Shown here one piece after another: positions 1 through 64,000 of a stretch of 64,000 nt of DNA (position 1 is its first letter; each line of letters begins with the position of its first letter). The notes under the pieces are model-generated. The model did no database searches and was not told where the DNA came from. It saw nothing but the letters and a program-made list of their open reading frames with translations. The DNA is taken from positions 82,126 to 146,125 of the forward strand of contig CADBJW010000004.1 in assembly GCA_902795135.1 (NCBI GenBank), given 5' to 3'. This DNA comes from an uncultured Eubacteriales bacterium (GTDB lineage Bacteria > Bacillota > Clostridia > Peptostreptococcales > Anaerovoracaceae). The position numbers were made by a program, and so were the translations under genes.

Positions 1-282
1 ATGCCGGTATCTGTTACAACGGATATTGCCTATCTTCTTCGAAAGAATCCGAACGTGAAAACAAAACTGTTAGAAATCTCAGATATGGTGACACTGACAG
101 ATGTATTGCCAACCGATTTTCAGGAAGCGCTGAATAGTGAGATAACGGACTTTGAAGATGCTTTGCTCGTGGCAAATGCAAAACGGAACAAGGCAGACTG
201 TATCGTGACAAGAAATGCGAAGGATTTTGTAGGGTCACAAGTAAATGCAGTGACACCCAAGGAATTACTAAGGGAATGGTGA
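1..282 (+). CDS. PIN-domain protein, C-terminal part (VapC-like toxin), cut by the window edge
   Basis: The 93 visible residues match the second half of a PIN-domain RNase: a TDIAYLLRK segment typical of the middle of the fold, then the acidic pair in SEITDFEDALLVANAK and the closing CIVTRNAKDFV. The first catalytic strand (DTNVILD-type) is absent, so the ATG at position 1 is almost certainly an internal Met and the real start lies upstream of the window. The family acts as ribonuclease toxin with an antitoxin usually encoded just upstream, which cannot be seen here. Confidence 0.8.
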   Translation: MPVSVTTDIAYLLRKNPNVKTKLLEISDMVTLTDVLPTDFQEALNSEITDFEDALLVANAKRNKADCIVTRNAKDFVGSQVNAVTPKELLREW

Positions 283-400
283 GAAACCCTGCCGCGGAGC
301 TTTTGAAAATCAGTAAATCGACCATGTCGAAGAAGATGAGCAAATATGATATTCCTCTATTTGGAAAAGGATTGAGAGCACTGAGTAGAGGAACGGATGG
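283..400 (+). pseudogene. Possible remnant of a Fis-type helix-turn-helix (C-terminal end of an activator)
   Basis: Immediately after the PIN stop, the +3 frame reads AAELLKISKSTMSKKMSKYDI, which resembles the C-terminal Fis-type DNA-binding helix-turn-helix of sigma-54-dependent activators. It has no own start or ribosome site and the frame overlaps the end of the PIN gene, so it looks like a decayed tail of a lost regulator gene. The similarity covers only about 22 residues, so chance remains possible. Confidence 0.3.
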
Positions 401-404
401 GAAT

Positions 405-450
405 AAAAAAGCGGACGGTATCCTTCACGGTACCGTCCGCTTCCATTCTT
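405..450. terminator. Perfect 10-bp hairpin, probable terminator
   Basis: GCGGACGGTA at 411-420 pairs with TACCGTCCGC at 431-440 around a 10-nt loop. A run of six A lies on the left and T-rich sequence on the right, so it can act in both directions; the better U-tract is on the minus strand. It closes the PIN gene region. Confidence 0.75.
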
Positions 451-539
451 CACTTACAATAAGTACAGGGCTATTCGATCACAATTATCCGATTATTTCA
501 CCCATGCAAAAGCTTTTGGTTTCGCAACGCGCAGCCCAT

Positions 540-568
540 TTGTCGAATCGGGCGTTTTGCGATATAAT
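540..568 (+). promoter_or_regulatory. Sigma-70-type promoter with -10 next to the acyltransferase ATG
   Basis: TTGTCG at 540-545, a 17-nt spacer and a perfect TATAAT at 563-568. Only 9 nt separate the -10 from the ATG at 578, so the expected start point is about 2-3 nt before the start codon. Confidence 0.7.
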
Positions 569-577
569 GCAAAGGCA

Positions 578-1606
578 ATGAAAGAGCGCAACTACTTATT
601 CGACAACTTAAAAGCCCTTTTGATTTTCTGCGTTGTCTTCTCGCACTTCCTGCGCGTTGGCGGACACTTTGGCGTTTGCTCGCCGTCCAGAATCATCTAC
701 ATCATCTGTTTTTCCTTTATGATGCAAGGGTTCTTTTTTGTGTCCGGGTTCTTCTCCAAGAATCTGGACAAATGCCGTGCAAAGGCTTTTGAAACCTTTA
801 TCATCCCTTACGTGGTGTTTATGATTCTCTGCTATTTCGAACGGTACGCCCTCTTTGGAATCGCGCATCTTTATCTGTATTTGCCGACTCACGCCATGTG
901 GTTCCTGCTCGTCATGTTCTATCTTCGATTCGGCATCAAAACCCTGTCGAAGATTCCGTATATCCTGCCTCTCAGCGCCCTGCTGTATTTTCTGGCGGGA
1001 GCGATTCCATTCTGCGGTGTGGAAATGGCCTTTGGGCGGGCTTGTTCCTTCCTGGTGTTCTTTATGCTTGGTTATTGCTGCAACTGGGATCACATCAAAC
1101 GTCTGCGGAATATACCAAAGAAAGCCACCATTTTGCCGATTGCTTTATTGCTCGCATTCTCCATCTGGTTCGGCTGCCAAAAGCAGTTTGACGTGGAACT
1201 CCTGCTGCTCAAAGACAGTGACGCACACCTGGGGATTGGATTTGTAGAAGGGCTGATCGCCAGAGCAGTCGTGGTTTTGGTTTCACTGGGCTGGCTTGGG
1301 GTATGCATTGTACTTTTGCCAGACCGGAAGCTTCCAACCAAAGGAGGCTTGATCACCCAGATCGGACAGAATACCATGACCGTCTTTTTGCTGCATGTTT
1401 TTGTCCGGCAGCTCATCAAGTGGGCCAACCGGATGGAACTGCCGATCCTGCAGCCGGGAGGCGCGATTCACGTGCTTTTGATGCTCGCAGTGGCCCTGGC
1501 CTGCCTCTATTTATTCTCGCGGCCGCCGGTGGTCAAGGCGTACGATAAAGCCATGGCATTCCTGTACAAACCTTTTGGAAAGCTATATTCAATTGTGGTA
1601 AAATAA
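578..1606 (+). CDS. Acyltransferase family 3 (OafA/WecH-like) membrane protein
   Basis: A 342-residue polytopic membrane protein that opens with YLFDNLKALLIFCVVFSHF, the signature first helix of acyltransferase family 3, and continues with about ten hydrophobic segments. Members transfer acetyl or other acyl groups onto surface glycans or small molecules at the membrane. I start it at 578 rather than at the upstream in-frame ATG at 557, because 557 lies in the promoter spacer before the -10. No Shine-Dalgarno is seen at useful distance (AAAGG lies only 3 nt away), which fits a leaderless message. The stop codon lies 4 nt before scpA. Substrate cannot be deduced. Confidence 0.85.
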   Translation: MKERNYLFDNLKALLIFCVVFSHFLRVGGHFGVCSPSRIIYIICFSFMMQGFFFVSGFFSKNLDKCRAKAFETFIIPYVVFMILCYFERYALFGIAHLYLYLPTHAMWFLLVMFYLRFGIKTLSKIPYILPLSALLYFLAGAIPFCGVEMAFGRACSFLVFFMLGYCCNWDHIKRLRNIPKKATILPIALLLAFSIWFGCQKQFDVELLLLKDSDAHLGIGFVEGLIARAVVVLVSLGWLGVCIVLLPDRKLPTKGGLITQIGQNTMTVFLLHVFVRQLIKWANRMELPILQPGGAIHVLLMLAVALACLYLFSRPPVVKAYDKAMAFLYKPFGKLYSIVVK

Positions 1607-1610
1607 TCCC

Positions 1611-2384
1611 ATGAGTTACAGAGTGAAATTAAACGTCTTCGAAGGGCCATTTGATCTTCTGGTGTATCTGATCGAGCATGCCAGAATGAGCATCTATGAT
1701 ATTCAGGTCTCGGAGATTACAACTCAATATATTGATTACGTGAAAGAGATGAAAGAGGCCGACGTGACTCTTTCGTCTGAATTTATGGTGCTCGCAGCAG
1801 AGCTTTTGGAAATCAAGTCCAAGATGCTGTTGCCAAGAACGGTCATGGACGAAGTCGGCAGCGAAGTTTATGAAGACCCGCGGACGGAACTGGTCGCCAA
1901 GCTGCAGGAATACAAACGATTCAAATCCATTTCGGCCATGCTGGAAGAACGGGCAGCAGACGCCGCGGCGGCACTGGAAAAACCCCAGGAAGATCTGGCG
2001 GAATTTACGGGCGAGCCGGATGAGTACTTGCTGCTGGATACGGAGCAATTCCGGGCTGCCTTCGAACTGTTTCTCCAACGGAAAAAGCGGATGGAGGAAC
2101 TGCGGGAACACCATATTCGTACGGAAAAAGAGCGCATCACAACGGAAGTGCGTATGGCGGGAATCCGGGAGTTCTTCAAGGCGGAAGGGCTGCGTGAGAC
2201 GGATTTTCGCAGGCTGGTCCCGAACATCGAAGACAAATACGATATTTCGGTCACCTTCTCATCGGTGCTCGAAATGATGAAAGAACGAACCCTTGACGCA
2301 GAGCAGAAAAAATTATTTGGAGACATTTTGGTCAAGGCGACGGATCAACTGTTTGAAGAGGGAGAATCAAATGGCAGGGAATAA
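1611..2384 (+). CDS. scpA: Segregation and condensation protein A
   Basis: This 257-residue kleisin subunit bridges the SMC heads in bacterial condensin and works with ScpB in chromosome compaction and segregation. The N-terminus (YRVKLNVFEGPFDLLVYLIE) and the following SIYDIQVSEITTQYIDYV are diagnostic, and length is normal for the family. The C-terminal winged helix (residues about 180-250) is intact. The stop overlaps scpB by 14 nt, so they form one translational unit. There is no Shine-Dalgarno: TAAAAT (1599-1604) sits 6 nt before the ATG, suggesting a leaderless start or coupling to the upstream gene. Confidence 0.97.
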   Translation: MSYRVKLNVFEGPFDLLVYLIEHARMSIYDIQVSEITTQYIDYVKEMKEADVTLSSEFMVLAAELLEIKSKMLLPRTVMDEVGSEVYEDPRTELVAKLQEYKRFKSISAMLEERAADAAAALEKPQEDLAEFTGEPDEYLLLDTEQFRAAFELFLQRKKRMEELREHHIRTEKERITTEVRMAGIREFFKAEGLRETDFRRLVPNIEDKYDISVTFSSVLEMMKERTLDAEQKKLFGDILVKATDQLFEEGESNGRE

Positions 2385-2964
2385 GACAATCAAATCGGCA
2401 ATCGAATCGATGATGTTTGTGTGGGGGGAACCCTTGAGCGTCAAAGCCGTGGCTGATATATTCAATACAGATAAAAAAGAAATCTATGACTGCTTCAAAG
2501 AACTTCAGGAGGAGTACGAGCAGGAAGGCAGAGGCATTGTGATCCGGGAAGTCAACAAAAGCTTCCAGTTCGTCACGAGAAAAGAAAACCTCGATTACAT
2601 CGAACGGCTTTGCACACCGGTCAGAAAGCGCCGCCTGTCTCAGTCCGCACTGGAGACACTGGCCATCGTGGCCTACAAGCAACCGGTCACCAAGGGCGAA
2701 ATTGAAGCGATCCGAGGCATTCGGTGCGACCGCGTTATGGATGGCCTCATTAAAAAGAGACTCGTCGATGAAGTGGGAAGAGCCGACTCAGTTGGCCGGC
2801 CGATCCTTTACGGAACAACGGATGAGTTTCTCAAACAGTTTGGTTTTGAGACCCTTAAGGACCTGCCGGAAATCGAAGATATCGAAGGGGCGCTGATAGA
2901 GGAAGACGAAGACGCTCCGGTCATAGACGGTGTATTGGGGCAGATGAGTCTGGAGGACCTTTAG
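2371..2964 (+). CDS. scpB: Segregation and condensation protein B
   Basis: ScpB dimers bind the ScpA kleisin within the SMC condensin complex. The 197-residue product has two winged-helix domains; RRLSQSALETLAIVAYKQP and the following IRGIRCDRVMDGLI are family hallmarks. I chose the ATG at 2371 because GAGGGAG lies just upstream and the homology starts there; an earlier in-frame ATG at 2293 would add a 26-residue leader read from inside scpA. It overlaps scpA by 14 nt. Confidence 0.96.
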   Translation: MAGNKTIKSAIESMMFVWGEPLSVKAVADIFNTDKKEIYDCFKELQEEYEQEGRGIVIREVNKSFQFVTRKENLDYIERLCTPVRKRRLSQSALETLAIVAYKQPVTKGEIEAIRGIRCDRVMDGLIKKRLVDEVGRADSVGRPILYGTTDEFLKQFGFETLKDLPEIEDIEGALIEEDEDAPVIDGVLGQMSLEDL

Positions 2965-2967
2965 GGA

Positions 2968-4221
2968 ATGGGCACCAATCAAACGAGGAAATTCATTGCA
3001 GGGGCACTGCTGATATGCATGGTGCTTTTCAGCATCTGCCTTGTTTCCTGTAAACCTGGCAATGATGCGGAGGATACCGCACAAAGCGAGTCCCAGCTGT
3101 CGTCGTTAGAGCCTCTGGAACAACCGGATGCAGAAACAGAAACGACGGCAGAGCCGAGGGGACCGGTTGCCGGGATTTTTTTTGCGTCCGACTACCAGAT
3201 CCAGTCGGGATGGGATACGCCCGGGGAACAGTTAAGCGGTATTTTGCAGGCGGTTGCAAAGGATCAAAAACAACTGGATGAAATGGTCCTTTGCGGGGAC
3301 TACACCAACGATGGGCACCTGAACAATTATCAACTGAGCCCGGAAGACAGCATTCGGGAAATCAAGGATATTGCCGCTTCCTATTATCCGAACATCACAC
3401 CGGAGCAGATGATTTTCGTGCAGGGAAATCACGATAAGCTTACGGAGTCCATCGCATCATCCGGGCTGCACGAATACGACGATTATTTGATTTACGTTTT
3501 GAATACGCAGAAAGAATTCCCATGGAAACAAGGGACGACCAGCGGCAGTCTGAAAAAGGTCCAAGGGGCATCGGCGGAAATGAAGTCCTGTTTCGATGAA
3601 TTGATCAAGCAGGGAGAAACAAGGCCGGTCTTTATTGTGGGACATGTGCCTTTGCATTATACGGCGCGGACATCGTCCCTTCACAAGACGGGAGACAACC
3701 TGTATGCGTCCCTGATTTTTGATGTGGTCAATGAGGCCGGCGAGTCTTTAGATATTGTTTACGTGTTCGGGCACAATCATTCCAAAGGCTGGGATTGCTA
3801 CATGGGCGGCAGCAGCGTGTACAAGGCGAAAGGGGATAGGGTCCTGATTCCCGAATTCAAGAAAAGTGACCGCTGGACGAACCGGTTTTCGGAGCAGACG
3901 CTGGCCTTTACCTATCTGAATGCAGGCTATGTGGGGTACTATTCCAATTACGGGCCGGGCGAATCGGGATCTGCCGAAGCCGACCAGATTGTAGACCAGA
4001 CGCTGACGGGCACTGTTTGTGAGATTTATGCGGACAAACTGGTTCTTTCCAGATACGATGCGGAGGGGCTGCATCCCATTGGAGGAAATGGTGCCGCAGA
4101 TCCATACCAGGGCGGCATCGATAAAGACTTGATTGATGGGAGCTATTACAGTCACAAAACCGACAGTCCGCAGACCGTCAGCCGCAAGGCGCGAAAGGCG
4201 CCAGCAGATGAATCACAATAA
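2968..4221 (+). CDS. Calcineurin-like metallophosphoesterase lipoprotein
   Basis: A 417-residue secreted phosphoesterase. It begins with a lipoprotein signal: basic start, hydrophobic core and lipobox LVSC with the acylated Cys at residue 28. The binuclear-metal motifs follow in order: ASDYQI (the usual D-x-H His is replaced by Gln), LCGDYTND, QGNHD, GHVPLHY and FGHNHSKG. The substitution in the first motif is worth noting, though related extracellular families vary there. The start is 3 nt after scpB with GGAGG at 2952-2956, so it may be read with scpAB. Substrate unknown. Confidence 0.85.
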   Translation: MGTNQTRKFIAGALLICMVLFSICLVSCKPGNDAEDTAQSESQLSSLEPLEQPDAETETTAEPRGPVAGIFFASDYQIQSGWDTPGEQLSGILQAVAKDQKQLDEMVLCGDYTNDGHLNNYQLSPEDSIREIKDIAASYYPNITPEQMIFVQGNHDKLTESIASSGLHEYDDYLIYVLNTQKEFPWKQGTTSGSLKKVQGASAEMKSCFDELIKQGETRPVFIVGHVPLHYTARTSSLHKTGDNLYASLIFDVVNEAGESLDIVYVFGHNHSKGWDCYMGGSSVYKAKGDRVLIPEFKKSDRWTNRFSEQTLAFTYLNAGYVGYYSNYGPGESGSAEADQIVDQTLTGTVCEIYADKLVLSRYDAEGLHPIGGNGAADPYQGGIDKDLIDGSYYSHKTDSPQTVSRKARKAPADESQ

Positions 4222-4262
4222 AAGTGAAAATCCCAGAAAGCGCGTCCATTCTATGACGCAGT

Positions 4263-4541
4263 TCACTCGGTTTCCGACCGGCATAATCGAAGCTTTTGCG
4301 CGCGGGAAAGGCGCTTGATGGCGTACTCCCGGCTCATGGCTTCTTTTTTTGTATCGAAATACTCGATGTGAACGAGTTTGACGGGCGTGCGGGTGCGGGT
4401 GTACTTGCCGCCCTGGCCGCTGTTGTGGGAAGCCAGCCGCCGGCGGATGTCGTTGGTCCAGCCCGTGTACAGGGTTCCATCGGAACATTTCAAAATGTAG
4501 GTGCAGTTGCCCTTTTGTAAAGAATCGGTTTGGTATTTCAT
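4263..4541 (-). CDS. GIY-YIG nuclease superfamily protein (YhbQ/UPF0213-like)
   Basis: A compact 92-residue protein made of a single GIY-YIG domain: TYILKCSDGTLYTGWTND holds the two aligned tyrosine motifs, followed by the R-R-L helix and the E of REYAIKR. Such stand-alone proteins are structure-selective nucleases or of unknown role in DNA repair. I place the start at 4541 and not at the in-frame ATG at 4565, because an extended -10 (TGG plus TATAAT, 4548-4556) lies exactly 6 nt before 4541, which would make the mRNA leaderless. No Shine-Dalgarno is visible. Confidence 0.85.
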   Translation of the reverse strand: MKYQTDSLQKGNCTYILKCSDGTLYTGWTNDIRRRLASHNSGQGGKYTRTRTPVKLVHIEYFDTKKEAMSREYAIKRLSRAQKLRLCRSETE

Positions 4542-4547
4542 GCTTGG

Positions 4548-4556
4548 ATTATACCA
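4548..4556 (-). promoter_or_regulatory. Extended -10 element 6 nt from the GIY-YIG start codon
   Basis: On the minus strand the sequence reads TGGTATAAT and then six bases before ATG. No good -35 is seen, as expected when an extended -10 compensates. Confidence 0.6.
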
Positions 4557-4636
4557 CAGGCACAAAGGCTTTGCTTATTGATAAAATAATGATATTATAG
4601 TGATAGCAATATAACCAAGTGAATAGGAGAAAAAAC

Positions 4637-4939
4637 ATGAATATTCGACCGGTTTCGGATTTGAGAAACAGATATCCAGAAGTGGAAGCGGAACTGAAAA
4701 GAGCGGGCGCCGTTTACCTTACGAAAAACGGATATGGCACAGCGGTGCTGATTGAAATCAGCAAGTATCTGGAGCTGACGGGGGAAGCACTTCAGGAGTC
4801 CGTTCCAGCAACCCCTACCGAACATTATCGCGGATTGCTTCATAAATACGCGGATGCAAATCTGGCGGCAAAAGAAAAGCAAGCAGGGAAGCTGCATGCG
4901 AAAAAGAAGTATGGCGGGAAAGAGGAGAATCGCAGATGA
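4637..4939 (+). CDS. Phd/YefM-type antitoxin
   Basis: A 100-residue protein whose first half (RPVSDLRNRYPEVEAELK, then VYLTKNGYGTAVLI) matches the Phd/YefM antitoxin fold, which binds DNA as a dimer and represses its own operon. The highly charged lysine-rich C-terminus would wrap the toxin. The start at 4637 has GGAG in gaataggagaaaaaac just ahead; the earlier in-frame ATG at 4619 lacks one. It overlaps the toxin gene by 4 nt (ATGA), so the two are translated together. Confidence 0.85.
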   Translation: MNIRPVSDLRNRYPEVEAELKRAGAVYLTKNGYGTAVLIEISKYLELTGEALQESVPATPTEHYRGLLHKYADANLAAKEKQAGKLHAKKKYGGKEENRR

Positions 4940-5301
4940 AGGGGTGTTTTATTGATACGAATGTCATCATGAGGTATCTTCTGGATGACAACGAGGAACA
5001 GGCATTGATTGCAGAGCACTTGATTGATGGAGGCGCATGGACCACGCCGGAAGTCCTGGCAGAAGTAACCTATGTACTGGATAGCGTGTACGAGGTGAAA
5101 CGGGATGAAATCACTACGGCACTGGAAATGATGGCAAATGTGTTGACCTTTCAGCCGGATGCGGTAACAAGAAGCGCCATTGGAGAATTTGGGCGGACAA
5201 AACTGGACTTTGTGGACTGCATGGCCGTTGCGTACGGGTTGCATGGAGAACGGGTTTTTACGTTCGATAAAGAGGTAAATAAGCAACTTCTACAACGGTG
5301 A
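4936..5301 (+). CDS. vapC: PIN-domain ribonuclease toxin (VapC-type)
   Basis: A 121-residue PIN-domain toxin with all four acidic positions visible: D7 in FIDTNVIMRYL, E44 in the VLAEVTY segment, D92 and D95 region in KLDFVDCMAV, and the closing FTFDKEV. The family cleaves RNA (often tRNA) when freed from its antitoxin. It overlaps the antitoxin gene at ATGA. This is the second PIN gene within 5 kb, after the partial one at the window start; the two are not close copies. Confidence 0.9.
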   Translation: MKGCFIDTNVIMRYLLDDNEEQALIAEHLIDGGAWTTPEVLAEVTYVLDSVYEVKRDEITTALEMMANVLTFQPDAVTRSAIGEFGRTKLDFVDCMAVAYGLHGERVFTFDKEVNKQLLQR

Positions 5302-5307
5302 ATTCGT

Positions 5308-5335
5308 TTGACACAATCGCCCTGACTAGTATAAT
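5308..5335 (+). promoter_or_regulatory. Strong promoter for the flavodiiron gene
   Basis: A consensus TTGACA (5308-5313), a 16-nt spacer and a consensus TATAAT (5330-5335). The untranslated leader of about 65 nt ends with AAAAGGAGA before the ATG at 5408. Confidence 0.85.
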
Positions 5336-5407
5336 GAAATAGGTAGAACCAATACATATTGCTATAACAAATGCATTTTAGCGAATAAGGGAAAAGGAGA
5401 CATACGT

Positions 5408-7207
5408 ATGAACTCAAAAGTTACAGAATCGATTATTTACATCGGCGCCAACGATCATGATATAGATCTGTTTGAAGGTCAGTATATCGTACCAAATGGC
5501 ATGGCATATAATTCCTATGCCGTAATCGGCGAGAAGGTAGCCATCATGGACACGATCGATCAGAGCAAGACTGGCGAATGGCTGCAGAACATCGACGCAG
5601 CAATCAAGTGCGAAGCACCGGATTATCTGGTCGTTCAGCACATGGAACCAGACCACTCCGCATCGATCCAGGCCTTTGTAGAAAAGTATCCAAATGCCAT
5701 CGTAGTGGGCAACAAGAAAACCTTCAAGATGATTGGTCAGTTCTTCCCTGATATGGAACTGAAAAACGTCCTGGAGGTTGAAAACGGTGACACTCTGGAT
5801 CTGGGCGGACATGTTCTGAATTTCGTGTTTGCACCGATGGTTCACTGGCCGGAAGTTATGATGACTTATGATTCCACAGAGAAAGTTCTTTTCTCCGCAG
5901 ACGGATTTGGTAAATTCGGCGCTTTGGATGTGGAGGAAGATTGGGCATGTGAAGCCAGAAGATACTACTTCGGTATCGTCGGCAAGTATGGTCCGCAGGT
6001 ACAGAACGTTCTCAAAAAAGCAGCAGCCCTCGAGATCGAGATCATTTGTCCGCTTCACGGACCGGTTCTCACAGAAGATCTGGGATACTACATTGGACTG
6101 TATGACACATGGTCCAGCTACCTGGCAGAATCCGACGGAATCTTCATCGCCTACACTTCCGTTTATGGTCACACAAAGGCAGCAGCAGAACTGTTGCAGC
6201 AGGAACTCTTAGACAGAGGTGTTCCGACGGTTGAAATCACGGATCTGGCCAGAGACGACTGGGCAGAAGCGGTTGAAGATGCCTTCCGATATGACAAGCT
6301 GGTTCTGGCAACCACGACCTACAATTCAGAAATCTTCCCGTTCATGAGACAGTTCATCGATCATCTGGTTGAGAGAAACTTCCAGAAGAAGACCGTAGCC
6401 TTTATCGAGAACGGATCCTGGGCACCGACAGCGGCCAAGGTAATGAAGGGCATGTTCGAGAAGAGCAAAGACATTGAATTTGCAAAGAACACCGTAACCA
6501 TTCTTTCCGCTATGAACGATGAAAACAAAGAACAGATCAAGGCACTTGCCGACGAACTGGCAGCAGATTACATCAAGCCGGAAGTCGAGGAAGAAGAAAA
6601 GAAGATCGATCCAAGCGCTCTGTTCAAGATTGGATATGGTCTTTACGTCATCACAAGTAACGATGGCAAGAAGGACAATGGTATGATCGGCAATACGGTT
6701 GCGCAGGTCAGCAACGATCCAAGCAGACTGATCGTAGGCGTTAACAAGGCAAATTACTCCTGCGAGACCATTGCAAAGACTGGCGTGCTGAATGTATGTA
6801 CCCTGAACGAACAGGCACCGTTCCAGATTTTCCAGCACTTTGGATTCCAGTCCGGCAGAGATGTGGATAAGTTCGCTGACTTCGAACACTTCGATAAGTC
6901 AGGAAACGGACTGCCATATCTGAACAAATATGCCAACGGATACATGTCACTGAAGGTCTTTAATACCGTTGACACAGGAAGTCACCTGATGTTCTTCTGC
7001 GACATTACGGAAAGTGCGGTTCTCAACGCCGTTGACACAATGACTTATACATTCTATCAGAAAAATGTAAAACCTCGTCCACAGGAAGAGGTCAAAGGCT
7101 GGGTTTGCGACGTATGCGGATACGTCTATGAAGGCGAAGATTTGCCAGAAGACTTCGTTTGTCCGCTTTGTAAACACGGCGCAAGCGATTTTTCCAAGAT
7201 GGGTTAA
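5408..7207 (+). CDS. fprA: Flavodiiron protein fused to flavin reductase and rubredoxin domains
   Basis: A 599-residue multidomain O2/NO reductase. Residues 1-245 form the metallo-beta-lactamase-like diiron domain with ligands H78-x-E80-x-D82, H146, D165 and H217. A flavodoxin domain follows (AYTSVYGHTK near 249), then a flavin-reductase domain (about 405-550), and finally a rubredoxin with C567-x2-C570 and C585-x2-C588. The last two domains together equal the high-molecular-weight rubredoxin (Hrb) that some acetogens encode separately as electron donor to FprA; here donor and acceptor are one polypeptide. It has its own strong promoter and terminator and protects strict anaerobes from oxygen or nitric oxide. 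Confidence 0.93.
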   Translation: MNSKVTESIIYIGANDHDIDLFEGQYIVPNGMAYNSYAVIGEKVAIMDTIDQSKTGEWLQNIDAAIKCEAPDYLVVQHMEPDHSASIQAFVEKYPNAIVVGNKKTFKMIGQFFPDMELKNVLEVENGDTLDLGGHVLNFVFAPMVHWPEVMMTYDSTEKVLFSADGFGKFGALDVEEDWACEARRYYFGIVGKYGPQVQNVLKKAAALEIEIICPLHGPVLTEDLGYYIGLYDTWSSYLAESDGIFIAYTSVYGHTKAAAELLQQELLDRGVPTVEITDLARDDWAEAVEDAFRYDKLVLATTTYNSEIFPFMRQFIDHLVERNFQKKTVAFIENGSWAPTAAKVMKGMFEKSKDIEFAKNTVTILSAMNDENKEQIKALADELAADYIKPEVEEEEKKIDPSALFKIGYGLYVITSNDGKKDNGMIGNTVAQVSNDPSRLIVGVNKANYSCETIAKTGVLNVCTLNEQAPFQIFQHFGFQSGRDVDKFADFEHFDKSGNGLPYLNKYANGYMSLKVFNTVDTGSHLMFFCDITESAVLNAVDTMTYTFYQKNVKPRPQEEVKGWVCDVCGYVYEGEDLPEDFVCPLCKHGASDFSKMG

Positions 7208-7218
7208 CGTGATTATCA

Positions 7219-7250
7219 GAGTTGGGCGGCAATGCTGCCCAACTCTTTTA
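7219..7250 (+). terminator. Rho-independent terminator after the flavodiiron gene
   Basis: GAGTTGGGC (7219-7227) pairs with GCCCAACTC (7237-7245) and is followed by TTTT. It lies 12 nt after the stop codon. Confidence 0.9.
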
Positions 7251-7314
7251 ATATAATCATTTTTTTATCTCGTTGATTGACTAAAGTGTAATGACTAGAA
7301 AGGGGGAGAAAGAA

Positions 7315-8829
7315 ATGTCACTCAAAGAGCAAAATGAAATTATTTCTAAGGAAATAGCTACATTTAATGCCCGCAAGTCTTTAGTAGTTGCTGCAATTAT
7401 TATTATCGCTGCTTTTATTCTTAATTTCTTCCTGCCGGAAGATCCTGCAGACTTCGGCGTTTTATGTACAATTCCGGCGCTCTTGATGATTGTGTACATT
7501 TTCGTCACGAAGCGTATCATTGAGGCGCTGACTATCGGAGCGGTGGTTGGCTTTATCATGTGTTCAGAGCCTGGCTCTAACGTCATGTGGACATTCAGCG
7601 ATTCTTTGCTGAATACAATGATGTCCGAAGATATCGCATGGCTGATTATCGTTTGCGGTTTGATGGGCGGTATCATTTCGTTGATTGAACGATCCGGAGG
7701 CGCCTATGCTTTTGGTGTATGGGCTTCCAAACGTGCGAAATCCGAAAAAGCAGCTCTCATATGGGCATGGATTTTGGGTTGTATCATCTTCATCGATGAT
7801 TATTTGAATTCCATGACCGTTGGATCCTGCATGGCTCCGCTGACCGATAAGCACAAAACGCCTAGAGAAATGCTGGCCTATGTTTGCGACTCCACGGCAG
7901 CACCGCTCTGCGTGTTGATTCCGATTACGACCTGGTCCGTATTCTGCGGCAGAATCCTCGTAAAGAATGGATGGCAGGATGGGGATGCCAGCGAGATTGC
8001 TATGTTTGTCAAGACGATTCCATTCAACTTCTACGCCTGGATCGCAGCGTTGATCGTTCCATTGGTCATCGTTGGTATAGTGCCAAAGATCTTTGGTATG
8101 AAGAAAGCATATCAGAGAGTGGCCGATGGTGGTAATCTGGCGCCGGAAGGATCGGAGAAAATTTCCATTCTGGCAAGTGATAAAGAAGGGGAAATGAATA
8201 TCCCGGACAATCCAAAAATGTTCAACTTCTTTATTCCGATCGTTGTTTTGGTTGTTGCGACTATCTTCTTCGATACAGATATGGAAATGGGTGTTCTGTC
8301 AACGCTGCTCGTCATGTTCGTCATGTATATGGCGCAGAACATTATGCCCGCATCCGAGTTTTGGGATATTATCATTAAGGGAATCCAGAATATGATTCTC
8401 CCGCTTATGCTCATGGTTATGGCCTTTGTATTTGCGGACATGAATGAACAGATCGGATTCACCAAGTGGTGCATCGAGTCTGCAACGACGGTTATGACGC
8501 CGGCAACAGCGCCGATGATCATCTTCCTGGTACTGGCCTGTACGGAATTCATCACAGGTACGAACTGGGGCATGTACGTTATCGCACTGCCAATCATCAT
8601 TCCGCTCGCCATGAATATTGGTGTATCCATGCCGCTGGCCGTAGGAGCATGTATCTCCGCCGGCGTATTTGGATCCCATATCTGTTTCTACTCCGACGCG
8701 ACCGTCCTCACATCAGCAGCCTGCGGATGTGACAACTTCCGCCACGCTTTGACCCAGATGCCATATGGTATTATTGCGGCCCTTTGCTCCTTTATCATGT
8801 ACGGCGTCATCGGATTCATCATGGCCTAG
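7315..8829 (+). CDS. NhaC-family Na+/H+ antiporter-like permease
   Basis: A 504-residue polytopic membrane protein with about a dozen hydrophobic segments. TGTNWGMYVIALPIIIPLA and the conserved region around GSCMAPLTDKHKTPREMLAYV fit the NhaC family of ion transporters, which exchange cations or organic anions for protons or sodium. Start at 7315 is preferred because GGGGGAG lies before it; the in-frame ATG at 7291 precedes that site. The gene is monocistronic, with a terminator 60 nt downstream. Substrate is uncertain: the family includes antiporters for malate/lactate and tyrosine/tyramine-like exchange. Confidence 0.82.
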   Translation: MSLKEQNEIISKEIATFNARKSLVVAAIIIIAAFILNFFLPEDPADFGVLCTIPALLMIVYIFVTKRIIEALTIGAVVGFIMCSEPGSNVMWTFSDSLLNTMMSEDIAWLIIVCGLMGGIISLIERSGGAYAFGVWASKRAKSEKAALIWAWILGCIIFIDDYLNSMTVGSCMAPLTDKHKTPREMLAYVCDSTAAPLCVLIPITTWSVFCGRILVKNGWQDGDASEIAMFVKTIPFNFYAWIAALIVPLVIVGIVPKIFGMKKAYQRVADGGNLAPEGSEKISILASDKEGEMNIPDNPKMFNFFIPIVVLVVATIFFDTDMEMGVLSTLLVMFVMYMAQNIMPASEFWDIIIKGIQNMILPLMLMVMAFVFADMNEQIGFTKWCIESATTVMTPATAPMIIFLVLACTEFITGTNWGMYVIALPIIIPLAMNIGVSMPLAVGACISAGVFGSHICFYSDATVLTSAACGCDNFRHALTQMPYGIIAALCSFIMYGVIGFIMA

Positions 8830-8890
8830 GTCAAGGTGATATTCCCTGCGACACGTACTTCGAGTGCGGGGCAACCTCATGGAACACAAG

Positions 8891-8935
8891 AACGGGCCGT
8901 TCCACGAATCAATTCGCGGAGCGGCCCGTTTTCTG
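8891..8935 (+). terminator. Terminator after the NhaC-like gene
   Basis: AACGGGCCG (8891-8899) pairs with CGGCCCGTT (8922-8930), an inner arm CCACGAA/TTCGCGG extends it with one mismatch, and TTCT follows. Between this hairpin and nfo (8936-9075) I see no gene; a weak 10-bp inverted repeat (TTACTTCAAA near 8985, TTTGAAGTAA near 9040) is the only structure. Confidence 0.85.
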
Positions 8936-9075
8936 TATAACTGCGACAGAACCAAAGTGTGAAGTTTTCTTGACTTTACCAGAATTACTTCAAACAGAGG
9001 TGCTAATCGTGCGCTTTATTCCATGTTTCTTGGCTTCTTTTGAAGTAAAACATTATTTGTCGAGAAAACTGCACA

Positions 9076-9915
9076 TTAACCCGCATCATAGGCGCGGAGC
9101 AATTGGATTTCGCGTTTGTAGCCTTCGAAGTCATTGGGCGTTTCCAGAATGCACGGAAGGCCTGCCAATGCAGGATGGTTGATGAAGCGGCCAATCGCAT
9201 CCAGGCCCAGAGTTCCCTCCCCGATGCATGCATGGCGGTCTTTGTGAGATCCGAGCGGATTCTTACTGTCGTTGATGTGCAGCGCTTTGAGTTTGTCCAA
9301 TCCCACAATCCGGTCAAAAGCATCCAGCACGCCATCCAGGTCTCCTGCAATATCGTAACCAGCGTCGTGCACATGACAGGTGTCCATGCAGACTCCGATG
9401 TGGTCCTTTTGTTTTACCCCGTCCAGGATGGCAGCCAGCTCCTCAAAAGTGCCGCCGATCTCACTGCCTTTGCCGGACATGGTTTCCAGAAGAAGGATCG
9501 TGTTTTGGGACGGCGAGATAATATCGTTCAGCAAGTCGACGATCATGGTAATGCCTGCATCGACGCCTTGCCCTACGTGACTTCCCGGATGGAAATTGTA
9601 ATAGTTGCCCGGTAGATATTCCATGCGTTCCAGATCTTCGACCATACAGATATGGGCAAATTCCCGGACGTTTGGTTTATCCGAGCACGGGTTCAGCGTG
9701 TAAGGGGCGTGGGCGACCAGGGGTCCAAAGGCATTTTCCACCATGGAACGAAGGGCCTTTGCATCATCGGGATCGATGTCTTTTGCCTTACCACCCCGCG
9801 GGTTGCGTGTAAAAAACGCGAAGGTATTGGCACCTGCCGATATGGCTTCGCGGCCCATGGCCTCAAAACCGTTGGCCGAGGACAGGTGGTATCCGAGGTA
9901 AAGGGTCTTGGCCAT
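9076..9915 (-). CDS. nfo: Deoxyribonuclease IV (apurinic/apyrimidinic endonuclease)
   Basis: This 279-residue TIM-barrel enzyme cleaves DNA 5' of abasic sites using three zinc ions in base-excision repair. Zinc-site motifs are all present: AHAPY, NFHPGSHVG, LLLETMSG, MDTCHVHDAGYD, LHINDSKN followed by KDRH, and ILETP near the end. It is the second gene of a two-gene unit: the TSCPD gene ends 2 nt upstream, with AGGAAC before the start. Length is normal. Confidence 0.96.
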   Translation of the reverse strand: MAKTLYLGYHLSSANGFEAMGREAISAGANTFAFFTRNPRGGKAKDIDPDDAKALRSMVENAFGPLVAHAPYTLNPCSDKPNVREFAHICMVEDLERMEYLPGNYYNFHPGSHVGQGVDAGITMIVDLLNDIISPSQNTILLLETMSGKGSEIGGTFEELAAILDGVKQKDHIGVCMDTCHVHDAGYDIAGDLDGVLDAFDRIVGLDKLKALHINDSKNPLGSHKDRHACIGEGTLGLDAIGRFINHPALAGLPCILETPNDFEGYKREIQLLRAYDAG

Positions 9916-9917
9916 TT

Positions 9918-10178
9918 CTATGCACCGCGTTCCTGGGCCAGAGCCTGATTGATGGCGATGGTCAGCTGATCGGCACAGGAGGTTTTTTTGAAACCGCAGG
10001 TGTTGCCGGCCAGTTTTTCGGTGATTTCATCGACGGTCCATCCGTCCACCAGAGCCGCAATGGCTTTGAGATTGCCGTTGCATCCGCCGGTAAACTGAAT
10101 GTTGCTGACCCGGTCATCATCCAGATCAAACTCAAGCTTCATCGGGCAAACACCCTTTGGGAAGTATTCATATCTCAT
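9918..10178 (-). CDS. TSCPD-domain protein (TIGR03905 family)
   Basis: A small 86-residue protein with the pattern VCPMKLEFDLDDD, FTGGCNGN and TSCADQL, matching the stand-alone TSCPD family whose domain also occurs at the end of B12-dependent ribonucleotide reductases. Three conserved cysteines suggest metal or thiol chemistry; the function is not established. I start it at 10178 since AGGAG is 8 nt ahead; the in-frame ATG at 10217 lies in the upstream hairpin. It is followed directly by nfo. Confidence 0.85.
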   Translation of the reverse strand: MRYEYFPKGVCPMKLEFDLDDDRVSNIQFTGGCNGNLKAIAALVDGWTVDEITEKLAGNTCGFKKTSCADQLTIAINQALAQERGA

Positions 10179-10202
10179 TGATTGTCTCCTATCATTCTGT
10201 AG

Positions 10203-10208
10203 ATTATC
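10203..10208 (-). promoter_or_regulatory. Candidate -10 for TSCPD-nfo
   Basis: Minus-strand GATAAT, 25 nt before the start codon and just past the hairpin at 10212-10260; no matching -35 is clear. Confidence 0.3.
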
Positions 10209-10211
10209 AAA

Positions 10212-10260
10212 AGCCACAGAACTCTCACATTAACACATTGTAAGAGAGTTTGCCGTGGCT
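10212..10260. terminator. Imperfect hairpin between TSCPD and DUF3048 genes
   Basis: AGCCAC (10212-10217) pairs with GTGGCT (10255-10260) and AACTCTC (10220-10226) with GAGAGTT (10244-10250). On the minus strand it is followed by TTTT, so it looks like an intrinsic terminator placed just ahead of TSCPD-nfo rather than behind any gene. Confidence 0.5.
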
Positions 10261-10267
10261 CTTATGC

Positions 10268-10273
10268 TATAAT
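10268..10273 (+). promoter_or_regulatory. Extended -10 for the DUF3048 lipoprotein gene
   Basis: TGCTATAAT gives an extended -10 with TATAAT at 10268-10273. No consensus -35. The leader ends with GAAGGGAAGAGAAGG ahead of the ATG at 10326. Confidence 0.6.
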
Positions 10274-10325
10274 ATGACGTAGTGACAGTATATCACATTG
10301 AAATATCAGAAGGGAAGAGAAGGCT

Positions 10326-11465
10326 ATGAAAACGAAAAACAAGAAATTTTCGGCAATCATTACCATTGCATTAGCGATCATATTGGCACTTGGCACGCTG
10401 GCACTGACGGGATGCGGCGGCAGCGGCACGGATACGGCAGCACCTGAAGAGGAAGGTCCTGAAATCAATCCGCTCACAGGAATTGAGGCAGAAGGGGAAC
10501 TCCCGGCCAGACCGGTCATTGTGTCGATACCAAACGCACCGGACGGAGCCATTCCGCAGTCCAACATTTCCTATGCGGATATGATTTATGAATTCCCGGT
10601 GGAAGGTCAGCTGACGAGAATCCAGGCGATCTACATGACAGAATTCCCGGATAAAGTCGGCCCGATCCGAAGTGTCAGATACTATTTCGTCGACCTTTGC
10701 AGAGAATACAAGGCTGCCCATGTAGGCTATGGATGGGGCAAGAAGGCGCATAAGTATATGGATAAATGCAACATCCCGCACATCAACGGCATGCAGGATA
10801 CGCAGCTGTTCTACAGAGTCGAGGATAAATCAGCACCAAACGATGCATACATCAACTGGGAAGACATCCAGAAGAGAGCAGACTCCGAAGGCTGGTTCAA
10901 AGAAAAACAGAATATCAAGCCGTTTAAGTTCCGCGACGAAGAGTGGGAAGCTGCAAAAGCTGAAGCACAGAAAGTCATCGATGAGAAGAGCGAGTCTACC
11001 GACGAAGCAGATATGAAGGAAGTCGAAAAAGCAAAGACTCTGCTTGCAGAACCAAAGAAGGCATCCTCCGTCAAAGTATCTTCAACCGGCTGCAACAGTG
11101 AATGCAAATACAACGAAGAAACCGGTCTGTATGACAGATACTGGTATGGCGAACCGTATGTGGACAAGGAAACGGGCAAACAGCTTTCCTTCTCCAATGT
11201 TATCGTTCAGTACGTAACCAGTGACATTATGGTAGATGAGGACACAGGTCTGCAGGACGAAAAGGGCAGACTCGAGATCAACATGGCAGAAGGCGGCAAG
11301 GCTGTTCTGTTCACAAACGGTGAATGCATCGAAGGAACATGGTCCAGAGAAGATCTCGGTTCCAGAACCATTTACAAAGACAGCAACGGCAGACAGTTCA
11401 GACTGACTCCGGGCAAGACCTGGGTCTACATTGTAGATCAGAACTTAAGCTGCTCTTATGAATAA
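10326..11465 (+). CDS. DUF3048-domain lipoprotein (YerB-like)
   Basis: A 379-residue exported lipoprotein: basic start, long hydrophobic stretch and lipobox LTGC with Cys at residue 30, then an acidic linker. NPLTGIEAEGELPARPVIV, ADMIYEFPVEGQLTRIQAIY and KVGPIRSVRYYF are the DUF3048 core (about 50-210); the C-terminal region ending in GKTWVYIVDQ is the companion domain of the same family. Function is unknown; members sit on the outer face of the membrane. Monocistronic, with own promoter and terminator. Confidence 0.9.
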   Translation: MKTKNKKFSAIITIALAIILALGTLALTGCGGSGTDTAAPEEEGPEINPLTGIEAEGELPARPVIVSIPNAPDGAIPQSNISYADMIYEFPVEGQLTRIQAIYMTEFPDKVGPIRSVRYYFVDLCREYKAAHVGYGWGKKAHKYMDKCNIPHINGMQDTQLFYRVEDKSAPNDAYINWEDIQKRADSEGWFKEKQNIKPFKFRDEEWEAAKAEAQKVIDEKSESTDEADMKEVEKAKTLLAEPKKASSVKVSSTGCNSECKYNEETGLYDRYWYGEPYVDKETGKQLSFSNVIVQYVTSDIMVDEDTGLQDEKGRLEINMAEGGKAVLFTNGECIEGTWSREDLGSRTIYKDSNGRQFRLTPGKTWVYIVDQNLSCSYE

Positions 11466-11535
11466 GCGACACGCAAACGTAAAAAACGCGTGAGAACGCG
11501 TAAGCGAAACGAAGCAGATCATTGCAAATAAAAAA

Positions 11536-11580
11536 TCGCACCGTGGAATCCAAACGTGATTCGCGGTGCGAGTTTTTTTA
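11536..11580. terminator. Bidirectional terminator between convergent genes
   Basis: TCGCACCG..GAATC (11536-11550) pairs with GATTCGCGGTGCGA (11558-11571), with an A-run before and seven T after. It serves both the DUF3048 gene and the penicillin-binding protein gene that meets it from the other strand. Confidence 0.9.
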
Positions 11581-11623
11581 TCCAATCAACCGACCCGGAT
11601 CCAATCAATCGACCCGATCCTAT

Positions 11624-12970
11624 TTAGTCTACCAGATCCTGCAGCACCCGGTTCGCAACGGATCCGGCGGCGTCCACGCCATAGCCGCCTTCTTCGACGA
11701 GAACGACGAAGGCGTATGGGTTGGATTCATCATCCAGGAAGCCCACAAACCAGGAGTTCGGAGCGGATTGCCCTTCCACTTCTGCGGTACCGGTCTTGGC
11801 ACAAAGGGCTAGGCCAGGGAACGCGTTCTCACCACCGTAATGGCTTTCCACGTTGTTGCGCATCATGCTTTTGAGAGAGGATGCCGTGGCAGGATCAATC
11901 ATGTCCTTGGTCTTTGTAGAAGTCACTTCTTTGATCTTTTCGTCAACGATATTATCCGGTTTCATAATGGTCGGCATGACAGCGGTGCCGTCACTGGCGA
12001 TGGCTCCCATGTACACCATCATGGCACAAGGATTGACCATATCGTGGTATTGGCCGATACCGGTCCAAGCCAAATCGACGCCGGAATCCGGATAATCAAA
12101 GGTTCCTTCTTTCGTTTCGATGCCATCGAAATGAATGCTTTCATCCAGCCCGGTTTTCTCAACGTATTCCTCCAGAACATCCGGACCAAGCTTTTCGGCC
12201 AGTTTGCCGAAGTAGCAGTTACAGGAAACCTCGAGAGCCTCTTCCAGATCTACGGTTCCGTGTACGGAGACATCAGTAACTTCATCGTCATGTCCGTAAT
12301 CTACCGAACCGGAGCAGTCTACTGTATACGAGTAGGCATCCGACAGGTTCTCAATGGAAGCTGCCGCCGTAACAAGCTTAAAGGTAGATCCCGGTGCAAA
12401 GACCGCCGATGTGAAGCGGTTAATGTAAGAACCGTCTGGGGGATCCGAAGGCGGATCTGCCGGGTCAAAGGTCGGCGTGCTGACCATGCAAATCATCTGA
12501 CCGGTCTGATAGTTGTATACCCCGACGGTGCCTTTGCGGCCGGAAAGGGCTTCGTAAGCCGTGGCGCAGACATCGGCGTCCAGGGTCAGATACACATCTT
12601 CCCCGTCGTTATTCAGGGTGTAGATGCCGTTGATAAAATCGAATCCGATCATTCGGTCCAGAAAGATTCGGTTGGCACCCGTCGCAATGTTATTGTCTTC
12701 ATCTCCCGTCAAGTGCATCAAAGCGCACCGGATGTCGTAATCCTCGTTGAATTCCATTCCATCAGCCGTGTTCTTCATCAAAAGCTGACCTTCTCGATCA
12801 TAGAGGGCGCCCTTCGCAAGCTTTCCCTCTGCAAAGACATCCCGGTTTCCCTCGTAGATGGCCCATTTATTTCCTTCGTGCCAATCCTCATATACGAAAT
12901 AGCAAAGTCCTCCGAGAAGAACCAACGCTAACAGGAGGCACATGATTGCACGTTTTTCAATTTTTTTCAT
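11624..12970 (-). CDS. Penicillin-binding protein, monofunctional transpeptidase
   Basis: A 448-residue PbpA/FtsI-like D,D-transpeptidase that cross-links peptidoglycan. One N-terminal membrane anchor (residues 8-27) precedes a short non-catalytic part and the transpeptidase domain with S195-x-x-K198 (APGSTFKLV), S249-C-N251 and K392-T-G. It is shorter than a typical class B enzyme, like the PbpA type that pairs with RodA/FtsW glycosyltransferases. It follows the FHA-FtsW gene by 12 nt with an AGGAGG site, so the two form a polymerase and cross-linker pair. Confidence 0.93.
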   Translation of the reverse strand: MKKIEKRAIMCLLLALVLLGGLCYFVYEDWHEGNKWAIYEGNRDVFAEGKLAKGALYDREGQLLMKNTADGMEFNEDYDIRCALMHLTGDEDNNIATGANRIFLDRMIGFDFINGIYTLNNDGEDVYLTLDADVCATAYEALSGRKGTVGVYNYQTGQMICMVSTPTFDPADPPSDPPDGSYINRFTSAVFAPGSTFKLVTAAASIENLSDAYSYTVDCSGSVDYGHDDEVTDVSVHGTVDLEEALEVSCNCYFGKLAEKLGPDVLEEYVEKTGLDESIHFDGIETKEGTFDYPDSGVDLAWTGIGQYHDMVNPCAMMVYMGAIASDGTAVMPTIMKPDNIVDEKIKEVTSTKTKDMIDPATASSLKSMMRNNVESHYGGENAFPGLALCAKTGTAEVEGQSAPNSWFVGFLDDESNPYAFVVLVEEGGYGVDAAGSVANRVLQDLVD

Positions 12971-12982
12971 GTTCGGCCTCCT

Positions 12983-15328
12983 TTAGCGGTCTTTCTTCCC
13001 AAAGATATCATCCAGTGTCAACGGCGAATCGTCCTCGATGCGTGTCGTTTGCGGTTCGGCATCGACCGCATCAAACTTGCCAAAGAATTCATCGTCGGAG
13101 AATTCTTTATATTGTATGGATTTTGCTCTGCCCGGTGCAGGTGGCTTGTAGCCGTCGTATCCCTTGTAATCGCTTCGCAGATCGTCCTCGGTGAACACTT
13201 CGTATTCGCTCTCGATCCATTCCGAATCCCGCTTTGGCGGCCGGATCGGTTCCGGTTTCGGTTTCGGCTTCGATGGCTGGGTCGGTTTCGGCTTTGATGG
13301 CTGGGTCGGCTTTGGCTTTGATGGCTGAACCGGTTGCGGCGTTGGTTTCGGTTCCGGTTTCGGTTTTCGAACCGGCAATTTATCACGCAAAGGCTTTGCG
13401 CCGCGGAACGGGTTCGTCCGGCTCTTCCGAGGCTCGGTACGCATGGAGCTGTCTTCACGGACCGGTTTCATGTACTGGGTTGCATCGGAGTAGCCAGCAG
13501 GTGCATCATAGGATTCCGGTCTTGCGACCGATGAGGAATCAAGTTCCGATTCATGCCGCCCGGCATTCTTTTCCACGTCATCAAACAGTTCTTCCGGCTC
13601 CTGGTAATCGCCATCGGAAAGGTTGTCCTTAAAGTCGCTCTTTCGATCCAGGCGGATGGCAAAGCTGGCGTTCTGCCGCGTGTCGGCGGCTTTTACAAAG
13701 GCCAATAGTCCCCAACAGGTAATCATGCTGGTGCCGCCCGATGAGACGAATGGGAAGGTAACGCCTGTCAGCGGCAGCAAGTCAACGGATCCAAAGACAT
13801 TGAGAATGGTCTGGAAAATAAACAGTGAGGTTGCCGCACAGGCAGCGATGGAATAGTAGGTGGATCTGCCGGCGATGATCGCTCTCTGTGCAAATACACC
13901 CATGGTGATGATACAAAGTACCGCCAGAACGGCAATCACCAGACCCCATTCTTCACTGAGCAGTCCAAAGACAAGGTCCGTGCTGGCAGCAGCCACGTCG
14001 CTCAGATTTCCTTCTCCGGCGCCAAGCCCCGGTAGGCCTCCGCTGGCAATGGACGTCAGGGTCTGAACCTGCTGGAAACCGCCGCCGGTCGGATCGTCCC
14101 AAACATGGCCCCAGGTTGCAAACCGGGAGGCGACATAAGGTCGGAACCGCAGGACCATCATGCCCATCAGTCCGGCAGCGCCGAGAATCAGAGCCAGTTT
14201 CGTGAAGTCACCGGACCGCAGGAAGGAAATGATGAGGAAGGTCACAAAGAAGATGATGGCCGTTCCGAAGTCACCCATGAGGGCCAGGCATCCCAGACAA
14301 AAAACGCTGAAGGCCATGAAGATCATCAGATTCCTTCTTTGCTGCAATTCATCCAGTGTAGCAGCTCCGATATATATGAATACGATTTTTACAAGTTCCG
14401 AAGGTTGGAAGGACAGACTTCCGATGTGGATCCAGTTTTGAGATCCGTTCACCACCGAGCCAAAGATCAGATTCGCCAAAAGCAGTACCACACTGATACC
14501 GAGCAATAGGATCGTGAGCTTCTTAGACCGATTGAGGTCTCTTAAAAACCAGCAAATGGCAATGAACAAAATCACACCGAGAAGAACGCAGATGGACTGC
14601 TTCAACACCGTTCCCGGATAGGCAGAGGCCGTGACTGCCAAACTAAGAGTCGACAGGAAAAAGGCCATGATTTCCAGTTCGAAGCCTTTGCGCCGGAACG
14701 CCCGCATGAGGAGCGTATAAGCCCACATGACGACACACAGCAGAACGTAAGCCACCGTCAGCTGGGTCGGATAATCCTCTCCTAAAGATACGTGAAACTG
14801 AAGCACCGTCAGGAGCTGGAACAGGGTAATCGCAAAGAGCGAAAACCACGGAGATGTGGTGGATGTGTTGAGCTTCCTGTTTTTGACGTTCTGCATGCGT
14901 TCCTGCAGACTGAGTGGATAGAGTTCGAAATCCGATCCGCCAATGGTCAGAACATCGCCGCCCTTAAGAACCGTTGGTTCGTGGACGGGTTTTCCGTTGA
15001 TTTTCGAACCGTTTTTAGAGTTGAGATCGTTGTAGATCCAAACGCCCTGGGAGTCGCGCATTAGCGTCGCGTGGCTCCTGGAAACGCTGCTCAGATTCAG
15101 CTTGATGTCGCATCCTCTGGACCGGCCAACCAGGTTCTCCCAGTGGGTGAGTGGTACACTGCTGCCGTCTGGGCACCGTAAATATGCCCAGATCTCAGAC
15201 GGATTTCTCATTTTGAGAAGCCCGAGTATCTGATGCAGCAGGATGAGAATGGCAAGCCCTACAAAGACCCACCGGACGCCGGTGGTAAAGTAGAGATGCA
15301 CAAAATCCATAGTTCCTTCGTAATTCAA
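12983..15328 (-). CDS. FtsW/RodA/SpoVE peptidoglycan polymerase with N-terminal FHA domain and Pro/Lys-rich tail
   Basis: A 781-residue fusion. Residues 18-35 are a membrane helix; 45-135 are an FHA phosphothreonine-binding domain (GRS at 68-70, SRSH at 83-86, NSKNG near 103-107); about 160-590 hold the SEDS polymerase (SFQPSELVKI, LPFTGVTFPF-like segment, SSGGTSM). The cytoplasmic tail carries three copies of PTQPSKPK (gene positions about 13268-13332) and an acidic end, TLDDIFGKK. FHA fusion suggests control by a Ser/Thr kinase. The start is TTG at 15328 with GGGGAA ahead; the ATG at 15310 is an alternative. Cotranscribed with the penicillin-binding protein gene. Confidence 0.9.
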   Translation of the reverse strand: MNYEGTMDFVHLYFTTGVRWVFVGLAILILLHQILGLLKMRNPSEIWAYLRCPDGSSVPLTHWENLVGRSRGCDIKLNLSSVSRSHATLMRDSQGVWIYNDLNSKNGSKINGKPVHEPTVLKGGDVLTIGGSDFELYPLSLQERMQNVKNRKLNTSTTSPWFSLFAITLFQLLTVLQFHVSLGEDYPTQLTVAYVLLCVVMWAYTLLMRAFRRKGFELEIMAFFLSTLSLAVTASAYPGTVLKQSICVLLGVILFIAICWFLRDLNRSKKLTILLLGISVVLLLANLIFGSVVNGSQNWIHIGSLSFQPSELVKIVFIYIGAATLDELQQRRNLMIFMAFSVFCLGCLALMGDFGTAIIFFVTFLIISFLRSGDFTKLALILGAAGLMGMMVLRFRPYVASRFATWGHVWDDPTGGGFQQVQTLTSIASGGLPGLGAGEGNLSDVAAASTDLVFGLLSEEWGLVIAVLAVLCIITMGVFAQRAIIAGRSTYYSIAACAATSLFIFQTILNVFGSVDLLPLTGVTFPFVSSGGTSMITCWGLLAFVKAADTRQNASFAIRLDRKSDFKDNLSDGDYQEPEELFDDVEKNAGRHESELDSSSVARPESYDAPAGYSDATQYMKPVREDSSMRTEPRKSRTNPFRGAKPLRDKLPVRKPKPEPKPTPQPVQPSKPKPTQPSKPKPTQPSKPKPKPEPIRPPKRDSEWIESEYEVFTEDDLRSDYKGYDGYKPPAPGRAKSIQYKEFSDDEFFGKFDAVDAEPQTTRIEDDSPLTLDDIFGKKDR

Positions 15329-15365
15329 ATCCTTTGTTCCCCTTTACCGTTTTATGAAAGCTATA

Positions 15366-16310
15366 TTAAATGTATTGCAATGTAATAGCAACGATTGGAA
15401 TCGTAATCATACAGAGAATGGTCGTAAGCATGACGCCTTTCGTAGCAAACTGTACGTCCGCCTTGTAGCGTTCACTCAGGATGACGCTGAGCATGGCGCA
15501 CGGCATCGCTGCCTCCATGATGATGACGGTTCCGAACAGCGTCCCTCCGCCAATGATCAGTTTGACCAGCAAAAGCGCCACAGCCGGAGCGACCAAAAGC
15601 TTGAGCAAGCATACCAGGTAGGCCGGTCCAGTGGTGAACATATCCTTGAATTTGATTCTGGCCAGATGTGACCCTACCACGATCATCGCTAGCGGGCTGG
15701 TGGATGAGCCGACTGCGTCCATAGGTCCGCTAAGGATTTCCGGAATTTGTATTCCACAAATAAACAGGACCAGACCGAGCAGTGATCCGATGAAACAAGG
15801 ATTGATCAGCCCTTTCATCGTTTCTCCCAGGCTCATTTTGGTCTCGCCTTTTGCCGCCTGACGTATGAGCGTTACTCCGATGGAGAACATGAGCACGTCG
15901 AAGGAAGAGTCGCACAAAGCACCATAAAAGACGGCTTCTTTACCAAACAACCCGTCGAGGACAGGCAGACCCAGGAATCCGGTGTTTCCAAAAACCATCA
16001 TAAATGCCATAATGCCGGTCTGTTCAGGCGGGAGTTTAACGATCATCGTAAGCAATTTGGAAATGATCATCGCGATGATAACCACTCCGATAAAGATCAG
16101 GACAACGTACTTGCAGTTGTTCAGAATCTCCCAGGAGAAATCCATCTGCATGGCCATAATGACCAGGCAAGGATAGGTAATATGCGTGATTATGCTTGAA
16201 ACTCCTTCAGTATGCTGCTTGTTTATTAAATTCATCTTTGTCAGCACATAGCCTGGCAGGATCATGATAAATACTTTCGCCAGAGCCAGAATGACATCGA
16301 CTGCTCCCAT
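15366..16310 (-). CDS. AEC-family (auxin efflux carrier-like) transporter
   Basis: A 314-residue membrane protein of two five-helix halves. FGNTGFLGLPVLDGLFG and the Asn/Pro-containing segments ITYPCLVIMAM and EAAMPCAMLSVIL are the crossover regions typical of the AEC/Mem_trans family, which moves organic acids or amino acids. GGAG lies 9 nt ahead of the ATG, with a TATTAT -10 a further 10 nt up. It faces the epimerase gene divergently. Substrate unknown. Confidence 0.88.
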   Translation of the reverse strand: MGAVDVILALAKVFIMILPGYVLTKMNLINKQHTEGVSSIITHITYPCLVIMAMQMDFSWEILNNCKYVVLIFIGVVIIAMIISKLLTMIVKLPPEQTGIMAFMMVFGNTGFLGLPVLDGLFGKEAVFYGALCDSSFDVLMFSIGVTLIRQAAKGETKMSLGETMKGLINPCFIGSLLGLVLFICGIQIPEILSGPMDAVGSSTSPLAMIVVGSHLARIKFKDMFTTGPAYLVCLLKLLVAPAVALLLVKLIIGGGTLFGTVIIMEAAMPCAMLSVILSERYKADVQFATKGVMLTTILCMITIPIVAITLQYI

Positions 16311-16347
16311 ATGCTAAAACTCCGTATAATATGCAGATTGCTCTTAA

Positions 16348-16376
16348 TTTACTTTTATACAAAAAACCAATATAAT
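16348..16376 (+). promoter_or_regulatory. Promoter for the epimerase gene
   Basis: TTTACT (16348-16353), a 17-nt spacer and TATAAT (16371-16376). A leader of about 80 nt with two direct TTAAGGT copies follows before AAAGGAAA and the ATG at 16466. Confidence 0.55.
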
Positions 16377-16465
16377 TATAACGTGTAATGACGGCTAGTA
16401 CAAGAATTCAGCGGGTTTAAGTATGTTAAGGTCTATTAAGGTTTTCACCCAAAGGAAATAAAAAA

Positions 16466-17575
16466 ATGAACGAAAAAAAACAGATCGATTTGGAGAACAA
16501 AACCATACTCGTGACCGGCTCCCCGGGGTTTATCGGAGCCAATCTGGTCATGCGATTGCTTCACGTGATGGACTCCGGAAGCGTCATCAGTTTTGACAAC
16601 ATGAATGCATACTACGACCCGGCACTCAAAGAGTATCGGTTAAGCAAAATCGAGGAAGAAGCCGCAACCGTTGCAAATCAGGCGGCCCGGGACGGGACGT
16701 CCTGCCCGAAGCATGTCTTTATCCAAGGCGATCTGTCCGACAGGGCCGCCGTTGATAAAGCCTTTGCACAGTGGCAGCCGGATATCGTCATTAACCTGGC
16801 GGCCCAGGCAGGGGTGCGGTATTCCATCGACCACCCGCAGACCTACATCCAGTCCAACATCATGGGCTTTATGAACGTGCTGGAGGCTTGCCGGAATCAC
16901 CCGGTGGAACATCTGGTCTATGCATCGTCCAGTTCGGTCTACGGAAATAATAACGCCACGCCCTTTAGTACCGAAGACAAGACCGATACGCCCGTTTCCC
17001 TTTATGCGGCGACGAAAAAGTCCAACGAACTGCTCGCTTACAGTTACGCCAAACTCTATAACATCCCGTGTACGGGCCTTCGATTCTTTACGGTTTACGG
17101 ACCTGCAGGGCGTCCGGATATGTTCTATTATTCCGCCACTGAGAAATTGTTGAGAGGGGATAGCATCAAGCTGTTTAATTACGGCAACTGTGCCCGGGAC
17201 TTTACCTATGTGGATGATATTGTAGAAGGGATTCTCCGCATCATGCAGGGCGCACCGAAACAGGAGGACGGTCTGGATGGCCTGCCGATCGCGCCTTTTG
17301 CACTCTACAATATTGGCGCTGGGGCGCCTGTGGATCTGATGGGATTTGTTCAGATTTTGCAGGAAGAACTGGTGGGAGCGGAGCTGCTCCCGGCAGATTA
17401 CGATTTTCAGGCGCACCAGGAACTAGTACCGATGCAGCCCGGCGATGTGGCCGTGACCTATGCGGATACAAAGGCTTTAGAGGCGGATTTTGGATATGCA
17501 CCGTCCACCGGCCTCCGGGAAGGACTGCGCCGGTTTGTGGCTTGGTATAAGGAATGGCAGTATCATTTTAGGTGA
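16466..17575 (+). CDS. NAD-dependent epimerase, probable UDP-glucuronate 4-epimerase
   Basis: A 369-residue extended short-chain dehydrogenase. The Rossmann motif is G18-x2-G21-x2-G24; SFDNMNAYYDPALKEYRL closely follows the CapI/LpsL-type UDP-glucuronate 4-epimerases, and catalytic residues appear in ASSSSVYG and SLYAATKKS (Y-x3-K). It would convert UDP-glucuronate to UDP-galacturonate. The substrate supplier, a UDP-glucose dehydrogenase, closes the same locus at 28.7 kb. It is convergent with the exporter genes and has its own promoter. Confidence 0.88.
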   Translation: MNEKKQIDLENKTILVTGSPGFIGANLVMRLLHVMDSGSVISFDNMNAYYDPALKEYRLSKIEEEAATVANQAARDGTSCPKHVFIQGDLSDRAAVDKAFAQWQPDIVINLAAQAGVRYSIDHPQTYIQSNIMGFMNVLEACRNHPVEHLVYASSSSVYGNNNATPFSTEDKTDTPVSLYAATKKSNELLAYSYAKLYNIPCTGLRFFTVYGPAGRPDMFYYSATEKLLRGDSIKLFNYGNCARDFTYVDDIVEGILRIMQGAPKQEDGLDGLPIAPFALYNIGAGAPVDLMGFVQILQEELVGAELLPADYDFQAHQELVPMQPGDVAVTYADTKALEADFGYAPSTGLREGLRRFVAWYKEWQYHFR

Positions 17576-17603
17576 TTCATTATGGACAACCGCTCTATTT
17601 GAT

Positions 17604-18461
17604 TTAAACGGTATCAATGAAAGTGCGTTCGACTCTGTTGAAAATCAGCGAGCCAACGAGTAGGGCAAAGGCAGCGAAAACGAGCGTGGTAATCACAGAA
17701 ACGAGTTCAAGCTGTCCCTGACCCAGCATGATTTTGCGGAACAATTCCATAGGGGCCGTCATCGGATTGAACAGCATAATCCGGTACATCCAGCCCATAG
17801 GATCCAGTTGGGAAATAGGGTACACAACGGGTGTTGCGTACATCCATAGAGAAACGCCGAAATCAACGAGCAATGTTAAATCCCGGTATTTTGTAGTCAA
17901 GGCTGAAATCAAAACGCCAAGGCCCAAACCCATCAGTCCAGTTATAAGGATGACGACGGGAAGCAACACAAAGAGTGCCCAGTCCGGATGTGCTTCTCCC
18001 CGTGCAATGTAATATAGCAGCAGGATAAAAATCATTGCAAATTCAATCAGGAATTCAACCAAAGCAGTCAACATGGTTGAGAATGATATGGTCAGGCGGG
18101 GAAAGTACACCTTGCCAAAAATATTTGCATTGCTCAGGAAGGTCGTGGAGTTTCGTTTCAAGGATGAAGCGTAAAAGGCCCAGAGCCCATGGCTACAAAG
18201 GTAAAAGAGGAGGGCAGGTACGCCGTTTGTGCTGATTCCCGCAATGCCCTGAAAGACGGCGGCATAAACCACACTGGTAAGCAGGGGTGTTAAGATCAGC
18301 CAAAGGGGTCCGAGAATCGTCTGTTTATAGGTGAGAGTCATAGTTCGCTTCGTAAACAGGATGATTAAATCTCGGTATTGCCACACATCTTTGATATTCA
18401 GTGACCAGCGATTCACGTCACCGTCGATATGTACATGATAGTTTTTGTTATTGTTGCTCAT
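17604..18461 (-). CDS. ABC-2 type polysaccharide exporter, permease (Wzm/TagG-like)
   Basis: A 285-residue inner-membrane permease with six helices; RDLIILFTKRTMTLTYKQTILGPLW is the characteristic N-terminal interface segment of O-antigen and teichoic acid exporters. It pairs with the ATPase gene, which overlaps its start by 14 nt. Together they would carry the finished lipid-linked glycan across the membrane. Last gene of the long minus-strand glycan operon. Confidence 0.93.
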   Translation of the reverse strand: MSNNNKNYHVHIDGDVNRWSLNIKDVWQYRDLIILFTKRTMTLTYKQTILGPLWLILTPLLTSVVYAAVFQGIAGISTNGVPALLFYLCSHGLWAFYASSLKRNSTTFLSNANIFGKVYFPRLTISFSTMLTALVEFLIEFAMIFILLLYYIARGEAHPDWALFVLLPVVILITGLMGLGLGVLISALTTKYRDLTLLVDFGVSLWMYATPVVYPISQLDPMGWMYRIMLFNPMTAPMELFRKIMLGQGQLELVSVITTLVFAAFALLVGSLIFNRVERTFIDTV

Positions 18462-19734
18462 GATTCATTCCCTCAATGCCTAGGGTTTCAATTTTATCCA
18501 GTCTCACATTGCCCCAGGTTCGTACGCGCCATGGTCTGCCAAAGTAAATCGCTTTCTCAGAGATGCAGAAAGACATGACTTTACTGAGAAAATCATGTTT
18601 GATCTCATAGCCATCGGAATAATCGATGACGGCAATGTCACAGACATAATTTCCGGCTGCCAGATTACCCGTCGGGAAAGCGTAGGTGATCCAATTCGTT
18701 CCACATTCGATATTTTGTGGATCAGAGTAGGTCATGCCGACCAGCTCCCCTATACTATTGCAAACAAGCAAACGAATCGAAACATTGGACAAATCCCGAT
18801 TCGATTGGAGGCAAATACGAAATCCTAGTGTTCCGCCGGAAGACACCGTATCATCACAAGAGAGATCAGCTATTTTGCATTGCCCCGTCAGAGTTAGATC
18901 ACGGCGTTTTTTTGCAATCAACAGGCTCGATTCGTCCTTTGCGGTTTGGAGGTATTGTGTGTAATAAGATATCGCTCTTTCCACCTCACCGTCATAGATG
19001 ATTTTGCCTTCCGAAAGTACCAGACAGCGATCGCAGAGATTGCGGACCGTTTCCATGTTGTGACTGACATACAAAACCGTTCGGCTTTCATCCCGGGCCG
19101 CTTGCCGCATCTTATCAATGCACTTCTTCTGGAACGCAATATCCCCAACTGCGAGAACCTCGTCCATAATGACGATTTCACTATCAAGATGGGAGGCAAC
19201 CGCAAAAGCCAGCTTGACATACATGCCGCTGGAATATCGTTTGACTGGCGTATCGATAAATTCACGTACTTCCGAAAAATCGATGATTTGTTCCAATTTC
19301 TCGTTAATCTCGGCTTTCGTCATTCCGAGAATGGCACCGTTGAGATAAATGTTCTCTCTGCCCGTCATTTCACCGTGAAAGCCGGTCCCAACTTCCAGCA
19401 TGGATGTGACGCGACCATACAGATCGATCGTGCCGCTCGTTGGGGAAGCAACTCTGGAAATCAGTTTGAGCAAGGTGCTTTTGCCCGCACCATTCCCACC
19501 GATAATGCCCAAGCATTCCCCCTGATGAACGGTAAGATCAACGCCGTTGAGCGCTTGCAGGATGTCACCCTGCAGGCGGTCTTCCTGACCGATTTTGCTG
19601 TTCGGATCGATCTTATTTCGGCGCTTTGCCCACCAACTTTGCAGATCCCTTTGGAGGGTTCCATGACCGATTTGACCCAGACGATATTCTTTTTTCAGAC
19701 CCTTGATTTGGATCATCACTTTTTTTTCATCCAT
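18448..19734 (-). CDS. ABC-type polysaccharide exporter, ATPase with C-terminal sugar-binding domain (Wzt/TagH-like)
   Basis: A 428-residue ATPase. The nucleotide-binding domain spans about 1-260 with Walker A GGNGAGKSTL, signature RYSSGMYVKLAF and Walker B IVIMDEVLAVGD. A C-terminal beta-sandwich (about 280-415) resembles the Wzt carbohydrate-binding domain that reads the glycan end group. It overlaps the permease gene. The sugar-binding domain implies a specific terminal modification, for which the methyltransferase in the same operon is a candidate. Confidence 0.93.
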   Translation of the reverse strand: MDEKKVMIQIKGLKKEYRLGQIGHGTLQRDLQSWWAKRRNKIDPNSKIGQEDRLQGDILQALNGVDLTVHQGECLGIIGGNGAGKSTLLKLISRVASPTSGTIDLYGRVTSMLEVGTGFHGEMTGRENIYLNGAILGMTKAEINEKLEQIIDFSEVREFIDTPVKRYSSGMYVKLAFAVASHLDSEIVIMDEVLAVGDIAFQKKCIDKMRQAARDESRTVLYVSHNMETVRNLCDRCLVLSEGKIIYDGEVERAISYYTQYLQTAKDESSLLIAKKRRDLTLTGQCKIADLSCDDTVSSGGTLGFRICLQSNRDLSNVSIRLLVCNSIGELVGMTYSDPQNIECGTNWITYAFPTGNLAAGNYVCDIAVIDYSDGYEIKHDFLSKVMSFCISEKAIYFGRPWRVRTWGNVRLDKIETLGIEGMNHEQQ

Positions 19735-19779
19735 ATTACATATCTGTACATATTGTTTGTAAGTTCGTTGACAAACAAT

Positions 19780-20901
19780 TTATTCGGCAATAACTTTTTC
19801 AATCATTGCTTCCCATTCAGGGATCACATTTTCTATGCGGAATTTTTCACCGGTTTTCTTTCCGGCTCGGCGAATCGATTCATATAATGCATCATCGTCT
19901 GCAATTCTGCACATGGCATGGTAGAGTGCGGATTCGTTTCCAATGGGAACCAATAGTCCGTTCTCCTCCGATTGTATCACATCTATGGAACCCTCGCAGT
20001 CTGTTGATATACACGGCAACCCCATCATCAAAGCTTCCAGAAGCGCATTTGAAAGTCCCTCATAGTTTGATGGAAGGACAAACATTTTGGCGTCGGCTAT
20101 CAGCGAGTGGATATTTCGCACATTTCCATGGAAGAAGACACTGTCGTTTATGCCAAGCTGACAAGCCAGTTCCATGAGTTTTTCTTTTAAGGGACCGTCC
20201 CCATAGAGGGACAGTTCATAGTCTGGGTGGGTCGTGTGAAATTTGGCAAATGCACGGATCAACATCGCCTGATTTTTTTGTTCATGCAGTCTGCCCACGG
20301 TGACGATCCTGTTGTTCGGCTTTTCAGATGCGTTTACGGTAACGGTTACAGGATTTGGTAATATAGAACTGTGATCCTGTATTTCCTTGGGGTACAACTG
20401 TTTTACTGATTCCGACTGAAACACTACGTGGTCGGCTTTCCGGTATTGTTTTACGGTCTTGTTGAAACGCAACGGAGCTTTCTTTATAGGATTATTTCTT
20501 TCAGAACATATAACTTTTCCATGTCCCTTACTCGATAAGTTCAGCTGATTGCCATCGTAAAGGAAAGAAATTACGGCGGCAGGGTGTCGAAACCATCGGA
20601 GAAGGAATAGTTGCATTATGCGAACCATGGTTCTATCTGCCAGTTCTATCCATTCAATTTGCTCGCTGACAGGATACTCGACGGCGCGTGGATAGAATGT
20701 AATGACAGACACATTATAAGTTTCATTTAAGCCAGTTGCCAATATGGAGGCAACTCTCTGGGCACCGCCGCCACCAAGTGAGTTAACCAAAATGAAAATC
20801 CGGGGATGATCATTGGGATAATCGCGCTTGAACTTAATCTGACGAAAATTCTGTATTAGAGCTCTGTCGATTTTAAATTGTTTGAGTATTCTACGTATCA
20901 T
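19780..20901 (-). CDS. Glycosyltransferase family 4-like enzyme
   Basis: A 373-residue GT-B fold enzyme. The N-terminal lobe has NSLGGGGAQRVASILATGL; the C-terminal lobe has the nucleotide-sugar site NYEGLSNALLEALMMGLPCIS with the E-x7-E pattern. It retains sugar configuration and adds one residue to the growing glycan at the cytoplasmic membrane. It overlaps the next upstream gene by 11 nt. It is a paralogue of the enzymes at 22.7-23.8 kb and 44-45.2 kb (same GGGAxRVA start). Donor and acceptor cannot be read from sequence. Confidence 0.9.
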   Translation of the reverse strand: MIRRILKQFKIDRALIQNFRQIKFKRDYPNDHPRIFILVNSLGGGGAQRVASILATGLNETYNVSVITFYPRAVEYPVSEQIEWIELADRTMVRIMQLFLLRWFRHPAAVISFLYDGNQLNLSSKGHGKVICSERNNPIKKAPLRFNKTVKQYRKADHVVFQSESVKQLYPKEIQDHSSILPNPVTVTVNASEKPNNRIVTVGRLHEQKNQAMLIRAFAKFHTTHPDYELSLYGDGPLKEKLMELACQLGINDSVFFHGNVRNIHSLIADAKMFVLPSNYEGLSNALLEALMMGLPCISTDCEGSIDVIQSEENGLLVPIGNESALYHAMCRIADDDALYESIRRAGKKTGEKFRIENVIPEWEAMIEKVIAE

Positions 20902-22036
20902 GATTCGTTACCTGCTTGATCACATCTTCGTACTGACGGAATACGCATTCCCAAGTAAAACGATCTATTACGATTTGTCGGCTTCTTTCTCCCATGGATT
21001 TGAGTTCAGGGGATGTTCTGTGAATCAGGTCTTTTAAGTCTCTGATAAAGTTTTCATCGGAAGAGATCCCGTTATTATGAATGAGCTCGAAGGATCCCTG
21101 ACAATCTTTCCGCATGATGACAGGCAGTCCTGATGCCATGGCTTCCAGGACAGCGTTCGGCATGCCTTCCCGGTGGGATGGAAATACGAATAAATCAGCA
21201 TCATGATAGAGGTGGGGCAATTCTGACTGTGCCCTCTCACCAAGAAATTTGATTTTTTCATGGCAAACCCATTCAACCGCCAGTTTTTCCAAATCCTCTC
21301 GGTAGGGACCGTCGCCGACGATCGTCCACCGGATGCTTTTCCCGGTATCCTGTTCAAGGGGCTTGATAAAAGGAATCACATCCTGTAACCCTTTTCTCTT
21401 TATGAGCCTGCAAACTGTCAGGAGACGGAAGGTGTCTCCTTTGAGGGATTCATCTATAGGTGAGAATCGTTCTGTATCAACGCCATTTGGGATAACTTTC
21501 ACTGGAAATTTGGAGCAATAATCCAAAGCGTATTTTTGCAGACCGACACTATTGGCAATCAGTGCATCTGCACTCTTCCAAATGCGCTGAATCTGTGGAG
21601 ACAATAGTTTATAAAGGACTGCAAATCTGTCCTGAAAACCTGGAATATCGCCTCCACCAAATCGTATAATATATGGCACCCCGTATTTCTTTTTCAGATG
21701 CAGGGCCAATGGTCCGCTCGGTATGCCGAAGAAGCAAAGGCAGATGTCAAAGTGCTGCATCCATGTGGCAGAATCAAGCAATCGGTAAGCCTTATGCAGG
21801 TAATCAAGCATCTCGGATGCTTTGCTATGATCACAATTCTTGCGTTTGGCCTTAACACGATCGATAATGATTTTGCCGCCCTCTAAGCATTCTCTTTCAG
21901 GTAAATTGCCATAACCTGAAGTTACAATATGAACCGTATGACCATGTTTGGCAAATTGGAGAGCCAGATTCCTGCATGCATTGGCGCCTCCCCCGCCTAA
22001 AGGTGGGTACTCGTGTGACAGAAACAAAATGTTCAT
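20891..22036 (-). CDS. Glycosyltransferase family 4-like enzyme
   Basis: A 381-residue GT-B glycosyltransferase. It begins FLSHEYPPLGGGGANACRNLA, a start typical of family 4, and has VGDGPYREDLEKLA and SHREGMPNAVLEAMASGLPVI in the donor lobe. Unlike its neighbours it lacks the GGGAxRVA signature, so it is a separate subfamily. Start ATG shares its A with the stop TGA of the methyltransferase gene (TGATG), giving tight coupling. Confidence 0.9.
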   Translation of the reverse strand: MNILFLSHEYPPLGGGGANACRNLALQFAKHGHTVHIVTSGYGNLPERECLEGGKIIIDRVKAKRKNCDHSKASEMLDYLHKAYRLLDSATWMQHFDICLCFFGIPSGPLALHLKKKYGVPYIIRFGGGDIPGFQDRFAVLYKLLSPQIQRIWKSADALIANSVGLQKYALDYCSKFPVKVIPNGVDTERFSPIDESLKGDTFRLLTVCRLIKRKGLQDVIPFIKPLEQDTGKSIRWTIVGDGPYREDLEKLAVEWVCHEKIKFLGERAQSELPHLYHDADLFVFPSHREGMPNAVLEAMASGLPVIMRKDCQGSFELIHNNGISSDENFIRDLKDLIHRTSPELKSMGERSRQIVIDRFTWECVFRQYEDVIKQVTNHDT

Positions 22037-22665
22037 CAGACGTACCTCTTTTCACAAACAAAAAGGACGGAATGTTTTGCGATGCGTTCCACCAACAAGG
22101 GTTTCAATCCGGCAGCCAGCAGCATTTTTTGAAGCTGACGGCTGGAATACTTTTTCACGTCACCTTTTTTGTGGTTCATAAGAGTAAGCATCAGGTTTGC
22201 TCTTATGCGGTTCAGATGGCGAAAATCATTTTCCACAAAGTAAAGAACCCCGTCATCTTTCAAGATGCGTTTTATCTCGGAAAGGGCATGAATAGGCCTA
22301 GGATAATGATGAAAACTATGCATGTTAAGGACGACATCCATGGAAGCGTCTTCCAATGGAATAGACTCAACATCACCGACCAGAAGTGTTGCATGTCCAT
22401 CAAGTTTCGCTTTCGCGACCTCGACGGATTTAGGGGAAAGATCTACTCCGTAAAGAGAAAGATCCTTTGGATGTGAGTCAGAAATCAGCTTTAGCATGTT
22501 TCCGGTTCCACAGCTGATATCAGCAAGACATCCATGAAGGGGCACAGATTGTAAGTATTGCATTAAGATATCATAGCAAAGGGCCGGCTCCTGTATCGTT
22601 CTGTTCTGCAGTGCGACTTTATTGAAATATTTTGTAGATTTTGATTTGAATTTATCGGGATTCAT
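22036..22665 (-). CDS. Class I SAM-dependent methyltransferase
   Basis: A 209-residue Rossmann-like methyltransferase: LADISCGTGNMLKLI (SAM motif I), YGVDLSPKSVEVAKAKL, and VLNMHSFHHYPRPIHALSEIKRIL are those of the UbiE/type 11 family. Within this operon it may methylate a glycan or lipid carrier; a chain-capping methyl group would suit the sugar-binding domain of the exporter, but this is inference. AAGGAAGGA precedes the ATG. It overlaps its upstream neighbour by 4 nt. Confidence 0.88.
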   Translation of the reverse strand: MNPDKFKSKSTKYFNKVALQNRTIQEPALCYDILMQYLQSVPLHGCLADISCGTGNMLKLISDSHPKDLSLYGVDLSPKSVEVAKAKLDGHATLLVGDVESIPLEDASMDVVLNMHSFHHYPRPIHALSEIKRILKDDGVLYFVENDFRHLNRIRANLMLTLMNHKKGDVKKYSSRQLQKMLLAAGLKPLLVERIAKHSVLFVCEKRYV

Positions 22666-23777
22666 GATTTATTCCTTCCTTCATGCTCTTTTATCGCCGT
22701 CATACCTTCTATGAGAGAAATCCATTGGTTTGTGACGGCAGAGGTACAAAAACGAGCGGAAGAAGCTTTCCCCGCTGCCGCAATTCTAGATCTGAATTCG
22801 GCGTTTTCGGAAAACAAACACATTGCTGCAGCCATCGCATCGGAATTTCCGACCAGTGTAAGCAATCCATTCACTCCATCTTGTATCACTTCGTCAGATC
22901 CCGCGCAATCCGTGGATATGCATGGGAGCCCCATCATCATTGCCTCCAGCAAAGCATTGCTCAAACCCTCGTAATCGGAGGATAACACAAACATTTCTGC
23001 ATTTCTGATTTCGTTATGCAAATCTGTTGAAAAATCCAAAATTGAAACACTCTGTTCCAATCCTGAACTTCGAATTTCTTGTTCCAAATCAGCCCTCAGC
23101 GGACCATTGCCAAAGATGTCCATCTTATATTCCGGATGTCGTTGGTAAAACTTATGAAAGGCCTGTATAAGCATCCGGTGATTCTTTTGGTTTGTCAGCC
23201 TGCCTGCAGTCACGATTCGTTTGGAAGGGGCATGGACTGCCTCACATTTGACCGAAACCGGATTCAGAATAATACTGCTCTTTGCAATAACGTGTTCAGG
23301 GAACATACGTTGTACACGATGGGATTGAAATACAACGTGATCGGCTCTTCCTAGTGAAAACCGTGCGTATTTGTAATATTTACCGCCGATTTTCTGAGGG
23401 TCTGCTCGTTCAGACACGATTTTCAAATCATCACCGCACAGGACATTGAGCAAATTTGGCAAGGATAACATGCTGACTGTGATTTGCGGATCGTATTGCT
23501 GTTTGATTTTTTTGAGCCACAATAGCCGCAGGAAATGACCGGGCAGTTTGCGCAGCTTTTGTGCGGGAAATGGAAGGCAGTCTAAGTAATCACTGAAGCG
23601 AAATCGCTGAACCTCGTCATGAAGGCTGTACACTTCTTCACGCCCAAATAGCGTCACCAGGCAAATCTGATATTTATTGCAAAGCGCGTTGCAGAGATTC
23701 GCTGCAACACGTTCCGCTCCGCCTCCGGAAAGGCTGGATATCAAAAACATGATTTTTGTTGTGTCGTTGTTGTTCAT
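22662..23777 (-). CDS. Glycosyltransferase family 4-like enzyme
   Basis: A 371-residue GT-B enzyme with SSLSGGGAERVAANLCNAL at the N-terminus and DYEGLSNALLEAMMMGLPCIS in the donor lobe. It is clearly related to the enzyme at 19.8-20.9 kb: both share the motif order and a FQS..V segment after the first lobe, pointing to local gene duplication. Translation is coupled to the methyltransferase by an ATGA overlap. Confidence 0.9.
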   Translation of the reverse strand: MNNNDTTKIMFLISSLSGGGAERVAANLCNALCNKYQICLVTLFGREEVYSLHDEVQRFRFSDYLDCLPFPAQKLRKLPGHFLRLLWLKKIKQQYDPQITVSMLSLPNLLNVLCGDDLKIVSERADPQKIGGKYYKYARFSLGRADHVVFQSHRVQRMFPEHVIAKSSIILNPVSVKCEAVHAPSKRIVTAGRLTNQKNHRMLIQAFHKFYQRHPEYKMDIFGNGPLRADLEQEIRSSGLEQSVSILDFSTDLHNEIRNAEMFVLSSDYEGLSNALLEAMMMGLPCISTDCAGSDEVIQDGVNGLLTLVGNSDAMAAAMCLFSENAEFRSRIAAAGKASSARFCTSAVTNQWISLIEGMTAIKEHEGRNKS

Positions 23778-23836
23778 TGTATCGATTCTTTTTTCAGGAA
23801 TCCTATTATGATTCTTCGATTAGTTTAATCCACTGT

Positions 23837-25795
23837 TTAACAATTATTAGAAGGTCCAGTTCCTGGTCCTGCCTTCCTATAATGTTTGTTCCGTTCCTGA
23901 TCGGTCAGAACCGTTTCGATGGCTTTTGCCAGAGTATTCTCTTCAGCAGTAAGCGGCCTCTCTGCATCCTCAAGGCAATCCCCGATAGGCAGCATACTCA
24001 CCGGGACAAGGATGCCGTATCTTGCGTACTCCACATGATCAAAGTTTTTGATTCGGTAATCGGTATCCGGTGCCAACAGTTCCCGTGCACCCGTTTTATG
24101 GTCTGTGGAAATACACGGCACGCCGCAGGCAAGCGCTTCCAAAATCGCATTGCTAAACCCTTCGAACAGGGAAGGGAAGACCGCCACATCTGCCGTCGCG
24201 AGGTACGGATATGGATTGGAAACGCGTCCTGGCATCTGGACATAGTCCTGAATGTCCAAATCCGCACACATGGCTTCCAGCTTCGCCTGAAGGGGTCCAT
24301 CTCCCAAAATCACAAGTTCCACGTCTTGTCCCCGCTCCCGCAAAGCCTTAAGCACCCGCAGCAAATGCCACTGACCCTTTTGCCGGGTCATCCGGCCCAT
24401 GGTAAGGATACGCTTTCTTTCGGAATCCTTATGCGGACTGCTGGCAAGGGCCTCTTCGACCAGGTCAAGATCGACGCCGTTATAAATCACCTTTGCCTTA
24501 GCTGGATTCAGTCCGTGATGTGCAATCAGGTCATCGGCAATTTCCATGGAGCAGCTCACGACCAGGTCTGCAGCCTTGCAGCAGATATCCAGAACTCTGC
24601 GGTTTAACACAAAATGTGTTCCGTAGGTTTCTTCCATGCCAGCCAGGGAGTTGCGTATCGAAATGATAGTCTTGCAGCCCTTCACTTTACTAAGCACATT
24701 GGAAAGATTCGTGTTATCCGAAAAGGAAATCGCGGCAATGTAGCGACGCGTGCGTTTCAGCTCACGCAGCCTTTTCGTGCGTTGGGCGAGTGCTTTTAGC
24801 TGATACTGCCGGCTGCTGCGGTCTGCATCGGCCGGCAGACCCAAAGACTGAATCGTGCCGCTGTATGCATATTCTATATTCTTATCATCATTTAAAATGA
24901 TGTCGACATCATAGTTCTTTGATAGTTCCCGGCTGAGATTCGCTGCCACATGCTCCGCACCTCCTGAAGAAAGAGTATTGACGATGAGAGCAATGGACTT
25001 GCGTTCTTCGATGCCGGCAACCGAATAGGTAGTTCGGGACATCCGTTTGTAGTACCCATTGATGAGAGTTCGCCGCAATCCGTGGGTCTTTGCGGGCGCG
25101 CTACGTTCCAGGTGTATTTCGGACAGATCCCGTATTCCCCGGAACACCCGGGTGAAATTGTATTTGCTTTTACCGTGCTGCCGTGGACGGTGATGGACTT
25201 CCAGTTCTCCGATTTGAAAACCACGGTTTTTGAGGAGGGCCGGAATGAAGCGGTGCTGATCTCCGTAGAGAGTCAGGTCCTCAAAACACGCGCGGCGATA
25301 CACTTTCAGCGTACAGCCGCTGTCATGGATTCCGTCGCGCACCATAGCTTGACGCAGCAGGTTTGCAAGGCGGGAATCCAGTCGTTTCCGGAAGGTGTCC
25401 TGACGGTCTTTCCGCCATCCGCTGACCACATCCAGACCTTGATCCAGCAGATATTGAAGCATGTATGGAATGTCCGCGGGATCGTTCTGGCCGTCGCCAT
25501 CCAACGCCGCGATATAATCTCCCGTGGCCGCCTTGAATCCGCAGTCCAGCGCCGCCGTCTGCCCATAATTTCCATCCAGCCGGATGTAGCGCAGCGGATG
25601 GAGATCCCCGCAGATCCTCCGGGTTTCATCCACCGACCCATCGTCGATGAAGAGAATTTCCCAATCAAAAGGCACGCTGCAACCGATGGGCGCTTTGCAC
25701 ATCTGGACGATTTCCCGGTGCAACTCGCGCAGATTGGCCGCTTCATTATAGATCGGTACGACGACCGATAGTTTTATCGTTTCTGCTTCAGTCAT
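23837..25795 (-). CDS. Bifunctional glycosyltransferase: GT2 domain fused to GT4 domain
   Basis: A 652-residue protein joining two enzymes. Residues about 8-240 form a DPM1/ArnC-like GT2 domain (VVVPIYNEAANL, LFIDDGSVDET, ALDGDGQNDPADI, then HRFIPAL and RQHGKSKYN), but the C-terminal membrane helices usual for that subfamily are missing. After a linker, residues about 265-640 form a GT4 domain (VNTLSSGGAEHVAANLS, SLFEGFSNAILEALACGVPCIS). The start at 25795 (ATG, AGGAC ahead) is preferred to the in-frame GTG at 25816, which lies inside the upstream gene. Two consecutive sugar additions by one polypeptide are plausible. Confidence 0.87.
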   Translation of the reverse strand: MTEAETIKLSVVVPIYNEAANLRELHREIVQMCKAPIGCSVPFDWEILFIDDGSVDETRRICGDLHPLRYIRLDGNYGQTAALDCGFKAATGDYIAALDGDGQNDPADIPYMLQYLLDQGLDVVSGWRKDRQDTFRKRLDSRLANLLRQAMVRDGIHDSGCTLKVYRRACFEDLTLYGDQHRFIPALLKNRGFQIGELEVHHRPRQHGKSKYNFTRVFRGIRDLSEIHLERSAPAKTHGLRRTLINGYYKRMSRTTYSVAGIEERKSIALIVNTLSSGGAEHVAANLSRELSKNYDVDIILNDDKNIEYAYSGTIQSLGLPADADRSSRQYQLKALAQRTKRLRELKRTRRYIAAISFSDNTNLSNVLSKVKGCKTIISIRNSLAGMEETYGTHFVLNRRVLDICCKAADLVVSCSMEIADDLIAHHGLNPAKAKVIYNGVDLDLVEEALASSPHKDSERKRILTMGRMTRQKGQWHLLRVLKALRERGQDVELVILGDGPLQAKLEAMCADLDIQDYVQMPGRVSNPYPYLATADVAVFPSLFEGFSNAILEALACGVPCISTDHKTGARELLAPDTDYRIKNFDHVEYARYGILVPVSMLPIGDCLEDAERPLTAEENTLAKAIETVLTDQERNKHYRKAGPGTGPSNNC

Positions 25796-25802
25796 ATGCG
25801 TC

Positions 25803-27500
25803 CTATTTTTTCTCACAAAGATAGATATAATTCATATGCGTTGCCCCTAATGGGGTAATTTCGTAATCAGAACCGTCCATCAGCCTTTTCATACGGTTGT
25901 CGCCGCCCGACCAGAAGCACCAGGCAAGAAACCGATCCGGAGGGTCGATTTCCTTAAGACTTCCTGTGCGGAGCGGATCCATGACATAGACCTTTGCATT
26001 AAATCCGGTATGGCAAATGCAGTCATAGAAGGCATGCCGTTCCAGTCCCAGATCATAGTTTTCTTCCGTCGCACCTTGGAAGAAGACGCAATCCAGATCC
26101 TCATATTGTTTGACAGCCGTTGTCACTTCCTTGCTTTTTGGATATAGGTAGGCGAAGTGATCCGCCTGCTGCCCCATGACAGCCCCCCAGAGAGTAATCG
26201 CTGCGATGGCGGCAAGGAAGACCGGGCGCCACTTGAAGTCATAGCGGCACAGCTGCCCGATTCCATACCAAAAGCAGATCATAAGCAAGACAACTTCAAA
26301 ACTGCTGTAACGATTGGAATACATATCCGTTAAAACGTTGAAGGTCAGCCCGATCAGTGCCGTAAGAAGGATCAAAAGCACCAATCCGGAATAGCGGTTC
26401 CGGTCCGCTCCGGAAAAGACCTTTTGGTCCGCCTTCTTGCGCTGAACGACGAATAGAATGAAATATCCAAGACCCGCGGCAGCAAAAACGATGAAAACCG
26501 CCATTCCGCCAAACCACTTGTCGTATACGCAATCCCATAGCGTAGCAATCGTACCGGAAGCCCGTTCCCAGGTAACCGTCATAAGGTTGTAGGCGATGGT
26601 GCCTTTGCCATAATCATCCGGCTGTACAAAGGCCGAAGGGTGTAACACCATTTCGATCAGGTAGGTCTTGCGATAAACGAACCAATAGGTTCCTGCAAGC
26701 AGAGGAAGGGCATAAATCAATGATGCGCGGAACTGTTTGCGGATGAGCAACGAGAAGAAAAACAGGCAGAAGAAGGTTCCGCAAAGCATAAACATCAACT
26801 CAGAGTGCTTCATTCCGTAATAAGCGGCAAGGAATGCCAACAGTTCCCACCCAACAAAACGCACGTGATCCCGGGTGTCCCAAAGTTTTATGTGGCATGC
26901 GATCACAATCAAAAGAAGCATGATTGCCAGCATATAGAAACGGATATACGTGCACATGCTCATGATGATCCCGCTGAAACCAAACATGATGATACTCAGC
27001 AGAGCAATCTCCTTGCGACCGGTCAGCGTTTTTATGCAATAAAACAGTAGAAGTTCCGCGAGGAAGAAAAATACCATATTTAAGATCAACGACCCCGTGG
27101 CGTAACCGTCAAAGGGCGTCGTAGCGGACATGATGAGATTCATCATGCCCATATATGTGCGTTTTGTCAGCAGCAGATGCAAAGACTCTGTGAACGGCAA
27201 AGAACGCAGACCCTCGCCCTGCGCGACAGTCAGATGAGACAGCATACCATCCGCATCCATCCATGTTTCATATTGCCAGGATGGATCGCTCATAAAGTAA
27301 ACATCCTCATCGAAGGTGTAGTTGCGAGCGTGCTCAAAGGTATACAGTTCGTCCAGAAAATAGTTTCCCTTTTGTCCGTGCCAGTAAACCAAGACCATGC
27401 ACTGTGCGATCATTACGATAAGAAGCCCAATGACGATGGTCTGCCGGCTTTTTAAACGAGTCAATTTGTTATTTTCTAGTATGCCAGTGTTGTGAAACAT
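25803..27500 (-). CDS. Large polytopic membrane protein, possible GT-C type glycosyltransferase
   Basis: A 565-residue protein with about ten membrane helices. After the first helix comes an outside loop with FLDELYTFEHARNY; an acidic pair at this place is the catalytic hallmark of lipid-phosphate-dependent GT-C enzymes. A long C-terminal soluble part follows the last helix. I do not recognise a named family. Position between the dehydrogenase and GT2-GT4 genes suggests it adds a sugar on the outer face or takes part in polymer export. Confidence 0.6.
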   Translation of the reverse strand: MFHNTGILENNKLTRLKSRQTIVIGLLIVMIAQCMVLVYWHGQKGNYFLDELYTFEHARNYTFDEDVYFMSDPSWQYETWMDADGMLSHLTVAQGEGLRSLPFTESLHLLLTKRTYMGMMNLIMSATTPFDGYATGSLILNMVFFFLAELLLFYCIKTLTGRKEIALLSIIMFGFSGIIMSMCTYIRFYMLAIMLLLIVIACHIKLWDTRDHVRFVGWELLAFLAAYYGMKHSELMFMLCGTFFCLFFFSLLIRKQFRASLIYALPLLAGTYWFVYRKTYLIEMVLHPSAFVQPDDYGKGTIAYNLMTVTWERASGTIATLWDCVYDKWFGGMAVFIVFAAAGLGYFILFVVQRKKADQKVFSGADRNRYSGLVLLILLTALIGLTFNVLTDMYSNRYSSFEVVLLMICFWYGIGQLCRYDFKWRPVFLAAIAAITLWGAVMGQQADHFAYLYPKSKEVTTAVKQYEDLDCVFFQGATEENYDLGLERHAFYDCICHTGFNAKVYVMDPLRTGSLKEIDPPDRFLAWCFWSGGDNRMKRLMDGSDYEITPLGATHMNYIYLCEKK

Positions 27501-27505
27501 GATAT

Positions 27506-28762
27506 CTAATTCGTATGGAACTGATCACGAGTGTATACTTTCTCTTTTACATCTTCCAAACACGACTCAAACCGATTGGCCAAAATGATCTGGCAATCGC
27601 TCTTGAAGCGGTCTAAGTCATTTTGTATTTCACATTCGGGGAACATGTCGAAGTTGTCCAAATCAACGAAAGGTTCGTAGATTTCGATTGGAAAACCTTT
27701 TCCGGAAATGCGTTTCAGTACTTCCAGCGTGGCACTGTGCCGATAATTGTCACTTCCCGCTTTCATATTGAGACGGTATACGCCAATAACAGGGCTTTGG
27801 GAAGACGACGAGTCATGCGATATTTTTTTGGCTCTCGAAAGAATCTGAGCTGAAATGTGGTCCATACGCGTCTGATTGCTTTCGACGATGGCACTAATTA
27901 TATTCTGCGGAATACCGGAAAACTGTGCCAACAACTGCCGCGTGTCTTTTGGCAGGCAATTGCCACCGTACCCGAAGCTTGGATTGTTATAGTCCTGTCC
28001 GATACGAGGATCCAGTCCCATGCCCCGAATGATTTCCCCGGCATTGAGCCCGGACAACTCTGCAAAGCAATCCAACTCGTTAAAGAAAGAAACCCTCAAG
28101 GCGAGGTAAGCATTGGAAAACAGTTTGATAGCCTCGGCTTCAGAACTGTTGACAATCAGGGATGGACATTCATAACCGCTGCATCCTTCGAGCATCAGGT
28201 CACAAACCAGAGAGGCATCCTGCATTAGGGCAGGATCATCCATATCCGTTCCGGCGATGATGCGATTCGGATGCAGGCAATCGTATAACGCTTTGCCTTC
28301 CCGCAAGAATTCTGGACAAAACAAAAGCCTGCGATATCCGGTTTCGGATCGCATTCTTTCTGTAAACCCAACAGGTACCGTGGATTTGATGACAATAATT
28401 GGTTGCCTTTGAGGACAGTATTGTATTACACTCTTGATAACGCCTTCGACAACAGAAGTATCAAACGCATTTCTCGATTCACTAAAATCGGTAGGGACTG
28501 CAACGAACACAATATCGGGGTCGTTATAAGCTTCAGCAGGTCTTATCGTCGCGGAAAGAGATAAATCGACATGATTTTCAAGCCAATTGGTAATGTGCTC
28601 GTCTTCAATCGGTGATGCATGACGATTGATCTCTTCAACCCGTGCCCGATCAACGTCGAGTAGAATGACGTTATGGTTTACCGACAGCATGCAAGAAAGT
28701 GAAAATCCAACATACCCGCCTCCAACTACGGTGATGTTGTAAATATTTTTCGCCTCTAACAT
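27506..28762 (-). CDS. ugd: Nucleotide-sugar dehydrogenase, probable UDP-glucose 6-dehydrogenase
   Basis: A 418-residue NAD-dependent enzyme that oxidises UDP-glucose twice to UDP-glucuronate. GGGYVGFSLS is the NAD-binding turn, KSTVPVGFTERM and FCPEFLREGKAL belong to the core, and the catalytic Cys is C269 in FGYGGNCLPKDT. It heads the minus-strand glycan operon, and its product is the substrate of the epimerase at 16.5 kb. The start has no clear nearby ribosome site; GGAG is 18 nt away. Confidence 0.92.
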   Translation of the reverse strand: MLEAKNIYNITVVGGGYVGFSLSCMLSVNHNVILLDVDRARVEEINRHASPIEDEHITNWLENHVDLSLSATIRPAEAYNDPDIVFVAVPTDFSESRNAFDTSVVEGVIKSVIQYCPQRQPIIVIKSTVPVGFTERMRSETGYRRLLFCPEFLREGKALYDCLHPNRIIAGTDMDDPALMQDASLVCDLMLEGCSGYECPSLIVNSSEAEAIKLFSNAYLALRVSFFNELDCFAELSGLNAGEIIRGMGLDPRIGQDYNNPSFGYGGNCLPKDTRQLLAQFSGIPQNIISAIVESNQTRMDHISAQILSRAKKISHDSSSSQSPVIGVYRLNMKAGSDNYRHSATLEVLKRISGKGFPIEIYEPFVDLDNFDMFPECEIQNDLDRFKSDCQIILANRFESCLEDVKEKVYTRDQFHTN

Positions 28763-28803
28763 ATGTTATAAAAATGAATTCTCCAACTATAAAGGACAAG
28801 ATT

Positions 28804-28832
28804 ATTATACTATAATGATTACAAAAGAACAA
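28804..28832 (-). promoter_or_regulatory. Promoter of the glycan operon
   Basis: Minus-strand TTGTTC (28827-28832), 17-nt spacer and TATAAT (28804-28809), about 42 nt before the dehydrogenase start. Confidence 0.6.
28811..28816 (+). promoter_or_regulatory. -10 element for lplA, next to the divergent -10
   Basis: Plus-strand TATAAT lies one base from the minus-strand TATAAT at 28804-28809; no clear -35 on this strand. Confidence 0.45.
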
Positions 28833-28869
28833 ATATAAGTGATAAATTTGAAGTAGAGAGAAGCATAAC

Positions 28870-29940
28870 ATGAAGCAAAAATTGATCTATATAGAGAACG
28901 ATTCTACGGACCCACATTACAACCTGGCCTTCGAAGAATACGTCTTCCAGAATCATGGAGGTTCAGGCGGCGAAGGAGAGACCGAAGCAAAGGCAGTGCC
29001 GGTGCTTTTGCTGTGGCAAAATGAGCCTTCGGTCATTATCGGAAAATTTCAGAACACCATTGAGGAAATCAACTACGACTATATAAAGGAAAAGGGCATC
29101 CACGTTGTGCGCAGAAACACAGGCGGCGGCGCCGTCTACCACGATCTGGGGAATCTGAACTATTCGTTTATTATTCCGGGGGCAGAAACCAAGGTGGATT
29201 TCAAAACCTTCACGATTCCCATCATCAAAGCCCTCAACAGTTACGGAATCCCCGCGGAGCAAACCGGACGAAACGACATCCTCGTGGATGGGAAAAAGTT
29301 TTCCGGAAACGCCCAGCAGTTTTCGAAACACAGCCTGCTGCATCATGGAACGATCATGTTCGATGTGGATGTGGCGGCTGTGGGAAATGCCTTGCGGGTT
29401 AAACCAGGCAAATTCAAATCCAAAGCCACGAAATCGGTACGAAGCCGGGTCACCAATCTGAAACCCTTCTTTGAAGAGGCGGCGGCAAGTCATCCAGCAC
29501 TGGGTCATCCGGCACTAGATGAGTGCGTAGAGAACGCGGCTGATTTGAAGGCGCTTCTTTTGGAGTGGTTCAAGCGGGAGTACGACGTCACAGAACTTCA
29601 TCTCAACGCGTCGCAGCGGTCTGACATCGAGAGGTTGAAACGAGAAAAATATGACACCCGTGAGTGGAATTTCGGCAAATCGCCAAAAGCCGATGTAGTG
29701 CGAGGCGACTTTTTCCCATGCGGGCAAGTGGAGTTTCACTTTACCATCAAGGAACACAAAATCCGCAGCGTCCGAATCACCGGTGATTTCTTCGCGGCAA
29801 AGGACATTCGGGAACTGGAACGGGCCTTTGAGAATTGTGAATATACAAAAGCCGCCCTCGGGGAAGTGCTGCGCGGCGCAGACCTGACGGGATATCTGGG
29901 CGATGTTACGGCGGAGGAACTTCTGGAAGTGATCGTTTGA
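28870..29940 (+). CDS. lplA: Lipoate-protein ligase A
   Basis: A 356-residue enzyme that activates lipoate with ATP and attaches it to lysines of lipoyl proteins (glycine cleavage H protein or 2-oxoacid dehydrogenases). RRNTGGGAVYHDLGNLNYSF, NDILVDGKKFSGNAQ and HGTIMFD form the active site; a C-terminal accessory domain (about 265-356) is present. The segment around residues 31-43 (GGSGGEGETEAK) is an unusual Gly/Glu-rich insert near the start. No lipoyl-dependent enzyme is encoded in this window. Confidence 0.94.
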   Translation: MKQKLIYIENDSTDPHYNLAFEEYVFQNHGGSGGEGETEAKAVPVLLLWQNEPSVIIGKFQNTIEEINYDYIKEKGIHVVRRNTGGGAVYHDLGNLNYSFIIPGAETKVDFKTFTIPIIKALNSYGIPAEQTGRNDILVDGKKFSGNAQQFSKHSLLHHGTIMFDVDVAAVGNALRVKPGKFKSKATKSVRSRVTNLKPFFEEAAASHPALGHPALDECVENAADLKALLLEWFKREYDVTELHLNASQRSDIERLKREKYDTREWNFGKSPKADVVRGDFFPCGQVEFHFTIKEHKIRSVRITGDFFAAKDIRELERAFENCEYTKAALGEVLRGADLTGYLGDVTAEELLEVIV

Positions 29941-29985
29941 TAAAAATGCCGCCCTAAGCAGTTCATAAAATGATTAAGGAAATGA

Positions 29986-30014
29986 TTGAGGCAATTCTTC
30001 GAACGTGCTAAACT
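29986..30014 (+). promoter_or_regulatory. Promoter for the DUF6506-like gene
   Basis: TTGAGG (29986-29991), 17-nt spacer, TAAACT (30009-30014); GGAGG at 30024-30028 leads to the ATG at 30037. Confidence 0.55.
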
Positions 30015-30036
30015 GTAAAAAATGGAGGTTACAAGA

Positions 30037-30579
30037 ATGTTAAAATTTGCTTTTTTGATTAACGTTCCGGGACAGAATCCGGACACATTCGCAGGAACTT
30101 ATGAGAACAGCGAGAGCTTTAATATCGTAGCTGGAACGGACAACATGGAAATGGCCAAAGAATATGTTGCCAAGCTGGTTGCCGACGGTTATACCCTGTT
30201 CAATCTCTGTGGTGACTTTGATGACGAAATCACAGGTGCGATGCAGGAAGCTGCCGGTCCAGATGTGAAGATCCGTCACGCGGATTATTTCCCTGCGGAG
30301 CTTGCGAAAGTCGAGGCACTGCCGGAATTTACGAAATACGGCATGGTCATCGTCATGAGAGGCGTTGAGGAACCTTCGGAAGTAGCTCTGAGCTGCGAAG
30401 GATTTGACGCGAAAGCCATCTTCGTCAAGGATCAGGCACAGGCCAATGAAGCAGCTAAAAAGCTGGCCGCAGAAGGAATGCACGACATTGAGCTTTGCAG
30501 CTGGTTTACAGAAGAAAAAACCCAGGAAGTCATTGACGCCATTGGCGGGGCAGTACCGGTAGGTAGCTGTGGACTTTAA
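30037..30579 (+). CDS. DUF6506-like protein with internal duplication
   Basis: A soluble 180-residue protein that appears to consist of two related halves. In the first, an AKEYVAKLVADGYTLFNLCGDF segment is followed by EITGAMQEAAG; in the second, ANEAAKKLAAEGMHDIELCSWF by KTQEVIDAIGG. A stand-alone half resembles DUF6506 proteins as I recall them; the function is unknown. Start at 30037 is set by GGAGG 9 nt ahead; the upstream ATG at 30022 overlaps that site. The stop overlaps the GTG start of the ABC exporter. Confidence 0.7.
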   Translation: MLKFAFLINVPGQNPDTFAGTYENSESFNIVAGTDNMEMAKEYVAKLVADGYTLFNLCGDFDDEITGAMQEAAGPDVKIRHADYFPAELAKVEALPEFTKYGMVIVMRGVEEPSEVALSCEGFDAKAIFVKDQAQANEAAKKLAAEGMHDIELCSWFTEEKTQEVIDAIGGAVPVGSCGL

Positions 30580-32326
30580 TACATCGAGACTGACAATCTT
30601 TCTGCGCTATTTTAAGCCGCATATCGGGCTGTTTATTCTGGACTTGTCCTGCGCATTGGTGGCATCGCTCATTGATATTGCGTTTCCACTGATCGCGCGG
30701 CATTCCATGTATCACATGCTCCCGGATCAGGAATACGCCGTTTTCTTTCACGTGATGATCATCGTGGCTGTCGCATTCCTGCTCCGAGCCAGCCTGAACT
30801 ATATCATTACTTATTGGGGTCACATGTTTGGTGTGCGGGTCGAGGCGGACCTGCGTGATGACCTCTTTTCGCATATGCAGACTCTGGATTTTGGATTCTT
30901 TAACAAGAATCGTACGGGGCAGCTCCTGTCAAGAATCACAGGGGATCTTTTTGAGATCACAGAAATGGCGCACCACGGACCGGAAGATTTATTCATTGCC
31001 CTTGTCACGATTATTGGGGCGATTATTGTCATGTTCACGGTGCAGTGGAAACTGGCGCTGCTCATATTGATCATATTGCCCATTGCGATCTTTATCGTCA
31101 TGCTCAACCGGCGCAGAATGATTCGGACCTCCAGGAAGGTCAAAGAGCGACTGGCTGAGATCAACGGCGAAATCGAATCCGGCATCTCCGGAGTCAGAAC
31201 CAGCAAAGCCTTTGCAAACGAAGAAACGGATTATGCGAAATTTGCAAAGGCAAACGAACAGTTCAAAACCTCAAAATGCGATAACTACAAAGCCTTTGGA
31301 TTGTTCAATTCGTCGCTGGAATTCTTCCTGTGCATCATGCCGGTCTTGATCCTGGCAGTGGGCGGCTGGCTGATCATGCGGGATGAAATGAACTATGTGG
31401 ATCTGATTACGTTCTATCTGTATATCAGCACCTTCATTACGCCAATCCGAAAGCTGGCGACCTTTATGGAGACCTTTATGAACGGCTGGGCCGGCCTGAC
31501 GCGATTTGTGGACATCATGCGGCAGGAGCCGGAGATTCGGGATAAGCCGGATGCGGTTCGTCTGGGAGAAGATGAAAGCGGCCGTCCGGTTCCGGTGAAG
31601 GGCGATATTGAAATCGATCAGGTATCCTTCGCTTACGACAACGAGGACATGGACGTAATCCGCAACGTCAGCCTGAACATCCGTCCGGGAGAGACCGTTG
31701 CCATTGTCGGCCCATCGGGTGGCGGCAAGACCACTCTTTGTCAATTGATTCCGCGGTTCTTTGACGTGGACGAGGGCGCGATCCGAATCGACGGTACCGA
31801 TATTCGGGATATCAATCTGCAGACGCTGCGGAAGCACATTGGAATCGTCCAGCAGGATGTATTCCTCTTTGCCGATACCATTGCGGAGAATATCCGCTAC
31901 GGCAGACCGGATGCAACGGATGAGGAAGTCCGTGAAGCGGCCCAAAAGGCCGAAATCTATGAGGACATTATGGCTATGCCGCAGCAATTTGATTCCTATG
32001 CGGGAGAACGGGGCGTGCTGCTTTCCGGTGGACAAAAGCAGAGAGTTTCCATTGCCAGAATATTTCTCAAGAACCCGCCGATCCTGATTCTGGATGAGGC
32101 GACTTCGGCTCTGGATACCATTACAGAGTCCCGTATTCAGGGTGCTTTTGACAAGCTGGCTGTGGGCAGAACGACCATCATCATCGCACATCGCTTATCA
32201 ACGATACGAAGTGCAGACCGGATCGTTCTGATTGATGAAGGCGAAATCAAAGAAGAAGGAACCCATGAAGCATTGATGCAGGCGGACGGCAAGTACGCCG
32301 AGCTTTACCGATACAGCGAGGGATAA
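30569..32326 (+). CDS. ABC exporter, fused membrane and ATPase domains (MsbA/LmrA-like)
   Basis: A 585-residue half transporter. Six membrane helices occupy about 15-310, and the ATPase follows with Walker A GPSGGGKTTL, Q-loop, signature LLSGGQKQRVS, Walker B ILILDEATSAL and the H-loop AHRLST. It likely works as a homodimer that exports lipids, peptides or drugs. Start codon is GTG at 30569 inside the end of the previous gene, with GGTAGG ahead, so it is translationally coupled. Substrate unknown. Confidence 0.93.
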   Translation: MDFNTSRLTIFLRYFKPHIGLFILDLSCALVASLIDIAFPLIARHSMYHMLPDQEYAVFFHVMIIVAVAFLLRASLNYIITYWGHMFGVRVEADLRDDLFSHMQTLDFGFFNKNRTGQLLSRITGDLFEITEMAHHGPEDLFIALVTIIGAIIVMFTVQWKLALLILIILPIAIFIVMLNRRRMIRTSRKVKERLAEINGEIESGISGVRTSKAFANEETDYAKFAKANEQFKTSKCDNYKAFGLFNSSLEFFLCIMPVLILAVGGWLIMRDEMNYVDLITFYLYISTFITPIRKLATFMETFMNGWAGLTRFVDIMRQEPEIRDKPDAVRLGEDESGRPVPVKGDIEIDQVSFAYDNEDMDVIRNVSLNIRPGETVAIVGPSGGGKTTLCQLIPRFFDVDEGAIRIDGTDIRDINLQTLRKHIGIVQQDVFLFADTIAENIRYGRPDATDEEVREAAQKAEIYEDIMAMPQQFDSYAGERGVLLSGGQKQRVSIARIFLKNPPILILDEATSALDTITESRIQGAFDKLAVGRTTIIIAHRLSTIRSADRIVLIDEGEIKEEGTHEALMQADGKYAELYRYSEG

Positions 32327-32343
32327 AAAGGGGAACAAAGGAA

Positions 32344-33132
32344 ATGGAAGAAAAACGACGACAAAAGAGAGTGTTGATTTTGGCCGTACGGGCGGGCGAA
32401 ATCATGATGAAAGCCGGTGCGGAGATTTACCGCGTCGAAGACACCATCGAACGGATCTGCAAAGCCTGCGGGATGGATTACGTCGACGTATTTGCTATGC
32501 CGACGGGAATTTTTATTACCGTAGACAAAGGCTTTGAAGAAGATGATACCTATACGTATATCCGAAGAATCAGATCTTCAGAGACTGATTTGAACAAGAT
32601 CTCAAGGGTCAATGATTTTTCGAGAACCTTCACGACGACCGACATGACCGTGGAAGAGGGCATGGACGAGCTGGACGAAATCGAAAAAGAAAAGAAGTAT
32701 CCGATTACAGTTCGGCTCCTGTGCGCCAGCATTGCGGCGGCGTGCTTCAGCGTGCTGTTTGGCGGAAACGCCATGGATTTCATCATTGCGTTTCTGATCG
32801 GTTCCGTTTGCTACGCTTTCTCGCGGATTCTATCCCATGCCGGCGTCAACTTCTTTATCCATGGCCTTTGCTGCTGCGCCATGGCAGCCTTTTTCGCTCT
32901 CATTGCAGCGACATCCATACCGGGTGCGCATTATGGCATGATCATCGCTGGATGTCTCATGCTGTTCGTACCCGGCGTGGCGATCACCAATTCCATCCGA
33001 GATTTTCTGTCAGGGGATATGGTTTCCGGACTTGGCAGGATGGCGGAGGCGTTTCTGACGGCCGTTTCTCTGGCGGCAGGCGCTGGTATCGTAATCAAAC
33101 TATGGGATATGATAGGAGGGATCACACTATGA
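32344..33132 (+). CDS. Threonine/serine exporter, large subunit (ThrE N-terminal, DUF1212)
   Basis: A 262-residue protein. The soluble first part (AGEIMMKAGAEIYRVEDTIERIC, DVFAMPTGIFIT) belongs to the ThrE N-terminal domain and is followed by five membrane helices. In Firmicutes the exporter is split into two proteins; the second is encoded directly downstream with an ATGA overlap. The predicted role is export of threonine, serine or related metabolites. A GGGGAACAAAGGAA site precedes the ATG. Confidence 0.9.
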   Translation: MEEKRRQKRVLILAVRAGEIMMKAGAEIYRVEDTIERICKACGMDYVDVFAMPTGIFITVDKGFEEDDTYTYIRRIRSSETDLNKISRVNDFSRTFTTTDMTVEEGMDELDEIEKEKKYPITVRLLCASIAAACFSVLFGGNAMDFIIAFLIGSVCYAFSRILSHAGVNFFIHGLCCCAMAAFFALIAATSIPGAHYGMIIAGCLMLFVPGVAITNSIRDFLSGDMVSGLGRMAEAFLTAVSLAAGAGIVIKLWDMIGGITL

Positions 33133-33578
33133 TGAATCTCCTGCTGCAATTTGTGCTGGCCCTGTTTGCTACACTCGGCTTCAGCGTCATATTCAGAGTT
33201 CCCGTAAAAAAAATCCCAGCATGCATTTTGATTGGCGCGCTGGGATGGGTTACGTATGAAATTGCTGTTTTCTATATGCAGTCACCTGTCTTTGGCTGCT
33301 TCGCAGGAGCATGCATAGTCGGCATGCTCAGTTCGATCTGTGCCAGATTTCTCAAAGAGGCGTCGACCGTCTTCATCGTTCCGGGAATACTCTGTCTGGT
33401 TCCCGGCTACAAAATCTACAGCACCATGGAAGCCTTGCTGTTGCATAATTACGGGAATACTGCCTCCATCGGAATCGAAACACTGATGATGGCAGGGGCA
33501 ATCGCCATAGGGCTTCTCGTTATGGGCGTAGCCGTGGGTCTTGTCCGGATGGCCTTCCGGAAGATCCGCTCCTTTTAG
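33129..33578 (+). CDS. Threonine/serine exporter, small subunit (ThrE C-terminal, DUF3815)
   Basis: A 149-residue membrane protein with about five helices; IPACILIGALGWVTYEI and FIVPGILCLVPGYKIYSTM are typical of the small ThrE subunit. It begins at ATG 33129, overlapping the stop of the large subunit by 4 nt. Its end overlaps by 4 nt the end of the convergent PTS-like gene. Confidence 0.9.
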   Translation: MMNLLLQFVLALFATLGFSVIFRVPVKKIPACILIGALGWVTYEIAVFYMQSPVFGCFAGACIVGMLSSICARFLKEASTVFIVPGILCLVPGYKIYSTMEALLLHNYGNTASIGIETLMMAGAIAIGLLVMGVAVGLVRMAFRKIRSF

Positions 33579-34630
33579 AGATCCAGTTTGTAATCACCGT
33601 CTTTGATCAGACCCATTTTACGCATGATTCGGTCGATGATAAAGGCGAGGATCGCTGGCAAAACAATCTGGAGAAGGAGCACTTTCCAGAGCACATCACC
33701 CGTAAATCCCATATCTGTAAAAGTACCGATTTGACCAACGAATCCGCAGGTTCCCATTCCGGCACCGACCGGGATATTTGTCATTTTGAAAACACATGTT
33801 GCCAGGGGTCCTATAATAGCAGCGGTAAGCGTCGGCGGAACTAAAATCCACGGATGCTTTATGATGTTTGAAACCTGCAGCATGGATGTGCCGATTCCCT
33901 GGGCGACGAGTCCGCCCACACCGTTTTCCCGGAAGCTGGCAACGGCAAATCCAACCATCTGCGCACAGCATCCAACGGTTGCAGCACCTGCGGCAAGGCC
34001 CGACAAATCAAGCATAATGCAAAGGGCCGCGCTGGAGATCGGAGCGGTCAGCGCCAGTCCGACGACAACGGAGATAAAGATTCCAAAGAAGAACGGCTGC
34101 CATACGGTTGCGGCCATGATGGCGTCACCAAGCCGGAACAGGCACCAGCCGACACCCGGGCCGACGAGTTTGGCGGCGATTCCGCCGATGATGATCGTAA
34201 CGGCAGGGGTTACCAGAATATCCACTTTGGTTTCCTTAGATACCATTTTCCCGAATTCAGCACCAAGAGCAGCTGCCACAAAGGCTCCGGCAGGGCCACC
34301 GGCCAACGTGATTCCAAAGCCGGTCAGCGTGGCGCCCATCATACCGGTAACGGCACTGGAGAACAGAACCAAAGGAGGTGCCTTAAGACTCCAGGCGACC
34401 GCTACGCCAATGCCGGCTCCCATCATGCTTTTGGCAACGCCGCCGATTTCAACGAGAAATGCGGAAATCGCGTTGTCACCAAACAGCACAGCGGTCTGCG
34501 CTCCCAGAACGTCCAGAATCGTTCCCATAAGCAAGGTGGCAAACAGCCCTAAAGCCATTGCGGACAAGGCGTCCTGAACGTATCTTTTAAAACTGATTTC
34601 GATGTCTTTTTTCTTAAAAAACTCTTTCAT
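33575..34630 (-). CDS. PTS IIC-like membrane protein (PTS_EIIC_2 / PfoR-type)
   Basis: A 351-residue polytopic protein rich in Gly/Ala helices, with SAMALGLFATLLMGTILD, GPAGAFVAAALGAEFGKMVSKETKVDI and KHPWILVPPTLTAAI. These are features of the family annotated as PTS sugar transporter subunit IIC, which includes the PfoR protein of clostridia. No IIA or IIB partners are encoded nearby, so a sugar phosphotransferase role is doubtful. Ribosome site is weak. Confidence 0.8.
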   Translation of the reverse strand: MKEFFKKKDIEISFKRYVQDALSAMALGLFATLLMGTILDVLGAQTAVLFGDNAISAFLVEIGGVAKSMMGAGIGVAVAWSLKAPPLVLFSSAVTGMMGATLTGFGITLAGGPAGAFVAAALGAEFGKMVSKETKVDILVTPAVTIIIGGIAAKLVGPGVGWCLFRLGDAIMAATVWQPFFFGIFISVVVGLALTAPISSAALCIMLDLSGLAAGAATVGCCAQMVGFAVASFRENGVGGLVAQGIGTSMLQVSNIIKHPWILVPPTLTAAIIGPLATCVFKMTNIPVGAGMGTCGFVGQIGTFTDMGFTGDVLWKVLLLQIVLPAILAFIIDRIMRKMGLIKDGDYKLDL

Positions 34631-34756
34631 CTTATTTTTTCTACACTTTCTAAATAAAATCTATCACCAATGGAGACGATTATATCATGTAGCAAGGGGA
34701 GATTCAACGCAGCCAGAAAAAATGTCTGTTTTTAACAAAGAAATACACAAAATTTG

Positions 34757-34785
34757 TTGACAAGAAACTAAAATCGCGTTATATT
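34757..34785 (+). promoter_or_regulatory. Promoter of the leucine operon leader
   Basis: Consensus TTGACA (34757-34762), a 17-nt spacer and TATATT (34780-34785). Confidence 0.85.
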
Positions 34786-34791
34786 GTCATT

Positions 34792-35047
34792 GTGACTTGT
34801 GAAAAATCACAAAAAAGAATTAAATATTGCGTGCGATGAACGGAATAAATCCTGCTAAAGCATTCCAGAGAGCGGTGTTTGGTGCGAGGCCGTATGTGGA
34901 AGCTGGACGTCTCACCCGGGAGCACGAAATCTTAAGCGGACATGTAGTTCTTCGCGAAAGCGGAGCGGCCATTGGGGCGAAACGCATGTCAATAAGAGTG
35001 GTACCGCGGAGTATAAACTTCGTCTCTTAGTGAGGCGAGGTTTTTTT
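34792..35047 (+). promoter_or_regulatory. T-box riboswitch leader for leucine
   Basis: A tRNA-sensing leader. Stem I elements AGAGAGCGG (34867-34875) and GGTGCGAGG are present, with CTC at 34911-34913 as the probable specifier codon (leucine). The invariant T-box AAGAGTGGTACCGCGG lies at 34994-35009, and a terminator follows (arms around 35019-35027 and 35032-35040, then seven T). Uncharged tRNA-Leu would stabilise the antiterminator and turn on leuA-leuC-leuD-leuB. Confidence 0.93.
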
Positions 35048-35086
35048 GTATCAAAGGAGCGGCCACTCGAAGAAACAGGAGGAAAC

Positions 35087-36808
35087 ATGAAAAATTTTGA
35101 AAAGTATCGTACCGGTTATTTCCCTGTAGGAAACGAGTACATGGAATGGACGAAAAGAGACCACATCGAAGAAGCGCCGAGATGGTGCAGTGTAGACCTG
35201 AGAGACGGAAATCAGGCGTTGATCGTTCCCATGACCTTGGAGGAAAAGATTGAATTCTTCAAGTATCTCGTGAAAATAGGATTTAAGGAAATCGAAGTCG
35301 GTTTTCCGGCGGCATCAGCAACCGAATATAAATTCTTGAGAACACTGATCGATCAAAAAATCGTACCCGATGATGTGACCTTACAGGTTCTGACCCAGTC
35401 AAGACGCCACATTATACGAAAAACCTTTGATGCGATCAAAGGCGCGCCGAAGGCCGTGGTTCACCTTTACAATTCCACTTCCGTGGCCCAGCGGGAGCAG
35501 GTGTTCAAGAAGAGCAAAGAAGAAATCATCAAAATCGCAACCGACGGAGCTGAGTTGATCAAGGAATATGCCGCAAAAGCTTCGGAAACGGAAGGAACGG
35601 AATTCACCTTTGAGTACTCTCCGGAAAGTTTTACGGGGACGGAAATGGATTACGCGGCGGAAATCTGCAATGCGGTCATCGACATTTGGGAACCGACGCC
35701 GCAGCAAAAGGTCATCATCAATCTGCCGGCAACGGTAGCCATGTCCATGCCACACGTTTATGCCTCACAGATCGAATATATGTGTAAGCATTTGCATAAC
35801 CGGGAAAACGTAATCGTCTCCCTGCACCCTCACAATGACCGTGGAACGGCGGTTGCTGACGCAGAGCTGGGAATTCTGGCAGGCGGTGACCGGATCGAAG
35901 GAACCTTGTTCGGCAATGGAGAACGGACCGGAAACGTGGATATCGTAACCCTCGCCATGAATATGTATTCCCACGGCGTCGATCCGAAGCTGGATTTCAG
36001 CAACATGCCGGAATGTGTGGAGATGTATGAGAAATTCACAGACATCAAAGTGCATCCGAGACAGCCGTACGGCGGGCAGCTGGTCTTTGCAGCATTCTCC
36101 GGGTCGCATCAGGACGCCATTGCCAAGGGCATGAAATGCTACGCGGAACGGGAAAGCAATTATTGGAATTGTCCGTATTTGCCGGTGGATCCGGAAGATC
36201 TGGGACGGGAGTACGAAGCCGATGTCATCCGGATCAACAGTCAGTCCGGCAAGGGCGGCGTAGCTTACATCATGGAACAGAATTTCGGGTACATCATACC
36301 GCAGGCCATGCGGGAAGAACTGGGATATCTGGTCAAAGACATATCAGACCGGAAGCACAAAGAACTGGTTCCTTCGGAGGTATTCGATGTGTTCAGTAAA
36401 GAATACATCAACGTGTTTGACCCACTGGACATTACGGAAGCTGAGTTCATGCGGCCATCCGATTCGAAATCGAAGCAGGGCGTTCGAACGAAGATGAAAG
36501 TTACCATCAACGGAAGCAAGTATGAATTTGAAGCAGAAGGGAACGGCCATCTGGATGCCATCAGCAATGCGCTCAAAAAAACGCCGTATACCTTTGACTA
36601 TAAATTTATCACCTATTCCGAAAACGCCCTTTCTGCGGATTCCCATTCAAAGGCAGGTGCTTTTGTATGTATCGAGAGTCCGGAAGGGGAGAAATACTGG
36701 GGCGTAGGGACCCATGAAGACATTATTCTGGCGTCCGTCAACGCATTGGTAAGTGCCATCAACAGAGAAAATAAAGATCGGCATTTCTTAGGCAGAAGCA
36801 CATATTAA
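35087..36808 (+). CDS. leuA: 2-isopropylmalate synthase
   Basis: First committed enzyme of leucine synthesis: condenses acetyl-CoA with 2-oxoisovalerate. The 573-residue product is of the longer type (yeast and actinobacterial like). [11 protein letters not shown] binds the catalytic metal, [13 protein letters not shown] carries the HxH pair, and the C-terminal regulatory domain begins near residue 440. Start at 35087 is set by AGGAGG 5 nt ahead; the upstream ATG frame crosses the T-box terminator. Expression is under T-box control. Confidence 0.96.
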
Positions 36809-36822
36809 AGGAGAAAATAAAA

Positions 36823-38082
36823 ATGGGAATGACAATGACACAAAAAATTCTGGCAGCCCATGCGGGACTGGACCAGGTCGTGGCCGGCCAGCTGATCCGG
36901 GCAAATCTGGATATGGTATTGGGCAACGATATCACAACTCCGGTGGCCGTCAATGAATTTGAAAAAGCCGGATTCGACAGTATCTGTGACAGAAGCAAGA
37001 TTTCTCTGGTCATGGATCACTTCACTCCAAACAAGGATATCAAAGCCGCACAGCAGTGCATGCAGTGCAGGGCTTTTGCAAAACGTTTTGATATTGAACA
37101 TTTCTACGATGTTGGAAGAATGGGAATCGAACACGCGCTGCTTCCGGAACAGGGAATCGTAAAGGCCGGAGACTGCATCATCGGTGCGGATTCACATACG
37201 TGCACATACGGAGCACTGGGAGCTTTCTCCACTGGCGTAGGAAGTACGGATATGGCGGCCGGAATGGCAACCGGGCAGGCATGGTTCAAAGTGCCGGAAG
37301 CCATCCGGTTCAATCTGACCGGCAAGCTGCAGGAAAATGTAACGGGAAAAGACGTGATCCTCCACATCATCGGGATGATCGGTGTAGACGGAGCACTGTA
37401 TAAATCCATGGAATTTACCGGGGAAGGCATCCAGAGCCTTTCCATGGATGACCGCCTTTGCATCGCCAACATGGCCATCGAAGCCGGCGGGAAAAACGGC
37501 ATTTTCCCGGTGGATGAAATCACGACGAGCTACATGGAAGGCCGAGTCAAAGGCCAGTGGCAAGCCTTTGAGGCAGATGAAGACGCCGAGTACGCAGCGA
37601 CTTACGACATCGATCTGAGCAGCCTGAAGCCGACGGTTTCCTTCCCGCATTTGCCGGAAAACACGAAAACCATTGATGAGGTAGGAGACATTCCGATCCA
37701 TCAGGTGGTCATCGGTTCCTGTACAAACGGCAGACTGGAAGATATGGAGCTGGCCGCAAAGATCATGGAAGGGAAAACCGTTCATGAGGACGTTCGAGCC
37801 ATCATCATCCCGGCGACCCAAACCATCTATAAGGAATGCATCGCTCGCGGTTACATCGATACGTTTATTGACGCAGGGTGCGTGGTTTCAACGCCGACTT
37901 GCGGACCATGCCTGGGCGGCCACATGGGCATTCTGGCAGAAGGGGAGCGGTGCGTTGCAACGACGAACCGTAACTTCGTCGGCAGGATGGGACATGTGAA
38001 ATCAGAAGTTTACCTGGCAAGCCCGGCGGTAGCGGCTGCATCGGCAATTGCCGGCAGAATCGCCGGACCGGATGAGATATAG
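36823..38082 (+). CDS. leuC: 3-isopropylmalate dehydratase, large subunit
   Basis: Aconitase-family [4Fe-4S] enzyme that, with LeuD, isomerises 2- to 3-isopropylmalate. The 419 residues fit the shorter HACN-type subunit. Cluster ligands are seen in [11 protein letters not shown] and [15 protein letters not shown] precedes the ATG. Located between leuA and leuD with 10-15 nt gaps. Confidence 0.95.
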
Positions 38083-38093
38083 GAGGGACAATC

Positions 38094-38579
38094 ATGAAAG
38101 CAAAAGGCACAGTACATAAATATGGTGATAATGTAGATACAGACGTTATCATTCCAGCTCGTCATCTCAATACAGCAGACCACAAAGAACTGGCATCCCA
38201 CTGCATGGAAGATATCGATGCAGATTTTGTAAACAAGGTGAAGCAGGGCGACATCATGGTTGGCGGTGAGAACTTCGGCTGCGGATCATCGCGGGAGCAT
38301 GCTCCCATCGCCATTAAAACCAGCGGCATCGACTGCGTCATCGCGAAGACCTTTGCCAGAATCTTTTACAGAAACGCCATCAATATCGGGTTGCCGATTC
38401 TGGAATGTCCGGAAGCGGGAGAAAAGATCCAGGCAGGCGATGTGGTTTCCATTGATTTTGATACGGGCGTGATTACCAACGAAACGAGAAACGAAACCTA
38501 TCAGGCGCTGCCGTTTCCAGAGTTTATCAAGGACATCATGGCAAGCGGTGGGCTGATGAACAGTCTTAGAGGGAAATAA
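38094..38579 (+). CDS. leuD: 3-isopropylmalate dehydratase, small subunit
   Basis: A 161-residue swivel domain that completes the dehydratase active site. [16 protein letters not shown] is the hallmark. AGGAGGG lies 5 nt ahead of the ATG. Length is normal for the subunit that partners the short LeuC. Confidence 0.95.
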
Positions 38580-38599
38580 GAAAGAACAGGAGTATTGAA

Positions 38600-39688
38600 A
38601 TGAACTATAACATTGCAGTAATTCGAGGGGATGGAATCGGTCCGGAAGTCATGGACCAGGCAATCCGCGTTTTGGACAGAGTCGGCGAGGTTTACGGTCA
38701 TAGTTTCAACTATGAATACATGCTGGCCGGCGGATGCGCCATCGATGAAACAGGAAGCTGTTTGCCGCAGGCGACCATTGATGTGTGCAAAAACAGCGAT
38801 GCGGTTATGCTAGGAGCTGTCGGCGGTCCGAAATGGGACCATGTTCCGGGAGATCAGCGACCGGAACGAGCGCTTTTGGGCCTGCGAAAGGAATTGGGTC
38901 TGTTTGCGAATCTGAGACCTGCCATGCTGTTTGAAGAGCTGGCAGATGCGTGCCCGCTGAAACCGGAACTGGTGCGGGGCGGCATGGATTTGCTGGTAGT
39001 CCGGGAACTGACCGGAGGCATTTACTTTGGAAAAAAAGGAACCCGGTCTACTGAATTAGGACCTGCAGCCTACGATGTGGAACAGTATTCCGAAGGCGAA
39101 GTCCGGAGAATCGCGAAAGTGGCTTTTGAGATGGCCGAAAAGCGTGGCATGAACGGAACCGCAGGTAAGGTTACCAGTGTGGATAAGGCCAATGTACTTG
39201 AAAGCTCCCGGCTTTGGCGGCGGGTCGTAACGGAAGTCGCTGAGGATTATCCGAGCATCGAACTGAATCACCTCTATGTGGATAACGCAGCCATGCAGTT
39301 GGTGCGGGAACCAAAGCAGTTTGATGTCATTGTGACCAGCAATATTTTTGGTGATATTCTCTCGGATGAAGCCAGCCAGGTCACCGGATCCATTGGAATG
39401 CTTCCTTCCGCTAGCCTGGCAGAAGGGGATTTCGGCATGTATGAACCGGTTCACGGCTCAGCGCCGGACATTGCGGGGACCAACCAGGCAAATCCGATGG
39501 CAACGATCCTCTCGGCGGCCATGATGCTGCGCTATTCCTTTGGTCTGGCAGATGAAGCCAATGCCATCGAAGGGGCAGTCAAGAAAGTGCTGGCAGACGG
39601 ATACCGCACGGCGGATATCGCAAAGGCAGGAGAGACGGTCACGGGAACCATTGAGATTGGAGAGAAAATCATGGAAGCCATTGGCTAA
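38600..39688 (+). CDS. leuB: 3-isopropylmalate dehydrogenase
   Basis: A 362-residue NAD-dependent enzyme that oxidises and decarboxylates 3-isopropylmalate to the leucine precursor 2-oxoisocaproate. Seen are GDGIGPEV, the substrate arginines in [17 protein letters not shown], and [14 protein letters not shown] (metal aspartates). Last gene of the T-box-controlled operon; its stop overlaps the -10 region of the next gene. Confidence 0.96.
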
Positions 39689-39694
39689 ATGCGT

Positions 39695-39700
39695 TATAAT
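39695..39700 (+). promoter_or_regulatory. -10 hexamer 6 nt from the lysozyme-like start codon
   Basis: A perfect TATAAT directly after the leuB stop, then GGGTCC and the ATG at 39707. No convincing -35 at 16-18 nt. Confidence 0.5.
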
Positions 39701-39706
39701 GGGTCC

Positions 39707-40357
39707 ATGGCTAATAAACGGGGGACAACGAATCAGCGTAAAACGAGCAGCAGACGTCGTCGTATGAAGCGCACAAAACGCGTGATAACGAGGCGTACTG
39801 TTCGTTTTTTTGCGTTGGTTGGAGTGGGCCTTGCGATTCTGGTGATCATCTTTGGAATCACCCAGAGCACGAACAAAATCCATATGCCCCTCAGCCCGAG
39901 CGTCAAAAGTTACGATGAGACGATCCTGAAGTTATCCAAGAAATACGGCATTGAATCCTACGCGCCGCTGGTCAGCGCGGTGATGATGCAGGAGTCCCAC
40001 GGCAGGGGCAATGACCCCATGCAGTCTTCCGAAGGAAACTACAATACGAGATTCCCTCAAGAGCCCCATGGCATTACGGACCCGCGGTATTCCATCGAAT
40101 GCGGCGTCCACCAGCTTGCAGATGATTTGAAAATGGCAGGCTGCAAAGGCCCGACAGATATCAAGGGCATCAGCCTGGCCATTCAGGGATATAATTTCGG
40201 CGATGGATATATTAAATGGGCGCTCAAAAAATATGGCGAGTATTCCGAGAAAAACGCCAAAGAATTCTCGGAAATGATGGCCAAGAAACTAGGCATGTCC
40301 GGATATGGGGACATTCATTACGTCAAACACGTGCTGCGATATTATCCCTACTCGTAA
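39707..40357 (+). CDS. Membrane-anchored lysozyme-like protein (CwlT-type muramidase domain)
   Basis: A 216-residue protein with a strongly basic N-terminus (RRRR and many K/R), one membrane helix (about 32-51) and an outer lysozyme-like domain. The probable catalytic glutamate is E96 in AVMMQESHGRGNDPMQSSE, followed by GVHQLADDLK and AIQGYNFGDGYI, as in the muramidase part of CwlT and relatives that open the cell wall. I chose ATG 39707, 6 nt after TATAAT, over the in-frame ATG at 39689, which lies ahead of the -10. No Shine-Dalgarno is seen. Confidence 0.85.
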   Translation: MANKRGTTNQRKTSSRRRRMKRTKRVITRRTVRFFALVGVGLAILVIIFGITQSTNKIHMPLSPSVKSYDETILKLSKKYGIESYAPLVSAVMMQESHGRGNDPMQSSEGNYNTRFPQEPHGITDPRYSIECGVHQLADDLKMAGCKGPTDIKGISLAIQGYNFGDGYIKWALKKYGEYSEKNAKEFSEMMAKKLGMSGYGDIHYVKHVLRYYPYS

Positions 40358-40392
40358 AGGGGTTTCTATTGCAGCGTCTATGGCTACAGCGT

Positions 40393-41313
40393 CTATGGCT
40401 GGTCGCTTTCCAGAAACCGCTGCAGCCACCGGGAAAAGCGGTATTCATTCTTAATCTCATCGGGAACCGGAACAAAAGGCTCCTCCATGAAGTCTTTGAG
40501 GCTCCGGTCTTCGTGTCCAATGACATAAATGTTATGGCTGTCGTAAAAATCGTATTCCATCAGGGATGGATTGTCCGTCACGAGTTTTTTGCCAAAGAAC
40601 ATGGATTCCAAGGGACGGAGAGAGCATCCCGCCGTATCGGAACCGTAACAGTCGATCAGAATATCCGCGTCGGCAGTCATCTTGAGCACGTCTCTATAAG
40701 GAATCAGATTCTCACGTGTAACATACTTGAGGATACCATGTCGGTCCAGCTTCTTTACCAGATGTTTTTCGACGACGGCCCCGCTGGCTTCAAGTTCAGA
40801 AAAGATTCTTTCCAGCATTTCCGCGCGCTTGGACTTCTCACGACCGATGAACAATGCCTTTGGAGCAGAACCGGATGCTTTCGGTTCGTCCGCACCAGGG
40901 GCATGGTCCGGAATCAAGCTGTCAAAAAAGAACTGGGTGTTGTATTTCATCCCGTAAAGTTTGCAATCCGCAGGGGAATAGGACCAGACCGGCACGACGT
41001 TTCCAATCTGACGAAAGGTTTCTTTATTTTTTTTGTTAATCGGGTTCCAGCACCAACAGACGATCTGTTTATCTGGGTATTTCTTTTTTAGCCGAACGAT
41101 ATATTGCAGATTCAGATACGTGTCAAACACAATCAGAAGAGGATCATCATCAGCCACCTTAGGCAGGCGACAAACCCACTGCTTGATTGCTCTGATTTTG
41201 CATAGAAACATACCAAACTCTCCGGGAACCAAAGGAGGGTAATGCCATCCCTGGCCGTTTTCCCGGATGATATTGCCAAAGAGTTTTCCACCGCTGTCGT
41301 AGTAAATAATCAA
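40393..41313 (-). CDS. Glycosyltransferase-like protein (GT-B fold), end of the second glycan operon
   Basis: A 306-residue protein of GT-B appearance: an N-terminal part with IVFDTYLNLQYIVRLKKKYPDK, and a C-terminal part with RDVLKMTADADILIDCYG and RPLESMFFGKKLVTDN, which resembles the donor-binding lobe. No family could be named with confidence. The start is a TTG at 41313 with AGGAG 6 nt ahead. A 12-nt direct repeat (AGCGTCTATGGCT twice) lies at its stop, 40374-40402. Confidence 0.6.
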   Translation of the reverse strand: MIIYYDSGGKLFGNIIRENGQGWHYPPLVPGEFGMFLCKIRAIKQWVCRLPKVADDDPLLIVFDTYLNLQYIVRLKKKYPDKQIVCWCWNPINKKNKETFRQIGNVVPVWSYSPADCKLYGMKYNTQFFFDSLIPDHAPGADEPKASGSAPKALFIGREKSKRAEMLERIFSELEASGAVVEKHLVKKLDRHGILKYVTRENLIPYRDVLKMTADADILIDCYGSDTAGCSLRPLESMFFGKKLVTDNPSLMEYDFYDSHNIYVIGHEDRSLKDFMEEPFVPVPDEIKNEYRFSRWLQRFLESDQP

Positions 41314-41340
41314 AATAATCTCCTATAGTCGTCAATCAAT

Positions 41341-42246
41341 CTAGTTGTGCGGGAATGTTACAAACAAGTCGCATTTTCGGAAATCATCGCCCAGGGTGGC
41401 GAGGGTGTCCGTTGGTATTCCCAGATCCCATAGGGCTTCCGGCAAAGCCACCTGATCGCGGCGGCAGCCGTTGCAGAAGTTTTTCCACCAAACATCCATG
41501 AGCCGGACGCAGGCTTCGTCATGGTGCTTTCGTACAATGACAGGGGCTTCCAAAAGGCCGTATTGTTCAGGGAGACCTTTTTTCAGCAGTGCCTCTCTGT
41601 GTGCCAGCAGGCGGTCTTTTTTGTCCTTTTGAATCTCGATGCACCGGTCGATCTCGTCGTAGACACAGCTGCGGTCTTTGTGGCGGAACAGAGCCGCCGG
41701 GAAATCCGCCATCTGGTTGACGAGAGCGGTTAGATCCGAAGTGATCAGATAATTGCTGTCGACATAGATGGAATACTCGTATTCTGGAAACAGTTTGTGA
41801 GGATGCAGTTTGCACCAGCGGTTGGCCATGACCGGATCGCCAGCATAAGGCTCCGGAATCAAGGCCCGAAAATCCAGAGGGCGCCAGCTGCTGTCTGCGT
41901 CCATCTCCTGATCGGTCAGGATATAATAGTCGATATTATCCGGGCGGCAGACCGGTTCTCGGACCGTATCGTATTTCCCGAACAGGGCCGTATAGACCGC
42001 GATCTTTTCATCGCTGAAATAATCGCACGCAGGCGCCGAGGCATCCTGCACGGAAGGCTTTCTTAGTTTGCGGCGCGCGTATCCCAGCAGCGACCTGAAC
42101 CCGCCTTTTCGCAGCTTTTTAAGAGCCCGCAATTTTTTACGCAAAGGCTTTGCAGCCGATTCATTATGGGTTTTATATAGATGCGTCATCTCGGTAAGAG
42201 CATCCAGCAGTTCGCGTATTTGTTCTTCGTTTTGTGTATGTTTCAT
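41341..42246 (-). CDS. DUF616/TOD1-like glycosyltransferase-domain protein
   Basis: A 301-residue protein. After a basic, coiled N-terminal 70 residues comes KIAVYTALFGKYDTVREP, then YYILTDQEM, and YSIYVDSNYLI (DxD-like) and RDQVALPEALW, the pattern of the glycosyltransferase domain formerly called DUF616. It would act on surface glycan. It starts 1 nt after the stop of the beta-helix gene. Confidence 0.78.
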   Translation of the reverse strand: MKHTQNEEQIRELLDALTEMTHLYKTHNESAAKPLRKKLRALKKLRKGGFRSLLGYARRKLRKPSVQDASAPACDYFSDEKIAVYTALFGKYDTVREPVCRPDNIDYYILTDQEMDADSSWRPLDFRALIPEPYAGDPVMANRWCKLHPHKLFPEYEYSIYVDSNYLITSDLTALVNQMADFPAALFRHKDRSCVYDEIDRCIEIQKDKKDRLLAHREALLKKGLPEQYGLLEAPVIVRKHHDEACVRLMDVWWKNFCNGCRRDQVALPEALWDLGIPTDTLATLGDDFRKCDLFVTFPHN

Positions 42247-42247
42247 T

Positions 42248-44056
42248 TTAATACTCGTTCAAAAGCTTTTGACAAAGCAGTTCTTTGTCAAATTCAGGGT
42301 CGTGATCCGTTTTAAAATGGATCACGACTTTCTCAGGAAGTTGCCGTGTACCAGTATAGTAAAACCGCATGCTCCCTTTCTGATTGTTCCGTGCTGTGCA
42401 GTTGATCAGCCGAATGGATGGGTTCGAATTGCTTGTAAAACCACAGTCTTTATTGCCTTCGGCGACACAGTTTCTGACCAGATGCCGTACTCTGACGCCG
42501 CTACCGCCAAGCTTGAAGCCGGTTCCGTGGCCTTTTGCCTGAACAAGCCCTTCTTCCTCCGAATACCGATATCCATTTAAGGCGCTTTTGCAGGATGTGA
42601 GTTTGACTTTGCCAATGGCTCTGTTTTTCGTAAATAAATCGAAGCCATCATCCGAATTCAGGAAGGAAACGCACCGTATAAACTCGTTTCCCGCGCCTGC
42701 CGTTACCTTGCAGGCGAATCCGTCGGCATTGCGTTCTGAATCATCGCAATTCAGACACGACACACAATCCGCGATTTTGTTAAAGGATGGCCAATCCTGC
42801 CGGTTGGCATTGTTGTCAGGGTGCCGGATCAAGATACCGGTCTCTTTGTGCCGCGATGATAGGCAATGGGTCAGACGATTATGGCTGCCGGAAATCTGTA
42901 TTCCCATTCCATTTGTAACGGTAAGGTTCTTTAGCGCCCAGTAGTCGCCTGTAATTTTCAGCGCATGGTCACTGCCAGCAAAGTCGATGACCGTGGCCGA
43001 TGGGTTCTCAGGATCTCCGGTTATAATGCGCATGCTGTCTGCGTGTACATACCGCTCCCCGAGTATCAGATCGGATTCCGGGACGTATCTTCCGGGCAGC
43101 AGATGGATCGTATCAGCGGAAGAATTGGTGATCGCGGTGGTCAGATCCACAGGATGTTCCCGGTCGCCTGCAGCGAGAGGATCACCATTCGGTGATGCGT
43201 AGAGGACCGATCCGCGATTTGCTGCAGCGGGCTTGAGCATCAGCTCGATGGAACTTTTATCGATGGACAGACTCGTGTTTCCGGCTGCCAGAAATCCAAC
43301 GTAGAGATGTTTTTTATCCCGGGCGGTAAACCCTTTCCGGTCCAAAGCAAAGCGGTAGATGTTGCCGCTTTTGGTAAATGCGGAATGGGAATCGGCGGAA
43401 TTTCCCATACATTCGGATTCCTGCGCGAGCAAATCCCTGCCTTCCGCATCGGTCATTTCGGCGCGGAACTGTTGTCCGTCCATTTGGATCCGGATCTTGC
43501 ATCGGAGAGGTTCGCCGGACACCCGAAGAATATGATCGGGAGACCGGTCTTTCAGACTGACGTTTTGTATGTCGTCGTGGTCAGTTTCTGTAACACCGCT
43601 GCGGATGAATAGGTTTGCATTGCCCAAACAGCCGCCGGCAAGAGCCATGTTTGAGTATGGATAACCGGTGGTCGGGTCCAAATCCATATTGTCCCGGACA
43701 AAAAGTCCGAAGCCTTCCTGAAACACAGGCGCGCCATCCGCCAGAAAACGATCAACGGTGACAAGCGCCCCAAGCTCAAAATCACAATCTGCAGGCAGAG
43801 CTGTGTAGCAGCAGGCAATCATATCATAGCCACAGTCCGCTATTTTGGTTGTCGTGTTTCCACCCTGCAAGATGATATTTTCATCCGTTTCCCGAGCCGT
43901 ATCCGGATTATTTGCGATCCTGCGTCGCCGTTTTTTTAAATGAAACGTATCGCGGAAACGGTACAAACTCAAAGGACCGAGATATTCTGTTTTCCATACC
44001 AGATCTTCAAACGTAAAGACCGGTTTGTTATCGTGATTCATCTTAGTCATGTTCAA
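42248..44056 (-). CDS. Parallel beta-helix protein, polysaccharide lyase 9-like, without signal peptide
   Basis: A 602-residue protein in two parts. Residues about 40-240 form a beta-sandwich-like domain; 250-600 form a right-handed beta-helix opening with LYASPNGDPLAAGDREHPVDL and containing DGFACKVTAGAGNEFIRCVSF, SDDGFDLFTK and GTGFKLGGSG, as in family 9 pectate lyases. No signal peptide or anchor is seen, although known members are exported. It sits among glycosyltransferase genes, so it may modify or trim a uronate-containing glycan. The start TTG at 44056 has GGAGG 7 nt ahead and overlaps the upstream gene; ATG 44050 is the alternative. Confidence 0.78.
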   Translation of the reverse strand: MNMTKMNHDNKPVFTFEDLVWKTEYLGPLSLYRFRDTFHLKKRRRRIANNPDTARETDENIILQGGNTTTKIADCGYDMIACCYTALPADCDFELGALVTVDRFLADGAPVFQEGFGLFVRDNMDLDPTTGYPYSNMALAGGCLGNANLFIRSGVTETDHDDIQNVSLKDRSPDHILRVSGEPLRCKIRIQMDGQQFRAEMTDAEGRDLLAQESECMGNSADSHSAFTKSGNIYRFALDRKGFTARDKKHLYVGFLAAGNTSLSIDKSSIELMLKPAAANRGSVLYASPNGDPLAAGDREHPVDLTTAITNSSADTIHLLPGRYVPESDLILGERYVHADSMRIITGDPENPSATVIDFAGSDHALKITGDYWALKNLTVTNGMGIQISGSHNRLTHCLSSRHKETGILIRHPDNNANRQDWPSFNKIADCVSCLNCDDSERNADGFACKVTAGAGNEFIRCVSFLNSDDGFDLFTKNRAIGKVKLTSCKSALNGYRYSEEEGLVQAKGHGTGFKLGGSGVRVRHLVRNCVAEGNKDCGFTSNSNPSIRLINCTARNNQKGSMRFYYTGTRQLPEKVVIHFKTDHDPEFDKELLCQKLLNEY

Positions 44057-45188
44057 TCAGTGCCCTCCATTGCGTCAGGACTCTATCTTTATGGAATTGT
44101 TCCGATCTCGTCATAGCATTGCTGCCGAGCGTTTCACGGAGCGCCGGATCCTCTGCCAGTATAGTCATCGCTTCGGCGAGAGCTTTTGCATTACCTGCTT
44201 CGGTCAATATGCCGTTCTCGTAGTTTGTAATCAATTCAGAGGCACTTTCGTAGGCAGTCGAAATGCATGGGATCCCCATCATCATGCACTCCAGCATGGC
44301 GTTTGGCAGGCCTTCAAAATCGCTTGATAAGACGAACATTTCCGCATCCGATATAGCCTCGTGAATGTGGTCGATGTTGCCATGAAGGGTTACCACTCCG
44401 TCAAGATCCAGCTCCTGGATCAGTGCCTCAAGCCGTTGCCGTTCGCCGCCCTCTCCGTAAATCGAAAGGCGATACTCCGGGTGGTCTTTATGAAACATAT
44501 GGAACGCCCGAATCAGCAGCGCCTGGTTTTTCTGTGGGTGCAGTCGGCCGATGTTTACGATTCTATGGGAGCATTCCTGTTTTCGTTTTACGTGGACTTC
44601 GATTGGATTCAGTATGATACTGCTGTGTTGCTGGACACGTTCCGAAAACAGGTCCCGGACAAACTGCGACTGAAACACTACATGGCCCGCGTCTTCATAG
44701 AGCTGCCGTATTTCATTCAGCTTCTCAGGCTCTCTCCGAAGGGGATTGTTCCGCTCACTGCAGATGGTTTTTTCCCCATGGCAGCTGTTTACGTTTAGGC
44801 GATTCATGGGAAAGAGAAACGAGATGGAGACGTCGATTCCCAATCGCTGCTTGAGTTTTCGCACGAAGCAGGTCTCAAAATAGTCCCGTTCACTCCATCT
44901 GCCTTCAAAGTGAGGCATATATATGATTTTGACCCGATCTGAAATCGGATACTCGGCATCGCTTTTTTTATTGCAAAGGGCTGTGACACTGTAATTCCCG
45001 GACAAGTCGTTTGCCAGAATCGAGGCGACTCTCTGAGCGCCTTCCCGGTAAAAGGAGTCGATCATGATAAGAATGGATTTTTCGTCTCGGGCCGTGAGAA
45101 CCGGCAATTTACGAATCTCAGCGCGTAGCTTTCGCGTGTTTTTGATGCGTCGGATATTTTTTTTAATTGTTTTTCGTATATTAACCAT
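44043..45188 (-). CDS. Glycosyltransferase family 4-like enzyme
   Basis: A 381-residue GT-B enzyme with YREGAQRVASILANDL near the start and DFEGLPNAMLECMMMGIPCIS in the donor lobe. Motif layout is the same as in the two GGGAxRVA enzymes of the first glycan locus, so this is a third paralogue, with REGAQ replacing GGGAQ. It overlaps the beta-helix gene by 14 nt. Confidence 0.9.
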   Translation of the reverse strand: MVNIRKTIKKNIRRIKNTRKLRAEIRKLPVLTARDEKSILIMIDSFYREGAQRVASILANDLSGNYSVTALCNKKSDAEYPISDRVKIIYMPHFEGRWSERDYFETCFVRKLKQRLGIDVSISFLFPMNRLNVNSCHGEKTICSERNNPLRREPEKLNEIRQLYEDAGHVVFQSQFVRDLFSERVQQHSSIILNPIEVHVKRKQECSHRIVNIGRLHPQKNQALLIRAFHMFHKDHPEYRLSIYGEGGERQRLEALIQELDLDGVVTLHGNIDHIHEAISDAEMFVLSSDFEGLPNAMLECMMMGIPCISTAYESASELITNYENGILTEAGNAKALAEAMTILAEDPALRETLGSNAMTRSEQFHKDRVLTQWRALIEHD

Positions 45189-45216
45189 TGTGATCGGATG
45201 GATGGATTCATCCTAC

Positions 45217-45825
45217 TCAAAAGGTGATAACATCCTTTAAGCGTGGTTGTTTCTGATCCTTTTCGCTCAAGATCAACGGAGACCCGTCTTCCAGGGCGAA
45301 CTCCAGACGGCTTTCTTTGCCCAGATAATCACCGGCAACTTCCGGCCACTGGATTCCGATATCCGAATCGTTCCAGATGATTCCGCCTTCATCGTCCGGA
45401 TGATAAAAATCGTCACATTTGTAGCAGAACTCCGCCGTATCGGAGAGGACCAGATACCCGTGGGCGAACCCCCGCGGAATCAGGTATTGCTTTCGGTTGT
45501 CGCCGGAAAGGATCAGTCCGTAATGCTTGCCAAAAGTCGGCGAGCCGATTCTCAGATCCACCGCTACGTCATAGACCCTTCCGCTGATGACCCGGACAAG
45601 TTTGGTTTGCGGAAAGTTCTTCTGGAAATGCAGTCCCCGAAGCACGCCTTTTGTGCTCATACACTGGTTATCCTGGACAAATGAAAAATAAAGACCAGCT
45701 TCGTACATGTCCTTTTGGTTGAATGTTTCCATGAAATATCCACGTGCGTCCAGATGAATCGTTGACTCGATGACACAGAGGCCTTCGATTCCTCCCAGGT
45801 CGCGTGTTACACTGATTTGACCCAC
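45217..45825 (-). CDS. rfbC: dTDP-4-dehydrorhamnose 3,5-epimerase
   Basis: A 202-residue cupin-fold enzyme of dTDP-rhamnose synthesis. ARGYFMETF, VLRGLHFQ with catalytic H66, and QYLIPRGFAHGYLVL are family signatures. It starts with GTG at 45825, sharing one base with the rfbD stop (TAGTG). The other pathway genes rfbA and rfbB are not in this window. Confidence 0.94.
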   Translation of the reverse strand: MGQISVTRDLGGIEGLCVIESTIHLDARGYFMETFNQKDMYEAGLYFSFVQDNQCMSTKGVLRGLHFQKNFPQTKLVRVISGRVYDVAVDLRIGSPTFGKHYGLILSGDNRKQYLIPRGFAHGYLVLSDTAEFCYKCDDFYHPDDEGGIIWNDSDIGIQWPEVAGDYLGKESRLEFALEDGSPLILSEKDQKQPRLKDVITF

Positions 45826-46703
45826 TATAATTCAACCCCCTTTAGATATCTGGCAAGAGCGTCTTGCCAGTCCGGAAGAGGCGCAAACCGCGCCTCAGAC
45901 AGTTTGGTTTTATCCAATCTGGAATTAAATGGCCGAACCGCTTTGTTCAGACCATACTCCTCGGTGGTTACAGGCAGGACTTCTGCCTCGATGTGAGCCT
46001 GACGGTAGATCTCTTTCGTGAAATCGCACCAGCTGATATAATCGCCTTCATTGGCAGCATGGTAAAACCCATACCGGTCGGTTTCCGCCATATCCACCAA
46101 AAGCCGGGCAAGATCCAGGGTATACGTTGGCGAACCGATCTGATCGTTTACCACACGAACGGTGGTGTGAGATTTCGCTACATTGAGCATGGTCCGGACA
46201 AAGTTCTTGCCATTGGAACCAAAAACCCAGGAAGTGCGAACGATAAAGAATCGATCCGTAAGTTCGGTTACAGCAAATTCGCCTTCCAGCTTCGTTTGTC
46301 CGTAATGATTCAGCGGCTCGAAACATTGATCATCCGGCCGCCATGGCGTTTCTCCCTGACCATCAAAGACATAGTCGGTGGATACGTAGACGATTTTGGC
46401 ACTGGTGGCCTTTGCGGCTTCCGCCAGATTTCTGGTACCATCTGCGTTGATTTTGCGGACGTCGGCCTTGTTTGCCGGATCTTCCGCTCCGTCCACATCG
46501 GTCCATGCGGCGCAGTGAAAGATTACATCAGGCTGTACCTTGCTAATGGCCGCGCAAACCGCGCCTTTGTCCGTGATGTCCAAAGGCACACAGGAAGACC
46601 CGGGCGACAGGTCGGAGCCGATCGCCTCATGGTGTCTTCGTGCCAGTTCCTTCATGATGTCGTGGCCAAGCTGGCCGGCGACGCCGGTAACAAACGCTTT
46701 CAT
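45825..46703 (-). CDS. rfbD: dTDP-4-dehydrorhamnose reductase
   Basis: A 292-residue short-chain reductase that makes dTDP-L-rhamnose with NAD(P)H. VTGVAGQLGHDIM binds the cofactor; YVSTDYVFDG, NHYGQTKLEGE (Y-x3-K) and RTSWVFG follow in the usual order. GGGGGAGGG precedes the ATG. It suggests rhamnose in the envelope glycan. Confidence 0.95.
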   Translation of the reverse strand: MKAFVTGVAGQLGHDIMKELARRHHEAIGSDLSPGSSCVPLDITDKGAVCAAISKVQPDVIFHCAAWTDVDGAEDPANKADVRKINADGTRNLAEAAKATSAKIVYVSTDYVFDGQGETPWRPDDQCFEPLNHYGQTKLEGEFAVTELTDRFFIVRTSWVFGSNGKNFVRTMLNVAKSHTTVRVVNDQIGSPTYTLDLARLLVDMAETDRYGFYHAANEGDYISWCDFTKEIYRQAHIEAEVLPVTTEEYGLNKAVRPFNSRLDKTKLSEARFAPLPDWQDALARYLKGVEL

Positions 46704-46732
46704 AATTCGGATTCCCTCCCCCAGATAATCCT

Positions 46733-49126
46733 TTAGTTCTCGATCACCGGCGTCCAGTACTGATTGCCGTAGATGTCGGTGAAGCGGTACATAATGTTGG
46801 CGCCGCCATCACCGATTTTTTCGTTGGTCAGTTCGAGGGCGTCAGGATCATCCACCGTAAGCTCGCCCATGGTGTACTCTTCGTCGTACTTTCCATCGTA
46901 GTCGTAGAATTTGAAAACAAACTGGATTTTATCGCCCTCTTTGAGGGATGGCAGGGCTTTTGCAGCCGTTTCTGTGACGGCCTCGTCGTAGTCGTAGCTG
47001 ACGCCAGCCACGTAGCCCTGTTCGTTGTCGTTGTCAAAAACGAGAATCAGGTGGGCGTCTTCCCCGTTGAGAAGAACCGGAACGTATCCGGTGATCGAGT
47101 AACGGTCATCGCCCTTTTCGACGGTTTCCGTGTGGTAGTATTCCACAAGCCGGCCGTTGATGGAAAGCCACGTCCGGTCAAGATTCGGAAGCAAATTGCC
47201 GTCATCGTCGAACTCGAAAATGTTATCAAGGCCCAGATCTGCATATCCACGGCCCGTGTCGTAGAACATCTGCATGTCCACGGTCTGGATCAGATCCCAC
47301 TGGTCTTCCGAAAGCATAATGGCCAGTTTCCCCTCGCTGTTTTCCTGCCACTTGAGGGCCGATGGGTCAAATTGGTTATTGACGATATAAGATGCCGCCG
47401 TTTCAGCATCGAGAGGGCCTTTGGTCAGGAACTCGGTGTTGGACTTGTCCAGATCGCTGATGCCGGCCTTGCCGAATCCGGAATATCCGCCGGAGAGCAA
47501 GGAACCAATCAGCTGCTGGATGGCCTGTCCGCTGACATTATTGCCGGAGTTGCCGGAATTGCCAGTGAGCTGACCGAATGGTGATGTTCCACCTGCAACG
47601 ACCTGTCCGCTGACTTCCATCTGCGCAAACTCACGAATGCAGGAGGTGTAGTCTTCGTCCATGCCGATGTCCGCGTAGGTATTGGACATGGCATCGACTT
47701 TATTCAGTGTTTTGTATGGGAAATAGATCGAAAGTCCATAAGCGTTGGTCGTGGATTTCGATGTCCGGTTGTATTTGATAGCATCGAGCAGGGTGGCTGC
47801 CAGATCCTTGCTGGCACCTGTGTCAAGGCGCTTTGCAAAGTGCACCAGGTCGATTTGATCGAGCCGGTTGCTCTGGGCGAACTCTTTGGTTCCGCTACGG
47901 GCAACGGCTACGTCTTTGTATTCGTTGTTGCTGATTTTATTGCTTGCGTCTTCTGCAAAAGCATTGAGCTTGGACGGCAGGGTCTGGGACAGTTCGGCCA
48001 GATCCACAACGGAGAGGGTCGTCGATTGTCCTGGACAAGAGCTGGCGCACTTAGACGTGAAGTCATCGACGATTGCCTTCCCGATTTCCAGGGTCGGCGT
48101 TGAGGTGTCCGCGTTCAGATTGCCCAGCCAGTCCGTGTAGTACCAGCCGATGCCCGGCTCGGTTTCTTCGCTGGCGATCATGTAGTCGGCGAAATCACTG
48201 AGCATCAGGGCCGTTTCTGTTGTAGCCATGAGGCAGGTATCAAAGCCGATAAAGTCAAACTTTAATCCCGAGTCTTTGAGTGCGGTCTGGATGCCGCCGA
48301 GAGACATGGATCCGTTCCGCGGGTATTTCTCATCGTAACCATAGCCGCCAATGGAGCCGCCGCCATGATCCCAGAAAATCAAAGCCATTCGGTTGGCCGG
48401 GAATTTCTTGGCGCCCCACTTCAGGAAGGATGAAAGGGTGGAAGCCTTCGTCATTGGCGGATTGCCTGCGTTTTCTTCCAGGCACTTGATGCCGCCGTCC
48501 CGAATCTGCCAGATCTGGTTGCGGGAACTGCTGATGACGTCATTGCGCCACCGCTTGCTGCCACCGGTATAGACGATCAGGTTGAGATTCGTATTGTTGA
48601 CCGTGGCATTGATCATTTCGTTCAGGTCTTTGGTCGCAGCTGCGGCGTTGGATTCCAGATCCGCTCCGCACATGTAGACCATGATGGTAAATACGTCGTT
48701 GCCATTGCCTTTGATGGTGGTGAATTTTTCACGCGCTTCTGAGGAGACTTCGGTGTTGAGCTTGCCGTTGTTGGAGTCTTCGTCGTACCAACCGTCGTAG
48801 GTGCCGCCTCCGGAGAAAATGTTTTCCTGGTAGGAATCACCGCCGCCGAGGATTCCGCTCAGACCCAGTCCGCCGCCTCCAAAAACCAAAACCGCTATAA
48901 TAAAGATGGCGATGAGGCATCCGCCCGGGGATCGTGATCCGCCGCCGCCTCCGCTAAAGAATCCGCCGCCGGACCCGCTGTTAAAGAATCCGCCGCCACC
49001 ACCGGAGCTTCCGCCGGAATAACCGCCGCCGGAGTGCCCGCCACCGCCGGAGTAGCTGTGCCCGCCGCCGCTGGAGTGGCCGCCGCCTGTAAATATTTTT
49101 CTCGCCCTTGGTCTTTTTCTATCCAT
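46733..49126 (-). CDS. Clostripain-family (C11) cysteine protease with glycine-rich N-terminus
   Basis: A 797-residue protein. Residues 1-69 are basic, then an extreme Gly/Ser/His tract; 70-92 form one membrane helix; the C11 peptidase domain (about 140-500) has the catalytic His254 in FWDHGGGSIGG and Cys298 in FDTCLMATTE. The rest has no recognised domain. Clostripain-like enzymes cleave after Arg. Topology suggests a surface protease tethered by one helix. It has its own promoter and an AGAGG site and lies upstream of rfbD with a 29-nt gap, so it may be the first gene of the second glycan operon. Confidence 0.88.
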   Translation of the reverse strand: MDRKRPRARKIFTGGGHSSGGGHSYSGGGGHSGGGYSGGSSGGGGGFFNSGSGGGFFSGGGGGSRSPGGCLIAIFIIAVLVFGGGGLGLSGILGGGDSYQENIFSGGGTYDGWYDEDSNNGKLNTEVSSEAREKFTTIKGNGNDVFTIMVYMCGADLESNAAAATKDLNEMINATVNNTNLNLIVYTGGSKRWRNDVISSSRNQIWQIRDGGIKCLEENAGNPPMTKASTLSSFLKWGAKKFPANRMALIFWDHGGGSIGGYGYDEKYPRNGSMSLGGIQTALKDSGLKFDFIGFDTCLMATTETALMLSDFADYMIASEETEPGIGWYYTDWLGNLNADTSTPTLEIGKAIVDDFTSKCASSCPGQSTTLSVVDLAELSQTLPSKLNAFAEDASNKISNNEYKDVAVARSGTKEFAQSNRLDQIDLVHFAKRLDTGASKDLAATLLDAIKYNRTSKSTTNAYGLSIYFPYKTLNKVDAMSNTYADIGMDEDYTSCIREFAQMEVSGQVVAGGTSPFGQLTGNSGNSGNNVSGQAIQQLIGSLLSGGYSGFGKAGISDLDKSNTEFLTKGPLDAETAASYIVNNQFDPSALKWQENSEGKLAIMLSEDQWDLIQTVDMQMFYDTGRGYADLGLDNIFEFDDDGNLLPNLDRTWLSINGRLVEYYHTETVEKGDDRYSITGYVPVLLNGEDAHLILVFDNDNEQGYVAGVSYDYDEAVTETAAKALPSLKEGDKIQFVFKFYDYDGKYDEEYTMGELTVDDPDALELTNEKIGDGGANIMYRFTDIYGNQYWTPVIEN

Positions 49127-49166
49127 AATCGACCTCTCATTATCTTACGTTCAATAAGTTACTGTT

Positions 49167-49195
49167 ATTATACTATATGCTTTATGCTTAACCAA
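49167..49195 (-). promoter_or_regulatory. Promoter of the clostripain gene
   Basis: Minus-strand TTGGTT (49190-49195), 17-nt spacer, TATAAT (49167-49172); leader of about 35 nt with GAGAGGTC. Confidence 0.55.
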
Positions 49196-49212
49196 TTTAA
49201 ATGTTCAAATTC

Positions 49213-49241
49213 TTGAAATCCACATAGAATAATGGGATAAT
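49213..49241 (+). promoter_or_regulatory. Promoter fused to the start of the small protein gene
   Basis: TTGAAA (49213-49218), 17-nt spacer ending in TGG, then GATAAT (49236-49241) and exactly six bases before the ATG at 49248. The expected start point falls on the start codon. Confidence 0.65.
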
Positions 49242-49247
49242 ATGGCC

Positions 49248-49526
49248 ATGAATATGAACAAAGAAAAAGACACAACGGTCTGGAAACCAAAGGGCAACCA
49301 GAAAATAACCCGTCCCAGCGGTCCGGCCCCGAAAAAGCGCAAACCACGGAAGTCTGATCACCGCATGAATCGTGAGGGCAGATCCGAGAGTTTTGATGCG
49401 CCGAAAAGCGGATTCGGGAAATTGGGATTGTTCATCGGAGCAGGCGCGGTGATTGCTGCCTTGGTAAGAGGCTTTAGAAACAGCGATTACAGCGACGTTT
49501 ACGATGATACCAAAGACAAGGATTGA
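49248..49526 (+). CDS. Small basic single-span membrane protein, unrecognised
   Basis: A 92-residue protein: the first 55 residues are rich in K, R and P, then a hydrophobic helix (FGKLGLFIGAGAVIAALV) and an acidic tail (DYSDVYDDTKDKD). I do not recognise a family. Three in-frame ATGs (49242, 49248, 49254) lack a Shine-Dalgarno; 49248 is chosen because it is 6 nt from the -10, as in three other genes of the window. The DUF1002 gene follows 21 nt later. Confidence 0.7.
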   Translation: MNMNKEKDTTVWKPKGNQKITRPSGPAPKKRKPRKSDHRMNREGRSESFDAPKSGFGKLGLFIGAGAVIAALVRGFRNSDYSDVYDDTKDKD

Positions 49527-49547
49527 GAAGAAAGAAAGGGGATTCTC

Positions 49548-50411
49548 ATGAAACATATCAATCAAAGAAGGGGAGCAGCGATCACAGCTGTTGTTTTTGC
49601 TGTGTCTATGCTCCTGTCAACAGTTACAGCTTTTGCATCAGGGGATCAGGGATATCTGGCGCTCGGAGCGGACCTGTCCGATTCGGAGAAAGCCACGGTG
49701 CTGGATCTCATGGACGTCAGCAATCCGGACGACTACAACGTGATCACGGTCACAAATTCCGAAGAACACAAATACCTGGACAGCTACATCAGTTCCTCGG
49801 AAATTGGAACCAAAGCGCTTTCGTCGGTTCTGATCAAAGAAAACGGCGGCAATGACATTCACGTGGAAACGCAGAATATCAATTACTGCACGACGGGAAT
49901 GTACCGGAATGCATTGGCCACCGCCGGAGTCAGCGGCGCGGATGTTACCGTGGCGGGGCCTTTTGAAATCTCCGGAACGGCGGCTCTGGTCGGCACGATC
50001 AAAGCCTACGAGCAGATGTCAGGGGAAACCGTCAGCGACGATGTCATTGAGAGCAGCGTTGACGAGCTGACGACGACCGGTCAGGTTGGCGAGGACATCG
50101 GAGATACGGAAAAGGCCGAGGCCATTATCGCTTCGGTAAAGGAAGATATGGCAGAAAATCCGGACATGTCCGATTCGGAAATCGAAGAATCGATTCAGGA
50201 AGCGGCCCAGCAGGCAGACGTCGACATCTCAGATGAAAACGTGGAAGAGATTTCGGAGATGCTCCAGAACCTACAGGATTCGGATATTGACTGGGATAAC
50301 GTCAGAGAACAGTCCAAATCCATCATGGAAAACTTCAAAGGCATTTTTGATTCGGATGAAGCAAAGGGCCTGTTTGCCCGGTTCATCGCCTGGCTCAAGA
50401 GTCTTTTGTAA
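49548..50411 (+). CDS. DUF1002 secreted protein (YpuA-like)
   Basis: A 287-residue exported protein: signal peptide with cleavage near AFA-S (residue 31), then the DUF1002 core, seen as LALGADLSDSEKATVLDLMD, YLDSYISSSEIGTKALSSV and TTGMYRNALATAGVSGADV. The acidic C-terminal part is helical. B. subtilis YpuA is of this family and is induced by envelope stress; molecular function is unknown. GAAAGGGG precedes the ATG. Confidence 0.9.
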   Translation: MKHINQRRGAAITAVVFAVSMLLSTVTAFASGDQGYLALGADLSDSEKATVLDLMDVSNPDDYNVITVTNSEEHKYLDSYISSSEIGTKALSSVLIKENGGNDIHVETQNINYCTTGMYRNALATAGVSGADVTVAGPFEISGTAALVGTIKAYEQMSGETVSDDVIESSVDELTTTGQVGEDIGDTEKAEAIIASVKEDMAENPDMSDSEIEESIQEAAQQADVDISDENVEEISEMLQNLQDSDIDWDNVREQSKSIMENFKGIFDSDEAKGLFARFIAWLKSLL

Positions 50412-50469
50412 GTACGATTATATAGTTACGAGGAGATAGGTACGAAGAAGAGTTACGAGGAGACAAAGG

Positions 50470-50664
50470 ATGTTGGAAACATTAAATCAGTTAGCGGCAA
50501 ATCCCATCATCATGAAATGGGCAGGAGCCATCGTCCTGTCCCTGTTGGGATTCGGCTTTATGCGGCTGCGTAGACATTCCATGAAAAACAGCCTTGCCTT
50601 TGCAGGCGGCATTTTGGGTGTGATCGTAGTTCTGAGTCTGATCAAATACTTTCTGTTCGATTGA
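50470..50664 (+). CDS. Small two-helix membrane protein, unrecognised
   Basis: A 64-residue protein with two hydrophobic helices (about 15-30 and 42-60) around a basic turn RLRRHSMK. Ribosome site AGGAG lies ahead. It is in line with DUF1002 and DUF308 genes, so a shared envelope role is possible. The spacer before it contains a 13-bp direct repeat (50424-50436 and 50451-50463) that includes the ribosome site. Confidence 0.65.
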   Translation: MLETLNQLAANPIIMKWAGAIVLSLLGFGFMRLRRHSMKNSLAFAGGILGVIVVLSLIKYFLFD

Positions 50665-50707
50665 ACGAGAGCTTGAACGTGGAGATTGAACGTAAGGAGA
50701 ATAGAAT

Positions 50708-51469
50708 ATGTTATACCAAAATCACAAAATGAAACTATTGATAACATCCATACTGTTTCTGCTGTTGGGAATCGCCATTATGGTTTACCCGGCAAATTCC
50801 ATGATCATTCTGGTCAGAATTACCGGAGCATTCCTGATTTTGCTTGGCGGACTGCTTTTTATCCCGACCTACCGGGATCGGAAAGAACTGGGAATTCGGT
50901 TTGGATTGCTCATGGCGGTGATCATTATCATTGCAGTCTTCGGCATTATATTGCTGGTGATGCCGGATGTCTTTGTCAAAGTGTTCTGGATTACCATGGG
51001 AATCATTTTGATTCTTGACGGTATCAAGAATTTCATGTACCTCAGCGCGGTTCCGTACAAAGCGGCGACCATTATCATGGCCGTTCTTTCCGTCATCTGC
51101 GGCGTGCTGATCCTCATCAATCCCTTTGGAACAGGCCTCGCCTACACGATTCTGATCGGAGCGTTCTACGCATACAGCGGCGCGTCCGGAGTCTTCCTCA
51201 ACATCGCGGGAAGGATCATGAAGAAGCACGGCGACGAAGACTTCCAGGTTGTGGGTGAGAGTGAAGCGGATGCCGAAGATCCTGACGCAGACGTGATCAT
51301 GATCGACACGACGGCGACTGTCGAAGAAGCGGAACCGTCCGACCAGGCGAATTCGGATAAGGACGCGTCTGCCGAAGACGCAAAGCCAGCTGAGAAAGAA
51401 ATCAAACCGGCGGATAAAGAAATCAAACTGACTTTGGACGAAGACGCAGACACCTCGGATGAGGGTTAA
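50708..51469 (+). CDS. DUF308 (HdeD-like) membrane protein with acidic tail
   Basis: A 253-residue protein with six predicted helices in three pairs (about 8-170), the DUF308/HdeD layout, followed by a long cytoplasmic tail dominated by Asp, Glu, Ala and Lys, with a repeated KEIKPADKEIKLT-like unit. HdeD relatives are linked to acid resistance, but the role here is unknown. AAGGAG is positioned before the ATG. Confidence 0.82.
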   Translation: MLYQNHKMKLLITSILFLLLGIAIMVYPANSMIILVRITGAFLILLGGLLFIPTYRDRKELGIRFGLLMAVIIIIAVFGIILLVMPDVFVKVFWITMGIILILDGIKNFMYLSAVPYKAATIIMAVLSVICGVLILINPFGTGLAYTILIGAFYAYSGASGVFLNIAGRIMKKHGDEDFQVVGESEADAEDPDADVIMIDTTATVEEAEPSDQANSDKDASAEDAKPAEKEIKPADKEIKLTLDEDADTSDEG

Positions 51470-51486
51470 ATGTTTCTGAATGAAGG

Positions 51487-52278
51487 TTAACGTCCCCGGA
51501 CGAAGGATAGGATCGATTCGCAGGTCTCGTCTTGCTGAACCCGTGGCGAAATCGTCGCAGTTCCATCATTCTTTTGCGGACCATAGTTTCCAAACTGGGC
51601 GTGATTTCCGCCCTCAATCACATAAGTAACAGAATCTGGCGGCAGGTGATTCCTGCCGTCTTTTAGTTTTTGCATATTCAGAACCCGATCCTCCGTCCCG
51701 TAAATCGTCAGCGCTCGCAGGTGTTCGTCCAAAGGCTCCGTCGAATAGGACGCCAGAAAGATGATGCCTCTTACGCCCGGTCCGTTTGCCGGCCCGCCGG
51801 CGACCGCGTCCCCGGCAGATTCCGTTGCATCCGCCAGATAAAAGGCCGCGGCGGCACCACCCAGGGAGTGCCCGCCAAGATACCAGTTTTCGTAATTGTA
51901 TTGCTGCATCACCCCATCGGCCCGATTCTTACCGAGGAGGGCGAAGCGCAAAGGCATTTTCACCAGGCAGACATCTAGGCCTTTGTCCGCCAGCTGATGA
52001 AGCAACGGCGCATAGGCCGTCTCCTCCACCTTGGCACCGGGGTAAAAAATCAGTGCATCCCGATCCGACGGACCATCAAAGAACCAGCCGTAATCCGTCT
52101 GGCTGATTTGGACCTGCTCGTCGGATTTCAATGCCGTGAACGCCTCCTTGGTGGCATGGTAATAGATGCTGAAGTAAGCAAGCAGAGCTCCGAAAAGGAT
52201 GAGCAACAGGATTATAAAGGTGAGAACAAGCCGTCGAAGTATGGTCATAGGAAAACCTTTGTGCTTGAAAAGCAACAT
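51487..52278 (-). CDS. Membrane-anchored alpha/beta hydrolase
   Basis: A 263-residue hydrolase with an N-terminal anchor (about 15-35) and an alpha/beta fold: nucleophile elbow GGHSLGGAAA, acid in YGTEDRV and His in GGNHAQFGNYG. Such proteins act as esterases outside the membrane. Two starts are possible, 52278 and the Met at 52248 that follows an AGG site; the first is given. It is convergent with the DUF308 gene. Confidence 0.85.
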   Translation of the reverse strand: MLLFKHKGFPMTILRRLVLTFIILLLILFGALLAYFSIYYHATKEAFTALKSDEQVQISQTDYGWFFDGPSDRDALIFYPGAKVEETAYAPLLHQLADKGLDVCLVKMPLRFALLGKNRADGVMQQYNYENWYLGGHSLGGAAAAFYLADATESAGDAVAGGPANGPGVRGIIFLASYSTEPLDEHLRALTIYGTEDRVLNMQKLKDGRNHLPPDSVTYVIEGGNHAQFGNYGPQKNDGTATISPRVQQDETCESILSFVRGR

Positions 52279-52370
52279 ATCTGATGAATCCGTGAAATTT
52301 TTATACTATAATCTTAGTGTAATTCCATAGGGCAGTCAACGGCTCAGAATTTCGAGTGATAGACCTTTCT

Positions 52371-52388
52371 CTGAGTCTGAAGACTCAG
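52371..52388. repeat. Hairpin with TGAA loop, copy 1
   Basis: CTGAGTC-TGAA-GACTCAG forms a 7-bp stem with a four-base loop. A related CGAA-loop copy lies at 52581-52594. Confidence 0.6.
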
Positions 52389-52580
52389 AATTTAGGATGA
52401 TATAGGAGAAACTGAGTCTGGAACAAGTGAAGCAGTGCATCATGGAAGGGAATCATGAGGATACTTGTAATTTAGTGATTAAAATCGTGCACAAAGTTAC
52501 ATATTCGCGAGAGCAATGCCTTTGCAATATCCTCCATGGACGCCAGGACACTCAGAAATTGATCTGACAACCGAAAATCC

Positions 52581-52594
52581 GAGTCCGAAGACTC
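52581..52594. repeat. Hairpin with CGAA loop, copy 2
   Basis: GAGTC-CGAA-GACTC; same stem core as the copy at 52371 and the same AGATTT/AGAATTT continuation. Confidence 0.5.
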
Positions 52595-52619
52595 AGATTT
52601 CGGGCAACTTGCCAAGAAA

Positions 52620-52665
52620 ATGAGTCTGGCGCGGGAGCGATGAAATGAGTCTGGCGCGGGAGCGA
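52620..52665 (+). repeat. Tandem 25-nt repeat unit, two copies
   Basis: ATGAGTCTGGCGCGGGAGCGA occurs at 52620-52640 and again at 52645-52665, separated by TGAA. Each copy would encode MSLARER, but no ribosome site is seen. Confidence 0.8.
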
Positions 52666-52723
52666 CGGACGCAGCTCTGACCGCACACGCCAGCGCATCA
52701 AAAGGAAAACGAAAGGAAGCAGA

Positions 52724-53827
52724 ATGAAGTACAGAACACATAAGAAAACAGGCGACAAAATCAGCGAAATCGGGATGGGGACAGCCTATCTCTTTGAAGC
52801 GGGCATGGCAGAAGGCGTCCGCGCACTGCAACGGGCCTACGAAGGCGGCATCAACTACTTTGATCTGGCTGCCGGCCACGGAGACGCCTATCCGATCTTT
52901 GGCGAGGCTTTTGGGGGTGCAGGCGGCGTAAGAAACAACGTCTTGTACCAGATCCATTTTGGAACAGAATATACCAAGGGCGAGTACGGATGGACGCTGG
53001 ATCTGGACATGATCAAGCGGTCCATTGACGAGCAGCTCGCTCTGCTAAAGACCGATTACATCGATTACGGGTTTATTCACTGCCTCGATACGATCGCCGA
53101 CTGGAACACCTATCAGGAAAACGGCATTTTGGAATACATTCTGGAGCTAAAAAAAGCCGGCGTGGTAAAACACATCGCCCATTCTTCCCACACACCGGAG
53201 GTCGCACAGAAAGTTTTGGATGACACGGACGCGGAGACTTTGATGTTCTCCATCAATCCGGCCTTTGACAACGGGGAGGGGGATTATGCCAACGGCGAGC
53301 TGGACGAGCGTGCGGCGCTCTATGAGCGATGCCAGAAAGAAGGCATCGGCGTAACCGTGATGAAGCCTTTTGCGGGCGGCCAGCTCTTGGATGCGGCCCA
53401 GTCACCTTTTGGAACGGCGCTGACCATCGAGCAGTGTATCCACTATGCCCTGGACCGGCCCGGCGTTCTCAGCGTGATTGCCGGCGCGCGAAATGAGGAA
53501 GACGTGCAGCGGCTTCTGGCGTACCATGAAAAGACCGAGGAGGAACTGGACTACTCCATCATCGGGACTTTTGATGCCGTCGATACGGAAGGCCGGTGCA
53601 CCTACTGCAATCACTGCAAACCGTGTCCGGTTGGAATCGACATCGGGCTGGTAAACAAGTACTACGATCTCGCAAAAGCCGGGGACGCCATGGCGCGGGA
53701 GCATTATATGAACCTGGATGTGACAGCATCCACATGCATTGGCTGCGGGCATTGCAACTTCCGGTGCCCGTTCAAAGTGTTCCAAAGCGAAAAAATGGGC
53801 GAAATCTACAAATATTTCGGTAAATAG
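52724..53827 (+). CDS. Aldo/keto reductase-like protein with C-terminal ferredoxin domain
   Basis: A 367-residue TIM-barrel oxidoreductase with a C-terminal 2x[4Fe-4S] module (CTYCNHCKPCP and CIGCGHCNFRCP). The usual catalytic Tyr and Lys are missing: FDLAAGHGD replaces FDTAxxYG and YQIHFG replaces the ATK strand, while the His of FIHCLD is kept. This points to a chemistry other than NADPH-dependent carbonyl reduction, or to an electron-transfer role. AAGGAAG precedes the ATG. Confidence 0.88.
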   Translation: MKYRTHKKTGDKISEIGMGTAYLFEAGMAEGVRALQRAYEGGINYFDLAAGHGDAYPIFGEAFGGAGGVRNNVLYQIHFGTEYTKGEYGWTLDLDMIKRSIDEQLALLKTDYIDYGFIHCLDTIADWNTYQENGILEYILELKKAGVVKHIAHSSHTPEVAQKVLDDTDAETLMFSINPAFDNGEGDYANGELDERAALYERCQKEGIGVTVMKPFAGGQLLDAAQSPFGTALTIEQCIHYALDRPGVLSVIAGARNEEDVQRLLAYHEKTEEELDYSIIGTFDAVDTEGRCTYCNHCKPCPVGIDIGLVNKYYDLAKAGDAMAREHYMNLDVTASTCIGCGHCNFRCPFKVFQSEKMGEIYKYFGK

Positions 53828-53929
53828 TAGGGGCTCTACGCAGTCTCTGCCTCTTGTATTTTTTTCGGTAAGAAGATATCATATAAATGTAGTTAACGGG
53901 ATTAGAACGATTCAATATAGAGGTGCGAA

Positions 53930-55099
53930 ATGAACGACTTTAACAATCATCAGAGTAATGGTTTTAACCAGTACCATAACGAACATGATAATGATTATTA
54001 CGACAACATGGAACACCAGACGGATTTTAGCGAACAGGCCATGATAAGGCCGTTTTATGAGGAAGTTTGGTTCATCATTCTCATGTTAATCTTTTTCTGG
54101 CCGGCAGGGCTCATGTGTGCTCTGTGGAGATTTCTGCACGACCGGCAGATCAAGGCCTTTGATCCAAACCAGACAACGCCGCCCCTTTACCAGGGTGCCG
54201 AAGGCGAGAACGGACAGGGGCAAACCCAAAGGCCGCGGAACGTTTCCAACGTATCTGCCAAGCGTTCTTGCAGAGGCATGCGAGTCGGCGGCTGGATTTT
54301 AGTTGTCCTCGGAGCATGCTTCGTTCTGTCAGGAATCTATCAGGAAACGGTCATGGACCTGATCACAACACTGGCAACGGCCATCGGGTTCCTGATTGCG
54401 GGCGGCCTTTTGCTGCTGGGAGCGAAGAAAACCGTTGCGAAATGGGACCGGTACGAATCCTTCATCAACAAGAAGGGCAACACATCCATTCCTTGGCTGG
54501 CGGATAAAATGGGACTGCCGGAGAAAAACGTCAGAGTGGACGTTCAGTCCATGATCAACAAGGGCTTCTTTGACAAACCGAGCAAAGGCATTTCGGCTTA
54601 CATCAACGGAGAATACGATTTGATCGTTATGACGAAATACGATGAAGTCATGGAGCCTTTGAGAAAGGCGAAACCGGTCAAGAAAGAAGAGCAGGCTCCG
54701 GCCAATTCCTATCTGGGCAAGCTGCAGGAAGAAATCGACCGGACGACCGATCAGGAACTGCTGGCAACCCTTCGTGACATAGAAGGATCCATCAAGAAAA
54801 TCGAAGCCAAGATCCAGGAAGAGCCATCCCTCAAAAACATGACTGCCATTCGGAAACTCAAAGAAACCTATCTGCCGCAGACGCTGGAACTGATCCGGAA
54901 GTTCAACGACGGCGAAGGCTCCGACGAGACCCGGTGGGAAATCAAGGCAATGCTTGCCACATGCGCAAAGGCCTTTAAGAATATCCAGGCCAAGGTGTAT
55001 GAACGAGATGATATAGATACGAAAGTTGACATGGAAGTCCTGAAAAAGACATTGGAACGGGAAGGACTTCTGGGCTCTGATTTTAATATCGAGACGTAA
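53930..55099 (+). CDS. xpaC: XpaC-family membrane protein (Halogen_Hydrol domain)
   Basis: A 389-residue protein. An Asn/Asp-rich N-terminus precedes a membrane helix (about 47-65), further helices near 120-160, a winged-helix-like segment (IPWLADKMGLPEKNVRVDVQSMI), and a helical C-terminal half with TYLPQTLELIRKFN typical of XpaC. In Firmicutes the family is encoded next to TelA, as here (16 nt before it). Despite the name (5-bromo-4-chloroindolyl phosphate hydrolysis) the true function is unknown. Confidence 0.82.
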   Translation: MNDFNNHQSNGFNQYHNEHDNDYYDNMEHQTDFSEQAMIRPFYEEVWFIILMLIFFWPAGLMCALWRFLHDRQIKAFDPNQTTPPLYQGAEGENGQGQTQRPRNVSNVSAKRSCRGMRVGGWILVVLGACFVLSGIYQETVMDLITTLATAIGFLIAGGLLLLGAKKTVAKWDRYESFINKKGNTSIPWLADKMGLPEKNVRVDVQSMINKGFFDKPSKGISAYINGEYDLIVMTKYDEVMEPLRKAKPVKKEEQAPANSYLGKLQEEIDRTTDQELLATLRDIEGSIKKIEAKIQEEPSLKNMTAIRKLKETYLPQTLELIRKFNDGEGSDETRWEIKAMLATCAKAFKNIQAKVYERDDIDTKVDMEVLKKTLEREGLLGSDFNIET

Positions 55100-55114
55100 G
55101 AGAGGAGAAAGAAG

Positions 55115-56323
55115 ATGTCAGATGATCTGAAAATGGGAATGGAAGCAGCACCGGAAGCACCGGAGCTTACCCTGGAGGTACCTGAAGCAAAGGTAGAACC
55201 AGTTGAATTGACACTGGAATCGCTGGTTCCGCAGCCGGATGAAGCCAATCTGGCCAAAATCGAGGCAGTCGGGAAACAAGAAGACGCAGAGATGTTCCGG
55301 ATGCAGAACTTCACGGAAGAAGAACAGAAGCAGATCACCGATTTTGCGGAAAAAATAGATCTGCATGATACGAACGTGATCGTATCCTACGGAGCCGGAG
55401 CACAGAAACGGCTGTCCGAGTTCTCCGATTCAGCACTGGAGCATGTCAGAAACAAGGACATCGATCAGGTCGGAGATCTGATCAGCGATCTGATTGCGGA
55501 CCTCAAGTACGATCCGGATGAGAAAAAGGGCCTCTTTGGCAAACTGTTCAACCGGGGCGCCAACAAGGTCGAAAACGTAAAGGCATATTATTCCAAGGTT
55601 CAAAACAGCGTGGAAGAAGTAGCAAAGACCCTCGAAGGACATCAGCAGACCTTGCTGAAGGATATCGCGATTCTGGATATGCTCTTTGATAACAACAAGG
55701 CATATTTCAAAGAACTGACCATGTACATCGCAGCCGGTAAACTGGCCCTGCAAAAGGCTCAGAACGAAGAACTGCCGGCACTGAAGGCAAAGGCTGCGGA
55801 GACAGGACTTTCAGAAATAGCCCAGGAAGTCAAAGACTATGCATCTCTTTGCGAGCGGTTTGAAAAGAAGCTCCACGATCTGGAACTGACTAGAGCCATC
55901 TGTTTGCAGAATGCACCGCAGATCCGGCTGATCCAGAACAACGCAGTAATCCTGTCCGACAAGATCCAGTCGACCCTGGTCAATACGCTGCCGCTTTGGA
56001 AGAACCAGATGATCATCACCATGGGAGTCGCCCACGCTAAGGAAGCTGTTGAGGCACAGAACATGGTTACCAATACAACCAATGAACTGCTGGCAAAGAA
56101 CGCAGAAATGCTCCACTCCGAATCCGTTGCCATCGCCAAAGAAAACGAACGCGGCATCGTGGACATGGAGACCTTGCAGCATGCCAACAACGAGCTGATC
56201 AATACGCTGGATGACCTGATGAAGGTTCAGGAAGAAGGCAGAGCGAAGCGCAGAGAAGCCGAAAAGGAACTGGCTGCCATTGAAGCTCAGCTGAAAGCGA
56301 AGATGCTCGAAATGAGCAAGTAA
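55115..56323 (+). CDS. TelA-family protein (toxic anion resistance)
   Basis: A 402-residue soluble, strongly helical protein. QITDFAEKIDLHDTNVIVSYGAGAQKRLSEFSD and the segment LFGKLFNRGANKVENVKAYY followed by a long coiled-coil match the TelA family, linked to tellurite, nisin and other envelope-stress resistance. The first 50 residues are acidic and unordered. Cotranscribed with xpaC and with the downstream membrane protein gene. AGAGGAG precedes the ATG. Confidence 0.92.
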   Translation: MSDDLKMGMEAAPEAPELTLEVPEAKVEPVELTLESLVPQPDEANLAKIEAVGKQEDAEMFRMQNFTEEEQKQITDFAEKIDLHDTNVIVSYGAGAQKRLSEFSDSALEHVRNKDIDQVGDLISDLIADLKYDPDEKKGLFGKLFNRGANKVENVKAYYSKVQNSVEEVAKTLEGHQQTLLKDIAILDMLFDNNKAYFKELTMYIAAGKLALQKAQNEELPALKAKAAETGLSEIAQEVKDYASLCERFEKKLHDLELTRAICLQNAPQIRLIQNNAVILSDKIQSTLVNTLPLWKNQMIITMGVAHAKEAVEAQNMVTNTTNELLAKNAEMLHSESVAIAKENERGIVDMETLQHANNELINTLDDLMKVQEEGRAKRREAEKELAAIEAQLKAKMLEMSK

Positions 56324-56329
56324 TGAAGT

Positions 56330-56355
56330 ACAAGTAAGAAACACAAGTAAGAAAC
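56330..56355 (+). repeat. Exact 13-bp tandem duplication in a gene spacer
   Basis: ACAAGTAAGAAAC occurs at 56330-56342 and directly again at 56343-56355, between the TelA stop and the next start. Confidence 0.85.
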
Positions 56356-56373
56356 GAAAGTCCAGGTAATACA

Positions 56374-57108
56374 GTGGATGACGATAAGAAGAAAAAAGCG
56401 GCCGCTGCAGCAGCGGTCGCAACCATTATAGGTGCTTCGAGTACGGCCATTGGTGCGACCTTTGATGATCCTGCTGAGCTGTTGCAATCTACGGCAGTGG
56501 AACCAAAAGTCCAGCACATCGATCTCGGAGATACGCAGGACGATGGAACCGTCCAGGATGACGAGGATAAGCAAAAAGACAAGGAAAGCAAAAGCACATT
56601 CCGCGGCTTTATCCTCGACCTTCCGTTGGCGGTCCGCGTCCTTTTCGTGTTGCCTCAGTGGGCCATCGGCAATGGAATCCTGTATCTTGGCGGGCTGCTG
56701 TTCGGGACTCTGTCGCCCGTCCTTCACGGCATCCTGAGTTTCGTTCTCCTGGCTTTGATTTTGGCCGGAGCCTTTGTACTGACTGCAAAAGCCATGTTCC
56801 CGGATCTGCCTCTTAGCAAGATTCTGAACCGGCATTCCATCAAATGGATCTTGATTGCCGCTGCGGCAGTCTACGTGGCGGATCTGATCTTAGGCGTGTT
56901 CTGGGCAGGCTATGCCCACTTCAAAACCGTGATCACCGGCGGACTGACGCTGGCAGCGTTGGCTTTGATCGCCATATGGTTTGCGCGCCGGGAAAGCAGG
57001 AGGCGCCGGCGTCTTGCAGAAAAGGAACAGGCCCGCCTGGAAGACGAGCCTGAAAGCAATGAACTGGTTTACGAATCTCTCGGCGAGACATTTGTAATCC
57101 GGAAATAA
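56374..57108 (+). CDS. Unrecognised membrane protein downstream of TelA
   Basis: A 244-residue protein starting at GTG with a weak AGGTAA site. An acidic/lysine-rich N-terminal region (KKKKAAAAAAVATIIG, then many D/E/K to residue 75) precedes four or five membrane helices (about 80-205) and a basic then acidic tail. I do not recognise a family. Its place behind xpaC-telA suggests a third member of that unit. Confidence 0.65.
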   Translation: MDDDKKKKAAAAAAVATIIGASSTAIGATFDDPAELLQSTAVEPKVQHIDLGDTQDDGTVQDDEDKQKDKESKSTFRGFILDLPLAVRVLFVLPQWAIGNGILYLGGLLFGTLSPVLHGILSFVLLALILAGAFVLTAKAMFPDLPLSKILNRHSIKWILIAAAAVYVADLILGVFWAGYAHFKTVITGGLTLAALALIAIWFARRESRRRRRLAEKEQARLEDEPESNELVYESLGETFVIRK

Positions 57109-57137
57109 CGAGAGCGGTTAATGACTGCCCATTAACA

Positions 57138-57950
57138 TTAATGGTGGCCCATCAATCTGGACGCCTTCGGCCGCGGAAGATTCACATCGATCCCGGTGAG
57201 CAGTTTGATGATCCAGATGTAGAATGCCAGGACAGCCAGCGGTATCGCGCAGGATGTGACGATCAGAACTGCAGTCGACTCTACGTAACCGTTGAGTATG
57301 GTTCTGAATTCTTCGACCTTTGCGGCCACACCGCCTTTTACATTATCAAAGATTTTTTTCGCGGCGTTTTCGTCGCTTTTTTCATTGGATTTGTTCTGAA
57401 GATCATCAGAACTGCTTTTAGCATCCTGAATGGTCTGTTCGATGGTCGCCTGATAGTTTGCGTAAATCATATCGGACAGCACGACACTGGTCGGAACCAG
57501 TGCGAAGGCGATCAGCGCGAAACAGATCAGCTTTATTAAAATACCCCTTAGTGATTCATTGGCGAAGATGATGACCGCTGCCAGACCCAGCAGACAAACC
57601 GGAATAATGTATTTGAATGCCACCAGTCCGGTAATGGTCACAAGCCATTTTTCAACATAGATAGCCGCCAGTATAAATACGAAATAACCGCTTATATCAG
57701 CCAGCTCCTCAGCAATCGGCGTTCCCACATCTCCAGGAATCAGTGTAATGGCTGCGGACAATGCCGTCGAGCCGGCTGTCAGTTCCAGGACCGTTTCGCT
57801 TTTGTCCTCGAGAGAACCGATGGTGCCCTGGAAGTTATCCGGATTCGATGCGTACCCGGAGATCCAGAGGAAGGACACAAGAGCGAGGATAACGAGTATT
57901 GCAGCGATAAGCGCCGTTTTCTTGGTGAGTTTTTCAGTTTTTTCAGCCAT
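57138..57950 (-). CDS. Unrecognised multi-span membrane protein
   Basis: A 270-residue protein with an N-terminal helix (about 12-32), three central helices (88-165) and a C-terminal helix near 235-257. Between the last two lies a long charged helix-rich loop (ATIEQTIQDAKSSSDDLQNKSNEK). GGGAGG precedes the ATG. No family recognised. Convergent with the preceding membrane protein gene; a 6-bp inverted repeat (CCATTA/TAATGG) is in the 29-nt gap. Confidence 0.65.
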   Translation of the reverse strand: MAEKTEKLTKKTALIAAILVILALVSFLWISGYASNPDNFQGTIGSLEDKSETVLELTAGSTALSAAITLIPGDVGTPIAEELADISGYFVFILAAIYVEKWLVTITGLVAFKYIIPVCLLGLAAVIIFANESLRGILIKLICFALIAFALVPTSVVLSDMIYANYQATIEQTIQDAKSSSDDLQNKSNEKSDENAAKKIFDNVKGGVAAKVEEFRTILNGYVESTAVLIVTSCAIPLAVLAFYIWIIKLLTGIDVNLPRPKASRLMGHH

Positions 57951-57987
57951 ATCAACACCTCCCTTCGTTCTTCTTTCGCCTATATGA

Positions 57988-57993
57988 TATAAT
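57988..57993 (+). promoter_or_regulatory. -10 hexamer for the HTH gene
   Basis: TATAAT, followed 4 nt later by an in-frame ATG (57998) and by the preferred start 95 nt further on. Confidence 0.5.
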
Positions 57994-58087
57994 CAATATG
58001 CAAAGGCAAAAATCGCAGGAAATGCGGAATCACATTTTGGTTTACCGCGGCTTTTGCGAGAAGCGCAATAGGTGGGAGAGAGTTGAA

Positions 58088-58597
58088 ATGGATAAAAAGG
58101 AAGAAAACAGATACAAAAGCCTGCGCAGAGAGATGAAGTGGTCCAGAGAGGCAGCGGCTTCGGAACTGGGAATGTCGGACGACAAGCTTGAGCGCATCGA
58201 AAACGGCAAGCAGAACCCGAATCCCCAGGACGTGCTGCTCATGGCAAAGGCCTATCAATCACCGGAGCTGTGCAACTACTATTGTCACTACGACTGCGAA
58301 ATCGGAATGAAATACGTGCCGGAGGTGCCTGACGCCAGCCTGCCAAAGATCATTCTCAATCTGCTGAAAGCGGCCAACGAGTTTGAAGATATGGAGAAAA
58401 AACTGATCCATATTACGGCCGATGAGGCCATCGATAACGATGAAATACCAGAAATGGTTCAGATACAACAGACCCTCGAGCAGCTGTCGCTTATGATCGA
58501 GGCGCTGCAGCTTTGCGTGGAGAAAAAGATTGACAAAGGGGAAATCGATCGCAAAGCCTACGAACGGGCAGTGGAACTTGCAGGAGGACTGAAATGA
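58088..58597 (+). CDS. XRE-type helix-turn-helix protein
   Basis: A 169-residue protein whose first 60 residues form a Cro/C1-type helix-turn-helix (YKSLRREMKWSREAAASELG, then DKLERIENGKQNPNPQDVLLMAKAY). A Cys/His cluster follows (CNYYCHYDCEIG), then an acidic helical C-terminus. The start at 58088 is supported by GGTGGGAGAGAG; an in-frame ATG at 57998 would add 30 residues. It overlaps the next gene by 4 nt, so the pair is cotranslated. Confidence 0.85.
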   Translation: MDKKEENRYKSLRREMKWSREAAASELGMSDDKLERIENGKQNPNPQDVLLMAKAYQSPELCNYYCHYDCEIGMKYVPEVPDASLPKIILNLLKAANEFEDMEKKLIHITADEAIDNDEIPEMVQIQQTLEQLSLMIEALQLCVEKKIDKGEIDRKAYERAVELAGGLK

Positions 58598-59115
58598 ATG
58601 AAGAATTAAAAAAGCTCACCAAGGAGCAGCTCATAGAACTGGCGGAAATCTATTCCAAAGACTGGCTGGCCTGTGACGGACTCTGGTTTCAGGCCGTAGA
58701 AAAGCGCCATGGCATGGATGGCGCGATGGATTGTGATAAGGAAATATGGAGATCCTTTACGGTCATTGAGGCAAAACGCATCAAAGAATTCTTGAAGCTG
58801 CCGGACCGGGCTGGTCTCGAAGGCCTGGAAAAGGCTATGCGTTTCCGACTTTACGCCAACCTCAACGACGAAGAATACATCATCGATGGAAATACCATGA
58901 CATACCGCACCCTCAATTGCCGTGTGCAGAGAGCCAGAAGCCGCAAAGGCATGGAGTGGCATCCCTGCAAAGCAATTGGTGAAATCGAATATGCGGATTT
59001 TGCAAAGGTCATCGATGACCGAATCAGCTGTGAATGTATCAGCTGCTACCCGGACATTACAGAAAGTGAACGGGACGGCTGCTGTGCCTGGAAATTCACG
59101 CTGGATCAGGATTGA
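58594..59115 (+). CDS. DUF6125-like cysteine-rich protein
   Basis: A 173-residue soluble protein with LKKLTKEQLIELAEIYSKDWLACDGLWFQAVEK at the start and a Cys-rich end (CRVQ, HPCKAIG, CECISCYPD, CCAWKF). It resembles the family I know as DUF6125; function unknown. The cysteine spacing could hold a metal or cluster. Translated with the HTH protein, which also has a Cys cluster, so the two may form one sensing unit. Confidence 0.75.
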   Translation: MNEELKKLTKEQLIELAEIYSKDWLACDGLWFQAVEKRHGMDGAMDCDKEIWRSFTVIEAKRIKEFLKLPDRAGLEGLEKAMRFRLYANLNDEEYIIDGNTMTYRTLNCRVQRARSRKGMEWHPCKAIGEIEYADFAKVIDDRISCECISCYPDITESERDGCCAWKFTLDQD

Positions 59116-59130
59116 TCTTAAAATCTGATT

Positions 59131-60210
59131 TTATAAATCAAAAGCTTTTGTGACCTGCTTCAGCTCTTCGACGATGGAAATCCGCTGCGGACAAGCCTCT
59201 TCGCAGGCCCCGCACTGGATACATTCGTTGGCGCGTTTTCGGTTTTGTCCGTCAACGGCCCAGTACATTTTGTTGTCGGCGAACTCCCGGTTGCCGTAGA
59301 GCGTTAAAAGATTCATTGCGGTGAAGGATCCGGCGATGCCGATGTTGTTTGGACAGACCTTGTTGCAGTAGTCACAGGACGTGCATGGAATGATCGGAAT
59401 CTTGTCCAGCTCTTCACGTGCTTTTGCGATGGTATCCTTCTGGCTGTCCGTCAGGCTGGTGAATTGGCCCATGACGGCCAGGTTGTCTTCCATTTGTGCC
59501 ACGTTGCTCATACCCGAAAGGACGGTAATGATGCCCTCCAGATCTGCGGCAAAGCGCATGGCCCAGGATGCAAAGGAGCTGTCCGGTTCTGCCGCTTTAA
59601 GTACGGTCTGTACGGTCTCCGGCGGATCTGCCAGAAGGCCGCCTTTAACCGGCTCCATAATGATGATCGGTTTGTTGTGTTTGCGCGCGACTTCATAACA
59701 TAATCTTGACTGTATGGAAGGACTTTCCCAGTCGGCATAATTGATCTGCAGCTGAACGAATTCCATTTCCGGATGCTCGTTCAGAATGGTTTCCAGTTCG
59801 TCCGCCGTAGAGTGGAAGGAGAAGCCCAGATGTTTGATCAGGCCGGCTTCTTTTTTTGCCTGCAGCCAGTTCCACAGATCAAAATCATCAAAGGATTTCG
59901 TTCTGGTTTCCCCCAGATTGTGGAGTAAATAATAATCGAAATATCCGGCGCCGGTCAGTTCTAAAGATCGTTCGAACTGCGCATAGGCGTCTTCTTTGGT
60001 TTCGCATTTGATCCAGGCGGCGTTTTTTGTTGCCAGCTGGAAGCTGTCTCTCGGATAGCGCTCGACGAGGGCCTGGCGAATCGCGGCCTCACTGCCTTCG
60101 TAAGCCCAGGCGGTGTCAAAGTAGGTGAAGCCTGCGTCCATGAACAGGTCCACCATCTGCTTTGTCTGTTCGATATCGATGGTTTTGTCTTCCTTTTGCG
60201 GCAGTCGCAT
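59131..60210 (-). CDS. Aldo/keto reductase with C-terminal ferredoxin domain
   Basis: A 359-residue enzyme with complete catalytic residues (FDTAWAYEG with Tyr, LATKN with Lys, LLHNL with His) and a C-terminal 2x[4Fe-4S] module (CTSCDYCNKVCP, CIQCGACEEACP). The first ATG, 60210, lies inside the conserved N-terminus: the frame continues upstream as SLGEEIGKLGFGL, as in homologues, to about 60246 without a standard start codon. AGGAG at 60240-60244 is placed for an ATC codon at 60232-60234. The exact start is therefore unsettled. Confidence 0.88.
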   Translation of the reverse strand: MRLPQKEDKTIDIEQTKQMVDLFMDAGFTYFDTAWAYEGSEAAIRQALVERYPRDSFQLATKNAAWIKCETKEDAYAQFERSLELTGAGYFDYYLLHNLGETRTKSFDDFDLWNWLQAKKEAGLIKHLGFSFHSTADELETILNEHPEMEFVQLQINYADWESPSIQSRLCYEVARKHNKPIIIMEPVKGGLLADPPETVQTVLKAAEPDSSFASWAMRFAADLEGIITVLSGMSNVAQMEDNLAVMGQFTSLTDSQKDTIAKAREELDKIPIIPCTSCDYCNKVCPNNIGIAGSFTAMNLLTLYGNREFADNKMYWAVDGQNRKRANECIQCGACEEACPQRISIVEELKQVTKAFDL

Positions 60211-60257
60211 CAGACCGAAGCCCAGCTTGCCGATTTCTTCTCCTAACGATTTATTAC

Positions 60258-60263
60258 ATTATA
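60258..60263 (-). promoter_or_regulatory. -10 hexamer for the aldo/keto reductase gene
   Basis: Minus-strand TATAAT, about 14 nt before the AGGAG site at 60240-60244. Confidence 0.5.
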
Positions 60264-60386
60264 GCATAAAATTCCCGGTTCATTGGCATCGCGATTATGT
60301 TATCGATAGCTAACAGTTATTCGTATCTTTAAAACCTTTTAAAATACACAATTATGTGCTATCACAGGCAAATAATATCGGTCAAA

Positions 60387-60404
60387 GGTTAGACAAAGCT
60401 AACC
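60387..60404. promoter_or_regulatory. Inverted repeat overlapping the -35 of the metal locus
   Basis: GGTTAG (60387-60392), 6-nt spacer, CTAACC (60399-60404). It covers the -35 TAGACA at 60390-60395. Half-sites equal those of DtxR/IdeR-type metalloregulator boxes, but the spacer is longer than in those. A weaker TGTTA/TAACA pair lies at 60298-60315. Confidence 0.5.
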
Positions 60405-60418
60405 AAATGGTGTATACT
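60390..60418 (+). promoter_or_regulatory. Promoter of the TM-HMA / P-type ATPase operon
   Basis: TAGACA (60390-60395), 17-nt spacer, TATACT (60413-60418); AAAGGAGAA precedes the ATG at 60456. Confidence 0.65.
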
Positions 60419-60455
60419 ATGATTCTGGAAAATAGGGAAAGGAGAACTTATAGAT

Positions 60456-60827
60456 ATGTCAACGATCATTATTATTTGCGCGATTTTGCTGGTTGCTTTT
60501 GCAGTATATCGAACGGTGCAGAAGTTCCGTGGCAAGGCGAAATCCAGTTGCTGTGGGACACCGGAAGTCAAGACGGTCAAGAAGGTGGAGGACACGGATG
60601 AGTCTCATTACCCGTATCAGTACAAACTGGCCATCGATGGGATGCATTGCTCCAATTGCGCACGGACCGTGGAAAACGAGCTGAACGGCATGGACGGCGT
60701 CTGGGGTCATGTGGATCTCGGCCGAAATGAGGCGAAGGTGCTTGCGAAGACGGCGAGAACCATGGAGGAATTTGCGGCGGTACTGGACGCAAAAGGTTAT
60801 TCTGTTACTCAATTCAATGAACTATAA
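60456..60827 (+). CDS. Small membrane protein with heavy-metal-associated (HMA) domain
   Basis: A 123-residue protein: one N-terminal membrane helix (residues 2-20), a short linker with KSSCCGTPE, then an HMA fold with the metal-binding motif GMHCSNC (residues 63-69). The layout, a membrane-tethered metallochaperone, suggests it hands a metal ion to the ATPase encoded two genes downstream. The CC pair in the linker may be a second metal site. First gene of the operon. Confidence 0.85.
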   Translation: MSTIIIICAILLVAFAVYRTVQKFRGKAKSSCCGTPEVKTVKKVEDTDESHYPYQYKLAIDGMHCSNCARTVENELNGMDGVWGHVDLGRNEAKVLAKTARTMEEFAAVLDAKGYSVTQFNEL

Positions 60828-60841
60828 ATGGAGGTATTAAT

Positions 60842-61111
60842 ATGTTTAATTTCATCAACAAAGATCTGGGGTTATTCGTTGGCGGTGTTGCGGCAGCCAC
60901 TGCAGGATTGAGGATCCTGACCAGCAGAGACGCAAAGAAGGCGTATACGCACATTACGGCAGCCGTTCTTCGCGGACGTGACGAAGTCATGACGACGGCG
61001 ACGACCCTCAGAGAAAACTGTGATGACATTTATGCTGACGCAGTGGAAATCAATAAGAAGAGAGCGGAAGAAGCGGCGGCAGAAGTGATCGAAGATGCGG
61101 CGACAGCTTAG
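60842..61111 (+). CDS. DUF6110-like small membrane-associated protein
   Basis: An 89-residue protein with a Gly/Ala-rich hydrophobic stretch (LGLFVGGVAAATAGLRIL), then an amphipathic, charged helix (RENCDDIYADAVEINKKRAEEAAAE). It fits the small family I know as DUF6110, often next to HMA-type ATPases. Function unknown; probably an accessory to the transporter. GGAGG precedes the ATG. Confidence 0.75.
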   Translation: MFNFINKDLGLFVGGVAAATAGLRILTSRDAKKAYTHITAAVLRGRDEVMTTATTLRENCDDIYADAVEINKKRAEEAAAEVIEDAATA

Positions 61112-61138
61112 GAATCGGACAATTTGGAGTAGACAATT

Positions 61139-63256
61139 ATGAAATGTATCATCAAAGCGGAGAGCCGGGGCCGCATGCGAATCCATGCGGCTGTCATGAA
61201 CATGTCTCTTAGGGAAGCAGATATTTTGGAATACTACCTACGTTCGGTCAATGGGGTAAGTAAAGTCCGGGTCTTTGACCGGACCTGTGACGCGATCATT
61301 GACTATACGGGGAGCAGAACCGATGTGATCCGCGCCCTGGCAGCCTTTTGCTTCACCGATGAAAAAGCCGTGGCGCTGGTTCCGGAGCATACGAGCCGGG
61401 AAATGAGCCGGCACTATGAAAACCGCCTGATCGGCATGATTGCACGGCGGTATGCGAGACGCTGGTTTTTGCCTCATGATCTCAGGCTGCTGTATTCGAT
61501 GTGGAGTGCGGCTGGGTATATCAAGGAAGGACTTCATGCGCTTTTGAGAATGCGCAAACTGAACGTTTCGGTTCTGGATGCGACGGCCATCACCGTATCG
61601 ATGCTTCGCAATGACCACGATACGGCTTCGTCGATCATGTTCCTGCTAGGTGTCGGCGAGTTGCTGGAGGAATGGGTCCGCAAGAAATCCGTGGGCGATC
61701 TGGCAGGCATGATGTCCCTGAACGTGGATAAAGTCTGGCTGTGCGCGGAAGATGGGGACGTTCTGGTGCCGGTGTCCGAAGTTCGGGCTGGCGATACGAT
61801 CGTCGTACGGACCGGTAATCTGATACCGCTGGATGGCAAGGTTTCCGGTGGAGAGGCTATGGTCAATCAGTCCGCCATGACGGGAGAATCCATGCCGGTG
61901 CGCAAGGTGGAAGGCAGTTATGTCTACAGCGGAACCGTTGTGGAGGAAGGCGAGTGCTGTATTCTGGTCGATAAGGCGACCGGAAGCGGCCGGTACGACC
62001 GGATCGTCAAGATGATCGAAGAATCCGAGAAGTTAAAATCCGCCACCGAGGCAAAAGCTTCGAATCTGGCCGATAAACTCGTTCCATACAGTTTGGCGGG
62101 AACGGTCCTGTCCTATGCGCTGACGCGAAATCCGCAAACCGCGCTGGCCTTTCTGATGGTGGATTATTCCTGCGCGCTCAAGCTTACGATGCCTTTGGCC
62201 GTCATGTCGGCTATGAAGGAGTGCAGCCGGTACAATATCACCGTAAAGGGCGGCAAATTCCTGGAAGCCATTTCGGAAGCGGATACCATCGTATTCGATA
62301 AGACGGGAACTCTGACCCATGCGCAGCCGACCGTTGCCAAGGTGATTCCATTTGGAGGCAATGACGAAAAGGAAATGCTGCGTCTGGCGGCCTGTCTCGA
62401 GGAGCATTATCCGCATTCGATTGCGAACGCAGTCGTCGCGGCTGCAAAGGAGCGGGATCTGCATCACGAGGAACGTCATACATCCGTAGAATACGTTGTG
62501 GCCCACGGCATTACGAGCATGATTGATGGGCAAAAGGCATCCATCGGAAGCTACCACTTTATTTTTGAAGATGAAAAGGTGGAAGTGAAAGAAGAAGACC
62601 AGGAGGTCTTTGACCGCTTGCCGGATGAGTATTCGCTTCTCTATCTGGCAATCGACGGTACGCTGGCTGCGGTTTTGTGCATCGAAGACCCGCTTCGGCA
62701 GAATGCGGGCGATGTGATCAAGAAGCTTCGAAAAGCCGGTTTCCGAAATATCGTCATGATGACCGGCGACAATGAAAAGGCAGCCGCTTATGTGGCCCGT
62801 CAGGCTGGCGTCGATCATTTCGTGGCGGAGGTTTTGCCGGAAGACAAAGCCCGGTTTGTCAAAGAACAGCGGGCAGCCGGACACAAGGTCATTATGATCG
62901 GTGACGGAGTCAACGATTCACCGGCGCTGTCCGAAGCAGATGTGGGAATTGCGGTCAATTCCGGAGCGGCAATCGCCAGAGAAATCGCGGATATCACCAT
63001 TGAAGCGGACGACCTGGAAGTACTGCTTTTGCTGAAGACCATTGCAGATGCGCTGATGGAGCGGATCCACAGAGACTACCGGATCATCATCGGATTCAAT
63101 TCGATCCTCATCGCGCTAGGCGTCATGGGAACGATTACACCGCAGACGTCTGCACTGCTGCACAACATATCAACCATTGCAATCAGCATGTACAATATGA
63201 CAGAAGTACTGGGTAGAAAGAGTGATTTGGAGGACTACACAAATGAAGAATCATAA
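61139..63256 (+). CDS. Heavy-metal P1B-type ATPase lacking the usual CPx motif
   Basis: A 705-residue metal pump. An N-terminal HMA-like fold (1-75) has no CxxC. TGES (249-252), the phosphorylation site D387-KTGT, MTGDNEKAA and GDGVNDSPAL are intact. At the transport helix, where most P1B pumps have CPC or SPC, this one has DYSCALKLTMP with C345. The metal is therefore uncertain. It follows a TM-HMA chaperone and a DUF6110-like protein, and its end overlaps a 26-residue membrane peptide. GGAG precedes the ATG. Confidence 0.92.
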   Translation: MKCIIKAESRGRMRIHAAVMNMSLREADILEYYLRSVNGVSKVRVFDRTCDAIIDYTGSRTDVIRALAAFCFTDEKAVALVPEHTSREMSRHYENRLIGMIARRYARRWFLPHDLRLLYSMWSAAGYIKEGLHALLRMRKLNVSVLDATAITVSMLRNDHDTASSIMFLLGVGELLEEWVRKKSVGDLAGMMSLNVDKVWLCAEDGDVLVPVSEVRAGDTIVVRTGNLIPLDGKVSGGEAMVNQSAMTGESMPVRKVEGSYVYSGTVVEEGECCILVDKATGSGRYDRIVKMIEESEKLKSATEAKASNLADKLVPYSLAGTVLSYALTRNPQTALAFLMVDYSCALKLTMPLAVMSAMKECSRYNITVKGGKFLEAISEADTIVFDKTGTLTHAQPTVAKVIPFGGNDEKEMLRLAACLEEHYPHSIANAVVAAAKERDLHHEERHTSVEYVVAHGITSMIDGQKASIGSYHFIFEDEKVEVKEEDQEVFDRLPDEYSLLYLAIDGTLAAVLCIEDPLRQNAGDVIKKLRKAGFRNIVMMTGDNEKAAAYVARQAGVDHFVAEVLPEDKARFVKEQRAAGHKVIMIGDGVNDSPALSEADVGIAVNSGAAIAREIADITIEADDLEVLLLLKTIADALMERIHRDYRIIIGFNSILIALGVMGTITPQTSALLHNISTIAISMYNMTEVLGRKSDLEDYTNEES

Positions 63257-63323
63257 ATTTTTCGCATGGGCAACCGTATTTTGTTTCCTGATGACCATGT
63301 ACACCGGCTACAAAAAAGCCTAA
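63243..63323 (+). CDS. 26-residue membrane peptide at the end of the ATPase operon
   Basis: A very short frame, MKNHKFFAWATVFCFLMTM plus YTGYKKA, overlaps the end of the ATPase gene by 14 nt, with GGAGG (63228-63232) correctly placed 10 nt ahead. It has one hydrophobic helix and basic ends. Similar tiny proteins of the MKNxKxFAWA...YTGY type occur in other Firmicutes as I recall. It may modulate or assemble the pump. Confidence 0.7.
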   Translation: MKNHKFFAWATVFCFLMTMYTGYKKA

Positions 63324-63327
63324 CCAG

Positions 63328-63366
63328 AAAATGTGCCAAAAGGGACGGTTCCTTTTGGCACATTTT
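63328..63366. repeat. REP-like palindrome, copy 1 (also a terminator)
   Basis: A perfect 16-bp stem, AAAATGTGCCAAAAGG with its complement at 63351-63366, and loop GACGGTT. Runs of A and T on both sides let it terminate both the ATPase operon and the convergent arsR. The core GGGACGGTTC is shared, in opposite orientation, with 63804-63841. Confidence 0.85.
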
Positions 63367-63371
63367 GACTT

Positions 63372-63737
63372 CTATTCCATTGGACAGGAAATCTCCATGA
63401 TTTCCTCGACGGCGTGGTGCAGTTTCTGCGCAATGTCCGTATCAGCGGCCTTGTAATACATTTCTTTGCCCTCACGGCGGGAAACAATCAGGCCGGTTGT
63501 TTTTAGTATGCGGAGGTGGTGGGATACGGCAGGACTCGACATATCGGTCATTGCGGCAATGTCAATAACGCATTCTTCCACATGACAAAGGATCCAGAAG
63601 ATTCGCAGCCGGCTGGGATCGTTCAGCTGCTTCATCAGATTCGCCACCGTCTGAAAATGTTCTTCCTCCGGCATACGCTCAACTAATTTCTCAGAATCCA
63701 CATCGTGGTCGTGTGGAAGTTTGATTCCGTTACTCAC
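63372..63737 (-). CDS. ArsR/SmtB-family metalloregulator
   Basis: A 121-residue winged-helix repressor. FQTVANLMKQLNDPSRLRIFWIL and DIAAMTDMSSPAVSHHLRIL (recognition helix) are diagnostic. Candidate metal ligands are the N-terminal HDHD, CHVEEC and the C-terminal HH and C of EISCPME. It is divergent from the HMA gene at 63928, and an inverted repeat lies between them, so it probably represses that gene and relieves repression when metal binds. Confidence 0.92.
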   Translation of the reverse strand: MSNGIKLPHDHDVDSEKLVERMPEEEHFQTVANLMKQLNDPSRLRIFWILCHVEECVIDIAAMTDMSSPAVSHHLRILKTTGLIVSRREGKEMYYKAADTDIAQKLHHAVEEIMEISCPME

Positions 63738-63803
63738 TATTCCTACCTCCGTTCAATTCAATGCTATTGTAATGCAAAGGCTTTTGCATTTCAAGGTGCG
63801 CGA

Positions 63804-63841
63804 ACATGTCAAAAAGAACCGTCCCTATTGACACATTTGTC
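63804..63841. repeat. REP-like palindrome, copy 2
   Basis: On the minus strand it reads TGTCAATAGGGACGGTTC and then TTTTTGACA; the loop core equals copy 1 at 63328-63366, while the stem differs by paired changes. The arm contributes the TTGACA used as -35 for the next gene. Confidence 0.8.
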
Positions 63842-63857
63842 GGTGGTGTGGTATTAT
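63828..63857 (+). promoter_or_regulatory. Promoter of the HMA gene, -35 inside the palindrome
   Basis: TTGACA (63828-63833), 18-nt spacer, TATTAT (63852-63857). Confidence 0.7.
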
Positions 63858-63868
63858 ACAATCAAACA

Positions 63869-63886
63869 ATTAAACAATCGTTTAAT
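63869..63886. promoter_or_regulatory. Probable ArsR operator
   Basis: ATTAAAC-AATC-GTTTAAT, a perfect 7-bp inverted repeat just downstream of the -10, between arsR and the HMA gene. Binding there would block transcription. Confidence 0.6.
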
Positions 63887-63927
63887 CGAAGTAGAGATCT
63901 TCATATAAACAGGAGGAATACAAAAGA

Positions 63928-64000
63928 TGAAAAAGACTTATAAGATCGACGTGGATTGTGCAAACTGTGCAAACAAGATGGAGGTTGCGGCAAACAAGAC
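63928..64000 (+). CDS. HMA-domain protein, start only (probable metal ATPase), cut by the window edge
   Basis: The first 24 codons encode an HMA domain with DCANCANKME, the CxxC metal site. AGGAGG lies ahead of the ATG. The gene is divergent from arsR and has an operator-like repeat in its promoter, as for zinc or cadmium exporting P-type ATPases, but the visible part cannot distinguish an ATPase from a small chaperone. Confidence 0.75.

Follow-up and report, generated by a model that had tools for sequence, protein, structure and literature searches.

Putative leaderless genes with a -10 element six nucleotides before the ATG in a genus of Clostridia

Four promoter-ATG sites and the genes behind them

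The window, the whole stretch of 64,000 nucleotides that was analysed, is part of an assembly (G000) of 2,076,014 bases in 39 contigs. Four of its genes, coding for ScpA, a GIY-YIG domain protein, a lysozyme-like protein and a small protein, had been predicted to share a -10 hexamer exactly 6 nt before the ATG. All four sites were present as described, and the promoter-ATG stretches read letter for letter as the original prediction had stated. The features are given below in window coordinates.

1596..1604, plus strand: extended -10 TGG-TAAAAT of scpA; the same element and spacing occur in a relative (L031)
1599-1613, plus strand: -10-N6-ATG stretch of scpA, TAAAATAATCCCATG
1611..2384, plus strand: scpA (PF02616), with its ATG 6 nt downstream of the -10 and relatives aligning from residue 1
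4263..4541, minus strand: gene for a GIY-YIG domain protein (PF01541), ATG at 4541-4539
4553-4539, minus strand: -10-N6-ATG stretch of the GIY-YIG gene, TATAATCCAAGCATG
4548..4556, minus strand: extended -10 TGG-TATAAT of the GIY-YIG gene, from sequence and relatives
39695..39700, plus strand: -10 TATAAT of the lysozyme-like gene, starting 6 nt past the stop codon of leuB
39695-39709, plus strand: -10-N6-ATG stretch of the lysozyme-like gene, TATAATGGGTCCATG
39707..40357, plus strand: gene for a lysozyme-like protein (PF13702), start ATG at 39707
49213..49218, plus strand: -35 TTGAAA of the small gene, separated from the -10 by 17 nt and conserved in G031 and G032
49233..49241, plus strand: extended -10 TGG-GATAAT of the small gene, read from the sequence
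49236-49250, plus strand: -10-N6-ATG stretch of the small gene, GATAATATGGCCATG
49248..49526, plus strand: gene for a small 92-aa protein matching no known family, upstream of a DUF1002 gene (49548-50411)

TGG precedes the hexamer at three of the four sites, as predicted, the lysozyme-like gene having CGT there. The genes had been said to lack a Shine-Dalgarno (SD) sequence, and none of the four spacers (AATCCC, CCAAGC, GGGTCC and ATGGCC, in site order) holds one. Pfam searches bore out the assignments of ScpA and of the GIY-YIG and lysozyme-like proteins and detected no match for the small protein. Among the four window genes, a conserved -35 was shown for the small gene only. Elsewhere in the window, an acyltransferase-domain gene (578-1606) has a TATAAT 9 nt upstream of its called ATG.

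A reading in which these ATGs are not the real starts, with a downstream start and its own SD being used and the -10 merely preceding it, merits almost no credence. A gene caller working from coding score alone did put the start of the lysozyme-like gene at a TTG farther into the frame (39815), and the small gene has further in-frame ATGs at 49242 and 49254, three in all. ScpA relatives, however, align from residue 1 at the window ATG, and hence the ATG at 1611 is very likely the true scpA start, while a spacing of 6 is kept in relatives of the lysozyme-like and small genes. For the small gene, the ATG at 49248 was preferred because it lies 6 nt behind the -10 and is kept in relatives.

Spacing between -10 elements and start codons

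In the window, TATAAT, TAAAAT or GATAAT was followed at spacing 6 by an ATG with an open frame of 80 or more codons four times, compared with zero to two times at every other spacing between 0 and 20; in 60 windows simulated under a first-order Markov null, the mean at spacing 6 was 0.1 and the maximum was 1. The plain pattern TAWAAT-N6-ATG, which does not take in the GATAAT site of the small gene, was found 4 times against 1.13 expected, a count that 4 of 100 shuffles also reached. One of these matches (33842) is antisense inside a called gene. Taken alone, this pattern count is weak, and it favours the explanation that AT-rich hexamers and ATGs coincide by chance at every spacing, the four sites having simply been picked out. 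The case draws its strength from counts across the genus, from gene starts and from orthologues. Chance is very unlikely as a general account, given an excess that is confined to exactly 6 nt over 41 pooled genomes, that stands at coding starts, that comes with a pyrimidine at -1 and that is often conserved, although individual unconserved sites may be due to it.

Whole-genome pattern counts, which are independent of the gene caller and of contig sampling, were obtained for 41 genomes of the genus. TGnTATAAT-N6-ATG occurred 357 times, compared with 142, 144 and 137 times at N5, N7 and N9, respectively. The count at N6 was above all three control spacings in 26 of the genomes and not above all of them in the other 15, with 7 of the 41 falling below the mean of their controls, and the per-genome range was wide (30 in G061 and 27 in G017). 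The window's own genome had 14 matches versus 7, 2 and 5 at N5, N7 and N9. Base composition was rejected as the cause, as the control spacings 5, 7 and 9 stay low in the genus. The original prediction had named the lack of a genome-wide excess at 6 nt as evidence against itself; a sharp excess at exactly 6 was detected in the genus, in G000 and at gene starts. Raw spacing counts made blind to genes were too noisy to decide (20, 20 and 25 exact TATAAT at spacings 4 to 6 but 25 at 10 and 23 at 19). Some N9 matches are ATGATG starts that are also counted at N6.

Across the class, the excess was weak. N6 exceeded N9 in 75 of 117 sampled genomes besides G000 and was lower in 37; with G000 included (118 genomes), the totals were 848 for N6 and 656 for N9, from which a weak version of the signal is wider than the genus. 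AT-rich order-level stretches of G037 and G049 (301 starts) gave no peak at spacing 6, and stretches of G030, G036 and G008 gave 3 cases at spacing 6 (none with exact TATAAT) versus 1 and 0 at the adjoining spacings and 4 at spacing 9. In a clostridial family with small genomes of 0.8 to 1.1 Mb (f15), the counts were 9, 10, 11 and 8 at N6 versus 2, 2, 0 and 3 at N9 in G068, G102, G150 and G171, respectively, and this family may carry a clear leaderless signal too.

A similar peak was present when 932 gene starts were placed by coding score alone. With up to one mismatch in the -10, 14 of these starts had a spacing of 6 versus 1 and 4 at spacings 5 and 7; with exact TATAAT, the counts were 8 versus 1 and 1. 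Counts of 11 to 15 recur at several spacings from 14 up, the expected place of ordinary leadered promoters, and hence only the contrast with neighbouring spacings is informative at gene starts. By this measure, about 1% of the genes in this species would be leaderless, a figure that corresponds to 12 to 14 of the 932 starts before subtraction of a background of 1 to 4 and that comes from a somewhat enriched sample. The statement that most other genes have strong ribosome sites held in part, an SD-like 4-mer being found at -22 to -3 in 67% of the 932 predicted starts compared with 255 of 932 shuffled upstream sequences.

Coding ATGs behind a good -10 were then counted in 2.49 Mb of sampled DNA. 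There were 35 at spacing 6 versus a mean of 7.2 at other spacings, the second-highest bin being spacing 9 with 13. The own sample contributed 15 cases at spacing 6, 1 at 5 and 5 at 7, and the relatives' sample, which includes scpA-centred loci, contributed 20, 0 and 1. The figure of 15 for the own sample is about 1.4 times too high, because contigs were sampled for carrying pattern hits and the 55% of the genome covered accounts for 25 of the 33 hits. As some of the 35 cases are orthologues of others in the set, they are not independent, and a Poisson P value for the excess is too small. The start codon at spacing 6 was mostly ATG, with 15 ATG, 1 GTG and 3 TTG in the own sample and 20, 1 and 1 in the relatives. 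An SD-like spacer (GGAGGG) was present in one of the 33 TATAAT-N6-ATG matches of G000 (C29, 19330-19344), where the -10 and the SD-like stretch fill the same 12 bases.

The bases around these ATGs were also distinctive. The base at -1 was a pyrimidine in 34 of the 35 cases at spacing 6 versus 60 of 127 at spacings 10 to 25 (Fisher P 1e-8), and the remaining five spacer positions of the 35 cases had no comparable bias. Initiators are usually a purine preceded by a pyrimidine; the -1 pyrimidine and the A of the ATG would together form the pattern expected for an initiator at that A. TGn preceded exact TATAAT in 19 of 28 cases at spacing 6 versus 24 of 109 at spacings 10 to 25. A -35 consensus did not mark the class, the best TTGACA matches differing little between spacing 6 and spacings 10 to 25. 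These promoters look like ordinary extended -10 promoters.

The -1 base also bears on a variant of this account, in which there is a very short leader, with transcription starting 1 to 3 nt from the A, or a second promoter, with most translation coming from a longer transcript that begins upstream. Bacterial start site choice varies by 1 to 2 nt, and leuB transcripts might also serve the lysozyme-like gene, which follows leuB at a distance of 18 nt. A short leader fits poorly with a peak that is sharp at 6 with few cases at 5 and 7, and the -1 pyrimidine and the four window spacers, none with an SD, point to initiation at the A itself. We consider this variant improbable, though it deserves more weight than chance does. 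In G013 (L072, contig C46), the leuB stop codon TAA sits within the TATAAT of the lysozyme-like gene; LeuB ends in EAVI*, and the lysozyme-like ATG is 7 nt past that stop.

Conservation of the spacing and identity of the genes

Starts were compared with those of relatives, as the original prediction had proposed. Loci were available for 30 of the 33 TATAAT-N6-ATG matches of G000. There were 26 own sites with at least 40 codons, and L110, L120, L136 and L024 were dropped before the orthologue search on account of negative coding scores. An orthologue was counted if the match reached the first 15 residues with at least 45% identity (39% for L085, lysozyme-like) and the locus had not been selected by the pattern. 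Contigs G031:C14 and G032:C68 were counted as one, the compared stretches being 99.9 to 100% identical; these were 3,627 and 1,500 bases of L243 (G031:C14) against L073 and L088 (G032:C68). Possibly, mis-binning placed one contig in both genomes; this would also account for the two DUF1002 matches of G031.

The 6-nt spacing was kept with other spacer letters in 17 of 23 orthologues without scpA; with scpA included, 18 of 42 had the 6-nt spacing. All six orthologues of a Mem_trans transporter (the sixth being L096) had 6 nt. Three of the four GIY-YIG orthologues kept it, with spacers CGACTC, GGAACC and AAACGT in place of CCAAGC in the window, and L039 lacked it. For the lysozyme-like gene, three of four orthologues had 6 nt and the fourth (L075, matching from residue 12) had 7 nt; L083, a longer protein in a 539-codon open frame lacking such a -10, was left out as not comparable. 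Two of the three small-protein orthologues had 6 nt with TTGAAA-N17-GATAAT intact and TGG before the hexamer, and the third (L089) had a GGAGG leader in place of the geometry. Single orthologues of the DinB polymerase, Asp23 and rRNA methylase genes each kept 6 nt (rRNA methylase with TATGAT), and those of HutD, the phosphoesterase and the second Y-family polymerase did not. Two more positive orthologues (L264 and L273) were pattern selected and were left uncounted. In the reverse direction, 9 of 20 sites found in relatives had an own orthologue of at least 45% identity in the sampled DNA, and 6 of these 9 showed 6 nt; L158, L164 and L229 lack the geometry in the own orthologue.

The scpA gene behaved differently, its geometry being shared by just 1 of the 19 nearer relatives (L031 to L049) and, by eye, by none of 19 farther loci. 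The one positive locus, L031, seems to correspond to contig C38 of G013, as the match has the same contig coordinates. Several scpA relatives (L040, L042, L046, L048 and L049) carry an element resembling TGGTATAAT or TGGTATACT at a greater distance upstream, followed by an SD leader, which makes a change of leader length behind the promoter a plausible route for scpA. ScpA relatives are mostly from uncultured Clostridia and Bacillota assemblies, with Hornefia, which is placed in Anaerovoracaceae, Aminicella and Emergencia at 54% identity.

Pfam analysis of own spacing-6 genes outside the window, a list that takes in pattern-selected loci, identified SfsA, a polysaccharide deacetylase, an rRNA methylase, an AraC-type regulator, a phosphoesterase, two YitT proteins, MFS and Mem_trans transporters, Asp23, an EF-G-like protein with a C-terminal NYN_YacP domain, two Y-family polymerases, HutD, a DNA methylase, an RNase H-like nuclease, a MaoC-like protein and a CN_hydrolase. 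The CN_hydrolase site (L140) may be due to chance, the coding score over its first 40 codons being negative. The EF-G-like GTPase with its NYN_YacP domain is at L209:4213-6891 (G000:C20). Both Y-family polymerase genes found in G000 (L202:4017-5342 and L026:280-1503) have the 6-nt geometry; that of the DinB polymerase is also present in G013, and the other Y-family polymerase lacks it in G031. No common operon or pathway was evident among the spacing-6 genes found.

The proposal of a dedicated leaderless class stands in one part: the class appears real by sequence, but its promoters look ordinary and no evident shared operon or pathway marks it as dedicated. A bolder version is that the leaderless genes of the genus make up a functional group with many proteins of DNA repair and of the envelope or transport (both Y-family polymerases, the GIY-YIG protein, the RNase H-like nuclease, the DNA methylase, transporters, YitT, Asp23 and the lysozyme-like protein). 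Their AUG-first messages would be translated preferentially when the balance of initiation factors or ribosomes changes under stress, and genes would enter or leave the group when a short SD leader is acquired or lost while the promoter stays in place, scpA being a possible example. We regard this version as speculative and unlikely.

Leaderless initiation and known systems

The features seen in the sequence, namely the 6-nt geometry and its excess, the preference for ATG, the -1 pyrimidine, the extended -10 and a spacing kept in part of the orthologues, are best explained by leaderless genes in which an extended -10 promoter lies 6 nt before the ATG and the RNA starts on the A of the ATG. We hold this reading with good confidence; as far as sequence can tell, the 6-nt excess and the -1 pyrimidine support it. 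The housekeeping RNA polymerase would recognise the extended -10, either TGn-TATAAT or a close variant of it, in some cases together with a -35. With the last -10 base 6 nt before the ATG, RNA synthesis would begin on the A, a purine after a pyrimidine, the mRNA would open with 5'-AUG and carry no SD leader, and the ribosome would bind the 5'-terminal AUG directly for translation. The start on the A, the use of the housekeeping sigma factor and the AUG-first ribosome route are inferred steps.

Leaderless genes of this kind are already known from Lactobacillales, Mycoplasma and Actinobacteria (PMC3160421, PMC4448216). The 6-nt spacing agrees with bacterial leaderless genes of the sigma-70 type, whose -10 ends some 6 to 7 nt ahead of the start codon. 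In their survey, Zheng et al. (2011) described leaderless genes with TA-like signals across bacteria and detected them in 56 of 209 Firmicutes genomes at an average of 4.2%, mostly in Lactobacillales and Mycoplasma (PMC3160421); its available text contains no word beginning with "clostridi". The survey and the present data agree in a TANNNT about 12 bp before the start, in a TG extension (in several low-GC genomes there) and in the dominance of SD-led genes in Firmicutes (PMC3160421). They differ in that a genus of Clostridia is concerned here, with an own sample of 48% GC and about 1% of genes.

All leaderless mRNAs of Streptococcus agalactiae have AUG as their start codon and 90% begin at its A; in this species, initiation occurs on average six nucleotides downstream of the TATA box (a count that may differ from the spacer used here) and 64% of promoters carry TGn (PMC4448216). 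In S. pyogenes, 54 of 67 leaderless cases are leaderless in S. agalactiae too (PMC4448216, PMC6431027). The streptococci share with the present genus the AUG and many extended -10 promoters; the start on the A was measured there and is inferred here. The streptococcal cases, identified by dRNA-seq, make up 8 to 9% of mRNAs, whereas the genes described here are deduced from sequence and are rarer (PMC4448216, PMC6431027). Translation from a 5'-terminal AUG by a 70S route is known in other bacteria (PMC6431027).

Among Clostridia, a transcription start site (TSS) map of C. difficile lists 15 leaderless candidate genes (PMC7438776), three related Clostridia have about 2 to 3% leaderless candidates (PMC9045289) and leaderless cases are 4% of InterS TSS in C. 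phytofermentans, generally with a ribosome binding site and an upstream TSS (PMC5171806). These maps concern the same class of organisms and a similarly low leaderless share; the available parts of the papers make no mention of a spacing conserved across species, whereas here it is often kept. A limited literature search found nothing on leaderless genes in Anaerovoracaceae, on leaderless transcription starts of GIY-YIG genes or on leaderless mRNAs of Firmicutes in connection with GeneMarkS-2, from which we do not claim absence from print. Leaderless initiation at exactly 6 nt is indicated as a maintained feature of a Clostridia genus, in a setting where the nearer ScpA loci (L031 to L049) are all from metagenome assemblies and TSS maps of other Clostridia report few leaderless cases. 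The spacing profile, the -1 pyrimidine and the orthologue spacing together provide a transcriptome-free test that can be applied to a genome alone. Start prediction that ignores the 6-nt signal can misplace such genes, as the coding-only caller appears to have done for two of the four window genes.
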